Source of the DNA: Heliocidaris erythrogramma
Taxonomy: Eukaryota; Echinodermata; Echinoidea; Camarodonta; Echinometridae
Length of the DNA stretch: 64,000 nt
Reading direction: 5' to 3'
Assembly (NCBI GenBank): GCA_025617745.1
Contig: CM046853.1
Span: 31,671,313 to 31,735,312 of the forward strand
Below, one piece after another: positions 1-64,000 of this stretch (within the stretch, counting starts at the first letter, position 1; the number at the start of each line of letters is the position of its first letter). Below the pieces are notes generated by a model. The model searched no databases, was not told where the DNA came from, and was given only the letters and a program-made list of their open reading frames with translations. Position numbers and translations under genes: made by a program.

Positions 1-1006
1 GGAGGGAATCCTTTCGGCCCTCCTATATAGCCCAATGTCTCGACTCCTTGAAATTCATTACAGGTGTATTTTCATATTTTTTTCCAATAGGGATGGGGGA
101 CGCGGCCGTTTCAGCCCCTTGATAATGCAATAGGCCCATACATTTCCCTGCGCTTCGATAGAATACATATACTGCATGCGAACACTACAAAATGTGAAAT
201 CTTCCTCCCCAGGAGACCCGCACTCTGTTCGATAGCAACACTCCCCAGCCGATTTCCACCCCACAACCCCATACATACCCCAACACCTTATCCTTATACA
301 CTGTGCACAATCATCTGCTTTGGAATGATGCAGATGAGAGATTTCATTTAGAAAATGACGGAATTTAAATTACACTTTTAGAGTATATACAGAAAATAAA
401 AAGCCAAACAAAATCGCCACAAAATGTGTCTAACCACTTTATACTGCCTCCTATCTCGCCAATAACTATTGTTTACTGTTATGAAGATCTCATAAAAAAT
501 TAGCATTTTATACATTATTTTACATTGGAATTCTTTCATTCAAGGCTCAATTTTTACAGTACACTGTAACCCTTTATCATTTTGCATAAAAATCATAGCA
601 CCAAATAAGTATGATATAAATTATGTACATGTAAAATGCATACTTCAGAGTATCATACTCCCATCGTTTTTCTGACTAAAACGCATGATCACGTGTCACG
701 CAGCTCTATACATCAGATTTATTAACAGAAAGGATCTATATATAAATAAAATTTCATATTAAATTACAATCGGACTGACTACGACATATTCTTCTCATCA
801 CCATTAAGCCAACAGAAAAAAACTGCCTGAACACCGACGGGCACATTAAAATAAATCTTTTGAAGCAAATGTGGATGAGGTATTAATTAACAAGATGCAT
901 TTTTTCTTTTTTTTTTAGCGTTTGCCATCGTCTAGAAAAAAATGTGTTTGGATTGATAACAAGGGCATTTTCCGTTCATATATAACATATAACATGTATA
1001 GAAAAC
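1..1006. other. AT-rich stretch, no gene recognised
   Basis: Short open frames here (for example 58-276 on the minus strand) have no recognisable domain or splice context. I see no repeat family shared with the rest of the window. It is the left flank of the tandem tRNA-like array. Confidence 0.6.
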
Positions 1007-1019
1007 AAAACAGATTTAG
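1007..1019 (+). repeat. Left 13-bp target-site duplication of the tRNA-like array
   Basis: The sequence aaaacagatttag occurs here and again at 4604-4616, immediately outside the two ends of the array. The last bases (ttag) may overlap the unit sequence at the left junction, so the true length could be 9 to 13 bp. Confidence 0.75.
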
Positions 1020-1130
1020 TAAACGAAGAAGCTTGACTGGGGAGGAATTTTTTAATTTGTAAACAAATCTTTCGGCATATTACTCCCAGTGTTAAAGATC
1101 GGTAATGAAAAACACAAGTCAGAAAAAATT

Positions 1131-2076
1131 GGAACCAGCGGGATTCGAACCTGTCATCTACTGCTTGCCGGGCAGCGACTGAACCACCAGGCTATTCTGG
1201 TTCACGGCCAAGTCACGACGAACTAGAATCAAATACCCAAGATCCTCTTCTTTCTGACTCATTAATATTCAAACGGTCCGCCGTGGAACAATGGTTAGTA
1301 AACGAAGAAGCTTGACTGGGGAGGAATTTTTTAATTTGTAAACAAATCTTTCGGCATATTACTCCCAGTGTTAAAGATCGTATGCTCGATCTGTAATGAA
1401 AAACACAAGTCAGAAAAAATTGGAACCGGCGGGATTCGAACCTGTCATCTACTGCTTGCCGGGCAGCGACTTAACCACCAGGCTATTCTGGTTCACGGCC
1501 AAGTCACGACGAACTAGAATCAAATACCCAAGATCCTCTTCTTTCTGACTCATTAATATTCAAACGGTCCGCCGTGGAACAATGGTTAGTAAACGAAGAA
1601 GCTTGACTGGGAGGAATTTTTTAATTTGTAAACAAATCTTTCGGCATATTACTCCCAGTGTTAAAGATCGTATGCTCGATCTGTAATGAAAAACACAAGT
1701 CAGAAAAAATTGGAACCAGCGGGATTCGAACCTGTCATCTACTGCTTGCCGGGCAGCGACTTAACCACCAGGCTATTCTGGTTCACGGCCAAGTCACGAC
1801 GAACTAGAATCAAATACCCAAGATCCTCTTCTTTCTGACTCATTAATATTCAAACGGTCCGCCGTGGAACAATGGTTAGTAAACGAAGAAGCTTGACTGG
1901 GGAGGAATTTTTTAATTTGTAAACAAATCTTTCGGCATATTACTCCCAGTGTTAAAGATCGTATGCTCGATCTGTAATGAAAAAACACAAGTCAGAAAAA
2001 ATTGGAACCAGCGGGATTCGAACCTGTCATCTACTGCTTGCCGGGCAGCGACTTAACCACCAGGCTATTCTGGTTC
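1131..2076 (-). ncRNA. tRNA-like sequences, minus-strand block (4 complete copies)
   Basis: Complete 73-nt copies lie at 1131-1203, 1422-1494, 1712-1784 and 2004-2076. Read on the minus strand, each has an A-box-like TAGCCTGGTGG and a perfect B box GGTTCGAATCC. A 7-bp terminal stem (GAACCAG with CTGGTTC) and an anticodon-like 5-bp stem with loop CCGGCAA can be drawn. Against a working tRNA: the T stem has two mismatches if the B box is placed canonically, the acceptor is out of register by one base, and loop position 33 is C rather than T. If read as an anticodon it would be GGC (Ala). I regard these as tRNA-derived promoter modules rather than functional tRNA genes. The copy at 1131 has a 12-bp deletion just outside the tRNA-like part. 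Confidence 0.7.
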
Positions 2077-2294
2077 ACGGCCAAGTCACGACGAACTAGA
2101 ATCAAATACCCAAGATCCTCTTCTTTCTGACTCATTAATATTCAAACGGTCCGCCGTGGAACAATGGTTAGTAAACGAAGAAGCTTGACTGGGGAGGAAT
2201 TTTTTAATTTGTAAACAAATCTTTCGGCATATTACTCCCAGTGTTAAAGATCGTATGCTCGATCTGTAATGAAAAACACAAGTCAGAAAAAATT

Positions 2295-2361
2295 GGAACC
2301 AGCGGGATTCGAACCTGTCATCTACTGCTTGCCGGGCAGCGACTTAACCACCAGGCTATTC
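2295..2361 (-). ncRNA. Truncated tRNA-like copy at the inversion point
   Basis: The fifth minus-oriented copy loses its last bases (the 5' end of the tRNA-like sequence), because the array switches orientation here. Confidence 0.75.
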
Positions 2362-2368
2362 CACCAGG
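2362..2368. other. Inversion junction of the tandem array
   Basis: Minus-oriented sequence ends at ..ggctattc and plus-oriented sequence resumes at ggtatttgattc. The few bases between them (caccag) match ccaccagg about 15 bp upstream and so look like templated filler. Both arms use different points of the 291-bp unit, so this is not a simple palindrome of one boundary. Confidence 0.7.
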
Positions 2369-2401
2369 GTATTTGATTCTAGTTCGTCGTGACTTGGCCG
2401 T

Positions 2402-4512
2402 GAACCAGAATAGCCTGGTGGTTAAGTCGCTGCCCGGCAAGCAGTAGATGACAGGTTCGAATCCCGCTGGTTCCAATTTTTTCTGACTTGTGTTTTTCAT
2501 TACAGATCGAGCATACGATCTTTAACACTGGGAGTAATATGCCGAAAGATTTGTTTACAAATTAAAAAATTCCTCCCCAGTCAAGCTTCTTCGTTTACTA
2601 ACCATTGTTCCACGGCGGACCGTTTGAATATTAATGAGTCAGAAAGAAGAGGATCTTGGGTATTTGATTCTAGTTCGTCGTGACTTGGCCGTGAACCAGA
2701 ATAGCCTGGTGGTTAAGTCGCTGCCCGGCAAGCAGTAGATGACAGGTTCGAATCCCGCTGGTTCCAATTTTTTCTGACTTGTGTTTTTCATTACAGATCG
2801 AGCATACGATCTTTAACACTGGGAGTAATATGCCGAAAGATTTGTTTACAAATTAAAAAATTCCTCCCCAGTCAAGCTTCTTCGTTTACTAACCATTGTT
2901 CCACGGCGGACCGTTTGAATATTAATGAGTCAGAAAGAAGAGGATCTTGGGTATTTGATTCTAGTTCGTCGTGACTTGGCCGTGAACCAGAATAGCCTGG
3001 TGGTTAAGTCGCTGCCCGGCAAGCAGTAGATGACAGGTTCGAATCCCGCTGGTTTCAATTTTTTCTGACTTGTGTTTTTCATTACAGATCGAGCATACGA
3101 TCTTTAACACTGGGAGTAATATGCCGAAAGATTTGTTTACAAATTAAAAAATTCCTCCCCAGTCAAGCTTCTTCGTTTACTAACCATTGTTCCACGGCGG
3201 ACCGTTTGAATATTAATGAGTCAGAAAGAAGAGGATCTTGGGTATTTGATTCTAGTTCGTCGTGACTTGGCCGTGAACCAGAATAGCCTGGTGGTTAAGT
3301 CGCTGCCCGGCAAGCAGTAGATGACAGGTTCGAATCCCGCTGGTTCCAATTTTTTCTGACTTGTGTTTTTTCATTACAGATCGAGCATACGATCTTTAAC
3401 ACTGGGAGTAATATGCCGAAAGATTTGTTTACAAATTAAAAAATTCCTCCCCAGTCAAGCTTCTTCGTTTACTAACCATTGTTCCACGGCGGACCGTTTG
3501 AATATTAATGAGTCAGAAAGAAGAGGATCTTGGGTATTTGATTCTAGTTCGTCGTGACTTGGCCGTGAACCAGAATAGCCTGGTGGTTAAGTCGCTGCCC
3601 GGCAAGCAGTAGATGACAGGTTCGAATCCCGCTGGTTCCAATTTTTTCTGACTTGTGTTTTTCATTACAGATCGAGCATACGATCTTTAACACTGGGAGT
3701 AATATGCCGAAAGATTTGTTTACAAATTAAAAAATTCCTCCCCAGTCAAGCTTCTTCGTTTACTAACCATTGTTCCACGGCGGACCGTTTGAATATTAAT
3801 GAGTCAGAAAGAAGAGGATCTTGGGTATTTGATTCTAGTTCGTCGTGACTTGGCCGTGAACCAGAATAGCCTGGTGGTTAAGTCGCTGCCCGGCAAGCAG
3901 TAGATGACAGGTTCGAATCCCGCTGGTTCCAATTTTTTCTGACTTGTGTTTTTCATTACAGATCGAGCATACGATCTTTAACACTGGGAGTAATATGCCG
4001 AAAGATTTGTTTACAAATTAAAAAATTCCTCCCCAGTCAAGCTTCTTCGTTTACTAACCATTGTTCCACGGCGGACCGTTTGAATATTAATGAGTCAGAA
4101 AGAAGAGGATCTTGGGTATTTGATTCTAGTTCGTCGTGACTTGGCCGTGAACCGGAATAGCCTGGTGGTTAAGTCGCTGCCCGGCAAGCAGTAGATGACA
4201 GGTTCGAATCCCGCCGGTTCCAATTTTTTCTGACTTGTGTTTTTCATTACAGATCGAGCATACGATCTTTAACACTGGGAGTAATATGCCGAAAGATTTG
4301 TTTACAAATTAAAAAATTCCTCCCCAGTCAAGCTTCTTCGTTTACTAACCATTGTTCCACGGCGGACCGTTTGAATATTAATGAGTCAGAAAGAAGAGGA
4401 TCTTGGGTATTTGATTCTAGTTCGTCGTGACTTGGCCGTGAACCAGAATAGCCTGGTGGTTAAGTCGCTGCCCGGCAAGCAGTAGATGACAGGTTCGAAT
4501 CCCGCTGGTTCC
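2402..4512 (+). ncRNA. tRNA-like sequences, plus-strand block (8 copies)
   Basis: Copies lie at 2402-2474, 2693-2765, 2984-3056, 3275-3347, 3567-3639, 3858-3930, 4149-4221 and 4440-4512. Each is followed within two bases by TTTTTT, a pol III-type terminator. The copy at 2984 has GGTTTC instead of GGTTCC at its 3' end. The others are nearly identical, which implies recent amplification or homogenisation. Confidence 0.75.
4149..4221 (+). ncRNA. tRNA-like copy with a compensatory base-pair change
   Basis: In this copy GAACCAG has become GAACCGG, and the opposing CTGGTTC has become CCGGTTC. This exchanges an A-T pair for G-C in the terminal stem. The minus-strand copy at 1422-1494 has only the 3' half of the change. 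A paired substitution in near-identical repeats suggests selection on the stem, although one event is weak evidence. Confidence 0.7.
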
Positions 4513-4603
4513 AATTTTTTCTGACTTGTGTTTTTCATTACAGATCGAGCATACGATCTTTAACACTGGGAGTAATATGCCGAAAGATTTGTTTACAAAT
4601 TAA

Positions 4604-4616
4604 AAAACAGATTTAG
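4604..4616 (+). repeat. Right 13-bp target-site duplication of the tRNA-like array
   Basis: aaaacagatttag, identical to 1007-1019, directly follows the A-run that ends the last unit. Confidence 0.75.
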
Positions 4617-5026
4617 GCCAATATAAAAACATATGGGTACGATTTTTCACAAACTGGTATAAGTTGAGGGTACTCTATCACTGGAGGTGCATTTATTCAC
4701 TGGGAAGGGACACTTCATGACAGGGTGGGCACTTTCAATTTCTTTTAGAAAAAGTGAGGGGCATATGAGTCTCCTTGAGGCCTTGACCCTGGTTCCCCCT
4801 CCGCTGTTTGGAAAGGTGAACTTTGTAACTGCTACTTGAAGCAGTATGGCATGGGCATCGATTCTGTGGGGAGGGGCACTGGGGAAGTTAACCCCTCCCT
4901 TCAATAATTTCGGCATAAACTTTGTATCCCATGCACCCCCTTCCCCCATCCTGATTGTGGAATGACGTCGCCTTAGTCTTGAATGAGGCGATTTTAAAGT
5001 GATAATGGGGGGGGGGGGGGGGGGGG
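4617..5026 (-). other. Putative 3' flank/UTR of SLC10 copy A
   Basis: No gene is seen. On the minus strand this is downstream of the stop codon of SLC10 copy A. It contains an AATAAA-like signal (TTTATT on the plus strand near 4690) and a long G run at 5008-5025 that abuts the stop codon. A 100-residue minus open frame at 4647-4949 has no recognisable domain. Confidence 0.35.
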
Positions 5027-5548
5027 TTAATATACGTCATCGTCATCCAGCACTTGCCCCATTATATACATCACTCTTTCTTTCTTCCTATTCTTCTCCA
5101 CGTCATCCTCTCCGGACCCCTCGTCGTCCAAATCGCTATCGGGGTCGTCGAGCATCATGGCGATCTTCGGGTAGATCTTACGGATCAGCTCTTCGATACC
5201 GTAATACGCCACCGACCAGATGAAACCCTCGATGGGCATCGAGATGCTGAAGATGGACACCAGTGTGAGCACCTCATGGAGAGCAGTTTCATCGTCGGCG
5301 AAATAGTTCCAGGCCATAGCGGTCGCGATGAACCAATTTGGGGTGCCCACAGCGAGCGAGACCGCGCTGCAAGCCTCGTAGGGAAGTTTGAAAAGGGTAG
5401 CAAGGATGAGCCCGAAAACGAACCCGACGAAGGGCAGGAGTATGCCACCCACCCATAGCTGCCAGTCACCGATATAGTGATCGGGGTTACTGATACCGTT
5501 GAGTATGGGACAGGCAACGACGGTTACTACAAAAGCCCAGCTGCAAAT
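5027..5548 (-). CDS. SLC10-family transporter, copy A, last exon (C-terminal half)
   Basis: This is the terminal exon of a minus-strand sodium/bile-acid cotransporter family (SLC10/SBF) gene. A polypyrimidine tract and TCACAG precede the exon, which opens ICSWAFVVTVVACPILNG and then runs through the last membrane segments (GGILLPFVGFVFGLILATLF, SLAVGTPNWFIA, SIFSISMPIEGFIWSVAYYG). It closes with an acidic cytosolic tail (DDPDSDLDDEGSGEDD) and a TAA at 5027-5029. It aligns along its length with 47482-48000 of copy B, sharing exon start, phase 0 and acidic tail. SLC10 members normally have a conserved ETGxQN sodium-site motif in this part; here the position reads AVGTPN, so sodium coupling may be absent. 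Family membership is firm; substrate and subfamily (SLC10A3/A5-like is my guess) are inference. Confidence 0.85.
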   Translation of the reverse strand: MCSWAFVVTVVACPILNGISNPDHYIGDWQLWVGGILLPFVGFVFGLILATLFKLPYEACSAVSLAVGTPNWFIATAMAWNYFADDETALHEVLTLVSIFSISMPIEGFIWSVAYYGIEELIRKIYPKIAMMLDDPDSDLDDEGSGEDDVEKNRKKERVMYIMGQVLDDDDVY

Positions 5549-5640
5549 CTGTGAGGAAGATTTAAAAAAAAAACAGAAACAAAACAAACAAACAGTGGAA
5601 ATGATAACTAGCAACAAAAAAAAGAAGAGAAATAGGATGA

Positions 5641-5784
5641 TCGCGCAAACGAACCCGACGAAGGGTAGGAGTATGCCACCCACCCATAGCCAGCTGCCAA
5701 GCACCGACATAATGAGCGGGGGTTACTGATATCGTTGATAATGGGAAATACAATGACAGTCACTATAAATGCCCAGCTGCAAAT
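5641..5784 (-). pseudogene. Duplicated, frameshifted fragment of the copy A last exon
   Basis: Directly upstream of the real last exon (minus sense) is a second copy of its first ~145 bp, complete with an acceptor-like TCTCAG and the start ICSWAFIVTVIVFPIIND. A run of five C's, against four in the true exon, shifts the frame after ISNP, and the copy stops where the intron-like pyrimidine tract resumes. It arose by tandem duplication of the exon's 5' part; splicing to it would give a truncated product. Confidence 0.75.
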
Positions 5785-5952
5785 CTGAGAGGAAGAATCA
5801 CTGGGAAGAAAAAAAACCCAAGCAATTGAAATGATAATGTACAGAGGACCGAAATAAAATTTTGATTTTTGTATTTCAGTATTTTTATGACCATATTTAG
5901 GTAGAGCATGATGGAAAACGTTCACACATCAAATTTGACATGAATCAGTTCT

Positions 5953-6110
5953 TGGTGGCCCAAGGTATGGCTATATGAATATCTAATTAGCCCCACTGAA
6001 GTCAGTGTAAATTGGCCTGGTTCTTAACAGTTTAGAACCAGGCCAATTTAACACTGACTTCAATGGGGCTAAGGAGGTATTCATGCGGCCATATCTCGGG
6101 GCCCAGTGAG
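5953..6110. repeat. Foldback element (long hairpin) in SLC10 copy A intron
   Basis: Inner arms 5987-6024 and 6034-6072 are almost perfectly complementary around a 9-nt loop (TTAGCCCCACTGAAGTCAG against CTGACTTCAATGGGGCTAA). Pairing continues outward, less perfectly, to about 5953 and 6110. It is a MITE-like hairpin; if transcribed in the intron it would fold into a strong stem. Confidence 0.75.
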
Positions 6111-6624
6111 CCAATTGCCATACAATTTGGGCTCTGGGTGTTTTTCACAATGTTCCTTTGAGATATGGTATAAAAAATGTCAAAATGAACAAATAGCTTT
6201 TTGTGACGTCATGATCGGTTAGTCACGGACGGATATAAGATTTGACATATTTTTAACGTTTGAAGGCCTGTAGAACATAAGTATCTATTTAATTAAGAGA
6301 GCTATTTTATATTTCGTTGTGAAGGGCATCACTAAAGGAGTTGAAGTTTGATAAAATTTGGTTGCCAACATCGCTGACTAAAAGTATAATCCATAATATA
6401 TTCAATGCCACGGACAGACAAAATGGCTACTCTTAACCGATCAGGCTCGTGAATATAGAAACTTGAATCAATTTATGATATCATCTTGACCCTTCCAAGA
6501 GCCACGCCCCTCCTCCTCTTCTGTCTGGACCGACACTTCGCCACTGGACACAAGAAGTACACAGAAATCATAATCATTATTCCTCCAAATAATAATAATA
6601 ATAATGACTCATTCTGTTTCTCAC

Positions 6625-6836
6625 CCTGGCCACTTTCTTTGCCCGCTTCTCCCCGGCGAATCTCTTGAAGACGACACCTAATCCAGTTGGTAGGAAGATG
6701 AGGATTTCGGTGAATAAGATTCCGCGGGGGGGTACCTATGACGTAATACGCCTCCGACCACGCACTCGAGTAGAAGGAGAACCAGAAGGGAATAAGTCCG
6801 ATAGATAAGGCTGTCGAGAACATCGCAAGGCACAAT
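6625..6836 (-). CDS. SLC10-family transporter, copy A, penultimate exon (frameshifted)
   Basis: The exon lies between a CCAG acceptor (6837-6840) and a GTGAGA donor (6624 downward). It encodes CLAMFSTALSIGLIPFWFSF, a membrane helix of SLC10, then SSAWSEAYYVIGT. At the C7 run (plus-strand ggggggg near 6724-6731) the frame shifts by one base; in the other frame the homology to copy B resumes (EILIFLPTGLGVVFKRFAG ... KKVAR). The exon is 212 bp against 211 in copy B, consistent with one inserted base. It is either a real disabling mutation or a homopolymer error. It splices phase 0 to the last exon, and receives two bases of a split glycine codon from the exon at 14022-14332. Confidence 0.75.
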
Positions 6837-7029
6837 CTGGAGTAGTAAAATACGGAGATAAATTTTCATTATTTGCAGAATGGGAATGATCAGAGAATTT
6901 TTTGAATGTTTCGTTTAAAAAAGCATGGATTCGAATATTAATCGCAACACCACAGCAAATAAGGTAAATTATTGTAAGCCGTTATTCATTGGAGGACTAG
7001 CGAGCGATTAACCTGAATCGCTCGCTTAG

Positions 7030-7862
7030 AATATGCACACTGGCGTAGAGAGGGGTGGCCAAAGGGGGTCATGCCCCCTTCTATTCAGCCACTAAAAAAA
7101 AAGCGATAGCGAAAATGCGGAGGAAGTGAGAGAAAAAGACAAGGCGCTACAAGCCGTTATCTTTCTCTCAAAATTTGCTAAATCGCGCGGGAAGGGGAAA
7201 TAACTCTCCTCTCCCTGCACCCACCCCTGTTACATACAGTGAAATGTTGCGTCCAAAATAATTGACAAGCAGTCCGGGCGTCGAACTATAACTTTCCGCC
7301 TAAAAAAATTGTTTGCTATATGCCGTTATCTTTCTCTCAAATTTGCGAAAACATCAGAACTTTTCAGAGCAATCGCGCTTCAATATCCGAATATATCAGT
7401 ACATGTATTAGTATTAGTTTACGCGCTTCGCGCGGGAAGGGGGAAATACCCCCCCCCCCCTGCACCACCCCTGTTACATACAGTGCAGTATTGCGTCCAA
7501 ATTACAGAAAAGCAGTCAGGGCGTCGAACTTTCCGCCTAAAAAATTGTTTGCTATAAGCCGTTATCTTTCTCTCAAATTTGCGAAAACATCAGAACTTTT
7601 CAGAGCAATCGCGCTTCAATATCCGAATATATCAGTACATGTATTAGTATTAGTTTACGCGCTTCGCGCGGGAAGGGGGAAATACCCCCCCCCCCTGCAC
7701 CACCCCTGTTACATACAGTGCAGTATTGCGTCCAAATTACAGAAAAGCAGTCAGGGCGTCGAACTTTCCGCCTAAAAAATTGTTTGCTATAAGCCGCCGT
7801 TATCTTTCTCTCAAATTTGCTAAAACGTCAGAGCTTTTCTGAGCTATTGCGCTTCAATATCC
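7030..7862 (+). repeat. Dispersed repeat R1 with internal ~236-bp tandem units
   Basis: It begins with ggcgtagagaggggtggcc and contains about three to four tandem copies of a unit running from GCCGTTATCTTTCTCTCAAA to CTTTCCGCCTAAAA (units start near 7319, 7556 and 7791). The same family recurs at 61220-61990. Open frames at 7309-7557 and 7320-7775 are by-products of the repeat and show no domain. Confidence 0.7.
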
Positions 7863-8439
7863 GAATATTAGTATTTTTAGCAGGTCACGCATCGATAAAA
7901 ATACGACATGTCGTTTAAAAATCAAAAGATAAAACAGTGCTCCATTTTTCTTCTCCAAAAAATGTGCCTCCGTGGGCCCGACAGGTAATGTTTGAAATTT
8001 GAAAGACATTAATGCCGACTTCCACAAACCCCAAACAGAGCAGACTGTTGCCGATTTGAAATACATAGATCAGCTGTTTTCCTATACCGCGCCCCCTTCC
8101 ACTGCCATGAAGCCAAATCCTAAATAGGTCATTTTGATGACTCACGATAAGTTACGATGAATACTACGATATTTATTACCGATTACGATACATTTATTGA
8201 GTCGACGATTGGTTGCGTCTATGGGTATCAAATGCAATCTCGGAAGTCTATTTTTCCTCATGTATTATTAATGATAATATTCACGTAAGTTATTCGGTGT
8301 AATAGATCCATGACTATACGTTCCAGGCATTACATGCACTCCACAAAGAATTACACGTTTATATAGATACTTGAATCTTGAATTTCGTGTATACATGTAG
8401 AGATACTTGAGAGACATTGCATCGTAAATTGATAGAGGC

Positions 8440-8695
8440 GCCACTTGGGTCCAGATATTGAGGGGGCACCGACATCATGGGGGGCTGGCTAGGGGGGGGG
8501 GTGGGCGGGCACCGGTCTAACTCGATGAATGAAATGCGAATCAACATGTCCGTCGGGTTGGGGACAGGAGTGGAAGGAATATAATCTATTTTTAATGTTT
8601 CCTTCTCCCCTTATCATTTTTTCTTTCTATTTCTCTTTGTTTTTGGGGTGGTGAGGCACGTGCCCCCCAATAGCTCTGTCAAATAGAGATGCGTC
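8440..8695 (+). repeat. G-rich dispersed repeat fragment
   Basis: It contains ttgagggggcaccgacatca and, later, ggtgaggcacgtgcccccca. It resembles the ttgaggg(g)c(a)cc segments at about 10970, 41720 and 49030. It is non-coding and probably a decayed DNA-transposon or SINE family. Confidence 0.4.
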
Positions 8696-8699
8696 AGAT

Positions 8700-9410
8700 T
8701 TTCATTACTTTATTCATTTCATTTTCATAAAATACAATCAAAGCAAATATACATATAATCATATAATCAAAATAATGAACTAACATCATTTGCAATGTAT
8801 AAAGAATGTTTTACTTTACAATATATATAAAATGAAATAGGAGAACTTTTTTTAAAAATCAGTGGTGGCTTTGAATAGGCAAAGTTCTCACTAATGTAAT
8901 TAATATATGGAGCAAAGATTATACACAACAAAGGATAATAATATATCATACAATGTAAGAGTAAACTGTAATATAGATAGAAGCCCTCTATAGATATAGA
9001 GGGCTTCAGAAGATAAAAAGGTTGGGTGGATATTTCAGTGGTACTTAGAATACAAATTCTGTTTTTTTAATGTTAAACTATTTGTGTATAAACGTATGAC
9101 CTGTTGTATATAGCATTTCATATGTTCGGGAATATTCCTAACAGATTTCTTAGAGAATGAAGTTTTTACTTTCCATAAGTGAAACAGATTACGAAGCCTA
9201 GTTTCATGGGTATGAATTTGATTACTGATTGAAAACAAGGCTAATATGGTATGAGGAAGCAAGCCTTTAAAAAATTGAAAACCAGTCAGTGCAATATGAT
9301 ATTTGAATAGATTAAAAATATTCAAAGTTTTTAAACGGAAAATTAAAGGAGCGGAATGGGCATAATAACCACTTCTCGTACACACGGCCTTCACATGGTC
9401 TGCTTTTGAA
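8700..9410 (-). mobile_element. CR1-like LINE 3' fragment
   Basis: The minus frame 9035-9394 ends in residues typical of the region downstream of reverse transcriptase in CR1/Jockey-group LINEs (SAPLIFRLKTLNIFNLFKYH, FFKGLLPHTILALFSI, IHTHETRLRNLFHLWKVKTS). After the stop about 330 bp of AT-rich 3' UTR leads to an AATAAAGTAATGAAAATC-like tail at about 8700. It is 5'-truncated and lacks any RT core. Confidence 0.6.
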
Positions 9411-9736
9411 ATTTTGAAGTACTGGATAGCTGAATTCGATCACTTAATACAGCAAAAGCCATTTTGTGTTAACAGCATAATACCGGTCGGCGGTCTTGTT
9501 CGTACAGGAGGGACGTCCCCAGGAAGTCCCCAGGTAGTGTCTACTACCTTGGTTGAATGCCTTGATACTTTTTGTTGTTGTTGCTTGTTATAGATTATTT
9601 TGTCGGGATTGTGCCACCATCCTCTTTTTTTTTTCGGAACCTGAATTGATATTTTTGTTCACGACCGAAAAAAAAGGGGGGGGGGGAGCCTAAAATGCAA
9701 AGTACTCTTGATTGACATCCTACAGTTCGTACTAAC

Positions 9737-9790
9737 TTTCTAGATTATGAATTGAATTGAATTGAATTGAATATCGAATTTATTTCATTC
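9737..9790 (-). repeat. (GAATT)n tail
   Basis: Four to five ATTGA/GAATT pentamers are followed by AATATCGAATTTATTTC. Pentamer tails of this kind also end sequences at about 24545-24575 and 44698-44720, so they are likely 3' tails of one LINE/SINE family. The following ~550 bp (9790-10380) is AT-rich with no gene seen. Confidence 0.5.
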
Positions 9791-10380
9791 ATCATAAAAA
9801 ACATTTACATAACATAAAATAAAGCATACATATAAAGTGAAAAAAATATGTTACAAAATAATCATAAAATATGATATACATCACAAAGGTGATCTGGAGA
9901 AAATACAGGGGAAAGAGAGTATTTATGAGAATGAGGAGACAGCTAGAAAGGTAATGCCTTATTAGTGCTGCCACCTTAACAAAAAAAAATGCATTCTAAT
10001 TATAGTGCTTTCAGTGATTTTTTTTTGAAGACATTTTTTATAAACGTACAAGGTTTTTTTTTTTCTTTTCATCTAATTACACAAACACTTTTGTAATTTG
10101 TTTTTAGTAAAGTGAACTTAAGTGAAATGTAGGCCTAGGCCTATTGTTGCACTTGAGGACGTCCAAAGTTTGTTTGTTTGTTTGTTTTTAAATAAAGTGT
10201 TCTTGAAAATTATGCTTTAATAGACGAGGTCTTTAAAGTTGATTGGCAATACTGAAAATCTTCATCCTCACGCTAACTTACACTTTCCTCATATATGAAC
10301 TATGACACCTAAAAATGTCCACAAATATGTTATCACACATTTATGTCAATGACATGAGATATCAGGAAAATATTTCAGCG

Positions 10381-10526
10381 CCAGGGCAGCGTTTTATCAA
10401 ACCGTCATAGGTCAAAGTTCGCCGACGTCCCATTGAAACGCGTGTGTTGAAAATAATTAACACCTGTTTCAATATAGGATGTCGGCGAACTTGTACTGAT
10501 GACGGTTTGGTGAAACGCAGCCCTGG
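10381..10526. mobile_element. Foldback MITE, CAGGGC-ended
   Basis: The two halves are inverted copies: CCAGGGCAGCGTTTTATCAA at the left pairs with TTTGGTGAAACGCAGCCCTGG at the right, and pairing extends to the central AT-rich loop near 10455. The end sequence resembles hAT-type termini (CAGGGC..). I could not identify a clean duplication. Confidence 0.75.
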
Positions 10527-10539
10527 GTAGTTTGTGGAG

Positions 10540-10842
10540 GTGGAGGTGTCGTAGTATAGTATAGTGGTTCATTCACTTGACTCTCAATCCAAGGGTTGAG
10601 GGTTCGAATCTCAGCCCGGCACTAGCGTCTTTTGGCAAGACATTAATCCACATTTGCCACTCTCCACCCAGGTGTTAAATTGGGTACCTAGCAGGATTTT
10701 ATTCCTTGAATTGCGCTGATTACGGCCGCCCGAGATAACGCCAGGATATTTATATACAAACCCGTTGGAAGCGCGTAGGGACGTTATATCATAATTTGAG
10801 ATGCGCCATACAAGAAAGGTTTATTATTATTATTATTACTAT
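10540..10842 (+). mobile_element. tRNA-derived SINE, copy 1
   Basis: The 5' tRNA-like head has an A-box-like TAGTATAGTGG and a B box GGTTCGAATCT. It is followed by a body containing TTTGGCAAGACATTAATCCA and CAGGTGTTAAATTGGGTACC, then a tail of TATTATTATTATT. The same layout and sequence recur at 46521-46800, which establishes a family. Confidence 0.75.
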
Positions 10843-10944
10843 TATCATTATTAATATTATATCCCAATGCCCTTTTATGTAACGTCAGCTGATTCGAATT
10901 TTCTTGCTGCTATAGAAGGAATACAGTTTGTATGAAACACGCAA

Positions 10945-11185
10945 CACCCAGTGGCGTAGGCTAGGTCCAGGCATTGAGGGGCCACCTGCATCATTGGGGT
11001 GAAATGGTCTTCCTTAGTGGATTAAATGCAAATTCGCGACACGCTGTTGATTAGGGAAAAGGAAAGGATCGTAGGATCGCAGCATCTTCGTTTCAAGTTC
11101 CATTTCACCTATTCCCCTTTTTTATACGTTTGTCCCGTTCTTTCTTTCTCTGACCCCCGTATAGCTACACCCCTGGATACTGCTT
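10945..11185 (+). repeat. Dispersed repeat with CAGTGGCGTAG / CTACACCCCTGG ends
   Basis: The left end CAGTGGCGTAGGCTAGG and the right end ATAGCTACACCCCTGGATAC are roughly inverted to each other. Related starts (TGGCGTA..) occur near 11860, 23775, 61230 and 62660. Non-coding. Confidence 0.45.
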
Positions 11186-11346
11186 TCTACTTAATATAAC
11201 TCAATCTAAATTCAACCGGAGCCTCTCAGTGCATTATATTGATTACTACAAAAAATGTCTGACCACGGTGTAACTGACTGACTCAAATAGTGACTCGTTT
11301 AGGTACCGTTATGTTATTGCTCAATACCCTCAAAATATTTGTTATA

Positions 11347-11523
11347 CAGCCCTTGAAGAAATGATTAGACCAAGCTTCTGTAATAAGGGTACTATAATAT
11401 GCATACAAATAAATACCAAATTCCAGCAATTATACCTTGCTTTTATGACATTTTATTTCCTTGTTACCACAAAAATAACACTATCAGTAACCATTCTTGG
11501 TCTAATCATTTTTTCCATGGCTG
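11347..11523 (+). mobile_element. Mariner-type MITE M1, copy 1
   Basis: It is flanked by TA on both sides. Its TIRs are CAGCC(C/A)T(G)GA..AATNATTAGACCAA at the left and TTGGTCTAATCATTTTTTCC at the right. Related copies lie at 15674-15881 and 57578-57784. Non-coding, 177 bp. Confidence 0.75.
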
Positions 11524-12159
11524 TATACATTCCCTCCTGCAGTTGTAATCTTGATAGTGTTTATGTTTCATCTAAACATATAATTACTGGCCAATTTATT
11601 GTCACCTGCTCTGACTGCCCTTTTATAGCAATTCTCTCCCAACAAGCACACTTCATAAATCCCATTGGCAGATCGGTGTATTCAGCAAATTGATGAACAG
11701 TGGGGATCCTCCTTGCGGGACGTAATGTATACATGCCTACCTGGGCAGCCCCAAACATACCTATTGTATCATGTGTATATTGGTTGCATTGGATTTTTTA
11801 GTCTGGGCGTTCAAACAGGGCGACGGGGAGGGGGTGCCGGCTTCGCCCTAATGCTGGATACGCCACTGAGTCCTAACCTCAAAACTGACCCTGTATGTGA
11901 ATCAATAATTATTTACGTATATATGGAACTACCTGCCCTTGGATACAATGGACGTTCACTCACGAGTTTGCATTTATTAGAAGATGATGCTTTCCCAGCG
12001 TGTCTCATGAATATTTTAAAAATCACCTTCTGTTATTCTAATGTGTGTGCATGCTCTCGCATTATCACTGAATAAGTAAACTTTAATGGACATTGCAACC
12101 TGCAACAGCTTGATTGGATTTTAAATTTCTTTCATTGTAATTATATCTTGTTTCCATGC

Positions 12160-12350
12160 ACTCCTCTGTCTCTCTCTCCCCTCTCTCTCTCCCTTTATTG
12201 CTAAGGAGAGGCATAGATAGAGAGGGGCAAAGAGGGAGCGAGAGAGAGTCAGAATGAGGCAGAGAGACAAAGAGGGACACTGAGGGGAAGGGAGAAAAGG
12301 GGAGAGAGACAGCGAGAGAGAGCGAGCGAAAGAGTGGGGATGGGGGAAGA
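12160..12350. repeat. (CT)n/(GA)n microsatellite region
   Basis: CT-rich sequence (12165-12195) is followed by GA-rich sequence (12205-12345), a near-inverted pair. Between M1 and here (11524-12160) I see no gene; the 136-aa frame at 11665-12075 has no recognisable domain. Confidence 0.7.
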
Positions 12351-12530
12351 AAGAATGAATTATTTTCGTAATAAGACTCCATTTCAGTGATTTTTTTTGT
12401 TTGTTACTAATAATGATAAATAAAGATCATAAAAATGAAATAATGAATGATGTTGGTATTACGCTAAAACATAACATTCCAAAGCACTTACCATCATTAC
12501 CATCATTCTTCACTCCACTGAAGCATTTTA

Positions 12531-13101
12531 GTTAGTCTAGGTCTAGACGTTTGTAATTATTTTGTCCGAAAAAAACCTGTGTGCGTGCACCATAGACAAA
12601 TCATTGTAGCTTCATGGACAAATCAAGGAGTTATGATAACTCCTTGGACAAATTAAAGGCGTGCACCCAACGTAGAACATAGTCTGCAAGCACAAACCCT
12701 AATTTGAAACTTTATCAGAAAATCATTGTGTCTTGAGAGAAACCTAATTCAGCTACCTTCTGGTCGTGTTAATATATAGTACATGGCCTACTGTAGTCTT
12801 ACAGTGCAGACACTGTTTTACAACTGACCAGGGTTTGTGCCTGCAAACTACGTAGAACCAGTAGGTGGAAGAGAGATGGTGCTAAGTCCTCTGATTCACT
12901 CTTCCAAACCAAGGAGCCTTATCACAGTCTGTGATAACTCCTTGCCCAAACAATCATTCACTCTCCCAAACAAACGGTTTTTGGGGGAGAATGATTCAGA
13001 TGACTTAGCACTTCTCTCTTCCATCTCCCTGGTTCTACGTTGGGTGCACTCACACATGGTTTTACGGAAAAAAATAATTACAAACGTCCAGAACTAGACT
13101 A
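12531..13101. mobile_element. Long-TIR foldback element
   Basis: About 60 bp at the left end (GTCTAGACGTTTGTAATTAT ... GTGTGCGTGCACC) is repeated inverted at the right end (GGTGCACTCACAC ... ATAATTACAAACGTCCAGA). The interior has smaller palindromes around CAAGGAGTTATGATAACTCCTTGG. Frames inside are non-coding. The same internal palindrome reappears near 39680. Confidence 0.7.
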
Positions 13102-13517
13102 CATTCTAGCCAGTGTATACCCCAAGAAAAACAAAAAAACAAACAAACTAGAATCAAGAAGTACAACCATGGACATTCCAGGTGTATCTCCATGGTACAA
13201 CGTCTCGAGTATGACGCACCAATAATACCTGGACGGGCCTTCACCCAGGTCATCCAATGGTAGCTTAGCACAATATCTAAAACCAATAAGTACTAGTATC
13301 ATAATCTAGCTGCATCTTGTATGACCTCAAAAAAACTTGCCAAATATACAAACCAATAACGATGTGCCATGACGGCATCCAACAATGTGTATATAAGCGC
13401 AATGAAGCATAAATGAATAGATGGAACAGCATCCCCTACTTCGTGTACAATGTGAAATGTGATTGTGGTGAATTACTAATTGTGTTAACCTTAAGAACTT
13501 TCTGTACACTCGGCATA

Positions 13518-13539
13518 CCCCCCCCCCCCCCCCCCCCCG
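13518..13539 (+). repeat. Poly-C tract
   Basis: About 20 uninterrupted C's. Runs this long are common in this window and usually lie inside dispersed repeats; their exact lengths are unreliable. 13102-13517 shows no gene. Confidence 0.7.
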
Positions 13540-13688
13540 AGAAGGCTTGGAATTGTCCGGCGAGCGCCTTTCTTTTTTACAACCAAGCCTAGGCAGAACC
13601 CCTTTTTGAGGACTTTGAAACAGACTACAAGTATCGGACTTGTATCGGACTTGTATTTTCTTACTCAGTCACCTTATTTTTAAATAAG

Positions 13689-13713
13689 CAAACCCTAACC
13701 CTAACCCTAACCC
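13689..13713 (+). repeat. Short interstitial telomere-like (CCCTAA)n
   Basis: Four tandem CCCTAA units. Other short TTAGGG stretches lie at 14902-14917 and about 21290-21305. They are too short to be a telomere and fit interstitial seeds or random tracts. Confidence 0.6.
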
Positions 13714-13747
13714 TAATAAGCAAAAGAAAATTTCGTAATATAAACCT

Positions 13748-13895
13748 CTGCCGAGGTTCGAACTCGTGGCGACCAGTCTGTCCGAGGTTTGCTCCCTGCG
13801 GGGCAACGGCATGAATCAGGTAACGATCAAGGTGCCCTCTCGCGGCATAAAAACGCCCACAATCTGCGGTTGAGTATCCCTTTAACTCGACTTTA
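13748..13895 (+). repeat. Fragment related to the right end of the TTAA element
   Basis: Matches 33350-33475 closely: GCGACCAGTCTGTCCGAGGT, GGGGCAACGGCATGA, then AATCTGCGGTTGAGTATCCC and TTTAA. It is a solo or truncated copy of the family that carries the CCATGG satellite at 31.4-33.5 kb. Confidence 0.7.
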
Positions 13896-14021
13896 GACCA
13901 AGCTTAAAAATTCAGCGTCCGGGTTTAAATTTTAGTAGAATACACACGAAATAAATCCCGGAGCAATAGTCGCCGAAGCAAGAGTCGGATCACCAAAGAC
14001 GACACAATGCAACGTACGTAC

Positions 14022-14332
14022 CCGACAATGACGAACCCCCCGCCGTAGTAGACTAGCACGGCACAGAATGGCGATACCGGGCACACAGAGAGAATGATCA
14101 TGGAGAGCGCATCGAATACTTTCATGTCGAGTAGGAGAGCGAGGAGATAACCGACCAGGGGTTGGATGAAGTACTGGAGTCCCAGCCCGATCATGACGCT
14201 CTGCGGTAGGTGCATCTCTTTGCGGGAGAAATCGTCCATGGAGATGAAGCAGCCCATACCGAACATGACCACGGCTGTACCGAGGTAGCTGATGATTACC
14301 ATGGCCATAAGAAACAAATCGGGGGAATGGTC
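14022..14332 (-). CDS. SLC10-family transporter, copy A, core membrane exon
   Basis: The acceptor TTCTCTAG precedes the exon, and the donor GG|GTACGT splits a glycine codon exactly as in copy B. The translation starts DHSPDLFLMAMVIISYLGTA and contains FGMGCFISMDDFSRKE (equivalent to the SLC10 FALGCNVEIKKF region), a helix LQYFIQPLVGYLLALLLDMK, and IILSVCPVSPFCAVLVYYGG. In SLC10 proteins CCPGGTASN normally contributes to the sodium site; here GGTASN is replaced by VSPFCA. This 311-bp exon is followed by a 7.2-kb intron packed with repeats before the next exon at 6836. Confidence 0.85.
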
Positions 14333-14767
14333 CTAGAGAATGAAACCGTCGCACAAAGATATGGTTTATGTATTGTTATTTTATCAATTATGACAATGCT
14401 TTTGAAAAGAAAGAAGATTTTTTTTTTACTTGTTCCTAAGGTTTTGCTCCGGACCGCTTCTCGTGGTTTGACTGCATGGGTCCTTAATTATAATCCATTG
14501 AAAATAAAGTTTTTTAAAATGAGAAGTAAAATAACAGAAGTTTTTAAAACTGTCATTGCTCCGGATCGCTTTTCATCTTACTGATGGTTCCACCAGTTTC
14601 GTAACATTCATTAAAAATATCTAAATATCACTTCTTTCTCTTGAATAAAACTATTTGAATTTCTTCACTTCGTTATCTTTTATAGTAAAGTAAAGAATTT
14701 GTAAAGTCATGTAGATCTATAGCACGCTCATTTCCATACTGAACTACGACTTTAGACATGTTAGAGA

Positions 14768-14787
14768 GGGGGGGGGGGGGGGGGGGT
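14768..14787 (+). repeat. Poly-G tract
   Basis: About 18-20 G's, between the SLC10 copy A exon and its possible upstream exon. The rest of 14333-14968 shows no gene. Confidence 0.6.
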
Positions 14788-14968
14788 GAGGGAGTCGACC
14801 CACCGTTTATCCGGCCTCGTTTTTTAAATTTCCACGTGGATAAGGGTATGGGCACGTTTTAAACTATAAGGAGAAATTTAGGATTAGGCTGGGTATAACA
14901 TTAGGGTTAGGGTTAGGCAGGCTATAATAGGGTTTGCCTTAAACAACCCCAAGGCGTTTGCATCCTTA

Positions 14969-15105
14969 CCGTTGTAACGCTTGCTTCAAGCATAGTCTCG
15001 GGCAACGAGACGTTGCTCAATCCGACACCAACGGCTACGCCGCTTTCCATTCTCGATAGGCTTTTATTTGACGATGAGGTTGATGAATATACCACGCAGC
15101 TCAAT
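14969..15105 (-). CDS. Possible upstream exon of SLC10 copy A (tentative)
   Basis: On the minus strand an open stretch ends EASVTT at a clean GTAAGG donor in phase 0, the phase required by the exon at 14332, and 636 bp upstream of it (483 bp for the equivalent pair in copy B). Near its beginning a second frame reads ELRGIFINLIVK, resembling DLRNTELLIIVE of copy B, but then hits a stop. It may therefore be a decayed homologue of exon 50426-50550 or a chance frame. Confidence 0.35.
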
Positions 15106-15673
15106 CAAGGAACAATTCGTCCAAGTTGGACAATCTGTATGAATAAGATTAAAGAAAAATTAATTACTCAGGGGTGGATCAAGAATTGTCAGAAAAGGGG
15201 GTGCGGATATGATGAAATTCGCAAAAGTTCACTATGGGGATATGATTGCCATCCCAGATTTGACTTCTTTTTTTATCCCGAGAATAAGTTTTTTGAAAAT
15301 ATACACTATAGTTACAAACTTATCTAATATAATCTTTTTCTCGATATTTATGAAAGAAAAACTTTCAAGTTTAAATAAGTGCATATACATGAGTGCAAAG
15401 AAAGAAATTGTACTAATATTTCTTGGGCAAGAGCATTTCATGGCATTTTTGTTTTCATTTGTGAATGATCATCATCAATCCCTAAATCTTTGATCTGTGT
15501 TTCTGATTTTTCTGCTTTTTGGACGGGTAAATTTATTTGCCCACGTTACGCAGTATAGCTGGTAAATGTTGTTTATACGGCAATAAGAGAGATTGCTAAG
15601 TCGGGCAAGCGTGACGGAATCAATTAATTCCACATAGTAAATAGTGGGTAGTTTGAATATGAAAGAAGGTATG

Positions 15674-15881
15674 CAGCCATGGAAAAATTATTAGACCAAA
15701 ATGGTTACTGATAGTGTTATATTTCTGGTAAGAAGGAAAGAAAATATCATAAAAGCAAAGTATAATAGTTGGAATTTGGTTTTCCTTAAATGAAATACAA
15801 AGACAAATCATTTTTATAATTTTGTTTGCATATTAGTACCCTTATTACAGAAGCTTGGTCTAATAATTTTTTCCAGGGCTG
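15674..15881 (-). mobile_element. MITE M1, copy 2, inserted in repeat A1
   Basis: TIRs CAGCCATGGAAAAATTATTA and TAATAATTTTTTCCAGGGCTG. It interrupts A1 at a TA; the uninterrupted site is preserved in A2 (ggaggTAcagatgcttgag near 21050), so the insertion postdates the duplication of the repeats. Confidence 0.8.
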
Positions 15882-16599
15882 TAGATGCTTGAGTAGGGTG
15901 CGGTGCATGAGAAGAGTCATTCTAGCCTTCCACCGCTAGCACGTCTTTTTTGGAGCAGCGAGTTCTTGGCTAGCGTTTGGTTTCAAGCGAAATTTTCAAC
16001 ATGGATTCAATGAGAGTGTCTGAGTTTATCGACACAATATAGTTAACCAGAGTCGAAACGGGGTTTTACAAGATTTTGATCTGTCTAATATTAAAGAAGC
16101 TGTGCAATTTTCAGATTTTTGGCAGCGTTTTAGCTTAGTCGTGGTGGAGCAGACGAAATTGGAGCTCTGATTTTCTTGCGGAGAGCCTGGTCACCGGAAC
16201 GTTGATTGTCGAGCAAGAAGCATATAAGATAAGTGAAACTTATTATGAGGATAGAGGGAAAGAAATAGAGTCTTCTTTTGAAATTGAAAAAAAAAAGAAG
16301 AAGAAAGAAATGGAACGTGAAATTGAATCTGTATGGATCATAATGAATACACAGTTTATAACTTGGGAAAGGGGAAGAAAGTTGTTTCTGTTGGTTATCT
16401 GAAACAAAAGCGCACGGGAAGCTGTCTGAAAAGGGGCTAATAAGGAGATTTTAGACATTGTTGAGAATGGTTTCAAATTGCCTTTGTACTCTTATGTCAC
16501 ATGAGCAGATTCCTACGGAATCATTTGATTTTTTGTGCAAGAATGAATACGAAGATTACTAAGAGAAAGTATGAAATTAAGAATAAAGACACCTGCGAC

Positions 16600-16874
16600 C
16601 ATTGGCGGATCAGGGGGGGGGGGCACTTCCGGCCCGTGCCCCCCCCCCCCCCCCTCGGAAGAAAAGTATGCGTTTTGACCATAAAGGATCCTTTTGTCGA
16701 TTGTGCCTCCCCCCTTTTAGATTTTTTTTGCTTGTCAGAGAATTATGGAGGGGAACTGGACCCCCATAATCCCCCCCCCCCCCCACTAAGGGACTTTTCG
16801 AGAAGTTTTCCAAAGGTTGACAACCTGCATTTGTGTGCCCCCCCCCCTTATACTAAATCCTGGATCCGCCCCTG
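16600..16874 (+). mobile_element. hAT-like MITE H1, copy 1
   Basis: Termini CATTGGCGGATC and GGATCCGCCCCTG are inverted copies. The flanks CCTGCGAC (16592-16599) and CCTGCAAC (16875-16882) form an 8-bp duplication with one mismatch, as expected for hAT. The interior is dominated by G and C runs. Its 130-aa frame is a by-product. Confidence 0.75.
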
Positions 16875-17291
16875 CCTGCAACAAACCACTTGACTGTTTA
16901 TGAAAATAAGAGCAATTGTAGATTTGTCATTGTACGAGAGTAAGATTAAGTAGGAAGATGCATCAGTTGCCATGCAGGGATGTTTTCCTAGACTTTAAAT
17001 CAGCATACCATTATGTGGAAATATTTTGAAGAGCGCAGGTAGTATCTCAGTTTTGCTTGGGAGTTTGATGGTTAAATAGTCATTATATCCAGTTCCTTAC
17101 GAAATTTCTACTGCGGGTTACAATTTTACAAAGTTAACCAGAGTTCTAGTCAAGTACTATACTGCATGGAGCGGTTAATTAAAAAAAATAAATGAATAAA
17201 AGAAGAATAAAAATGGTCATGTTTCTAAATGATCATACATTTCAATGACATGGATAAGGCTACTAAGTAAGCCTGCCAGGTTTACCAACAT

Positions 17292-17461
17292 GATTAAGTC
17301 AGAATTGAAATAACCTGAGCTTTATTTTAGCACTGTTTTAGTGCGATTGGGTCAGGGTGCCCAGAAGTATATAAATTGAGGTTATTGGAGTTAGCAGATT
17401 GATTAAGTCAGATTTGAATAACCTGAGCTTTATTTTAGCACTGTTTTCGTGCGATTGGGTC
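17292..17461 (+). repeat. Local direct duplication (two ~61-bp copies)
   Basis: 17292-17353 and 17401-17461 both run from GATTAAGTCAGA to TTAGTGCGATTGGGTC-like sequence. It lies inside the interior of the split-repeat element. Confidence 0.7.
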
Positions 17462-17480
17462 TACCCAATTCTAGTGCAAT

Positions 17481-17701
17481 ATACCGCTTCGGTATTGTAT
17501 GCAAATTGTATACATACCTTTCAAACAAAGCTTGTTCTTGACAACCTGAAAGCTTGCCAGACATAGCAACAAATAATGTATGCAAACTGGATTCCAAGTA
17601 TTGAGGCTCGTTTATAAACAGCAGTTTAATGAATAGCTAGGTGCTCAGAGAATATATGTGCATAAATTTGTATACATTACAGAAGCGGTCTGTTGGGTCA
17701 G
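17481..17701. mobile_element. MITE M2 (ACCGCTTC ends), copy 1
   Basis: Ends ATACCGCTTCGGTA and TTACAGAAGCGGTCT; the interior contains GACAACCTGAAAGCTTGCCA. A second copy with the same interior is at 43721-43928. Confidence 0.7.
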
Positions 17702-18968
17702 GATGCCCAGTATTATATACATTACACATAATATATAATTGTGAGAAATTAAAATGAGAGAATGATGGTTGCGTAGCTTGGATCAGGGTTCCCCGGAGCT
17801 ATCCTCCCTTTTTTGAAGTTTTTGCAAAGGTTGAAAAAATATGATATTTTACGGATGAGAGAATGCAAAAATGATGTAAGTTAATTCATAATATAAAGTT
17901 CATGAAGTGAAGATACTAATTCCTGTACCGGTTTAGCAGGATTTGCAAGCCAAATATCCAACCTACTGTTGGAACGTTCAGATGAAAACAAAATAATTAA
18001 GTTTTTCAAATGTAACAATAGTCGGGAATCATGAAATGTCCCGAAAGATTTTAGTTTCCGAAGAAACAGAACCAATGTTTTGGTACAAGATATTAGATAG
18101 GATTAAAGGTATATCCATTATATATCGTGAATTCGTGAAATTGTTATTTGATCACAGATGAATCAGGCATCGGATGCGGGTCATAAATCAGTTAAGTTCC
18201 AACCTGGTAGTGATTGTCTCTTGGGCAGATTATGAAATGGAATATTGCTTTTCATGGAGAGAAATTGAAGCTCTGAGTATAGAGCACTGAAATGCGTTTG
18301 TGCCATGCCTGGAAGGGCAGAAAAAAATCGTTGGTAGACGAAATGTGACGAGAATAGTCCAGAAAGGTATCGAAAACAGACAATTGCAAAAGATTTCAAT
18401 TGAAATACATGTACATGAAACATGCGAGCTTTATGGCTTTGCCATATTTTCATGTGGCTTGGATTCCAAGGGATCATAATGTTTTGAGGGCTGTTGGTCT
18501 CAGTATAAAATTGCAGACAGTGTTGATCAGGTCATATGCTTTTAGATAATTCAGTTTATAGAACGTAAACAGTTTTGCATGTGGATATATTGATACATGT
18601 AATTCAACATGTTAACGATTTTATTCGAGATGGGGATGCCCAATACAGAAAGGGTAGATTCGTTTAGTTGAAACAGATGTGAGGAACTAATGAATTTGAT
18701 TGGTGTGTACCTCCACTTTGTTTAGTAGCAATGCATGATAAGGTCGAAGGTACTTTACTTGTAAGGCAGTGAAAATTGGCATAATATTGAGCGATTTTTT
18801 TTTTTCATACCATGAAGGAAGTGGCTATAGCGGAATTTTTGTTCCCGAAGATCAAAAGTTTACAATCCCTGCTTTGAAACTACGTTTTTAGATATGTTTA
18901 TTTTCATTTTAACAGTGCCTAGGATTAAAGAGATCGATTTCGAGCATCCGACAAACTGACTGCTTCTA

Positions 18969-19843
18969 GCTCATCGACGGCTATACGCACTGGGAGGAGT
19001 TCACGATCAACAAGTACTTTAAAGGGAAATCCAACCTTAATAGCAAGTTGCTTTGAAAGAGAGAGGAAAAATCAGATAAGCAGATTGGTGAAAGTTTGAA
19101 CGAAATCGTACAAGCAATAAGAAAGTTATGAATTTTTGAAATTTGTAATCACTCTACATATGGGAATTTCAAATTGGCCGAATAGGTAATGTCACAGTGA
19201 TGTAGCTGTGGACAACTCCCCCGTTCGCTCCGACGCACAAAATGTCTAAAATGTTCCTTTTTTTTTTAATGTTACTTTTTTTTCCAAAATGTATTACTCA
19301 TTATGATCTATTTCTTTCATGAGGACCTATAACAATATGCTATTTCCAATATATTTTGAGTACTGTCCTGGGGGTAAAAGCGCCTCGAAGAAAACCGCAA
19401 ATTAATTATATTTTTGTGTACGACAAACACAAATGTCACAATCTACTCACCAAATTGCCAATTTGAGATTCGCATAGATGTAGTGATCTCATTTTTCAAA
19501 CATCCATAACTTTCTTAGTCCATGTCCGATTTCTTTCAAACTTTTCACCATCCTGTTTTTCTTATTTTTCTGCTTTCACACAAATCATCTTATTACAAAG
19601 GTTGGATTGCCCTTTAAGTACTTCGTAATGGGTGTATTTTATACTGCAGAGGGCAGCAGAGCTCCGTCGGCTGAACATGAGCATATTCACGCGTTACTTG
19701 TATCTGAGAAGTTGTTTGACCAGGAGTTCCCTGGTTTGACGAAGGAAGTTGTCATGAAATATGGGCCCATGTTCATGGGCTTACAATATCCAATAGCTAA
19801 TGATTTTATGTTTAATTTGGTTGATGCTGAAGGGACAGCATGA
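18969..19843 (+). pseudogene. Split ORF remnant in the element interior
   Basis: Frames on the two sides of the MITE at 19020-19616 join exactly if the MITE and one 7-bp duplication are removed: LIDGYTHWEEFTINKY continues into FVMGVFYTAEGSRAPSAEHE and on to a stop at 19841. I do not recognise the protein. Preserved reading-frame continuity indicates the MITE landed in a formerly coding stretch, probably an ORF of the split-repeat element. Confidence 0.5.
19020..19616. mobile_element. MITE M3 (TAAAGGGxAATCCAACCTT ends)
   Basis: TIRs TAAAGGGAAATCCAACCTT and AAGGTTGGATTGCCCTTTA, flanked by AGTACTT at 19013-19019 and 19617-19623 (7-bp duplication). The interior contains inverted segments AAGAAAGTTATGAATTTTTGA and CATCCATAACTTTCTTAG. 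Related fragments lie near 34960-35090 and 37480-37600. Confidence 0.75.
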
Positions 19844-21654
19844 CAAACGAGCAGATGTTTATTGTCTGCCACAGTTTATCAAGTTATTCTTATAGTATAG
19901 CTTTCATGATTTGTTTTAAGGCGTTTTGGAGGTTTCTATGAAGGTCGATTTTCAAAATGTAATACAATTTTACATGATTATGTAATCATGTGTCCATCAT
20001 TAAGCCAGACTGTTCATTTTAGAAAATGAGATGGGGTGGTCATTATATAAAGAGCAGACCACTGCATGTTCCATGAACATAGTAAGAGATATTTATGCAG
20101 AAATCGCATCATTTTTATTTAAACTCGAATATCGAAATAGAGAAAGAAAGTTTCAGATACGAAAGAACAAACCTATTTACGACAACATGATAGATAGTCG
20201 TTGTTCTTCTGAGTTTTTAAGCAAGTAGATGAAAATTTGAACTTTGGCTAGAGGAGCCACAGCATAATATGGGCAAGTGTGAATTACAGAATTTGGATGA
20301 GGCATGGTAGATGAAGTGGAAAGTGTCAAGGACAGCATGCAATGATGGAGATATTAAAGAGAATCTGTATTTAATGCATTCAAATTGGAGTACAAGGGAA
20401 TTACCTCGTATGATATACGATAAAGGTGTATCGAAGAATAGTCCTAACACTATTCTTGTATGGGTATATGATGGAGGCAACGATATATATTAATATCTGT
20501 AACTGGAAGTTAAATATTTCAGTTACGCTGTGACCATAGTTTCTTGAGGGAATTTTGGCAAGAACTTCACCCTTTAATTTCAATTATCAGCTTTTGAGTT
20601 CGTAATATGTCTATTATGTCGAATGTGCTATATAGGTTTTGCCTTGTTATGAGTATCCTACGCACTCAAATATTCAGTTTGTACATGATTATCATTATGA
20701 TGATATAATCCATTAATTATTCAGAATTGGTAAATGATGTGTAAATGATGTTTACATTAGAAGCTACACCCTTCTTTGTAGTGTTCTAGTAGCTCGGCAG
20801 GCTATATCCCAAAATAATGTATATTTTGCCTTTTTGTAAAGGTGTTTATGGATGATATGGGTGTAATGTTAGACTTATGTTGTGAACGTTGAAAGGATGA
20901 ATGAACATGTACTTGCCAGCGTTACGCAGTATAGCTAGTAAATGTTTTTTTTTATACGGCAATAAGTGAGATTGCTTAGTCAGGCAAGCGTGACGGAATT
21001 AATTAATTCCACATAGTAAATGGTGGGTAGTTTGAATATGAAAGGAGGTACAGATGCTTGAGTATAGGGTGCGGTGAATGAGAAGAATCATTCTAGCCTT
21101 TCACTGCACATAATACTAGCACGTCTTCTTAGACTATAGTATATAAATTTCAGTAATTTATGATACGTAATATGTAATAAAGAGGACAAATATGGAGTTG
21201 ATAATCTTGGTCTTTTGTAGATAGCCATAGGGTGTTTTTTTTTTTTTAGAGTTTTTGCGCTTATACAATTTTTCTTTTAACCCTGGGCTAGGTTAGGGTT
21301 AGGGTATGACATTAAATTTACAAAGATATTGAATCTTAAGTTGTAAGAATGTCGTATTGCACACTTTGTCATTTCTTTGCCATTTCTTTGTCATTTGAAG
21401 TGTATTTTGTTGAGTATTATGAAATATCATGAATACTGTAAATAAAAGCCGGCTGATCGTGCTAGTAGCTCGGCAGGCTATATCCCAAGATGTGTATTTT
21501 TCCTTTTAGTAAATTTGTTATGGATGATATGGGTGTAATATTAAACTTATGTTGTGAACGTTGAAAGGATGAACCACTAAAATTGGTAGCAGAAGTATAG
21601 TGGTAGAAGTAATATTGGTAATTGAATAAGAAGAAAACGAAGAAGAAGACACGT

Positions 21655-21828
21655 GGGGTGTTGTAAGAAAGTTGCAATTGATTGCAAGTTGCAACTGATC
21701 GGTACTAACCAATCAAAATCATTGTTGCAAGCGCATCTTCTTGAATGGGCAGACCCTGAACCATTCAGAATGGTTGTTCTAATTTGCTTTACAATTTGCA
21801 ATTGATTGCAACTTTCTTGCAACACCCC
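21655..21828. mobile_element. Foldback MITE (GGGGTGTTG ends)
   Basis: GGGGTGTTGTAAGAAAGTTG at the left and CAACTTTCTTGCAACACCCC at the right are inverted copies, and the complementarity continues into TTGCAATTGATTGCAA. It is adjacent to the AGT microsatellite. Confidence 0.75.
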
Positions 21829-21844
21829 AACAGACAAGGAGAAG

Positions 21845-22319
21845 AAAAATAAGAAAAAGAGAAAGTAGTGTTGTCGCAGTAGTAGTCGTAGTAGAGTAGT
21901 AACAGTATAGTAGTAGTAATAGTATAGTAGTAGTAGTAGTAGTCGTAGTAGTAGTTGTAGTAATAGTAGTAGAAGTAATAGTAGTAATAGTATAGTAGTG
22001 GTATTAGTATCAGCTGCAGTATAGTAGTGTAGTAGTAGTAGTAGTAGTATAGTAGTAGCAGCAGCAGTAGTAGTAGTAGTATAGTCGTAGTAGTAGTCGT
22101 AGTAGTAGTAGTAGTAGTTGTAGTAGTAGTAGTAGTAACAGTAGTAGTAGTAATAGTATAGTAGTGGTAGTAGTAGCAGCAGAAGCAGTAGTAATATTAG
22201 TAGTAGTAAAGTAGTAGTAGTAGTATAGTAGCAGCAGCAGTACTACTACTCGTATTAGTAGTAGTAATAATAGTAATATAGCAGTAACAACAGTAGTTGC
22301 AGTAGTATAGTATATCAGC

Positions 22320-22357
<38 letters not shown>

Positions 22358-22385
22358 CAGCAGCAGCAGCAGCAGTATTATAGTA
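21845..22385 (+). repeat. (AGT)n trinucleotide microsatellite
   Basis: Over 500 bp of imperfect GTA/AGT repeats with interspersed ATAGT and GCAGCA units. Non-coding as far as I can see. Confidence 0.9.
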
Positions 22386-22740
22386 GCCGTTTTGAAGTAG
22401 AAGTTTTAATATCGTGAATCTTTGTCGAGCTGTTGCAATATTATAATCATTCAGATATGCAAACCTATACTGTAGTGTTATATCTGTAATGGTATTGTAT
22501 ATGGGGGCGAAAAAGGAGATAAAATAGAAAAGAAAGGGAGAGGGGGAAGGTAACGTGATAACACAATAACAAACCTACTAACAATTTCCATACCCCCCCC
22601 CCCTGAATCCCATCAAAATATACTTCATTAATGTATTTTATAACATTTAACATGCATATATTTCTGCTCGACGCATTGTCATCCGTCAAGGATAAATGAG
22701 TCCCGAGACCTGTATTTTCTAACAATAATTTTGTTTAAAA
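22386..22740. other. No gene recognised
   Basis: Unique-looking AT-rich sequence with one C tract at about 22594-22603. The 86-aa minus frame at 22465-22725 has no domain I recognise. Confidence 0.5.
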
Positions 22741-23012
22741 GTGTCCCAAATGGGGTCCGCTCGCTACTCAAGGACCGCTATTCATAGAAAACCGCAATTA
22801 ATTTAACACGCGTTATGAATAACGGTTCTTATGAATAGTTATGAATAATGGTCCTTATGAATGGAGGTCCTTATGAATAGCGAGGTAATTTGTCTATGGT
22901 TTGCTCGCTATTTAGAAGGACCGCTATTCATTTAGTCACGCGTTATGGATAGCGGTCCTTATGAATAAGTGGTCCTTATGAATAGCGGTCCTTATGACTA
23001 GCGAGGTTACCC
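22741..23012. repeat. Foldback repeat F1 (AAGGACCGCTATTCAT), copy 1
   Basis: Multiple direct and inverted copies of GGACCGCTATTCAT and ATGAATAGCGGTCC, with AACACGCGTTATGAAT inside and GGGGTCCGCTCGCTA / TAGCGAGGTTACCCC at the edges. A shorter copy lies at 45478-45632. 23013-23700 holds AT-rich sequence and a C tract, no gene. Confidence 0.7.
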
Positions 23013-23739
23013 CTCCCAAATAGTTGACGAGCAAGAAAGAAATTTTATAAGAACATAATTTTCCAAAGAAAATAAGAACACAATATCAATAATCAACTTA
23101 TGAATCTATACATAAGAATATAATAATAAATCAATAGTTAACTGAAATAATCTACGCAAATTTATTGTTGTAAACATAATTTATGTACAGCAATATTCAA
23201 GACACACAAATACAATCTTTTGTCACATTAGTGAACATGTGAATGAATGAATACAGTCTTAAATATCAAGGAAATTAAAAAATCTTTGGCCATATAATGT
23301 AAAAAATTATAAAAACGAAATGAGAGTATGTATTGTCACCTTTTACTCTATACGTGGACAAGAACAAAAGGAAAGAGAAAAAAAAGAACACCATACACAC
23401 GTCCACCCACACAGAGACACACAACCCCCCCCCCCCCCCCACAAAAAACAAACAAACAGACATACAGCAAACGACTGTGGACAATCATGACAACAAATTA
23501 AACAATACAAAACAGAACAAAAAAGTAGACAAAACAAGACGCAATGGGTTTTTTTTCCTATCACCTTTCATTTAATTTGCGTCATAGGTTGAAATAGTAC
23601 CTTTATTTTTTATTTCCCTCTGCATATATTTCAACTCCTATTCCTGCTAAAACTCATTACCGATTAGAGGCATGCCAGGAGAAATGAATTACAAAGTAAA
23701 CTGTATCCATACTATTGACCAGGGGTGTCGATCCGTGTT

Positions 23740-24639
23740 CACGATTGGGGGAATGACCGGCGAGGGAGCGAAGCCAGTGGCGTATCTAGGGATTATGGCG
23801 CCCGGGACAAAAAATGAAGTTACGCCACCCCCCTCCCCCTCCCCTCCCCGAGTGCCCAAACTTATCTACGTTAGCGAGGGAGAAAAGCGACCGAGCGGCA
23901 AATTTTTCAAGTTTTAACCCTAAAAAACGCAATTTCTTGTGCATTTTACCCAGGTAATTTTGCAATTGACCACCGCAATTCAGCGGTAGAGAAGCTCGAA
24001 TTTTATACATTGCTAAACGGTTTTCTATTCACTCACTTCTACAATCGGGAGCAAAACTAACGAAAACCCTAAATAGGCTTGAGAAAGAGTCGAGAAATTC
24101 AGCAAGGCTACCTGAAGTTGGGAACCTTTGCAAATGCTGTTTTATACACTTTATCCTATATTCGGGGCGCAATATTTAGCAGGAGTCATTATGAAACTTA
24201 CATGATATTGTAATTGTTAATTGTCCTACGTCATGTTTCTGTTGGTGAATATCCTTAATCAGTAGTTTATATTAATACATACAATTACTGAAGTTATAGT
24301 TAATTTTCTTTTTTTACTAGGTTTGGTATTAAAGGTAATATTATTTAGAGGGTTCCACAATCTACAAGCAATGCTTTTCAGTGGATCCCTCCATTTCTTC
24401 AGAAAATTTTCAACAGGGTACATTCTTTTGATTTCTTGTACAATAATTTTACATAATGAATTTCGTGATGTCAACAAAAAGTCATTCTCATATTTTATTC
24501 TGTTATACTTTATAAAATATTGTATGATTCTGATGAAATGAAAAATAAAATTGAATTGAATTGAATTGAATTGATATAGCGAGCAGAGCAATTACATCTT
24601 TATTTTTTCAAATTTTGAACCCTTAAGCTATTTAAGAAC
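23740..24639 (+). repeat. Dispersed repeat R2, left part, interrupted by Tc1
   Basis: It contains CCAGTGGCGTATCTAGGGAT, GCGCCCGGGAC, CGAGGGAGAAAAGCGACCGAG and CCCTTAAGCTATTTAAGAAC. Between about 24245 and 24580 a segment ending in a GAATT pentamer tail looks like a separate inserted LINE/SINE tail. The repeat resumes after the Tc1 element at 26312. Other copies lie at 57940-58300, 62100-62760 and 63590-64000 (all minus). Confidence 0.65.
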
Positions 24640-24641
24640 TA

Positions 24642-24667
24642 CACTGTTGGTCATAAAGGTGGAATAA
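24642..24667 (+). repeat. Left TIR of the Tc1 element
   Basis: CACTGTTGGTCATAAAGGTG and the following GAATA are matched inverted at the right end; beyond that the two ends diverge. Confidence 0.9.
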
Positions 24668-24949
24668 AATATTTTTGAATAAAAATCGACAGTTTTGTTG
24701 GTATTTGAAAGGCTACGCGTAGACAAAATGGTAATTGAGTGATTACATAATGTTTCCCCATTACGCAGGTGACATTATAACATGAGAAATTGGGATTACG
24801 TAATAAATTCTTTTGTTGTAGACTATAAAAGCCTATGCATATGATATTCTGTCCCTTTCCCTGATTTAGCACTGTGTATAAGAAGGTTGCATTTTTTCGA
24901 GTTCCTTGTACCGTTTGAAATAAAAATCGGTAGAGACGTTCCCTGGACT

Positions 24950-25972
24950 ATGCCTGGTCCAACGGCAACAGCAACACGCGAGAGAGTGGTAGCACTGCGA
25001 CAGGAGGGCTACAAGCAGACTGATATCGCAGAAGTCCTAGGGATATCACAGAGTGCAGTCTCTAAGATCCTGAAACGTCAACGTGAGGCGGGGAATGTGC
25101 GGCCACGGAAATCTCCCGGACGTCCCAGATTGACCACAAGAAGAGATGATCGCCAACTGTTGAATTTCAGCCGCAGAAACCGGAAATTGCCCACGAGCCG
25201 TCTTCGTCGCTTGTGGAGGAGATATCATGGGATCAACGTTTCCCGGTCAACCGTTAATCGCAGATTGCTCCAACATGGTTACCGAGCACGACGGTTGACC
25301 AAATGTCCACGCCTGTCTGTTCGCCACAGAGTAGCTCGTCTTCTTTGGGCTAGGGAGCACAGAAGGCTTCATCCAGGACATTGGCAACATGTGGTCTTCA
25401 CGGACGAGAGCCGGTTCATCCTTGATCGAAAGGATGGGAGACAACGAGTTCGTCGATTAGCCGGGGAAAACCTTCGCGATGAATGTATCCACGAGACGAC
25501 TCAAGGCGGAGGCGGCTCAGTGATGATATGGGCCGGCATCCATTATGGAGGGAAAACGCCACTGGTGGTTCCGGACGGAAACGTCAACGCCGCCGCCTAC
25601 AGGGATATCTTGGAGTTCCACTGTCTTCCATATGCAAGACGAGTGTATGGGCACAATTTCCGACTGCAGGATGACAACGCTAGACCGCACAGGGCCGCTG
25701 CAGTAAGGGAATTCCTGGAGGCAGAGGGCGTCGTACAGTTGCCATGGCCAGCTTGTTCGCCGGATATGAACCCCATAGAGCATGCATGGGATGCCCTAGG
25801 CCGAGCCATCAACGACAGAGAGGTCATTCCTCAAAATCTGCAGGAGTTGGCAGATGCTCTGAGGGAAGAATGGGACGCTATGCCTGTTGACGTCATCAAC
25901 AAGCTAGTGGACAGCATGCCACGACGTCTGCATGCGCTGGTTCGTGCCAGGGGTGGACAAACCCGATACTAG
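24950..25972 (+). CDS. Tc1-family transposase (DD34E), intact
   Basis: The transposase cuts and pastes the enclosing element at TA sites. I take the ATG at 24950 (MPGPTATATRERVVALRQEG), giving 340 residues, the usual length for Tc1 transposases; the frame is open 21 codons further upstream. In order: a helix-turn-helix (DIAEVLGISQSAVSKILKRQ, about residues 25-45), a GRPR-type hinge (SPGRPR), a second helix-turn-helix (NVSRSTVNRRLLQHGYRA), then the DDE domain with FTDES, a glycine-rich GGGGSVMIWAG, QDDNARPH and SPDMNPIEHAW. The second D and the E are separated by 34 residues. No frameshift or stop is seen. GC content is clearly above that of the flanks, which fits a relatively young arrival. 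Confidence 0.95.
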   Translation: MPGPTATATRERVVALRQEGYKQTDIAEVLGISQSAVSKILKRQREAGNVRPRKSPGRPRLTTRRDDRQLLNFSRRNRKLPTSRLRRLWRRYHGINVSRSTVNRRLLQHGYRARRLTKCPRLSVRHRVARLLWAREHRRLHPGHWQHVVFTDESRFILDRKDGRQRVRRLAGENLRDECIHETTQGGGGSVMIWAGIHYGGKTPLVVPDGNVNAAAYRDILEFHCLPYARRVYGHNFRLQDDNARPHRAAAVREFLEAEGVVQLPWPACSPDMNPIEHAWDALGRAINDREVIPQNLQELADALREEWDAMPVDVINKLVDSMPRRLHALVRARGGQTRY

Positions 25973-26283
25973 TGACTGAGTAAGAACAATGACTCAAGTT
26001 TGATGCAAATTTGTCCATGAAATCACAAAAAAAGAAGTCATCTGGAAAACTGAGAGAGATTGAAAATAAATACTGTATCTCATGATCCTTTAATTTACTG
26101 TATATTGTCGTCATTGTTGTTCTATGCTCATGACATCCATCGCTTAGGACATAAACTTGTAAAATATCACTGTCAAACGTGTGTAAAAGGCAGAATAATA
26201 AAGTAAAGTGGTTATCATGCACCATAAATGCCATATTCAAATCATGTTGTAATAATTACGCTGTGAAAATTTGGTGAAAAAAA

Positions 26284-26309
26284 ATATTCCACCTTTATGA
26301 CCAACAGTG
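26284..26309 (-). repeat. Right TIR of the Tc1 element
   Basis: TATTCCACCTTTATGACCAAC then AGTG, the inverse of the left TIR, followed by TA. Confidence 0.9.
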
Positions 26310-26311
26310 TA

Positions 26312-26620
26312 TATAGGCCTACTGGGGGCGCGAAATTACGAGATCCTGAAAGAAAATAATTATGCGAGGGAGCAAAGCGACTGAGCTTTGGAAAATTTTC
26401 GCATTTCAAACCTTAAAAAACTAAATTTCTAGTGCATTTACAATACGGATTTTGGGGCGCATAATCCATAAGGATTATGAGTTTTCTTCATTTCCCCCTT
26501 TTTTCTTTCTCTCCTTTGCGTTTTTTGCGCCCCTCCAAGTGACGCCTGGGGCACGCGCCCCAGCGACAGAGCGGGGGAGGGTGTGGGAGGGGGTATCCCC
26601 CTCCCACACCAGGGACTTTT
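26312..26620 (+). repeat. Dispersed repeat R2, right part
   Basis: Continues the R2 repeat after the Tc1 insertion: GGCGCGAAATTACGAGATCC, GCGAGGGAGCAAAGCGACTGA and a closing GTGACGCCTGGGGCACGCGCC. No coding domain. Confidence 0.6.
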
Positions 26621-26818
26621 TCGAAAATCTGTCTCTAAACTTGCATTTCAGAGCATCCCAAAATGTTTTTTTAATGAAAAGAAGGAATGCACGGATCTAC
26701 GCCAATGGACGGAACCCCTCAATTGAGAATAACAATGCGAGCGAACGAATTTTCTTCGATATTTTCGCATTGAAATTATGGAATTTCTTATTTCCTTATT
26801 TCTAGTCATTATTTAACT

Positions 26819-27000
26819 GGGCGTTGTGGCGTGCGCCTGTAATCCAGCTAACAGTGGAAGTTATAAACTGATTCAGCGGACCCAGGTTCGAGACTGAGTC
26901 ACGTCTTTCGGATGGTGACGTTAAAGTTCGGTCCCCAGACGTAAATAATCATATCTGATTGATACACGTCTGTAAAAACCCAGTTACACACAATTACACT
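26819..27000 (+). mobile_element. SINE with a 7SL/Alu-like 5' head
   Basis: The first ~35 bp, GGGCGTTGTGGCGTGCGCCT then GTAATCCAGCTA, closely resembles the 5' end of 7SL RNA and Alu-type SINEs. GACCCAGGTTCGAGACTGAG follows, matching the Alu-domain order and also supplying a B-box-like GGTTCGAGAC. The 3' half (TTTCGGATGGTGACGTTAAA, later ACACGTCTGTAAAAACCC) resembles a conserved 3' domain widespread in invertebrate SINEs. It is probably a composite pol III SINE; a 7SL pseudogene is the alternative. Confidence 0.5.
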
Positions 27001-27104
27001 TCTAATCATTAAATAATGTGATGATATTTCAAGATCAAACATAATAAGTTTGGATAATTATTAGTTTTATGTTAATGTATCATAATTATTATTTATTTTA
27101 TCCA

Positions 27105-27215
27105 AAAATATTGGGGGGGGGGGGGGGGGATAACACAGGCCATCCCCCACCTCAATTCTTTTGGGGGATATATATCCCCATCCCCCCGGGATCGACGCCC
27201 ATGCTATTGACTGGG
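27105..27215 (+). repeat. Dispersed repeat fragment (GATATATATCCC)
   Basis: Poly-G is followed by GGCCATCCCCCACCTC, GGGGGATATATATCCCCAT and GGGATCGACGCCCATG. It matches 62035-62120 in inverted orientation. Confidence 0.6.
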
Positions 27216-27259
27216 GGAGTAAGAAATCAGCATCTTTTCGACGACATTTCGCGGTAACG

Positions 27260-28500
27260 ACATTTTAAAATTTTAATAATTAATCGCAAATTCGAATGTT
27301 CACGAATTGCTTTTGGTAGGCTTAATGGATTTGAACTATTCCGATCCTGGGAGTGCGTGCCGATTAGAATGCATATTTTATTCATTTGAGGATCTAAGTG
27401 CAAAATCCTTTGCTAGAAATGCTAAATAACCTGAATTGAATAACCAAAGCATAATTCGAGCCATGTTTGTGCATGCCAAATTGAATTTATCAAAATTACA
27501 GTAATATAGACTGAAATGACCGGAACACTTTTAACAAAAGTTGCAGCATTTCGATCTTTGTATAGTAGTTGTATTATTTATTCCTTGAAATAAAAAGTGC
27601 AAACAGTAAAAATCGTATCATAGTCTTTATTTACAGACCCCCCTGCTAGTGATCAGGATGTTTTATTTAATATCTAGTCATGAAAACATATTTACACACA
27701 TTTTAGGATATTTTAAGGTTGGCCTACTTTCTCATGACATAAACCATCGACGCTTTCAAAATATTTTATATGCAAATGCTCACGATACTCCCATTAATAA
27801 ACCCACAAGAATGATCTGATAATGATGCAGTCCTCTACATTGATTCATAACTTAATTACTAATGTGAACAAACGCAATACTTCATCTGGGATTCTTTACT
27901 CTCATATTTCTGGCCACCTTATCCTTCTTTTCACGATCACAGTGTAACCAAGCACAGACGTGCATAATCAGATATGATCAAATGACATCTACAAGAACCA
28001 AACTCAGTTAACTCACTCACCCACACAATACAGCGCGTACCAAACGAGTAGGCCTATACCCAACTCCAGTGATTCATTCAACATTATAAGCATCTCAATG
28101 TTTTTACATAGTCAATAAATATTTCCCTTTTCAATGCCCTACTCATATTTGTGCCGTTTAAAATTACTCAACATCAACTCCTCAAAAATTACTTTGTGCC
28201 ATGTTTGTGTTAATGCATATAGGCCTACATGAGTCTGACAATGCAATCAATATCTTTTTATTCTTTCAAATTTTCCATTTTAGAGGTGTATGTAAGTTTG
28301 TGCGGTTTTACAGAAAATGTACCGTATATTTCATATGCATATCTGAATCTGAATCTATTCAAATCCGCAAAGAGTATATCCTTCACATACGTGTAAAATG
28401 GCACTATTGGTTTCATGTTTTGGAATTACTTGATAGAATTAACCAACAAGATGATTAATAAACCTCTTTGAAAAAAAATATTATTATATCATTCCTCAAC
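27260..28500. other. AT-rich stretch, no gene recognised
   Basis: No repeat shared within the window and no domain in any frame. The 85-aa frame at 28201-28458 is not recognisable. Confidence 0.5.
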
Positions 28501-28739
28501 AAGATGGTATTTTTTAAATGGACAGTTTTGGTATCATAAACTCTAAACATTGTGACAAAAAACAAGATCCAGTATTCTGTGATCAGAGAGGTGTCTCAAA
28601 AATCCCTAAACACAAGCAAACTATAAGAAAAGAGAAAGAAAGAAAGAAAGAAAGATTCTCACAATTTTCTGAAGCATTTTGTGTCTCAACACTCTCTGAC
28701 AATCCTCCCCCCCCCCCCCCCCCCATCAGATGCATATTA

Positions 28740-29632
28740 CGTATGGACTGTAAGAATTTCCACTCTAGTTTAAGATGAATTTCCTCGTTTGAAATACGAC
28801 TGAAAGGATTAACTTTTAAAATGATGCGACCTGCCCTATTTTGTATTTTTTGTCGACGATCAGTATACTTCTTGCTTGCTGAATCATATACAATATCAGC
28901 ATAATCAAAAAGGGGAAGGATTATTGAACTATATACTAATTTCAAGTTTGATTCTTATACACAATGTCTAAGACGAGCTAAAAACTTTACTATTTTACTT
29001 AGTTTCCGGCACATTTCGTCAATATGAATATCCCATTGTAATCTGGAATCTATATGCATACCAAGATATTTAACTGTGTTACATTGTGTAATGCGTTTGT
29101 CGGATATGTTTACGTTTAAATCATTACATTTTGATAACATAGCACCAGTTCCAAATAACATACAAATAGTTTTGTCAACATTAAGGCTAAGTTTATTTCG
29201 AAATAACCAACTGTGTATTTTACGTAAATCAAGGTTTATATTTCTGTCAATATTCTTAACAAATTTATGAGCAAAATATATCACAGTGCCATCGGTGTAA
29301 AGATGTATTTTACAGTATTTCACTTGTTTCACCAGATCATTAATATATATAGTAAATAATAAAGGTCCAAGTGTTGATCCTTGAGGTATTCCATAATCTA
29401 TATCTAAAATATTTGATGTAGCAGAATCAATACTAGTACACATCCGACGGTTATATAAATAGCTCTCAAACCACGGTAAAACATCTTTTGAAATACCAAT
29501 TCTAGCTAGTTTAGTAACAAGTATATTCACATCCACAGTATCGAAGGCCTTCTTCAGGTCAATAAATACAGATCCCGTATAAAGGCCCTCATCCATTGCT
29601 TTCAGCCAGTCATCAGTAACTTTCAATACCAA
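28740..29632 (-). mobile_element. CR1/Jockey-group LINE, reverse transcriptase fragment
   Basis: Minus frames 28955-29632 and 28740-28945 together encode the RT palm and the start of the region downstream of it. Motifs in order: SVFIDLKKAFDTVD, YGIPQGSTLGPLLFTIYIND, the catalytic loop as LYTDGT, LSLNVDKTICMLFG, KYLGMHID, then PLFDYADIVYDSA. A stop or shift near 28950 separates the two frames. The catalytic YADD is changed to YTDG, so the enzyme is dead. The element is 5'-truncated at about 29632. A poly-C/GA microsatellite lies at its 3' edge (28640-28725). Confidence 0.85.
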
Positions 29633-30042
29633 TCATAGTTAACCAATGTTAAAGTTTTCCACAGGGTGGTCCAAGCCAGGGCTTAATCAGATTGGGGAGA
29701 TATGAGAAATGTCGTTAATGTCTCTAGACTGTTTCTTTTTAACATTACTTTTAAGTTTAAATTTAATCACAGTTAAGGGCAATGGTGAAAGGGGAACCGT
29801 GTACTATTTTTATCCCAGAGGAATGAATAATAGATGCTATAAAGATAATGTAAGATATCATATACATTTTTTTTTTTAAAAAATCTCATCACTTTCCGAC
29901 ACTGCACTTGGTGCAGGATGATATTTCCCTGCTCGGTGCAATCATTATCAAAATGATTGTAGACAATTTGGGCATGTATTTTGAACTTGAAACACGTGCA
30001 CGTGCATGTCCACAATACTCTTGCATGCTAATACTAAAATAT

Positions 30043-30433
30043 CTTCAGCTGATATCTCATAGGTTACGACTACACCGGGCTAACACAAGAATATCTTCAA
30101 CTGGTCGCTCTACAATGTGACACGCACGTAAAGTCTACACCCTATGGTTACACCCTGCTAACACCAGAGTATCTTCAGCTGATATCTCATAGGTTACGAC
30201 TACACCGGGCTAACACAAGAATATCTTCAACTGGTCGCTCTATAATGTGACACGCATGTAACGTCTACACCCTATGGTTACACCCTTGCTAACACCAGAG
30301 TATCTTCAGCTGATATCACTGTACAATATGACACGTATTTAACGATTAAACCTATTTAACACCAGAGTATCTTTTAGCATGTTCAACTGATCGCTGTATA
30401 ATGTGACACTTCACCTACATTCAACACCATGTA
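30043..30433 (+). repeat. ~130-bp minisatellite
   Basis: Units start with ATCTTCAGCTGATATC at about 30042, 30172 and 30303 (period 130-131). The sequence resumes as TATCTTCAGCTGATTGC at about 30719 after an inserted MITE. Confidence 0.8.
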
Positions 30434-30712
30434 CTGGGGCGGATCCAGGATTTTGTAAGGGTGGCACACAAATGCAGGGCTGTCAACTTTGGGGAACTGC
30501 CTGGAGGGATATCTGTATATATTTCTTCTCACCAGCCATCCAAAAGTCACTCAGTGGTGGTGGGGGGGGGGGGGGGGAGCCCTCCAAAAGTCGCTCAGTG
30601 GGGGGGGGGGGGGGACCAGTTTTCCTTCTGTTCTAAAATGGTTAGGCACAATGTATAATTTTCTTTCAAGGGGGCACGGGGCGGGATCGCCCCCCCCCTA
30701 AATCCGCCACTG
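30434..30712 (+). mobile_element. hAT-like MITE H1, copy 2
   Basis: Left CTGGGGCGGATCCAGGATTT and right AAATCCGCCACTG are inverted. The interior contains long G runs. It is inserted into the 130-bp minisatellite. I could not confirm a clean 8-bp duplication. Confidence 0.6.
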
Positions 30713-31561
30713 CTGTATTATCTTCAGCTGATTGCTTGACTACGTTACAAGCATTTCAAGACGACATCTAGTCAACACCATGAAATGTGATATGCATTCA
30801 ATGACTACACCTGGCTTACACCGGATAACTTTGATCGCCGTTTATCATGATACAAAATATGTTATGACTATACATCTGGTTGCCATCCCACAGTATCTTA
30901 AAGCAAGATATCATATCTTATACGCATTTTCTTATTACATTACTAGCAATAGCGTGGTGGTCCGACATTATTATGCTCCGGCAACAATATTGATCCGCCG
31001 CGGGCTTTCATTTCAAATAGGGTTAGGGGTATGATTGAATTGGGTTTTAGGTTAAAGTTAGAAATAGTGTTTGGTCCAAACTTGCAATTGTCGCCAAAGC
31101 ATTATATGTCATACAACCGCATGCAGCGTGTCTTCATCTAGTGATAAAGAGAACAATAGGAAATGGACAATTATGAAAGAGAAAGAATGAATTATCAGTG
31201 TATCCATGTGTGGCGCAGCCTCTTTCTTGCTTCTTTATTAAAATGATTTTTAACCTTTGTCTTTCTGAGATATCATTCTTTTTCTAGTTCTTTTCAGTTA
31301 GCTTACTATGTCCTTGTAATAAAATATCTAATTATTTTATATTTTTGTCAAGCCATTTTTTTTTGTGGGGGGGGGGGCGATCTGTATTAAATGTAATTTA
31401 TTTTATTATTTGCTTAAAGGGATACGCCACCGGGGCGGCCGTGGGGAAAGTCAGGATTGCGTAAGCCCCATTTACTCGAACGCGTCCGTTGGACTAAGTG
31501 GGATTACATTTCGACTGCACGAAGCCGACCGAATCTCGCACGAGAGCTCGCCCTTGTAAAA

Positions 31562-32400
31562 AATAACCATGGTTTTACTGTCATAACCATGGTTTTACCA
31601 TCATAACCATGGAAAACCATGGTTTTACAATGGACCAATAACCATTTATGGTTTTGCCATCAAATCCATGGTAAAACCATGGATAAACCATGGTTTTACC
31701 ATGGTTATAAAACCATGGTTAAATTACCATGGATAAACCATGGTTTTACCATGGTTATGAGAGCCATGGTTTTACCATGGTTATAGAACCAGGGTTAAAC
31801 CATGGTTTCACCATGATTTTGGCTGTAAAAGCATGGTTATACCATAGTTTTGGTTGTAAATCCATTATTATACTATGGTTCTACCATGGATTGGATTGTA
31901 AAACCATAGTGATACCAGTGATTTTGATACCGTGGTTTTGAGTTTTGATTGTAAAAGCCATGGTTCTACCGTGGATTTGATTGTAAAACCATGGTTATAC
32001 AGCGGTTTTGCTTGTATAACCATGGTTATACCACGTTATTACCATGGTTAAAATAACCATCTATAAACCATGGTTAAAAGAAACCGTGGTTATAGCCGTT
32101 ATAGACCATGGTTAATCCACGGTTTTACCATGGTTAAAAAACCATGGTTAAACCATGGTTTCACCATGATTTTGGCTGTAAAAGCATGGTTATACCGTAG
32201 TTTTGGTTGTTAATCCATTATTATACCATGGTTCTACCGTGGATTTGATTGTAAAACCGTGGTGATACCGTGGTTTTGATTGATTATGGTGATACCGTGG
32301 TTTTGATGATTGTAAAACCCATGGTTATACCATGGTTCTACCGTTGGTTTGGTTGTATAACCATGGTTATACCGTGGATTTGATTGTAAAACCAATAGAA
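31562..32400. repeat. CCATGG palindromic satellite, block 1
   Basis: Dozens of imperfect units built from AACCATGGTT and AACCATGGTTTTACCATGG, with variants such as ACCGTGGTT and linkers TTTTGGCTGTAAAAGCATGG and GATTTGATTGTAAAACC. Each core is self-complementary (NcoI site), so single strands can fold in many registers. Confidence 0.9.
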
Positions 32401-32875
32401 ACCACTTAATTTGCATATTAAATACTGGGTGCTTGTGTATTCACGTTTTCATATTATTTATTAAAATTTGCAGTACATTTCTTCATTGTTGATGATTTAG
32501 AGTACACCAAAACGTTTATCAAATACAAAGATGGGTCAACAAACGATTACTAGAACAATTCATTCACTGGTATCAATTACAGGTAATTAAACAGTAATTA
32601 AGGAAACACTAACCAGGAACTAAAATATGTTCATTCAATACATATATATATGGACGATTCCCTCACATTTCAAAATATGCAAAGTCTTCAAAATTCCATT
32701 GCACTTTGGAAGTATTGCAGACATACCAACTTTGTTGCTATTGCCACTGGTAGTTACTAGTACAAGAGTTTCATATCTTGTAACATACCAAGGTCAAATA
32801 GTTAAACTGGTTATACTGGTTTTCACTGGTCTAAGTGATTGGACTTGTAGAAATTTCTTTCTGGGTTTACCGTCG
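32401..32875. other. AT-rich interruption of the CCATGG satellite
   Basis: No CCATGG cores and no gene. It is probably an insertion or spacer between the two satellite blocks. Confidence 0.5.
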
Positions 32876-33312
32876 TAACGATGGATAAACCATGGTTTTA
32901 CAATGGACCAATAACCATATAATTTATGGTTTTGCAATCAGAGCAAAAAAAAAGGTTTAAAAAGTTAAAAAACCATGGTTATAGAATCCACGGTTTTACC
33001 ATGGTTAAAAAACCATTGTTAAACCATGGTTTTACCATGGAATTGGCTGTAAAAGCATGGTTATACCGTAGTTTTGGTTGTAAATCCATGGTTTTGATTG
33101 TTATACCGTGGTTTTGGTTGTAAAAGCCATTGTTCTACCGTGGATTTGATTGTAAAACCATGGTTATACAGCGGTTTTGGTTGTAAAACCATGGTTTTAA
33201 ACCACGGTAAATCCATGTTAAAACCATGGTAAATCCATGGTATGTCCGTCCAATTTACCATGGTAAAACCATGGTTTTACCGTGGTTTTACCGTACCATG
33301 GAAACCATGGGT
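32876..33312. repeat. CCATGG palindromic satellite, block 2
   Basis: Same motif family as 31562-32400, including the shared linkers GGCTGTAAAAGCATGGTTAT and ATACAGCGGTTTTGGTTGTA, which suggests the blocks were once continuous. Confidence 0.85.
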
Positions 33313-33614
33313 TTTTTTTACAAGGGCGAGCTCAGGCAGAGCGTGCATGTTTGTGCGGCGACCAGTCTATCCGAGGTTTGCGCCCCGCGGGGCAACGGCA
33401 TGATCATGTAACGATCACGGTGCCCTCTCGCGGCATTAAAACGTCCACAATCTGCGGTTGAGTATCCCTTTAATATGCCTTTTTGTAAATTTCGAATGTT
33501 CTTTCTTAGGTGTAGTATATTTCTGTGGACATTATATACTTGTAATAGTAATTGTAGTTGCCCTGTAAATGGTAATCAGATGTACCACCGTATTATTGTT
33601 ATGTAAAGCTCATA

Positions 33615-33700
33615 GGAACTTCTTACGCGCTATATATATATATACATACACACATATTATATACATATATATATATATATGTATAAAAGAAGTTCTATTA
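33615..33700. repeat. (TA)n with short inverted flanks
   Basis: TATATA tracts enclosed by GAACTTCTTACGCGC and AAAAGAAGTTC; potential cruciform. Confidence 0.6.
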
Positions 33701-33799
33701 TTATTACTATTATCATTATTTTCTCAAATTGTAATTGAGATTCGTGTATTCCATATAGAGATTTGCAAATACATTTGTATTACGTCTGAAGAATAATCT

Positions 33800-35180
33800 A
33801 TGATGCACCACTACAGTAAAAATTATCATTACATCTTAAGATTTTTTTGGTATACATGTACTTGGAACCATATAGGCTAAAAAATGGAATCTGTCATGCG
33901 GAAAGGGGTCAGACTTCGCATTTATAAGAATTTCAGAGGGACCGGAATTTGGGATGGAGAACCTAATAGAGGAACTATGGATCCATGGAAGAGGGCAGAG
34001 CAATCGGGAAGGGGTGTCGACATGAATATCCTCATCACCATCATTCATACGTCCTAAGACTCGTTCTCACCCAGAACATTCGCCGAATGGACTCTTCTAT
34101 CTCCTTCAAAGCTTTAAAGTTAAAGTTGAGTTCTGGTCATGAGATTGAATTGTGAAAGAAACTGTCTTAAAGCAACTGCGAAAAGTTGATTACATAGCAC
34201 ATAAGAATTGGTGTATGCTGTAAGGTCTTGAAATCACCAAAATGAGAAGAAATTGACTCACTGTCCTGCTGAGAGTTACATGCACCGCACACAGAAATGT
34301 GTATATGGGACTACACACAAATGTTCGGCCGGAACATTTCAGTCGTTTCTCGTCATATTTTGAATGAGAGGGCATTTGAAGAGCAGTTCTTTTCAGAGGA
34401 CATTTCTACCATGATAACCTTTTGAACTAACATAAAAAGAATGAGATAGCTCAAATGATATTTTACCTTTCCCAGAACGCAAGCTTCCCTTTAAGCTAAA
34501 GTCCAACATTTCAAATGTGCACATTCCTAATGGAGGCTCATTATTAACGTTCTGCTATAGCCCACGTGTTCTTAGATTTATCTCTGATGTGCTAGCCACA
34601 ATCTGCGCCTGCAACACCGATATGCAGAAGTGGAGATTGATTGCAGGGGTAAGCAGAAGGAACAGACCCGTCCCATCCACTATGGGATCGTTTGCTATTA
34701 TGATGCTATTGAGACTTCATCCACTTCGGAAATGAATAACCTACACGCAAATAGCCAGTGGGCCTATATGTACATAGTTTAATCAAGTCATTAAATATGC
34801 TGGGAGAACAGAAAATGGAGGGCAGATGGTTTTCATGCAACAGTGTGATGATTTGATGTGACCTTATATTCTGTGAACTAAATTTACCTTGCAGACAATC
34901 TCTTCCAACTAAATTTTCTAGTAATGAAAATGTCAATCCAATTCAATTTGCCATAAATTCCACATTTCATTAAGGAAGAAAGATGTAATGACCTATCACT
35001 GGTAATTTGGCGGATATGATAAAAGAAAGTTTGAGCAAAATCCGATAAGAAATAAGAAAGTTTTGAAATCTTTGAAGTTGTGATCAATCAAACACAAATT
35101 GTCAACTCCGTGTCATACCTTGCAAGCTCCTCTCCCAGTGCCCTATATACTTCCAAATCAACAACAAAATTAAAGAAAAC
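33800..35180. other. No gene recognised
   Basis: Frames here are short and lack domains. A fragment resembling MITE M3 (TAATTTGGCGGATATG, then GATAAGAAATAAGAAAGTTT) lies at about 34960-35090. Confidence 0.45.
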
Positions 35181-35184
35181 ATTT

Positions 35185-35490
35185 AATCATATATACCTGC
35201 ACCCTACATAATTGTACACAATTATGCTTTTACACACATTTAATCATATATACCTGCACCCTACATAATTGTACACATGTTTTTACACACGACATTAAAG
35301 AAAACATTTAATCATATATACCTGCACCCTACATAATTGTACATAATTATGTTTTTACACACATTTAATCATATATACCTGCACCCTATAATAAATTGTA
35401 CATATGTTTTTACACACATTAAAGAAAACATTTAATCATATATACCTGCATCCTACATAATTGTACATATGTTTTTACACACAACATATA
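35185..35490 (+). repeat. Minisatellite, ~60-bp units
   Basis: Five to six copies of ATTTAATCATATATACCTGC followed by ACCCTACATAATTGTACA and TTTTTACACAC, alternating with AAAGAAAAC insets. Confidence 0.85.
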
Positions 35491-36120
35491 TTAAACAAAT
35501 CTATTACTTCTTCAACAACTATTTTGAAAAAAAAAAATTTATGAATCTTTCTGTACAGAGCAAATATAAGTTGTTGTTGTTGTTGTTTTAGGTTTAGCGG
35601 CGCTCTTCATTCAAATTTGAATATTTACGCCTGAAAAAAAAAATTGTTTTATGTATTCCACATGCAGTGCTGCATTCATTTTGCGCGATTTTGGGGAGAC
35701 TCTTGACAAGCTGTCAGCACAAATCGTTGCCCGTTTTTAATGTATTTTCTGGCCAGCCCGGTTCGGTGCATCGAACAGGCTTCTCAGCTGGCACGAAAAA
35801 CATGCGCAGCCTATATAGGCCCCTCCAATACCTGTCAGGATAGTGCGATGCCTGTCAGTGGGAACGTCTCCTTCCCGGAAAGAAATAACATGAAACAAAA
35901 TACTTACTAGTATACTGGTATATATGTACATATAATTCAGAATGATTACTTTTCAAAATAAAATTTTGGCAGACATTATGGGCCTTTGTCCTATGGTGCA
36001 GTTAGTAGGATATATTTCTTAGCCAATACGGTGCATACTTTTCACTCGACCTAACTATATAACATAATATATACATATATTTAAACATAATTTTCTTTTA
36101 ACTAATATATTATTATTTGT
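35491..36120. other. No gene recognised
   Basis: AT-rich with a TTG microsatellite at about 35571-35588. Nothing coding is supported. Confidence 0.5.
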
Positions 36121-37073
36121 ATGATCTTTAACACAAAGGTTTTCAAGTCCATAACAGATGAGAATGATTGTATTGCCCTTCAGAGGGATCTTGATAGGCT
36201 CAAATGCTGGTCTGACAAATGGCTGCTTAGATTCAACCCTAAGAAATGTAGTGTTCTCGCCATTGGTAACCCCAAGTCTGTCCCTGGCAAGTCCATAATA
36301 TGTGTACAATATGACCAGTGATAATTCACAAAGTGCCCTCAAGCAAGTGTCATCTGGGAGATATTTGGGAGTGGTGATTGATGATAAGCTAAATTTTGAA
36401 GGACATTTACTTACAATGATCAATAAGGCAAACAGACTAATGAATTTAATCAGACGAACCTTTGTTTATTTATTTTTCACTCTTGTACAAATCGCTTGTT
36501 CGTCCCCAAATAGAGTACGCTCGTGCTGTGTGGAGCCCCCACCTTAAGAAACATATACATGCTTTGGAAAATGTCCAAAGAAGAGCAACTAGATTAGTCC
36601 CAGAGTTAAAGGGGCTGCCTTATGCACAAAGATTGAGGAAGTTGAATATCCCTACCTCAGCTTACAGGAGGGCTCGAGGCGATATGATTGAAGCGTACAA
36701 GATTTTTAATAAATACGATTCTGATGTAACACCAAAACTTGAATTACAATCCAGAGATCAGACAAGAGGTCATAGTAAAAAATGGTTTATTCCTAGGACC
36801 AAAACTCAGAGATACAAAAATTATTCCTATGTACGAATACGTAAACCATGGAATAATCTTCACAACGACACCATTACTGCCCCATGTGTGCACAGTTTTG
36901 AAGTAGCTTTGGATAGGTGCTGGAAAAATGAGCCCATTAAGTACGATTATGAATCGCCTGCACCAGGAAACGATCCAGCCATCTTGAAAAGGAAAAAAGA
37001 ACTTGGAAGTGAATATAGAGGCGTATTGCCTGCGTTCAGTATCTTCCCTAGGTATCCTAGGTAATACCTAGAC
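36121..37073 (+). mobile_element. CR1-like LINE fragment, RT C-terminal region
   Basis: Three adjoining frames encode one protein with two frameshifts: 36121-36321 (LKCWSDKWLLRFNPKKCSVL), 36302-36470 (SGRYLGVVIDDKLNFEGHL) and 36462-37064 (SLLYKSLVRPQIEYARAVWS, NVQRRATRLVPELKGLPY, ARGDMIEAYKIFNKYDSD, CVHSFEVALDRCWKNEPIKY). The motif order is that of the end of RT and the C-terminal part of CR1-group elements. The RT catalytic motifs lie upstream and are missing, so it is a 5'-truncated insertion. Confidence 0.8.
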
Positions 37074-37074
37074 A

Positions 37075-37390
37075 TGGCCCATATTCTGAACTCCAGTTTA
37101 ACTTAAACCATGGTCTAAATCTGTGGTTTAACTATGTGTAGCCAAAATGTCAAAACTTTGTTTACACTGTATGTCCCTTATGTTTACTGGATTCTGGTCT
37201 CATGCTTTTAATGGTCAAGAAAACTATTGTACTTATCATTCCCACACAAGTTTTAAAAGTTTTGAGTACCAAAAATGCTGATAAATTGAATATCTACTGT
37301 TAGAGGTTTGTGTCACATTTGGCTGCCCATAGTTAAACCACACATTTAGACCATGGTTTAAGTTAAACCGGAGTTCAGAATACGGGCCAT
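37075..37390. mobile_element. MITE with ~65-bp TIRs (TGGCCCGTATTCTGAACT)
   Basis: TGGCCCATATTCTGAACTCC ... ACCATGGTCTAAATCTGTGG at the left is inverted at the right (ACACATTTAGACCATGG ... GAGTTCAGAATACGGGCCA). It sits about ten bases after the stop codon of the LINE fragment, so it inserted into its 3' UTR. Confidence 0.8.
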
Positions 37391-37926
37391 AGTGATCAGA
37401 GAGATTGGAGTTTTCTCCCTGGTAATATAGGAGGACCTCGCAAGATAGCCTACGTCACGGACGTTGCCTTATTTGGGTTTCATTGATTACAACTTCAAAA
37501 ATTCATAACTTTCTTTCTTATTTCTTATCGGATGTTGCTCATATATTTCTGCTTTTATTCAAATCAATTAAATAATCGGGTGGACTTCCCCTTTAAAACT
37601 CGATACATTGCTTTATTAATAGGATGATATTGGAGACAACCCGATACATATGATGCATTATTAGTAGGATATTCTAGAACGCGAAGCAGGCACATAACTG
37701 ACTACTTTACGGATCTATAAAAAAATAAACACTTCTCTGCTGGATGACAGAAAAGTTGCAGTAATTGAATTTCCTCCTTTGTGTTGCGAGTATTAGTGTA
37801 TTACGACAAAACGTACACGTAGTCTTATACAAAAAGGCACCATTCTACTTGTAATATGTCAGGATAGGTATTCTGTCATTATCATTTTCTTCTTGGTGTG
37901 GGATATTTACTGTCGGCGCCAGTATT

Positions 37927-38304
37927 AAGCCCACCGCACACTATATGATCGACTGCAATACGATTTTAGATATTAATCGCAATAGCATTAACATGGGCAT
38001 TTCAACAGTAAAATCTACCCGATTCAGATTCTGAAAAATGATTTAAACACTAAACATAGGATTTTGGTCAGCCTTATACCCGGAATAAGGGCCAAATCAG
38101 TTTCAAATCGTAGGCAATCTTAGGACTGCTTTGACATCACTCCAACTCGGAGCTGATTTGGCCTTTCCTTCGACTAGAAAGCTCGCAACAGGCGGTATTT
38201 TCAATTTAACTATCTACCGCATATGACCATTTCAAACCTTAATCAATAATATCAAATGCTATTTCCTTTTTCCCAAATCGGATCGCATAGTGTGCGGTGG
38301 GCTT
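37927..38304. mobile_element. MITE M4 (AAGCCCACCGCACACTAT ends)
   Basis: AAGCCCACCGCACACTATAT and CATAGTGTGCGGTGGGCTT are inverted ends. The interior GATTTTAGATATTAATCGCAATA resembles 49070-49110, where a partial copy lies. Confidence 0.8.
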
Positions 38305-38539
38305 TGAGTGCATGCAAGCTACTAAAAAGCAGACAGTGGATTATTCAAAATGATATTATAGACTATACCACAATAATTTATTTACAGAATAGGAGATGAG
38401 TTTCCAATTTAGCAGAGCATATGTTTTTACCGACCTCAGGCAGGGTCATTCTTTATATCAATATTCATAATCTGTTGGTTCGCGGGTTTCCCTTGAATTA
38501 TATTTACATCCGGGATTTTCAGGTACCGTGCAAATAGGG

Positions 38540-39020
38540 TAACGTGAAACTTGTAGCAATGTGATCTTTCTAATGCTATGGTCACAACTGAACGTGCGTG
38601 TCTGCAGCTGCGATCGGCTGTGGGCCAACTCCTGCGATACGTACGTACGTTTGTCATGGTCACAACCAGTCGTGCAGTTCTCTGCATCTCCTCTAGGGCG
38701 TCTTGCACCTTCCTCATTAACATACCCCTTTTACCTGCAAAAACTATTGAGGCGAACGTATACTGCCCCGTACAGGTACCGTGCAACCGATGTGCAACCG
38801 ACCCGCGACATGTCACGGTTCCGTATTGAGACGTGGGCTTCACGTGCGATCATCAAAACACGTAGCCACACATGCCATTCGCAGAGATTGTTGGACATGT
38901 CCAACAGCCTCCTTGCGTGTTTGGAAAAAAACGTGCAGACCCGTACGTGTGACGCAGTCATTGTCTGCGAGATCCGTCAAAGACCACACGCAAGGAGGTG
39001 CACGGCCAAATGTGACCACC
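38540..39020. other. GC-richer unassigned sequence
   Basis: Overlapping frames on both strands (38436-38843 minus, 38561-39034 plus, 38781-39191 plus) are open, but none shows a domain, codon periodicity I can judge, or splice context. Repeated CGTACG/ACGTGCG motifs and opposed segments (CACACGCAAGGAGG against CCTCCTTGCGTGTTTGG) suggest a foldback transposon remnant rather than a gene. Confidence 0.35.
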
Positions 39021-39284
39021 CTGCATGGGCATAAATTTGTGTATTCCTCGCATTTCTTCGTTAGACTTTATAAATACGACTTATCAATCTTATTTCTTTC
39101 TCTTTTTTCTCTCTATACATCTATACGCAAAACATTTCCCGTTTGGCTGTCCCCTTTTTTGAAGAGGCCTATGCATCAAATTCAGAAATAATTCAATCAT
39201 AAAAAGGCGTTACTTTGCATTAATTTTGCAACCTCTCTGAGCTGAAATTGTAGATTTACTGTAGTTTCTGCTGACGTATGCCTT

Positions 39285-40090
39285 GTTGCTCCTTCTGCAA
39301 ACACACCTCCTTTACATGTATGTTACTGTTCTTTTTTAGCCTGAAGTCTTTGCTCCCAAAGCTTGTCACTATCTACATGACCTTCTCTGTTCTTATTAGC
39401 CCAGTAATTCATCCTCTCCCGTTATATAATCCAAAATGTCCTTGCTTTGTTTTGTCTCTTTCCTTCTTAGCCCATCAGTTCAAGCTCCTCCTCGTCACTG
39501 TTTTCACCTGTTCTTTTCAGTCTATAAGTCCTTGCTCCTAGTCCTTCTTGTCGCAATCTTCTATTGTTCTTTTATACTCCAATTACACAAACGTGATCGA
39601 CACCAGACCGGCATTAGATTGAACACAAATGACGTTACGCCGAATGAGAAAGAATCGGTTGTTTGGGGTCGGTTTGGCCAAGGAGCTGTGATAACTCCTT
39701 GGTTTGGCGTTGTGACGAAGGTATACGTCCATAATCCTTTCTCTTCTGTCTTCAGCCATATAAATCATTGCTCCTTCTTTAATTCGTCACCTTGCCTTTC
39801 TGATGCCGAAGTATCTCAGTCTATTCACCTGTTCCTTTATTTAGCTCAATATATTTCGCTGTCTTCTCATGTTCATTTAATCCAATATTTCTTGTTCCTT
39901 TTGTCGAGATATTCTCCCTTTCTTTTAGCTTAGTGTTCCTCGCTATCTCATCATGTTCTTCTAGCAAAATGGTCCTTGCTCCTTTTCGTCACAGTCTCCA
40001 CCTTGCTCACTCTTCTTCACGTCTTCACCTCATCTTGACCCAATACAGTCCTCGCTCTTTCCTGTCAAAAATATGTTCTTTGAAGCCAAA
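39285..40090 (+). repeat. Degenerate pyrimidine-rich tandem repeat
   Basis: Recurrent loose unit of about 65-80 bp of the form GTTCTTTTAGCCCA...TCCTTGCTCCT..TCGTCAC..., interrupted at about 39580-39745 by a segment containing the CCAAGGAG..CTCCTTGG palindrome. The long open frames here follow from low stop density on this strand. Confidence 0.5.
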
Positions 40091-40310
40091 AGGCTTTCTT
40101 AAAACGTATTCGGTATACATTTAATTCCTCTATAATTGTTCAAAGCTCTCGTAAGATCACGGTTACTGTTCATTATCTTGTTATTTCATACATCCGTTGA
40201 CATATATTATAATAATTCATTATTGAGGAAGCAACTTCGCCGGTTTCTTGTTCGATCATGTAAGACCTGATCCAGTTTCACTCGGAGTGACGTCCAGTTG
40301 CGTGTAAGAC

Positions 40311-40373
40311 ATTAATCAGTTGTATTGTATTGTATTGTATTAAATACAATACAATACAATACAACTGATTAAT
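40311..40373. repeat. Perfect 63-nt palindrome with pentamer core
   Basis: 31-nt arms (ATTAATCAGTTGTATTGTAT then TGTATTGTATT) are exactly inverted around a single A at 40342. The core is four GTATT pentamers facing four AATAC pentamers. Confidence 0.95.
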
Positions 40374-41459
40374 TGATTACGACTAATAGTAACATACATA
40401 TCTTATACACAGGAATAATCATTTGGGATAGGAAACATTTAACATGTTGTGTACTTAACAAAACTGCTGCGTATAGATCTAAATACAAAAACACTCAGCT
40501 TATCTACGTTATGTTTTTTTTTTACTTTCCACTTTCTTAATCAAAAATCAGATTAAATCTGAATATAATTAAGTGATTTGGGTTAGTCTACTTGCCGCAC
40601 TACTATATATATATGTATATATACTTTAAATGAATTATCAATTTCACATATTTGCACATTTGAATTTTATGTTACCTCTTGCCGCCTTTTGCCGCAGTTG
40701 TAAATATGAATTTCCAAAGCAAGAAATATGACGACAGATTCATTTGATCCTCCAATACTGATCTCCAAAGTAACATACAGCCCAACACGTTTCTTTTCGT
40801 GTCAAGAAAGCTCCGCTTCTGGCAATCCCACCAAGAACAAGATGTTGAAACATAACAATATATATAGCTTAAAGAAAAAAAGGACAAGCGTGGCGTCTCA
40901 CATACCAAAGAAATCAGCTGAGCTCCTTTCTCAGGAAAAACAAAGAGTATAATTCCGATTGGCACCATCTATCAACGACAGGATGAGTGAATGTTGTCGG
41001 GGCCATTGAGCGCTTAAAAGTTCATTGCTGTTTTGTTTAGTTAATAAGTTAAACCGCGGCGGGGCGGGAGGAGATGAAAAGCTGCGAGCTAGCTAGCTAG
41101 ATTTGCATTCGTGCAAGTCGTAATGCAACAAGCTACGTTATGACGAAAACGTATGTGATGTATGTCATCGCTGCATCTCCTCCGCTCACACTGTATACAG
41201 TAATTACACATGATGAAATTTGACACCGAGGTACCAGGATAATTGACCATCTTTGGATACCAGCATATTAATCGCTCCGATGATCTAGCTCGTTGCTGTT
41301 GTGGGCTACTCTTAACTTTGCCAGATGCTTTGGTCAGAATATATTACAACACGTACGCCATGCTAATTTTCAGTATTTTTTCTAGATAAAAATATTCGAT
41401 ATAATATTATGACATCATTCATGTATTATGAACTCCTTTACACTTTTGGAAATTTGAAG

Positions 41460-41610
41460 ATAATAATAATAGCTACATTTATATTGCGCATATATGCATC
41501 CCAGGGGATGCCCAAGGCGCCTACAAAGTACTACTATTACCCTGGCTTTAGCCGAGCTGCCCTATATGTAAGGCGCTAAAAGCATTCAAAATGCTTTAAA
41601 AACTTTTCTC
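41460..41610 (+). repeat. SINE-like 3' segment
   Basis: GATAATAATAATAGCTACAT is followed by CCCAAGGCGCCTACAAAGTA and AAGGCGCTAAAAGC, reminiscent of SINE 3' domains with TAA-type tails (minus orientation). No intact pol III box is seen. Confidence 0.35.
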
Positions 41611-41850
41611 AATTGATTTGATTATTTTCAAAATTATCAAATCATCATGATATTATTTTCAATGTCCAAAATACATGGGAATCATCAGTAAGCTCAGTGA
41701 CGTAGCGTTATTTCCAACAATTGAGGGGACACTTTCAACATGATTGAGGGGGGGGGGGGCTGGGGCGGCACAGCGCACAGATCTTATTGAAATCACAAGT
41801 CATATCATCTTATATTCACGTTCCCTTTCCCTACTCCCTTTCTCCTCTCT

Positions 41851-41852
41851 GT

Positions 41853-41884
<32 letters not shown>

Positions 41885-41925
41885 CTGTCTCTGTCTGTAT
41901 CTCTCTCTCTCTCTCTCTCTCTCAC
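41851..41925 (+). repeat. (GT)n and (CT)n microsatellites
   Basis: A GT tract at 41858-41884 is followed by CT at 41898-41924. Confidence 0.9.
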
Positions 41926-42177
41926 CCAACCCCACTTTTAATCTTTTCACCATTCTTTTGGGGAGCCCCCTCCCCCGTCCCTGTGCCCCCAGTTGCTCCT
42001 ACACAAAACTTATACTTCTTACTGTTGAGCCTCACTACAAACCGCCCCCCCCCTCTCTCTTACGTAGACCTGTCGAAAGGTATACCCCCTCTCTCTCACG
42101 TAGGCCGGTCGAAAGATATGATTCTCACAATCGCTGTGAGGTTACGCATTGTATTAACTTCTGCTTTTGCTCCTTTG

Positions 42178-42262
42178 TCATCATCATCATCGTCATCATC
42201 ATCATCGTCATCATCATCATCATATCATCATCATCGTCGTCATCGTCGTCATAATCATCATC
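42178..42262 (+). repeat. (ATC)n microsatellite
   Basis: Imperfect CATCAT/CGTCAT repeats. The downstream 42263-43720 region shows no gene. Confidence 0.9.
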
Positions 42263-43720
42263 TATTTTCTATAGCAACATCGATGGTCTGATTATTACAC
42301 AATGTCTGTACCTCTACCTACTTTTTTCACCAACGATCTTTAATCTAAAAAAATCGGCAAAAATAACAATTGCGTTTGATTCTATAACTGACGGCAACAA
42401 AGATGAGATGTTGTTTTTCTCAAACACGTATATGTAGTGCTATTTTTACGATCACTGGCAAAGGAGAAACTTCGTATACAAATGCATTCGTCACCCATCT
42501 GAGATTCATTTTGAGTAGGCGCCATCAATCGTTTAGATCTATATAGCGCATGATTACGATTGATTAAGGCGTGTATGATTCTGCTTCACATCCATTACGA
42601 TACCCGTTTGTAGCATAGCTCTGGTAATCACCAGAATCACAACCTAGTTTATAAACAAAAAAAAAAACACACAAAACACAAAAAAGGGGGGGGGGGGGTT
42701 TGAATGTTTGAAAACTCCAAGAGTTCACGATTGCTGTATGGCGGTAGCGATAATATTTTTTCTTTCTTTCGTTTCAAAGTGGGATTGAGAATGTGGTCGA
42801 TTTGTAATAAAATATCTTATTAGAATATAATTATAGAAATATAATATGTGTGTGAAAGAGTGCTTTTACATATATGCAGTTGTGGGGTACAGAGAACAAA
42901 AGAGCACAATGATGGCCTTTATTCCGTCATGCTTTTATATAGTACATATAGTTGCAATGCATTCTTTTGCTCATCTCTGAAGCTTTTCCTTCCGTTTATT
43001 TCAAATGTTTGTTTATGGAAAGTCAAGGGCAACCCCCTAATATTTGTTTCTTCATAACTCTGAAATATAGGAATGGTTACAGACTGCCTTCTGAAAAAGC
43101 AACAGAAAAATAAATAAACAAAACAGTTGAGGAGTCTTCCTCTTTAACACTGACCATATTAATTTTCTTGTTAATACTAAGCAGTGTTAAACCATCGAGG
43201 TTCCATGTGAGTCAATACATTATAATCTAATGAAAAACCCACCACATTTAGCATTGAAATAATATTGCAAATCACACAAGAGCCCCTTGTAATCTTCAAA
43301 AAGTTTTATTTGTATGAAGTGATTTAACAAAAAAATATAATATAGATATTATTGACAATATCATTTTAGAAACTTTATAATTTCCTAGGATAATTAAATC
43401 ATATAACGGTATAAAATGATGTTATGTATAGTAACGAAAATCTACATAGATCAATTATATTTATACATATAAATGTATAATGATGTATATAATAACAATA
43501 ATAATCCACACATGCATATTATGCACTTACTGTAAAAAAAATATGAAAAACATGATTTGAAAAGTAATGACATCACATACAGCGCAGCATAAACCTGAAA
43601 TGCATTTTCATTGTCAGCTTGGACGCTGATGGCGATATGGTCTGTTTGGGGGTGCTTCGACATTTGCTCCGGCGACATTTACACTGGGCTTTATTTCGTC
43701 AAAGATAGTGGGGTGGCGAT

Positions 43721-43928
43721 AGACCGCTTCGGTAATTTATGCATACCTTTCAAGCAAAGGTTGTTCTTGACAACCTGAAAGCTTGCCAGACATAGCAACA
43801 AATAATGTATGCAAACTGGATTCCAAGCATTGAGGCTCATTTATAAAAAGCAGGTTCGTGGAATAGCTCGTCACTAGGTGCTCAGAGAATATAAGTGCAT
43901 AAATTTGTATGCATTACAGAAGCGGTCT
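43721..43928. mobile_element. MITE M2 (AGACCGCTTC ends), copy 2
   Basis: AGACCGCTTCGGTAATTTAT and GCATTACAGAAGCGGTCT are inverted ends. The interior is shared with 17481-17701 (GACAACCTGAAAGCTTGCCA). Confidence 0.8.
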
Positions 43929-44164
43929 ATTGGGTTTTAGCTTTTAGGTAACGTTTTAGCTTTTAGAGTTACGTTTAGTTATAGTTAAGGTCCAGTATTG
44001 TCGCAATCAGGCTTGAATAGGGGGTGGGGTCAGACGGGGAAGGGTTGACACACAGAATCACAGAGTCATATTCTTACACACACACGCACGCACACATTCA
44101 GCACATACACTCACAACCATCACTCTCTTGTTCTCTGTACCCCACAACTCAATATATGTAAACC

Positions 44165-44166
44165 CA

Positions 44167-44201
<35 letters not shown>

Positions 44202-44222
44202 GCATATACGCACACCCACACA
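44165..44222 (+). repeat. (CA)n microsatellite
   Basis: ACACAC tract within a wider CA-rich stretch (44075-44222). Confidence 0.9.
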
Positions 44223-44639
44223 GGGGTAAGGGTAGGGTTAAGGTCTTGACCCCTAAGCTCTGCGGATGACCATTGTTTTTAAACGGATTAACAGGGGAAC
44301 ATGGCCCCCTTATGTCCCCTGAGTTGAAGTTACGAAGTCAGTTTATTTTTAGTGGAAACTGACAGCGGAGCAATCGTCGCAGGAGCATATGTCGTATAAA
44401 CCTTTTTGGACATTGTTCTGTTTTGCAAACCACAAAGACGAATGGAAAGACAACAAACTCCCGTCTCATAATAAAAATATGAAACATACATGATGTTTGC
44501 CACAATGGGTAATTAATATGGAAGGCATGTCATAAAAGCACACAGGATACACCCAGAGATCGATGGATACACCAGACAGGCCTTATCTGCTGTTTACAGC
44601 CAAAAACTTGAGGGCGCTGTACTGCAGCGACCGGGTTAC

Positions 44640-44720
44640 ATGCTATCTATGCATTTAAACAAAACAAATTTCCATGTATGATTCATGGACAATAAAGATT
44701 GAATTGAATTGAATTGAAAA
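44640..44720 (+). repeat. LINE/SINE 3' tail with (GAATT)n
   Basis: CATGGACAATAAAGATTGAATT ends in three GAATT pentamers. A polyadenylation-like AATAAA just before the pentamers fits a retroelement 3' end. Confidence 0.5.
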
Positions 44721-45027
44721 ACATTCTCTTAAAAAACACCATTGGTCAAATTTACAAGAAATTATTGTTTAAAAATATATGGGGTTGAATGTGTTATTTT
44801 GTCAAGAAAAAAAGGGGACAAAAATTCCCTGTCTATTGCCAACATATCATTTTTTTTTGTATTGAAGTTTCTTCAAGTTCACATCTTTATACCATAATAA
44901 TATGCCTAATTTCGGGTAATGGAAAATTATACACATTATACAATTATTGTATTTACACGAATTAATTTGCAAATGTTTTTTACATGTATTTCAAAATGTC
45001 ACCGAAAAATATACGTATCACTTACTA

Positions 45028-46193
45028 GTGGGCGTTTAAAAAAAGGGGAAACCTAACTTTGAAAATTTCCTGTAAATGGATTATATATTTACCGGAGTTG
45101 AATTTCACATCATGTGAAAGAGTAATTCATTTGCTTTCCGATGGAAACTTGTTTAGGTTTCCAGGGTCACGGATCAGCGAACACCGTTGTCTTCAGAATT
45201 AAATGCAAAATTCTAGTTGGTTCACTTTGATTTAAAACACAATAGGCGTGGTATGGGTTAAATGTCTTTGTTAACTAGCGTGGCTGCGCATCATGTCCAT
45301 TCAGCAAATCTCATAATGATTGATTTTACGCAAAGAGTATTTAGTTATAAACTTTACAATGCATGGACTGAGTTGTTAGTCACAAACTTTGACTAAGCAG
45401 AAGTGAGATCTTCGGAGAGTAAAGAGAACATGTTTTTTTTTGACATGAGTGCTGCAGGCATCTTCCGCCCATTTTCAACGGGGTCCGCTCTCTGTTCATA
45501 AGGACCGCTATTCATAGAAAACCGCTATTCATTTAACACGCGTTATGAATATCGGTCCTTATGAATAGTTATGAATAGTGGTCCTTAGGAATAGCGAGGT
45601 AATTTGTCTAAGGTTTGCTCGCTATTTAGAGACATGTCTGACATTTTTTTAAAATCAGCAGTCAAATCTGCTATGCATTAGTTTTTGATTATCCTTCTCT
45701 ATGGTTTTTGATTTTTTTTTATTTGCATTGCTTTGTGATCTTACGATCCTTCTGGTTCGCACTGGTTCTTTAGTATGCAACCTTGTTAAAATTCACCAGA
45801 CTGTCTTCTTTGCAAAATTCACCAGACTGTCTTCTTTGCAAAATGTTTCCTATCTGAAAGGAGTTTTTTACAAAGCAAAAATCCTGAATCATGGGTGAAT
45901 AACATCTCATTGACACAAATTTGAAGAAGAAATTCATCCACGGTGAAAACTGGAGCTCTCAGGCAATTTCACAAAATGCCTATTGTGTTTTACAAGATAG
46001 TGAACCAACTAGATTTTTGCACAAAACAAGGACAATGGTGTTCAGTGATGCATGACCCTGGGCAGCTAAACTAGATATCATTGGAAAGAATACTAATTAC
46101 TCTTTCATATGGTATAGATTTCATTGTCGGTAGACATATAGTTCATTTACAGGAATTTTTCAAAATTGGGTTTCCTTTTTTTTAAACGCCCAG
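45028..46193. mobile_element. Long-TIR transposon remnant, TA-flanked
   Basis: GGGCGTTTAAAAAAAGGGGA at the left and TTTCCTTTTTTTTAAACGCCC at the right are inverted. Complementarity extends about 230 bp inward (CTAGTTGGTTCACT on one side, AGTGAACCAACTAG on the other). TA flanks at 45026-45027 and 46194-46195. No transposase is seen. It contains a nested F1 foldback. Confidence 0.8.
45478..45632. repeat. Foldback repeat F1, copy 2 (nested)
   Basis: Matches the first half of 22741-23012: GGGGTCCGCTC, AAGGACCGCTATTCATAGAA, AACACGCGTTATGAATA, ending near TTTGCTCGCTATTTAGAG. Confidence 0.75.
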
Positions 46194-46520
46194 TATAATG
46201 CCTACATTTTATCCCACAAACGTATATAAAAGACACAAAAGTTATGACTTGCGATTACAAATATTTCAGTATAAATGTAGAACGATTTGTTTAATATTAC
46301 AAAGAAAATGAGATAAGCTGCTAAAAATTGATATCCTATTTCTCACTCTTTTGATTATATTACAAATAACATTGACTGGCTTAATTCTAAATTTAAAAAA
46401 AATGAAAGCATTTATACCTGTGCATGATGAACTCCGTGAACGCCACATTATGTAGACCACATAATTTCATTTGCATAGAGTGTCTAATATTAATATTTGT
46501 AAGCAGTTAACTAGCTAACT

Positions 46521-46800
46521 AGAGGTGTCGTGGTCTAGTGGATAAGTTGTCGCCGGACTGTAGATCATAACGTACAGGGTTCGAATCTCAGCCCGGCACC
46601 AACGTCATTTGGCAAAAGATTTGAATCTACATTTGCCACTCTCGAGCCAGGTGAAGTAAATGGGTACCGGTAGGAATTTATTCCTTGAAGCTTCGGTGCC
46701 TTCATTGGGCAGCTAGGCTGAGCCGGGGTAATAATCGAAAGCTATTTGGAAGCGCATAAAGACATTGATATGCGCTATACAAGAACCGAGTATTATCAAT
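46521..46800 (+). mobile_element. tRNA-derived SINE, copy 2
   Basis: A-box-like TGGTCTAGTGG and B box GGTTCGAATCT sit in a tRNA-like head (GTCGCCGGACTGTAG...). The body shares CAGCCCGGCACCAACGTC, TTTGCCACTCTC and GCGCTATACAAGAA with 10540-10842, and it ends in TATTATCAATATTATC. Confidence 0.8.
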
Positions 46801-47028
46801 ATTATCACTCTGGTCAGTCACGCCATGAGTTTCAAGCCTCTAACATCTCCAATATTTGCCAACGTTTGCTCGCAATTTTAACAGGTATCCATGCAGGGTA
46901 ATGGCATATTGGTTATCACTATAACTCTCAGATCCCCATTTCTCTCCTGATTAACATCAGTGAACAAGAAAACAGATTTAGAAGTCAGATTCCTGCTATA
47001 ACCCCAGTCACACCGACGAGACCGTCAC

Positions 47029-47393
47029 CACGGCCCCGTTTCATAAAACTTGTTATCGATAACAACTCCCTCATTTCATACAAAGGTTATTTGTATTATT
47101 GTTATTTGTATTATTGTTATTTGTATTATTGTTTTGAAATGTGAAACTTCAGTTAGCCTAGTTGTTATATTCATGTGAAGATTATTTGTTATATTGTATG
47201 AAATGTTTGAATTGTTTGTAATATTGTATGAATATTTCAAATTGTGTTCACTTTTCTTTATGAGAAAAAATAATAAAAACTTATTTTAAAAAATGACAAA
47301 TTCGCTCTCAGCCAATCAGATGCAAGGATTTCGGTAGCTTATAACAGTTATTGCAATTTTTATTGATAACAAGTTTTATGGAACAGGGCCCTG
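47029..47393. mobile_element. MITE with CAnGGCCC..CATAAAACTTGTTATC ends
   Basis: CACGGCCCCGTTTCATAAAA and TTTTATGGAACAGGGCCCTG are inverted ends, with CTTGTTATCGATAAC inside. The hAT-like end motif is an inference; the flanks ACCGTCAC/ACCGAAGA match in only half of eight positions. It lies just downstream of SLC10 copy B and may contribute to its 3' end. Confidence 0.7.
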
Positions 47394-47481
47394 ACCGAAG
47401 AAAAAAATACTTTACCCCGAATGGTCGGTTTGGAGTCGGTTCGGCAGTGTGTCTGAGGTATACGTATACACATGCATACTC

Positions 47482-48000
47482 TCAAGCATCATACTCGTCA
47501 TGCTTGTAATGGTCAGACAATTTGATGTCCACCGGTGCAATGATGTCCGACCCCGCATCGTCCATTTCTATGACCTCAAACTCCTCGTCATCATCATCGG
47601 CATCGTTGCAGCAGCACTTGGGAGACATCTGAGTGACGAACTCTTGGATGCTGCGGAACATGATGGACCACACGAACGCTTCGATGGGCAGCGTGATACT
47701 GATGATGGTCAGGAGCGCGTACACCTCATGCAGGGTTTTCTCGTCGTCCGAGAAGAACCGGGTGGATAGACTCTTGGCAATGAACCAGTTGGGCATGCCG
47801 ACGGCCAGCGAGATGGCGCTGCAGACTTGGAAGGGGAGGTTGAAGAAGAGTGAGAGGAAGAGGCCACAGAGGAAGCCGGTCAAGGGGAGAACTATGGCGA
47901 TGGTCCAGATGTGCCAGTCGGCCATGAAGTCTTGAGGGTAGGCGATGCCGTTCAGGACCGGGCCGAGGACGACGGCGACCCAGAAAGCATTGCTGAGAAC
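47482..48000 (-). CDS. SLC10-family transporter, copy B, last exon
   Basis: The acceptor TTCGTAG precedes VLSNAFWVAVVLGPVLNGIA. The exon then encodes the C-terminal helices (WTIAIVLPLTGFLCGLFLSL, SAISLAVGMPNWFIAKSLS, LLTIISITLPIEAFVWSIMF) and an acidic tail (CNDADDDDEEFEVIEMDD) ending in TGA at 47482-47484. Phase 0 matches the donor of the previous exon. SLC10 proteins import bile acids or sulphated steroids with sodium in characterised members. The ETGxQN sodium-site motif is AVGMPN here, as in copy A, so transport mode is uncertain. Confidence 0.92.
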   Translation of the reverse strand, partial: VLSNAFWVAVVLGPVLNGIAYPQDFMADWHIWTIAIVLPLTGFLCGLFLSLFFNLPFQVCSAISLAVGMPNWFIAKSLSTRFFSDDEKTLHEVYALLTIISITLPIEAFVWSIMFRSIQEFVTQMSPKCCCNDADDDDEEFEVIEMDDAGSDIIAPVDIKLSDHYKHDEYDA

Positions 48001-48019
48001 CTACGAAGGCAGAGCAAGA

Positions 48020-48330
48020 TAAAGATAGATAAAGAAAGAGAGAGAGAAACACACAAACAGAGAGAGAGAGAAATAACGTTATACACATACAGTAAAGATG
48101 TGGGCTGAAGGGGAATGAAGATAGAGAGAGAGAGAGAGAGTGGGAGATGCTGACAGAGACAGATATATGGGAGAGAGAGAGAGAGAGAGAGATTGGGCGG
48201 TGACAGAAAGGGGGCGGGCACGGGGAGAGCATGGCACAAAGACATTCACGATGAGAGAGAGAGAGAGAGAGAGAGACAGGAGGGAGAAAGGGAAGGACAA
48301 AATAACTTAATGAGGTGAGAGAGAGAAATT
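48020..48330. repeat. (GA)n microsatellites in intron of SLC10 copy B
   Basis: Several GAGAGA blocks at 48035-48080, 48125-48195 and 48250-48290. Opposite-strand frames made of serine and leucine repeats are artefacts. Confidence 0.9.
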
Positions 48331-48483
48331 GAAATTGAGATAAAATGCAAAATATGAAAGAGGGCTTTTAAGAAGCTCCAAAAGATATTAGATTTGTTTG
48401 ATTTGATCTGTTTGATGAAGCGAGAGCTTGTGGGAAAACCGAATAAGTGAAAACTACACAATAACGCCTTTATGGTGTGTTAC

Positions 48484-48597
48484 CTGTGCCACTATCTTGG
48501 CTGTCTTCTTCCCAGAAAATCTCTTGCAAATAAGACCCAGCTCGGTAGGTATAGGCACGAATATTTCGAGCTCAGCAAGGGTGTTTTAGAAGTTAGG
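48484..48597 (-). pseudogene. Duplicated 3' half of the copy B penultimate exon
   Basis: Encodes LAELEIFVPIPTELGLICKR then FSGKKTAKIVAQ before a GTAACA donor. This parallels LAEMEILIPTALGLMYKRFY of the true exon. The frame is open, but no good acceptor lies upstream, and intronic sequence on both sides (TTTGATTTGATCTG.., AATAAGTGAAAA..CACACAA) is duplicated with it. It is either a decayed partial exon duplication or, less likely, an alternative 3' exon. Confidence 0.65.
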
Positions 48598-48712
48598 AAA
48601 ATACTACATTTGATTTGATTTGATTTGATTTGATCTGCTTTATAAACAGAGAACTTGATGAATAAACTAAATAAGTGAAAAGCACACAACTATGTATTTC
48701 TAGTTCTTATAC

Positions 48713-48923
48713 CTTTGCCACTAGCTTTGCTTTCTTCTTCCCATAAAATCTCTTGTACATGAGACCCAGCGCTGTGGGAATTAATATTTCCATCTCTGCT
48801 AGGGCGATGTCTGACGGAGGACCAATGACGTAATAATCATGTGTCCAGGTGGTGGCATAGAGGGAGAACCAGAACGGGATCAGTCCCACGGATAATGCTG
48901 TAGAGAACATGGCCAAAGACAAC
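48713..48923 (-). CDS. SLC10-family transporter, copy B, penultimate exon
   Basis: 211 bp between CGCCCCAG and GTATAAG. Translation: the G that completes a split glycine codon, then LSLAMFSTALSVGLIPFWFS (helix), YATTWTHDYYVIGPPSDIAL, and EILIPTALGLMYKRFYGKKK ending VAK in phase 0. It aligns with 6625-6836 of copy A without the frameshift. Flanking intron lengths are both about 712 bp. Confidence 0.92.
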
Positions 48924-49055
48924 CTGGGGCGACGAACAAAAATAAAAAGAAGGAAATGTATTAGTGCGCGAATGTATGACAAGAACACCACAGGTCCACA
49001 GCTACCAGACGCGTCGCGCAGTCCCAGCCATTGAGGGGACACCTGTCTTTCAAAG

Positions 49056-49215
49056 CCCATCGCACATTATAACATCGTCCGATTTTGGAAATAAATAGCA
49101 ATATCATTATATCTGGGAATTTTAACAAATAAGATCTACCTTATTCAGTTTCTGAACAGTAATATGAATACTAAACTAGCATATATATACTAGTATATCC
49201 ATGCAATAAGACTTT
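49056..49215 (+). repeat. Partial copy of MITE M4
   Basis: CAAAGCCCATCGCACATTATA and ATCGTCCGATTTTGGAAATA resemble one end of 37927-38304. It lies in the intron between exons 49636-49943 and 48713-48923. Confidence 0.55.
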
Positions 49216-49559
49216 GAGAAGTTGGAAAATGGTTTAGCCATATTCAAGAAAATCCATTTTAATAAGTTGAAGAGGTATTTAAACTGGTATAGATTAGATG
49301 AAACTTTTTCTGACGCATTGGCAGGTTGGAGGGAACAACCGGCCCGTGTCTCCTTTTAAAAACAATTTTGCAAACCTTAATTGCACAAAAGCAAAATGTG
49401 CCCGCTTTTAACTGTTCCACCCAAAACGTACCTGAAAATGGACACTGTGAGAAATTATTTTGTGTATAGGCCTATGTACTTGTAAGGCTTTTGTGTGTGT
49501 AAATTATCATCTGTTAATGTATACCATTCTTTCTCTTGGGGAGGGGGTGGGGAAATTGC

Positions 49560-49623
49560 CATAATTTTTTTTCGGAAGTCCCCCCCCCCCCCCACCGGTC
49601 TTTACAAAACCTGGATCGGCCCC
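49560..49623 (+). mobile_element. Truncated hAT-like MITE H1 next to the SLC10 donor
   Basis: TTCGGAAGT, a C tract and AAACCTGGATCGGCCCCTG match the right half of H1. The copy ends about 12 bp from the splice donor of the exon at 49636, so it could affect splicing. Confidence 0.6.
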
Positions 49624-49635
49624 TGTTTCACGTAC

Positions 49636-49943
49636 CCGACCATGACCACACCTTCCCCATAGTAGACGAATATAGCACAGAATGGCGACACCGGGCAACA
49701 GGCCAGGATGATCAGAGCAAGAGCTTCGAAGACATCCACCTGTAGCAGGAGAGCGAGTCCGTATCCGATTAGGGGTTGGAAGAGGGATTGGAAGGCTATC
49801 CCGATCACGACGCTCTTTGAAATATGCTTGTCTTTATCGGAGAAGTCTTTGATCGAGACGACACAACCCATGGCGAAAAGAGCCACCGCGATGCCTATGT
49901 AGCTGATGTAGAAACTCGCCGTTGACAGGTAGTATTCTAGTGC
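49636..49943 (-). CDS. SLC10-family transporter, copy B, core membrane exon
   Basis: Acceptor CCCATAAG, donor GG|GTACGT. Starts ALEYYLSTASFYISYIGIAV and contains LFAMGCVVSIKDFSDKDKHI, FQSLFQPLIGYGLALLLQVD and IILACCPVSPFCAIFVYYGE GVVMVG. Compared with apical bile-acid transporters the order FALGC, CCPGG, DGD is kept, but GGTASN reads VSPFCA and DGD reads GEG, which removes polar sodium ligands. It is homologous to 14022-14332 (308 against 311 bp). The flanking exons join in frame (phase 0 upstream, phase 2 downstream). Confidence 0.92.
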
Positions 49944-50425
49944 CTTATGGGGAAACGAATACAAACAATAATGTTTTAAGTAAGAAAGGTAAATGGTAGA
50001 AAAGAATGAAGCCGAACACAGATGAGAGAGGGAGAGAAAAGGGGGTGGGATGAGACATGGACATGATAGAGATACGATGACTATCAGTGCATGAGAAAGA
50101 AAAAGTATACTATAGATATGATAGAGAATAATCTAAGATAATGGGGTTAGGTGTAATCCATTTGCGAATTTCCTCAACAATGGCAGATTGGTGACCCTTC
50201 TGTCAAACCCGGTCTGGCCCCTAGCGACTCGATGGTTCGTCACCCCACCCAAATACCAACAGCAAACAACAAACAGACAAATAAAAGAATACCAAAATCG
50301 GTATTTGCCATAGTCGAAAAGGTAAGTAGGGAAATTAGACCACAAAACAAACTATTTAATTTCCCTTCGTTGATCTGAGGCTCCGCGCAAATAACATGTT
50401 TTTGTTTTTTCTTGTAGACATTTAC

Positions 50426-50550
50426 CTCGTTATGTGACGAGCTTTGGGTTGCCGAGCTATCGGTCAGGTTAGGGTCCATGGTTTCCACGATGATTAGCAG
50501 TTCAGTGTTTCTAAGATCTCCTTTGCCACTGACTTCAACTAAGAGAAGAC
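50426..50550 (-). CDS. SLC10-family transporter, copy B, N-terminal extracellular exon
   Basis: The acceptor CACATTGCAG precedes an exon encoding LLLVEVSGKGDLRNTELLII then VETMDPNLTDSSATQSSSHN and E before GTAAAT. It ends in phase 0, as required by the exon at 49943. The segment is hydrophilic with beta-strand-like alternation and an NLT glycosylation sequon. A long N-terminal ectodomain is a feature of SLC10A3/A5-type members, which is why I lean to that branch. Further 5' exons must lie upstream, but I could not find them in the window. Confidence 0.65.
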
Positions 50551-50629
50551 CTGCAATGTGTACAAATGATAAACAGTTGTAATAATACTTTACAACATCA
50601 CTTTTAGAGTTATTCAGGCTTTCAGCCAT

Positions 50630-50651
50630 GTTAATAAAATCTTGTATAAAT

Positions 50652-50701
<50 letters not shown>

Positions 50702-50722
50702 TTTATACAAGATTTTATTAAC
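50630..50722. repeat. (AT)n palindrome with inverted unique arms
   Basis: GTTAATAAAATCTTGTATAAA and its inverse TTTATACAAGATTTTATTAAC flank about 40 bp of TA repeats. Confidence 0.85.
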
Positions 50723-50804
50723 AAGATATTATTACAAAAGGGAGGACAGCTCTGGGGAACTTTGATTGAGCTACGCAACGTTATTCTCGCAATTTCTTTC
50801 ACAT

Positions 50805-50821
50805 TTATATTTATATATATA

Positions 50822-50885
<64 letters not shown>

Positions 50886-50950
50886 ATATTTATATATATA
50901 TATATATTATATATATGTATATATATATATATATATACTGTATATATATA
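50805..50950. repeat. (AT)n microsatellite
   Basis: TA tracts with occasional TTTA; tyrosine/isoleucine-only frames here are artefacts. Confidence 0.95.
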
Positions 50951-50968
50951 AGATTTATACATCTTATA

Positions 50969-51531
50969 CAGGGTTGGAAAAAAGTTTGGAATATTTTTAT
51001 TCCAAGAATTATTTCTTGTCTTAAACATATCCCTCGTCATTTTAAGTTCTTCTTTGAGGTTCAAATAAAAGATATGTGTCCCTTTTTAACTTTAAAAGCA
51101 CAACATTAAAAATCAGGCTTATCACACAGTGCAGAGGTCCACTTGGAATTCGGAAGCGTATATTTGCTGTTTTTGCAAATGTCTAACGAAAAAGTTAAAT
51201 AATCAGATACAGTTTAATTGCTATACCGAAGTTCTCAAAATGACTGCAAACTGCACGTAGCTTTTTCAAAATTCCACGTGAAGTACAGAAATGTATAACA
51301 AGATGTTCAAACACAAATAGAGCAAATCTGACAACATGTGGTTCATTGGTCAGCCATTGTAACATGTTTAACAATATTACGTAATCTTTGGTACAAGATG
51401 GAACAGTAGACTTCATTCAACACAGTTAATCCGATTTGGATGAATTATTCATCACAATATAGTAGAAACTAGCATTTAAAATCAGACATACTCATCGCCA
51501 AAAAAATATTCCAAACTTTTTTCCAACCCTG
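50969..51531. mobile_element. Mariner-type MITE with 33-bp TIRs
   Basis: CAGGGTTGGAAAAAAGTTTG (then GAATATTTTT) and its inverse AAATATTCCAAACTTTTTTC (then CAACCCTG) are flanked by TA on both sides. 563 bp, no transposase frame. Upstream of SLC10 copy B. Confidence 0.85.
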
Positions 51532-51539
51532 TATATTCG

Positions 51540-52079
51540 TAACCCATGTAGTTGAGGCTTCTACCAACCTGGAGATTTTGAAGGCAGGCGTTCATCTATT
51601 CATGCGGACTTCCTCAAGCCAAGTGATTCTTCACACAGTTTCTTGCTGTCTACTGCCAGAGTCACTATTCAGTGAAGGATTAATATTTTCATCCAAGTGG
51701 ATTCTTTCGTCTTTCTGGACCAGAAATGTGTTTCAAAGTCAATAATATGGTGATCACGCCATCCAAAGTCCATCCATGTCCAGTACCAAGGGCATGTTCT
51801 TAAAGTGTTGAATGAGATGGCTTTTTAGATCTGAGGGCTCTTTTGTTTTGTTTCAATCTATTCTTTTTCTTAATTTAAGCTGGATTTCTTTAAAAAAAAA
51901 CCTTTGTGGATTGGAGAATTTTAAGAAAAAAACTGTTGACCCTATGCAATTAAAGGACGCCAAAGTACATGGGCTACGGTGATTAGATTGATGTTGTACC
52001 TGCTCAAACCAAGCCCCAATGAATGTTACGTCACCCGGAAGGAAGTGAGGCACTGGATGATGGCAGGCTGAAAAGTAGG
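51540..52079. other. No gene recognised; possible RTE 5' sequence
   Basis: The segment leads directly into the endonuclease frame of the RTE element and could be its 5' untranslated part. Nothing else is supported. Confidence 0.35.
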
Positions 52080-54742
52080 GGAACTATCCTACGGATCGGA
52101 ACCTGGAATGTGCGTACACTATACAAGCAGGGAAGTTAGATAATGCACTTCTGGAGATGACCAACATGAATCTGGATATACTGGGAGTAAGTGAAGTCCG
52201 TTGGAAAGAGGCAGGGACTGTTGACAGAGATGATTTCGTGATGGTCTACTCAAGAGGAGAACATCACTCCAATGGTGTTGGAATAATCATGATGAAGAAG
52301 ATCTACAAGGCTATGAGTCATAGTGGCTAAATTCAACGGGAAGCCATTTAATGCAGTGATAGTACATGTGTATGCACCTACATGTGAATATGAGGATGAG
52401 GAGTCGGAGAAATTCTATGAGGATGTAGAATTGAAAGTGCAAAAAGCTCAGACGTCCTCTCTGTCATGGGAGATTGGAACGCTCGAGTTGGCAATGTAAA
52501 ATATGGACTGGACGAGAAGAACGAAAGAGGGGAGAGATTCGTACAATGTTGCGAACACCATATATGCTGATGGTAACAAACACATGGTTCAAACTACCCA
52601 AACGAAAACTATATACATGGAAGAAACCCGGAGATACTGATCGTAGACAGATCGATTACATTGCATTAAAAAAAACGCTTCCGGAGCAGTATCAAGTTGA
52701 CCAAGATTTATCCTGGTGCAGACATAGGCTCAGACCACAATCCAACATTGCACTAAAGGTCCTAAATAAGACTACTTCCAAGAAAGTCAAGCTGGACGTG
52801 GACCTGTTGAAGGAAAATGAGTTTCGAGAGAGATTCTCTGCATCAGTATACAACAGGTTTGAAGGACAAAGAACCGAAGAGGTGGAACAGACCCCAGACG
52901 AAAGGTGGTCAACCCTTAAGGAGTGTATGCAGGAGGCAGCAGAGGAATGTCTGCCAAGGAGAAAGTGTGTAGCTAAACAAGCTTGGATAACAGGAAACAT
53001 ACTTAACCTTATGGGAGAGAGAAGGAAGCAAAAAGGAAAAGTGCAAGATACACAGAACTTGACAAACAAATCAGATTAAAAGAATAGTGGCTCACTAAGG
53101 GCTGTGAAGAGATAGAAGAAATGGAAAGACTTCATCATACAAGGAATATGCATCAGAAGATTGCAGAAATTACACAGGACTAAAAAAGCAAGAAATAGCG
53201 TTATCCAAGACAAAGAGGGGAACATGCTTTTTGAAAATGAACAACTGGAAAGTAGATGGATGGAATATATTAAGGAACCGTACGAAGATGATATGAATGA
53301 GCAAGTGAAAGAGGAAATTGAGCAAGGCCCAAAAGTTTTGGTAGCAAAAGTTAAGGCAGCTCTTGAAAAACTGAGATATGGTAAAGCCTGTGGAGTAGAT
53401 GGTGTTTCTGCTGAGATGCTGCAGAGTCTTGGCGATTCAGAGGTTGAAGAGATTACTAAGCTTTGTAATGTAATCTACTCTTCATGGCCAAAAGACTTTC
53501 TGGTGTCAAAATTTGTCATGATTCCAAAGAAAGGTATAAAAGCACAAAATGCACAGACTTCAGAACCACAAGTCTCATAAGTCATGCTTCTAAGATCTTG
53601 TTTGCTAATACTCACAAGTAGAATAAAAAGCGACAATACTCAATTAAATCAGTGAGTGCCAGAGTGGATTTGTGCCAGGTAAAGGCCGAGAGAAGGCATT
53701 TTTAATCTACAAATGATCATGGAACATGACCTGGAGAAAAAGCAAGACATTTACATGTGCTTTCTGGATTACCAGAATGCTTTTGACCGGGTCAATCATG
53801 AAGGCATGCAGGGAAAGGATTTCGCCAGAGGTTGATATACAGAAAGGGGTACGCCAAGGATGCATTATTTCCCCTTTACTGTTCAATATCTACTCAGAGG
53901 TGATCTTTAGAGTATTGAATGGTGAAGCTGGTATCAAGATTGGTGGAGTGACCATAAACAACTTGAGGTGTCAGCTGAGACGGAAGACGATTTGTGCAGA
54001 ACCATAGAAAAGGTTAATGCTGAAGGAGAACGATTTGGCATGTCAATTAATACTGCCAAGACGAAAACAATAGTGGTGTCAAAGAAGAAAGAAGTCCCCC
54101 ATAGCAACATTCAAATTAATGGCACAGCAATTGAGCAAGTCAAAAAATTTACGTATCTAGGTCAGACAGTCACACAGGATGGGAAATGTGACACTGCGAT
54201 AAAGCAAAGCATTGAGATTGCAAGATCGGTGTTCTGGAGTCTGAGGGATGTACTTTGTAGCAGAAAGCTGAACCTTGAGCTACGATGCAGAATTTGGAAA
54301 TGCTACATCTGGAGTACTCTATTCTATGGATCTGAAACGTGGACTCTATACAAGGAGACAGAGCGACGAATAGAAGCTTTCGAAATGTGGTGCTTACGGA
54401 GAATGCAAAGAATTAGCTGGGTTACGAAAAACAGCAATAAAGAAGTGCTACAAAGAGCAAACAGAGAGAGGGAGTTGATGAAGGCAGTAACTAAAAGGAA
54501 GCTTGTATATGCTGGCCATTTGGTAAGAGAAGGAGGACTGCAGAAGTTATTACTTGAAGGAATGATAGAAGGGAAACGTGAAAGAGGTAGACAACGGATC
54601 ACTTGGTTTGATAAAATTAGGCAGTGGACTGGACTTTGCTTTGGAGAGGTTCGAAGAAAATCTTATGATCGAAGAAGATGGAAGTGCATAGTTGCCAACC
54701 CCGGTCTCAGGACGGCACCTGATGAATGAATGAAGACCTACT
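52080..54742 (+). mobile_element. RTE-type LINE, nearly full length but frameshifted
   Basis: An AP-type endonuclease starts near 52088 (RIGTWNVRTLYKQG, then NLDILGVSEVRWKE, VIVHVYAPT, and about 52466 MGDWNARVGN). It continues through RRQIDYIALKKT (52474-53079) to the RT linker (ALEKLRYGKACGVDGVSAEM at 53353), KFVMIPKKG, QNAFDRVNHE, VRQGCIISPLLFNIYSE, then the C-terminal part in 53968-54729: YIWSTLFYGSETWTLYKETE, EMWCLRRMQRISW, KLVYAGHLVREGGLQKLLLE and GRQRITWFDKIRQWTG. At least five frameshifts or stops break it, and the YADD segment (expected near 53960) is missing. It ends in GATGAATGAATGAAG, a short-tandem 3' tail typical of RTE. Confidence 0.88.
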
Positions 54743-54803
54743 ATTTGATACAGTATGTTGACATGATATTCGAGCGTCTGAAATGTTGAATTATGTGGTA
54801 ATC

Positions 54804-54986
54804 CATTGGCGGATCCGGGGGGGGGTGCACTTCCGGCCCGTGCCCCCCCCCTTTTTTGGAAGAAAAGTATGCATTTTGACCATAGACGATCCGCCATTTT
54901 TTCGATTGTGCCCCCCCCCCCCCAGAGCACGAATGTTTTAGAATGAAGACCAAAAAAATACGGGATCAATCCTGGATCCGCCCCTG
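54804..54986 (+). mobile_element. hAT-like MITE H1, copy 3
   Basis: CATTGGCGGATCC and GGATCCGCCCCTG ends, flanked by GGTAATC at 54797-54803 and 54987-54993 (7 matching bases; 8 expected). The internal AAGAAAAGTATGCATTTTGA is shared with copy 1 at 16660. Confidence 0.8.
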
Positions 54987-54993
54987 GGTAATC

Positions 54994-55480
54994 TGTTCAA
55001 AAATTTGGAAGGTCGAGGTTTAACTTAGTATCATTATGAAAGATGATGATGTCTAAATAAGAATAGATTTCAATTTTTCCTGATTACTTTATTTTTCTCC
55101 GTTTGTCTAGTGCACAAAATTGTCCGTAGTCCATATTGGGTATCGAAGCCAACTCACACAAAGACCCCATAAAATGAATAACGAGAGAGGAATATTTTCA
55201 TTTCTAAATAATAAGTTTCTGTCCATTGAACTGACTCAAATGTAAAACTCCACTGGCCACAATTATTGTACACCATTGTGATGTTTCTATTGATCTATTC
55301 GGGTTCACTGCATTTCGGCGTAAATTTCTGCACCAAAATATTGCTCACTGTCTCATATCATTTTATCAAAAGTAAATTTGTTGTAGAAGAGCTAAATGAT
55401 TTCCATACTGGCAAAATGGTAACAGATTCGTTTATAAGTTGACTCTTCTCGTTCAAACGCCTTAATGGGCAACAACCATA
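54994..55480. other. No gene recognised
   Basis: AT-rich unique sequence between the hAT-like MITE and the minisatellite. Confidence 0.5.
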
Positions 55481-55539
55481 TTGTCAGACTGGTCTTTGAG
55501 ACTGACAGCCCATGAGAACGACGCAAGGTCTGTGAACCG

Positions 55540-55850
55540 TCCCGCGTATCTTTTAACAACTTATCTGAAGGTTCGTGAGACCGACGCGTCCCAAAAGACT
55601 GTCGGTCTCGCTGTCCCTGCGATAACTTATCTGAGGGTTCAGGAAACGGACAGCCAAGAAAACTGTCGCTCTCGCGGACCTTTTGACAACTTATTTGAGG
55701 GGTTCACGAGGCCGACGACCAACGAGACTGTCGATCTCACGGACATTGTGACAACTTATCAGAAGGTTCGTGAGACGGATGACCCAGGAGACTGTCGATA
55801 TCACGGACATTGTGACAACTTGTCTGAGGGGTTCACAAGACCGACATCTT
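55540..55850 (+). repeat. Minisatellite of 64-66-bp units
   Basis: Five units beginning AACTTATCTGA(A/G)GG at 55558, 55624, 55688, 55753 and 55817, each carrying GACTGTCG.TCTC. A 123-aa frame (55481-55852) spans them with repeated TYLKVRETD-like words. Unit lengths are not all multiples of three, so coding is doubtful. Confidence 0.8.
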
Positions 55851-55859
55851 AGATCTCGG

Positions 55860-57570
55860 GAGCCGTTGATCGATCATGATGTCCAATGTCCACGACGCAA
55901 AATTTTCACAGGTTTTCACACAAAAATATTGTAACAAGTGCACAGCATAAAATAGTGACTTTGAAAAATTGATGCATGAAATGTGCTCAAAAATATCGAT
56001 GCATCTGGCAAATTAATCAATGAATTGTAATTATGGTACCTCCGAAGATATATATGCCATAAGCCAAACTTTCGTCCCAGTAACTGATTCTCAAGGGTCC
56101 TCTTATATGGTTTTTAGAATAAGATATCCGGTCTCTCTACTATAAATCATCAACTATTTTCCCAAAAATCTTTCAAACAAATATTTTGATAGAAATTGCT
56201 TTCACATAATTTCTAAGAAAATGTTCAGATAGATTAATGAGACTTGCATGTGTTCTCACAATACCTGTGTTGTGTATAAGCAGTATAAAACAGATAGCTA
56301 AAACTTTTAACTGATGTCTTTAAGAGAATATTAGGTCATGTAGGTCGGAATCTGTGCGTTTTCAATCGCTTCATTTTAGTTGCCTGTAAATGGATGATCG
56401 TTACTTCGAAGCTGACAATTTCTGATAATTATGACAATCAAAATAAAGATGCATTGTACTCCGAATATAGTATAAAGAATCCGCCATTTTGAAACGTCAA
56501 ATCAAAATACACATTCACCTCCAGAACGTAATATAAAACTCGGTGATAAATCTTAGGAGCCAATACGGAGGGGTATATGTTATGACCTGAAGAGTGTTTA
56601 AATGTGTATTTTGTACTTGATCGAATATTCAAAGACAGAATCAAGCACTGTGAATTGAATCGTCCTTTAGCTCTAACAACGCAGTGTAATTGAGAGCTCT
56701 TAGCACAAGTCATTAGCATGTTTGTGTCATGTTTAACGAGAAACTTGCTACACCGGTTTCATCCTAGGCTTCTTAACTATGAAAAGAAAATCATTTGCTG
56801 AAGCAAATAAACAACGAACAAAAGAACAAATACAATGCAATACCATTCCTTATGAATTTGTTCTTCACCATTCAAATAGCAGCGACAAATGAGCTAAATA
56901 ACAATGAACTCTCTGACAGTAAAGGAATAAAAGAAAAAAGGAACAGAACTCTTTGCAACCACTTACACGTTACGTTACGTTGTATCTCATTTTCCACTCG
57001 TAATATTGTTTCAAAGGTGCATACTGTCTGACAAAGTCTGCCGGATCGAGGCCTACCTATAACTGGATAGAGTACCAAACTTCCTACACGGCAGATATTG
57101 CTTACATGTCATCGAATATCGAGAAGACTGCACCAGACAGTGCTGTAGACCCGCACCTTCGCAATATCCTTTTCATTTATGAATTCTCACGTTTCACAAA
57201 ACTGATTTTTTGTTCTCCTTCTAGTTCATATTTTTTGCATGTTCGTTCAAGCCTGACGTTGAATTTGGACTCATCGTTATGCATACGACACGGTTCAGCG
57301 ATTTTGTAAAATGAACATTTTAAAAAGCAGGTCGTATTGGATATTTCTGTGGCATTTAGGACTTGTCAATATAGGTATCAGACATTTCTATGCGTATCGT
57401 CCTTCATGGAAACTTGCCTCAAAAAGTTCGAAAACTCAAGGTTGACTGAAAAATATCACTCTTATCACAGCGTGATTATCACTGCATTCGTTATCATTAG
57501 AACGAATGTATTTCGTATTACAATAATGGCAAAGATGACCAATTTAAAAAATACGAGATTGGTATTAGTA
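55860..57570. other. No gene recognised
   Basis: Frames such as 56438-56719 (minus) and 57337-57627 (plus) have no domains I recognise. Confidence 0.5.
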
Positions 57571-57577
57571 GTAGCTA

Positions 57578-57784
57578 CAGCCCTGGACAAAATATTAGAC
57601 CAAGCTTATGTAATAAGGGTACTATAATATGCAAACAAAATTATAAAAATGATTTGTCTTTGTATTTCATTGAATGGATACCAAATTCCAGCAATTATAC
57701 CTTGCTTTTATGATACTTTTTCCTTCTTACCACAAAAAATTACTATCAGTAACCATTCTTGGTCTAATAATTTTTCCATGGCTG
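57578..57784 (+). mobile_element. MITE M1, copy 3
   Basis: TA-flanked; CAGCCCTGGACAAAATATTA and TAATAATTTTTCCATGGCTG ends. Nearly the same interior as 11347-11523 (CCAGCAATTATACCTTGCTT). Confidence 0.85.
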
Positions 57785-57934
57785 TATATATTGCGGCATG
57801 CACGAGTCCAAAGTGAAATATTGCAGAATCTCTCTCTTCCCCCTTTTTTGAGGTGTTACTGTCAAATATATACGATGACTCCTTTTTAAAGTTTACCCTG
57901 AAAATATCGTTCTTATTACATCGTCATTACAGTC

Positions 57935-58300
57935 ACGTATCTACGGGGGCACGGGGGGCATGTGACCCGGGCGGCACTTAGAGGGGGAGCAAAACACACA
58001 AAAAAGAGGCGAACGGGAGAAATGGAGGAAATTATAATCTTAAGGATTATGCATCCCCAATCCGCAGGGTAAGGGTAAGTTTTTGAGGGTTTAAAATGCG
58101 AAAGTTTTCTAAAGCTCGGTCGCTTTGCTCCCTCGCATAATTATTTTGTTTCAGGATCTCGTTATTTTGCGTTTCCAGTAAATTTTTAAATAGCATTTAT
58201 CAAGGTTCAAAATTTGGAAAAAATAAAGATGTAATTTTCGTTCCTTTGCTAGCTATCATGTAGCTCCATCAGCCACTTGCTAAATATTGCGCCCCAATAA
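57935..58300 (-). repeat. Dispersed repeat R2, copy 2
   Basis: Inverse of the 26312-26460 segment: GCGAAAGTTTTCTAAAGCTC, GGTCGCTTTGCTCCCTCGCA and CAGGATCTCGTTATTTTGCG. Confidence 0.65.
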
Positions 58301-58969
58301 GTGGTGTAGTGGAGCGTATACGCTTGTATACGCCGTATACGTAAAAAAGAAATTGGACTTTTTCGGGTATACGCGCGTATACTTAAAAAAAATTATCAGG
58401 TTTTAAAATTAAAAAAATATATTATAATTATAGGGGGAAAAAAACCGGGGAATTGTATTAAATTTATGGAAAATCGTCGAAATTCATACTCTGTGAGTTG
58501 TGTTCCACAGAATTAATTTGTGTTGGCGATCCATATACTCGACAAACTTTTGACAAATCAAACTTGCAGTATGATTGCGTATTATTTTTTACGTACATCC
58601 GATCCATATCCGGCCAGGCCCGCGGCGCGCGTGTGATGTGCATGTGGCGGACGGCGTGTGCCCAGCCCGAGGCCACTGGCCGTCGCGGCTAGGTAGCAAG
58701 TGCGAGGCTAGCTGCTAGGCTAGGCGCGAGCTGGCTATATGCTAGTCCTATATAGCCGCTAGGCCATCATCATGGCTCATGCGCCGTACATACAAAATAT
58801 ATAACGTTATTACATTTGTGGGTGCAACATCCCTATGGATAGGCCCTATATTTTTGTTGCATAAGCACGTAGAATTGCAGAACTTTTTGAGGGATTTATT
58901 TAAAAGAACAATTCTAAACAAATATATTGTGTTCATATGTTGTTTCTCTGCAGTTTTCCTCAGTAAAAT

Positions 58970-59604
58970 ATCGAAATACTTTTGGATGTGCGTGTATAAT
59001 CAGGGCAATGTGAATGTTACATTGTATGAACTTCAAATATGATACTCATCTTTGCACTTCTAAAACGAATTCAGGTCTCAAAAAGCACAACTCAGTTGTA
59101 GTTAATTGTTAAACAGTTCGTTGTGTTCAATTACCAAAACTGCACTGTTTGCACATCAAAAAAAAGTTTTAAAAAAAATGTTATTAACATTGGGTATGTA
59201 TCTTCATGAATATTTTGCTCAAGCTCCCAACAAAATGTTATTAACATTGGGTATGTATCTTCATGAATATTTTGCAAAAGCTCCCAACAAAATGTATGAA
59301 ATGAGTAAAGATGTTGTGCACATGTACATTGCCTCTTTAACAAACAAGACGTTTGGAGGTGACAGTGTGTCTTATAAAAATCTGTATTAACAATTAAATA
59401 ATTACCTCATACACTTTATGATAGCACAACCTTACAGGTGATGAGAATTTGCAGAAACTAGAACTAGAAAATCATTATTATGACAACGGTTTGATAATAT
59501 TTGGATTAGTTTGTGCATTTTAGACATATGGTTGATGCAATGATTGGTCTGAAAATACGACTCACTAACCCTCACTAATGCTTGATGCCTTTTGCAAAAA
59601 CTAA
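58970..59604 (+). repeat. Tandem segmental duplication, unit 1
   Basis: Sequence from CGTGTATAATCAGGGCAATG through CAGTGTGTCTTATAAAAATC to GATGCCTTTTGCAAAAACTAA is repeated, diverged, at 61131-61200 plus 62770-63235. Large insertions separate the parts. Confidence 0.65.
59177..59290 (+). repeat. Tandem 57-bp duplication
   Basis: AAAATGTTATTAACATTGGG ... CAAGCTCCCAAC occurs twice in a row (two units of about 57 bp); the frame 59106-59390 spans it without a recognisable domain. Confidence 0.85.
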
Positions 59605-60231
59605 GACCCCGTTTACACAGAGACTGAAGTCGACTTTAGTCGAATTTGAACTCGAGTTCATTTGTGTGTAAACAGGGTAGTCGCAATTAGAACTCGAGTT
59701 CAAAACTCGAATTCGAATGACGACCCAGAGCAACATTTATCGAATTCAAACTCGACTTTTATCGAATTTAAATTCGCTATTTGCTGTGTGAACGGACACG
59801 TAATTGAAAGTCGACTAGCAAATATCCAGCCAGTGACCCCGTCATACGTCACTTCCGGTATTGCTAAGCAACGCGTCAGTAAATAAGCGTCATCCAACGA
59901 GTGAACCACAACGCACGAACGATCCTACAAAACCCGCCGAAGTCACCAGGACAATTCAGACAATACATCCAAATCAATAGAAAAAGCTGGCTATTTGAGC
60001 AATTTAGCTACAAGCAAATCTTTAAAATAAAATTTTATCCATTATGGCAGGTTTGTGGGAGCGGGTCACATATCGATTCTGACCCATGTACAAAAGGTAA
60101 ATGTGTGAAAAACTGACACGGAGGCTTAACAGAGTTGTCAAGTTTATAGGTTTATTCAGGCAAAGATATTGGAAAATTACACTATGAATGAAGCATTGCG
60201 TTGCATAGCTCAAACTATTTTAATGTTAAAC

Positions 60232-60244
60232 AATAGTTAACCAG
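60232..60244 (+). repeat. Left 13-bp duplication of the solo tRNA-like element
   Basis: AATAGTTAACCAG, repeated exactly at 60605-60617. Confidence 0.9.
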
Positions 60245-60604
60245 ATAATTACAGATCGAGCATACGATCTTTAACACTGGGAGTAATATGCCGAAAGATT
60301 TGTTTACAAATTAAAAATTCCTCCCCAGTCAAGCTTCTTCGTTTACTAACCATTGTTCCACGGCGGACCGTTTGAATATTAATGAGTCAGAAAGAAGAGG
60401 ATCTTGGGTATTTGATTCTAGTTCGTCGTGACTTGGCCGTGAACCAGAATAGCCTGGTGGTTAAGTCGCTGCCCGGCAAGCAGTAGATGACAGGTTCGAA
60501 TCCCGCTGGTTCCAATTTTTTCTGACTTGTGTTTTTCATTACAGATCGAGCATACGATCTTTAACACTGGAGTAATATGCCGAAAGATTTGTTTACAAAT
60601 TAAA
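60245..60604 (+). mobile_element. Solo copy of the 291-bp tRNA-like element
   Basis: It begins near ATTACAGATCGAGC, runs through one full unit and ends ACAAATTAAAAA. Because it is about 1.24 units long it carries direct terminal repeats (60248-60317 and 60538-60604) around one tRNA-like module. It shares its 3' end exactly with the right end of the array at 4603 and is nested inside the Harbinger-like remnant. The perfect 13-bp duplication identifies it as an independent insertion. Confidence 0.88.
60441..60513 (+). ncRNA. tRNA-like module of the solo element
   Basis: Sequence identical to the common plus-strand copies of the array, with intact A-box-like and B-box sequences and the T6 run immediately after. 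Confidence 0.75.
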
Positions 60605-60617
60605 AATAGTTAACCAG
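60605..60617 (+). repeat. Right 13-bp duplication of the solo tRNA-like element
   Basis: AATAGTTAACCAG, identical to 60232-60244. Confidence 0.9.
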
Positions 60618-61219
60618 TAAATCACTGAAGTATCGTGTAAATTCTACCTTTTGCAGTCTTTCGCCCCCCCCCCCCCCAAAAAAAAGAAGCGGCTGGATTG
60701 AAGAAAAAAATCTTCCCGCCATCTTAAACGAGCAGATCTGACACGTTGCTGTCGCATATAATTATTGATCAGGATATTCCTATTCCGACGTAAAATCATA
60801 CGAAACCAGATCAAAATGACTGCGCTTACAATACTCGCTACCACCATTTTGAACTCACTCGCGGGGTTTTCACAAATTTAACCCGGAAGTTGATAATCAC
60901 AATATTCCCACCAAGCGAGGGCGTAATCAAGTCGAATTCACTTTCCTTCTGAATTCGAGTTCGTCCAACGCTTGGTGTAAACAGCCCACCGAAAAATAAT
61001 TTATGCTAATCCAAGGTCGCAATTGAATTCGCTGTCGAATTTGAACTCGAGTTCACTCTGTGTAAACGTGGTCTAAGATTTAATTATATGTTGATGTGAT
61101 ATTTATTGTGAAAAAGATGCCTTTGAAATCGTGTTTATAATCAGGGCACTGTGAATGTTACACTGTCTAAACTACAAACTTACTACTTTCATTCACTTCT
61201 ACAACTAACGCATAACTAA

Positions 61220-61995
61220 TAACAACCACTGGCGTAGACAGGGGGGCACAAGGTGGCCATGCCCCCCCCCCCCCCCTATTCAGCCACTAAAAAAAGCGAG
61301 AGCGAAAAAGCGGGAGAAGTGAGAGAAAAAGGGTTAAAAAGGCGCTACAAGCCGTTACCTTTCTCTCAAAATTTGCAAAAACGTCGAAGTTTTCGCGCTT
61401 CGCGCGGAAAGGGGGAAATAACTCTCCTCTCTCTGCACCAACCCCTGTCACATACAGTGCAGTATTGCGTCCTAATAACTGAAAAGCAGTCATGGCGTCG
61501 AACTATAACTTTCCGCCTAAACAAATTGTTTGCTATAAGCCGTTTTCTTTCTCTTAAATTTGCTAAAACGTCAGAGCTTTCGCGCTTCGCGCGGGAAGGG
61601 GGAAACTCCCACTCCCTGCACCAATCCTTGTTACAGTGCAGTATTACGTCCAAAATAACTGAAAAGCAACCACGGCGTCGAACTAACATTCCGCCTAAAA
61701 AGGTGCTAAAACGTTAGAGCTTTCGCGCTACGCGCGTGAAGGAGGGAAACTCCTAGCTCCTTCCTGCACCCACCCCTGTAAAACACCGTGCAATATTGCT
61801 CCAAATAATTGAAAAGCAGTCTGTTCGTCGAACTATAACTTTCCGCCTAAAAGTTTGTTTGCTACAAGCCGTTATCTTTCTCTCAAATTTGCTAAAATGT
61901 CAGAGCTTTCGCGCTCCCTGCCTCCCTGCACCCACCCCTGGGGAGCACGCACCAATTTCGCACTCTTCGCGTGCTCACAACCGCCCCCTAAAATG
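61220..61995 (+). repeat. Dispersed repeat R1, copy 2
   Basis: Starts CTGGCGTAGACAGGGGGGCAC and contains three or four diverged units with TTTCTCTCAAAATTTGC, CGCGCTTCGCGCGG and TATAACTTTCCGCCTAAA, as at 7030-7862. The open frames across it are by-products. Confidence 0.7.
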
Positions 61996-62029
61996 ACATC
62001 CTGGCTGTGCGGTTGGATCCTTCACGTCT

Positions 62030-62760
62030 GGCCCCCCACCAGTGGGTGTCGATCCCGGGAGGGGGCGGTAGGGATATATATCCCAAAAAAATATTAGGTG
62101 GGGTATAATGGCCTGTTAATGTACTAAAAATCTAGTTTTTGAAGGTTTGAAATGCGAAAATTTTCGAACGCTCGGTCGCTTTCAGGATCTCGTAATTTCG
62201 CGCCCCTAGTAGGCCTATATTGTTCTTAAATAGCTTAAAGGGTTCAACCTCAAAGGGTTGAAAAAATAAAGATGTAATTGCTTTGCCCGATATATCATGA
62301 ATGTCTCTGCTAAATATTGCGCCCCCGATGTAAGATAAATAAAGCGTATAAAACAGCATTTGCACAGGTTCAAATTTTGAAAGAAATCTCAACTTCAGGT
62401 ACCCTTGCTGAATTTCTCAACTCTTTCTCAAGCCTTTCAGGGTTTTCGTTAGTTTTGCTCCCGATTGTAGAAGTGAGTGAATAGAAAACCGCTTATCAAT
62501 GCATAAAATTCGAGCTTCTCTACCGCTCAATTGCAAAATTTCCTGGGTAAAATGCACAAGAAATTGCGTGTTTTTAGGGTTAAAAATTGAAAAATTTGGT
62601 TTGGGCACTAGGGGGGGGGGGGGGGGGGCTTCTTTTTTTTCCCCGGGTGCCATAATCCCTAGATACGCCACTGGCTGCGCTCCCTTACCGGTCACCCCCC
62701 CCCCCCCCGATCATGAACACGGATTGACACCCCTGTGGCCCCCCTATTGAAAAATCCTGG
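62030..62760 (-). repeat. Dispersed repeat R2, copy 3 (with empty Tc1 site)
   Basis: Inverse of the 23740-24640 plus 26312 repeat. Holds CCGGGTGCCATAATCCCTAG, CGGTCGCTTTCAGGATCTCG and GTAGGCCTATATTGTTCTTA; the last is the site occupied by Tc1 at 24642. Confidence 0.75.
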
Positions 62761-62769
62761 CCACGCCTG

Positions 62770-63235
62770 TGAGCAAAACTCAATTTTATTTAATTGTTGA
62801 ACAGGTGTCTTTAATCATATGAAAATTACACACACAAAAGTAAAACAGTGAATGTTATTATTAACAGTGGGTAAGTATCTTAAAGAACATTTATTTCAAA
62901 CTACACAAGATGTATGAAATAACTATATAATGGTATATTTAGTTGCAGTACCAAACAATTAAGACATTTGGAGATCTATGACAGCGTGTCTTATAAAAAT
63001 CTGTATCAGCAATTACATGTAAATGAGTGTTGCATAAACTAGAAATAAAAATTATCATGACAACGGCTTGAATCATCTTGGATTATTTGTGTCTTGGTGA
63101 TTTAGACATGTATAGATCTATAGGGCTTATGCAAGGGTTGGTCTGAAAAAATGACTTGATGTTTTTTGGTCTGAAAATATGACTCCCTAATGTTTCAAAT
63201 GTTGATGCTTTTTGCAAAACTTAATTTTAACATTT
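62770..63235 (+). repeat. Tandem segmental duplication, unit 2
   Basis: Counterpart of 59180-59600: CAGCGTGTCTTATAAAAATC, ATGACAACGGCTTGAATCAT, GATGCTTTTTGCAAAACTTAA. Confidence 0.65.
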
Positions 63236-63254
63236 TGAGATGATAATGTGACGG

Positions 63255-63530
63255 ATTATGTGTATGTGAGTGTGTGTGTGTGTGTGTGTGTGAAACCGAT
63301 GACATCGAACAAAGAGAACAATGGGTCATCGGTAGTAATTCAATAGGTCATCGGTTGTCAACAATTGGTGGGGTTTATTCCGTCAATGAATTTTGTGACG
63401 CAATTCAATAGTGGAGTCATCGGTTGAAATTCGAACAATAGAAAACATAGATGTGTGTGTGGGTGGGAGGGTGAGTTTGTGTGTGTGTTTTCTTGTCAGG
63501 TCACGGGGGGGGGGGGGTTATTGTGTTTGT
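63255..63530 (+). repeat. (GT)n and GTCATCGGTT-rich low-complexity region
   Basis: TG tract at 63263-63292, four GTCATCGGT words at 63328-63433, a second TG-rich tract near 63453-63488 and a poly-G run at about 63505-63517. Confidence 0.75.
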
Positions 63531-63589
63531 GAATCACCACCACAGCACGGTGCATCGCCTCGTCGTAACTTGGTACTCTGAGGATTGAG

Positions 63590-64000
63590 CTATCAGTATA
63601 AGGGAGTATACCCCAAAAAATATTTACCACTACAACACTGCGCCCCAATATAGGATGAAGTGTATAAAATAGCATTTGCAAAGGTTCAACATTTAAATTA
63701 AATCTCAACTTTCGGTTGTCTTGCTAAATTCCTTGACTATTTCTCAATTTTTTTCGTTAGCTCCCAAGTTTAGAAGGGAGTGTGAATAGAAAACCATTTA
63801 TAAATGTACAAAATTCGAACTTCTCTACCCTCAACTGCAGTGGTCAAATGCAAAATTTCCTGGGTAAAATGCGCAAGAAATTGCATTTTTTAGGGTTAGA
63901 AATGGAAAATAAATTGCACAATTTGTACAATAATGTAGATAAGTTGGGGGGGGGGGGGGGGGGGCTAAATTCATTGTTTGCCCCGGGCGCCATAATCCCT
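63590..64000 (-). repeat. Dispersed repeat R2, copy 4 (runs off the window)
   Basis: AAATTTCCTGGGTAAAATGC, a poly-G run and GGGCGCCATAATCCCT match the other R2 copies in minus orientation. Confidence 0.7.

Follow-up and report, generated by a model that had tools for sequence, protein, structure and literature searches.

The window, by which we mean the whole 64,000-nucleotide stretch analysed, carries a 291-bp repeat unit at two loci, of which one, at 1016-4607, is an array of about 12.3 units and the other a solo copy with one arm of 1.23 units (Table 1). The loci are flanked by 13-bp duplications of different sequence (aaaacagatttag at the array, aatagttaaccag at the solo copy), and the right ends of both lie at ACAAATTAAAAA, unit position 193-194. 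On all these points the preliminary description, made from the letters of the window, proved correct. However, it had taken 1020-4603 for one array of units, which instead consists of two inverted, head-to-head arms, minus then plus, meeting at 2361/2367. The window also contains a LINE-like reverse transcriptase frame (RVT_1) and a Tc1 transposase.

Table 1. Positions of the features of the array and the solo copy in the window.
Feature	Positions	Strand	Remark
Left target-site duplication of array, aaaacagatttag	1007..1019		AAAC before it
B arm, 4.6 units	1016..2361	-	outer end at start site B (unit 226), inner end at unit 33
Filler of 5 nt	2362..2366		head-to-head junction
A arm, 7.7 units	2367..4607	+	outer end at start site A (unit 194)
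Reference 291-bp unit	2376..2666	+	used for all comparisons
tRNA-like domain (unit 27-99)	2402..2474	+	A box TAGCCTGGTGG, B box GGTTCGAATCC; sub-threshold matches to tRNA and tRNA-Sec
TTTTTT	2477..2482	+	immediately 3' of tRNA-like domain; potential pol III stop
Predicted stem-loop GATTTG-TTTA-CAAATT and A run (unit 173-194)	2548..2569	+	start site A at its end
Start site B region (unit 217-235)	2592..2610	+	
Right target-site duplication of array, aaaacagatttag	4604..4616		
Left target-site duplication of solo copy, aatagttaaccag	60232..60244		AAAC before it
Solo copy, one arm: unit 124-291, then 1-193	60248..60606	+	ends at site A
Right target-site duplication of solo copy, aatagttaaccag	60605..60617		

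The pol III tRNA-like module that had been proposed for the unit corresponds to a weak tRNA-like domain. A-box-like and B-box-like sequences, recognised by eye, are present, but the domain scores below the Rfam thresholds (tRNA 17.4 bits against a gathering threshold of 29; tRNA-Sec 19.4 bits). An Rfam scan of the window at gathering thresholds returned no match; matches to mir-3938 and mir-2062 were rejected because they stem from self-folding of the inverted junction. No intron-free tRNA was predicted by ARAGORN, and the intron-containing tRNA-Trp in its output is an artefact in which two units are stitched together. Because TTTTTT directly follows the tRNA-like domain, a pol III transcript would probably be only about 80 nt long.

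In agreement with the preliminary description, the hammerhead core CTGANGA had no exact match on either strand of the elements at the 58 loci that we read in this genome. In the reference unit, no core within one mismatch occurs on the plus strand, and the minus strand has one, CTGGGGA. Rfam searches for hammerheads at E ≤ 5 and E ≤ 10 found none; the motif scan was the stronger test, because the minimal core of L093, the 3' end of a Penelope-like element (PLE), likewise escaped Rfam. Folded as a circle, the unit had z = -3.4 on the plus strand and -0.36 on the minus strand (100 shuffles each). Structural support from substitutions was sought and discarded, since the paired sites broken (2/6 array-fixed changes against 15/23 single-unit changes, the latter from a hand-made list of 30) were too few.

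The genome holds thousands of similar copies of this non-coding unit, dispersed on many contigs. The 58 loci comprised 36 from the best DNA hits (5 of them re-read over a longer span), the 2 window loci and 20 picked by position: one exact 24-mer of the unit occurs at 5,900 places, and the first 100 of these contain 46 further clusters, from which the 20 were taken. Two arms were present in 47 of the 58, minus then plus in 47/47, and 11 had one detectable arm only. The positional sample had two arms in 14/20 loci, and within those first 100 places both strands were found in 21/49 24-mer clusters, 21/21 minus then plus. Outer ends fell at two sites about 33 nt apart, site A at unit 179-198 (around 193) and site B at unit 217-235 (around 226). 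The 47 two-arm loci had one A and one B end in 41 cases, A/A in 0, B/B in 1 and another end in 5, so that one-A-one-B holds for 41/42 loci with both ends classed. (A diverged second piece of L051 was excluded from the end, divergence and inner-end counts and kept in the allele listing by locus.) Arms measure from 34 to 5,862 nt, up to about 20 turns of the unit, and their inner ends are joined mostly at short microhomology. In the two-arm copies, cDNA synthesis began at each outer end (A at about 193, B at about 226), and it is the variable ends that face each other inside the array. To describe the copies as sharing one 3' end while differing at the 5' end was therefore wrong, and the left end of the window array (unit 226) is the second recurrent start site and not a random 5' truncation. 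The dispersed copies, mostly with target duplications, that the preliminary description expected were found, whereas in place of a single common end there are two alternative ends.

Target duplications of at least 12 bp occurred in 44/58 loci as opposed to 0/600 mismatched control pairs; a duplication of at least 10 bp was absent in 11/58. They are mostly 12-14 bp long, and the target around them is palindromic, AAAC-N12-GTTT: AAC precedes the duplication in 16/46 sites (background 1.7%), and GTT follows at +12 or +13 in 18/46 (background for the two offsets 3.3%). An empty site was also available. The insert at L035 sits in the 3' region of a PLE, and the uninterrupted paralogue L093 has GAGTATAATATAG once. 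Target-primed reverse transcription, already suspected from the window, remains supported by the loci read.

Rare alleles that run through a whole array are found in both of its arms. T70C occupies 5/5 unit pieces of L044, in both arms, and occurs at only 19 places genome-wide, at most 2 per locus outside L044. T139C was located at 59 places, which belong to about 36 loci; 10 of these loci have it more than once, and 6 of the 10 have it in both orientations, minus then plus (at most 8 and 6 places). Some arrays are mixed: T139C apparently leaves out units at C14:23919027-23919924 and C21:31452519-31454050, and T93C is present in 2/13 units of the window array. This listing by locus left out pieces below 60 nt and bases near piece ends. 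Divergence, counted like run length on pieces of at least 80 nt and 93% identity away from piece ends, was 0.24% within an arm, 0.36% between arms and 0.97% between arrays. Substitutions in arrays of at least 4 units, counted in the 38 best-hit and window loci, were confined to 1 unit in 35 cases, present in all units in 13 (common subfamily alleles included) and distributed otherwise in 8. The length of the A run at unit 189-194 varied within arrays in 35/200 units versus 6/189 and 7/206 for two T runs of similar length; the T run 3' of the tRNA-like domain had a modal length of 6 in 29/30 arrays measured. At L074, each of the five passes carries its own insertion. We regard the array-wide alleles, the low divergence within arrays and the mostly single-unit or all-unit substitutions as signs that both arms may repeatedly copy one RNA unit, in line with the proposal that a circle or concatemer was copied again and again.

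We consider it probable (about 0.64) that the 291-nt unit is a PLE-driven, retrozyme-like non-autonomous retroelement and that each of the two nicked target ends primes repeated copying of its RNA. The two arms, the two start sites, the one-A-one-B rule, the duplications, the palindromic target and the array-specific haplotypes are all features of the sequences themselves. According to this model, a structured 291-nt RNA would be moved by the machinery of the PLEs of the same genome. A symmetric endonuclease would nick each strand before GTTT, 12-13 nt apart, and the two 3' ends so created would start reverse transcription at internal sites of the RNA, A for one and B for the other, about 33 nt apart. 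Each polymerase would copy the same RNA, most likely a circle, over a variable distance of 34 nt to about 20 turns. Joining of the two cDNA ends, mostly via short microhomology, would then complete a head-to-head array flanked by target duplications. The circle would be made without a hammerhead core, perhaps by a novel ribozyme or by tRNA-type processing and ligation. The PLE as enzyme source, the circular template and the way the circle is made are what we infer from these features.

The inner cDNA ends bear on the form of the template. They are non-uniform round the unit (Rayleigh p of about 0.002 for 94 ends, where a position of 1 was also given to arms whose alignment stopped a few bases short), also for arms of at least 291 nt (p of about 0.005, 58 ends); under a smoothed-length null, 66 and 54 of 2,000 runs came up to the observed value. 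A hot spot at unit 147-167 contains 18/58 long-arm inner ends and may mark either a stop of the polymerase or the end of an RNA. Together with the variable A run, it partly opposes a plain circular template. The template could instead be one or more linear monomers that end in the A run or near unit 147-167, the reverse transcriptase jumping from end to end at each pass. We regard this as unlikely, even though the unstable A run, the position of site A at that run, the different insertion in each pass of L074 and the hot spot all speak for it. Rather than a single position, the hot spot spans about 20 nt, at a distance from the A run, and the other 40/58 ends are scattered; site B lies about 32 nt beyond any RNA end in the A run; and all-unit alleles would require many jumps among identical RNAs.

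PLEs are numerous in this genome, with 150 scored matches of 5,946 candidates and frames up to 873 aa. A GIY-YIG match reached 20.0 bits (E 8.6e-4), just under the cut-off of 22.6. The GIY-YIG fragment in L035 was recognised by eye; a GIY-YIG regex gave no match, and a PDB search with the fragment found only pyruvate kinase, at E 0.17 or worse. In the decayed PLE copy beside L035, what we take to be an RT-like frame lies upstream of the endonuclease frame. The 291-nt unit had no convincing similarity to this decayed copy or to the PLE 3' end (best E 0.97 and 0.088), and it lacks the hammerhead-like core that L093 has. Among the 150 matches listed, 12 opposite-strand PLE neighbours within 8 kb were picked by eye, all minus then plus, and a recheck of the listed matches by contig yielded no further pair within 8 kb. 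The enzyme, and the enzyme only, could alternatively come from another retrotransposon with a symmetric endonuclease, which is compatible with the rest of the model; we regard this as about as unlikely as the linear template. No PLE insertion of this genome was readable with both ends and a duplication, and the window itself offers the RVT_1 frame as a candidate. Against this, internal, non-homologous initiation has been called unique to PLEs (PMC11167929). The uniform order of the PLE neighbours (12/12 among the matches listed) argues in the same direction.

LINE-1 twin priming leaves an inverted 5' part, a microhomology junction and a target duplication, all three of which are common to the present unit. 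If a homogeneous tandem array already in the genome gave a long linear transcript, priming of this kind on it would produce inverted 5' parts with target duplications; there are arrays that might be transcribed, and a homogeneous source would also yield uniform daughters. We find this still less probable. Roughly one fifth of LINE-1 copies have a twin-primed inversion, and two arms in 47/58 loci is far above that share. The unit further differs from LINE-1 in that both starts are recurrent and that a single template unit serves for many rounds of copying: the second start falls at site B, giving one A and one B in 41/42 classed loci, and T70C fills one array while no other locus has more than 2 places. 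Self-priming of cDNA or RNA, proposed for rotifer Penelope copies on the basis of palindromes at inverted junctions in the accessible part of that account (PMC3846280), is very unlikely here. It would put the meeting point of both arms at the same unit position, whereas their inner ends lie within 5 nt of each other in only 5/47 junctions, and the two outer ends, both adjoining the target duplication, correspond to different RNA sites. Multiplication as DNA, be it as an ordinary satellite or by segmental amplification, with conversion keeping the units alike, would explain tandem units of low divergence, but is scarcely credible in view of the dispersal on many contigs, the target duplications, the recurrent ends, the empty site at L093 and the mostly single-unit or all-unit variants.

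The likeness to PLEs and retrozymes noticed in the preliminary description held up. In vitro, purified PLE protein uses two internal start sites 30-40 nt apart on an unprocessed linear RNA, cuts and extends both strands from the same sites and starts without homology to the cut DNA (PMC11167929). In the copies described here, by comparison, the strands use different sites, and a few bases match the cut DNA. As far as the available text of the sources goes, PLEs of the Penelope/Poseidon clade have head-to-head inverted parts, partial tandems and short target duplications in common with the unit, and their 'tail' of about 31-40 bp, the distance between two internal start sites, is paralleled by the A/B pair (PMC3846280, PMC11167929). 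In the same portions, PLE duplications are 8-10 bp compared with mostly 12-14 here. A unit of 291 nt is also too short for a reverse transcriptase or endonuclease gene. Metazoan non-LTR retrozymes with type I hammerheads, in the accessible parts of their descriptions, are likewise small non-coding units (170-400 nt, dimers to large multimers) with duplications above 4 bp and a proposed circular RNA copied into multimers (PMC7229834, PMC7761336, PMC8969392). The 291-nt unit shares their trait of small, dispersed tandem units with duplications, but lacks a hammerhead core in 58/58 loci, and its head-to-head arms, two start sites, target palindrome and tRNA-like domain have no counterpart in those parts. 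One of these accounts states, as far as its available text shows, that retrozymes have no motif indicating a partner and that no promoter was seen (PMC7761336), and another that they may depend on PLEs for mobility (PMC8969392).

To that published suggestion (PMC8969392, available in part) of animal retrozyme-like elements riding on PLEs, the present copies add anatomical evidence. The later steps of PLE integration are unvalidated, extension of both cut strands from two RNA sites having been seen in vitro (PMC11167929). The 291-nt passenger would be a genomic record of these steps: A and B starts, a palindromic cut, cDNA of 34 to 5,862 nt and closing mostly by microhomology. Its mirror-image arrays suggest that at a cut site one small RNA, probably circular, served as template for both ends, and that a hammerhead is not needed for retrozyme-like mobility. 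As a tentative extension, for which we would not claim even odds, paired priming could be obligatory in PLE integration generally. A dimer would nick a palindrome, its two 3' ends would load on A and B of one circular RNA, and each insertion would start as one A and one B cDNA rolling round the same circle. The PLE 'tail' and inverted pLTR would be two halves of this event, and the 291-nt element a hammerhead-free RNA circle parasitising the PLE, derived from a novel ribozyme or tRNA-type processing.

A literature search for non-autonomous tRNA-derived Penelope-type elements or tandem SINE concatemers with target duplications gave no match. tRNA-derived SINEs have A and B boxes, are non-coding and are copied through RNA by the enzyme of another element, and the unit has these properties in common with them. 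In contrast to such SINEs, its tRNA-like part is internal, beginning about 123 nt from site A and followed by about 94 nt up to the next site A, and the unit forms multimers and inverted arms.

Re-reading of the window showed that its main array consists of 12.3 copies of the 291-bp unit, arranged in two arms of opposite orientation with aaaacagatttag duplications on both sides. The tandem units, the duplications and the common right end recorded in the preliminary description were all correct, but the inversion into two arms had been overlooked. We searched the genome (1.064 Gb, 26 contigs) with the unit, which gave 172 matches on many contigs with 40 of 479 candidates scored, and an exact 24-mer (unit 170-193) occurred 5,900 times (reversed control, 0). 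Altogether 58 loci were read, 38 of them the best hits plus the window and 20 chosen by position on the first contig.

Features of the window
Feature	Position	Strand	Remarks
Minus arm of the array	1016-2361	-	unit 226 down to 33
Plus arm of the array	2367-4607	+	unit 283 to 194
One-orientation copy	60248-60606		1.23 units, between aatagttaaccag duplications
Tc1/mariner-type transposase ORF	24845-25969	+	DDE_3, HTH_Tnp_Tc3_2
Long minisatellite region	31563-33242		built on palindrome CCATGG/TTTTACCATGGTT
Transporter-like membrane protein frames	5030-5722, 13928-14375, 47485-48000	-	apparently one family in several copies (by eye)

Two arms were present in 47 of the 58 loci, running minus then plus in every one, and the opposite order occurred in 0 of the remaining 11. 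The same held for the first 100 places of the 24-mer, where 21 of 49 clusters carried both strands and all 21 ran minus then plus; in the positional sample 14/20 loci were two-armed, and the one-arm counts include at least one miscall (the short B arm of locus L082 was overlooked by the alignment). The outer ends, beside the target duplication, fell in two zones of the unit, 178-200 (site A) and 214-236 (site B), and 41/47 two-arm loci had one end in each. Two A ends were found in none of the 47, two B ends in one (L038) and another end in five, so that like ends occurred in 1 of 42 classed loci, as against half expected under independent choice of A and B with equal chances. The arms measured 34 to 5,862 nt and overlapped by 1-6 nt at 34/47 junctions.

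The longest word shared by the two borders reached at least 12 bp in 44/58 loci and at least 10 bp in 47/58, and never exceeded 10 bp in 600 mismatched border pairs. In the positional sample a shared end word of at least 8 bp was found in 20/20 loci (at least 12 bp in 16/20), compared with a word of at least 8 bp in 39/600 mismatched pairs, taken from slightly different windows. The duplication was directly preceded by C in 22/46 sites, with A one base further out in 34/46; AAC preceded it in 16/46 (background 1.7%), and GTT followed at +12 or +13 in 18/46 (background 3.3% for the two offsets). The target is therefore a palindrome, and each of its strands appears to be cut before GTTT, leaving 12-13-nt 3' overhangs. 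For the final four bases of the primer, the numbers of loci matching the RNA next to the start, out of 35 with two arms, were 27, 22, 27 and 23 at site B (about 11-12.5 when loci were re-paired) and 25, 22, 20 and 17 at site A (10-16 when re-paired), an excess that arises partly because the duplication was extended for as long as bases matched. The insert of locus L035 lies in the 3' region of a Penelope-like element (PLE), and in L093, a paralogous PLE end, the target word is present once and uninterrupted.

Arrays carried haplotypes of their own. In the 38-locus set, C128T was present in every readable unit of 11/12 carrier arrays and in 19/20 units of the other (L070), and T219C filled 26/26 units of L058. 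Since both are common subfamily alleles, rare alleles carry more weight: T70C filled 5/5 units of L044 and C151A 5/5 units of L042. Genome-wide, T70C was found in 19 places: L044 accounts for four, a short head-to-head copy for two, and the other 13 are single. T139C occurred in 59 places at about 36 loci, ten of which had more than one place. In six of these ten it stood on the two strands in minus-then-plus order, with counts such as 4 + 4 and 3 + 3 places spaced 290-291 nt apart; in two loci it apparently skipped units. These arrays are known from match positions, and only L057 was read as sequence. In arrays of at least four units in the 38-locus set, 35 substitutions affected one unit, 13 all, two all but one and six an intermediate number, four of the six belonging to the mixed locus L051. 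With the A run omitted, divergence was 0.24% within an arm, 0.36% between the two arms of a locus and 0.97% from locus to locus. Thus, from haplotypes, substitution spectrum and divergence, a single monomer appears to have given rise to each array. In L080 most full units were about 297-298 bp long, a further array-wide haplotype.

Repeated copying of a circle would best account for the unconstrained arm lengths as well as the array haplotypes. The circle fits two other observations less well. The inner cDNA ends, where the arms meet, were non-uniform around the unit (Rayleigh p ~0.002, n=94), also in arms of at least 291 nt (p ~0.005, n=58), with 18/58 at unit 147-167; and the A run (unit 189-194, window 2564-2569) changed length within arrays in 35/200 units, the T runs doing so at about one fifth of that rate (6/189 and 7/206). 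Both features could reflect the ends of a linear RNA, and the in vitro substrate for the Anolis PLE was unprocessed linear RNA (PMC11167929); polymerase stopping and slippage could also account for the hot spot and the A-run variation. In the first pass from site B the A run was often one longer than in the next, changing from 6 to 5 in ten loci and from 5 to 6 in three. Pass-to-pass A-run variation was noted in L074, L061 and L058, the L074 insertion differing in each unit. As to the preferred circle, the circular fold of the plus strand was more stable than shuffles (z -3.4), whereas that of the minus strand was not (-0.36). A predicted 15-bp helix (102-116 with 259-273) divides the tRNA-like half from the half holding A and B, and site A follows a predicted stem-loop.

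A purified Anolis PLE protein is reported to cut and extend both strands, with reverse transcription beginning at two adjacent internal RNA sites a "tail" apart (PMC11167929). Genomic PLE copies are described as having head-to-head inverted pLTRs, a 31-bp tail and, in the cases given, target duplications of 8-10 bp (PMC3846280); their anatomy is like that found here, but the 291-bp unit has no coding capacity. The self-priming proposed for PLE copies by the authors of PMC3846280 would also yield head-to-head structures, yet the arms shared a unit position (within 5 nt) at only 5/47 junctions. A GIY-YIG fragment adjoins L035, showing that PLEs are present in the genome, and a search with it returned 5,946 candidates, among which 150 relatives were scored, some of these having open frames of more than 850 aa. 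Among the 150 there were 12 opposite-strand neighbours within 8 kb, all minus then plus. Two further pairs of copies were spaced in tandem at exactly 2,660 bp (G000:C10:7156656-7162149, standing behind a minus-strand copy, and G000:C2:3571652-3574683), which suggests that the autonomous PLE may also be copied more than once per insertion.

The PLE 3' end of L093 (333-385) holds a minimal core, CTGATGAGTGCAGGTCGAAA, which we take to be hammerhead-like by its likeness to PLE hammerheads; it reads CTGATGA...GAAA with GATAAC/GTTATC arms. PLE 3' sequence also lies in the right flank of L035. Because Rfam gave no report of this core, its silence on the unit is weak evidence. A scan for the exact hammerhead core motif across the 58 loci found none; the defining hammerhead being absent, membership in the metazoan retrozymes was rejected and the element is not filed there. 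In its mode of action the element nevertheless resembles a metazoan retrozyme with a PLE as its presumed driver; a retrozyme-PLE link has been suggested before (PMC8969392). Covariance models gave the tRNA-like domain weak scores (17.4-19.4 bits), and TTTTTT comes after it; the domain's role may therefore be in processing, ligation or localisation rather than in full-length transcription. In one unit of the window array A32G and T93C (window 4154 and 4215) occur together, so that an A-U pair in the acceptor stem of the tRNA-like domain becomes G-C; T93C stands alone in another unit (window 1428).

The hairpin at the head-to-head junction (window 2326-2443) scored below threshold as mir-3938, a match rejected as an artefact of the inversion. 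Hairpins of inverted junctions could supply small-RNA pathways. Elsewhere in the window, the two transporter-like frames scanned of the three gave no Pfam match, and public data contain a relative with 99% identity to the Tc1/mariner-type transposase.
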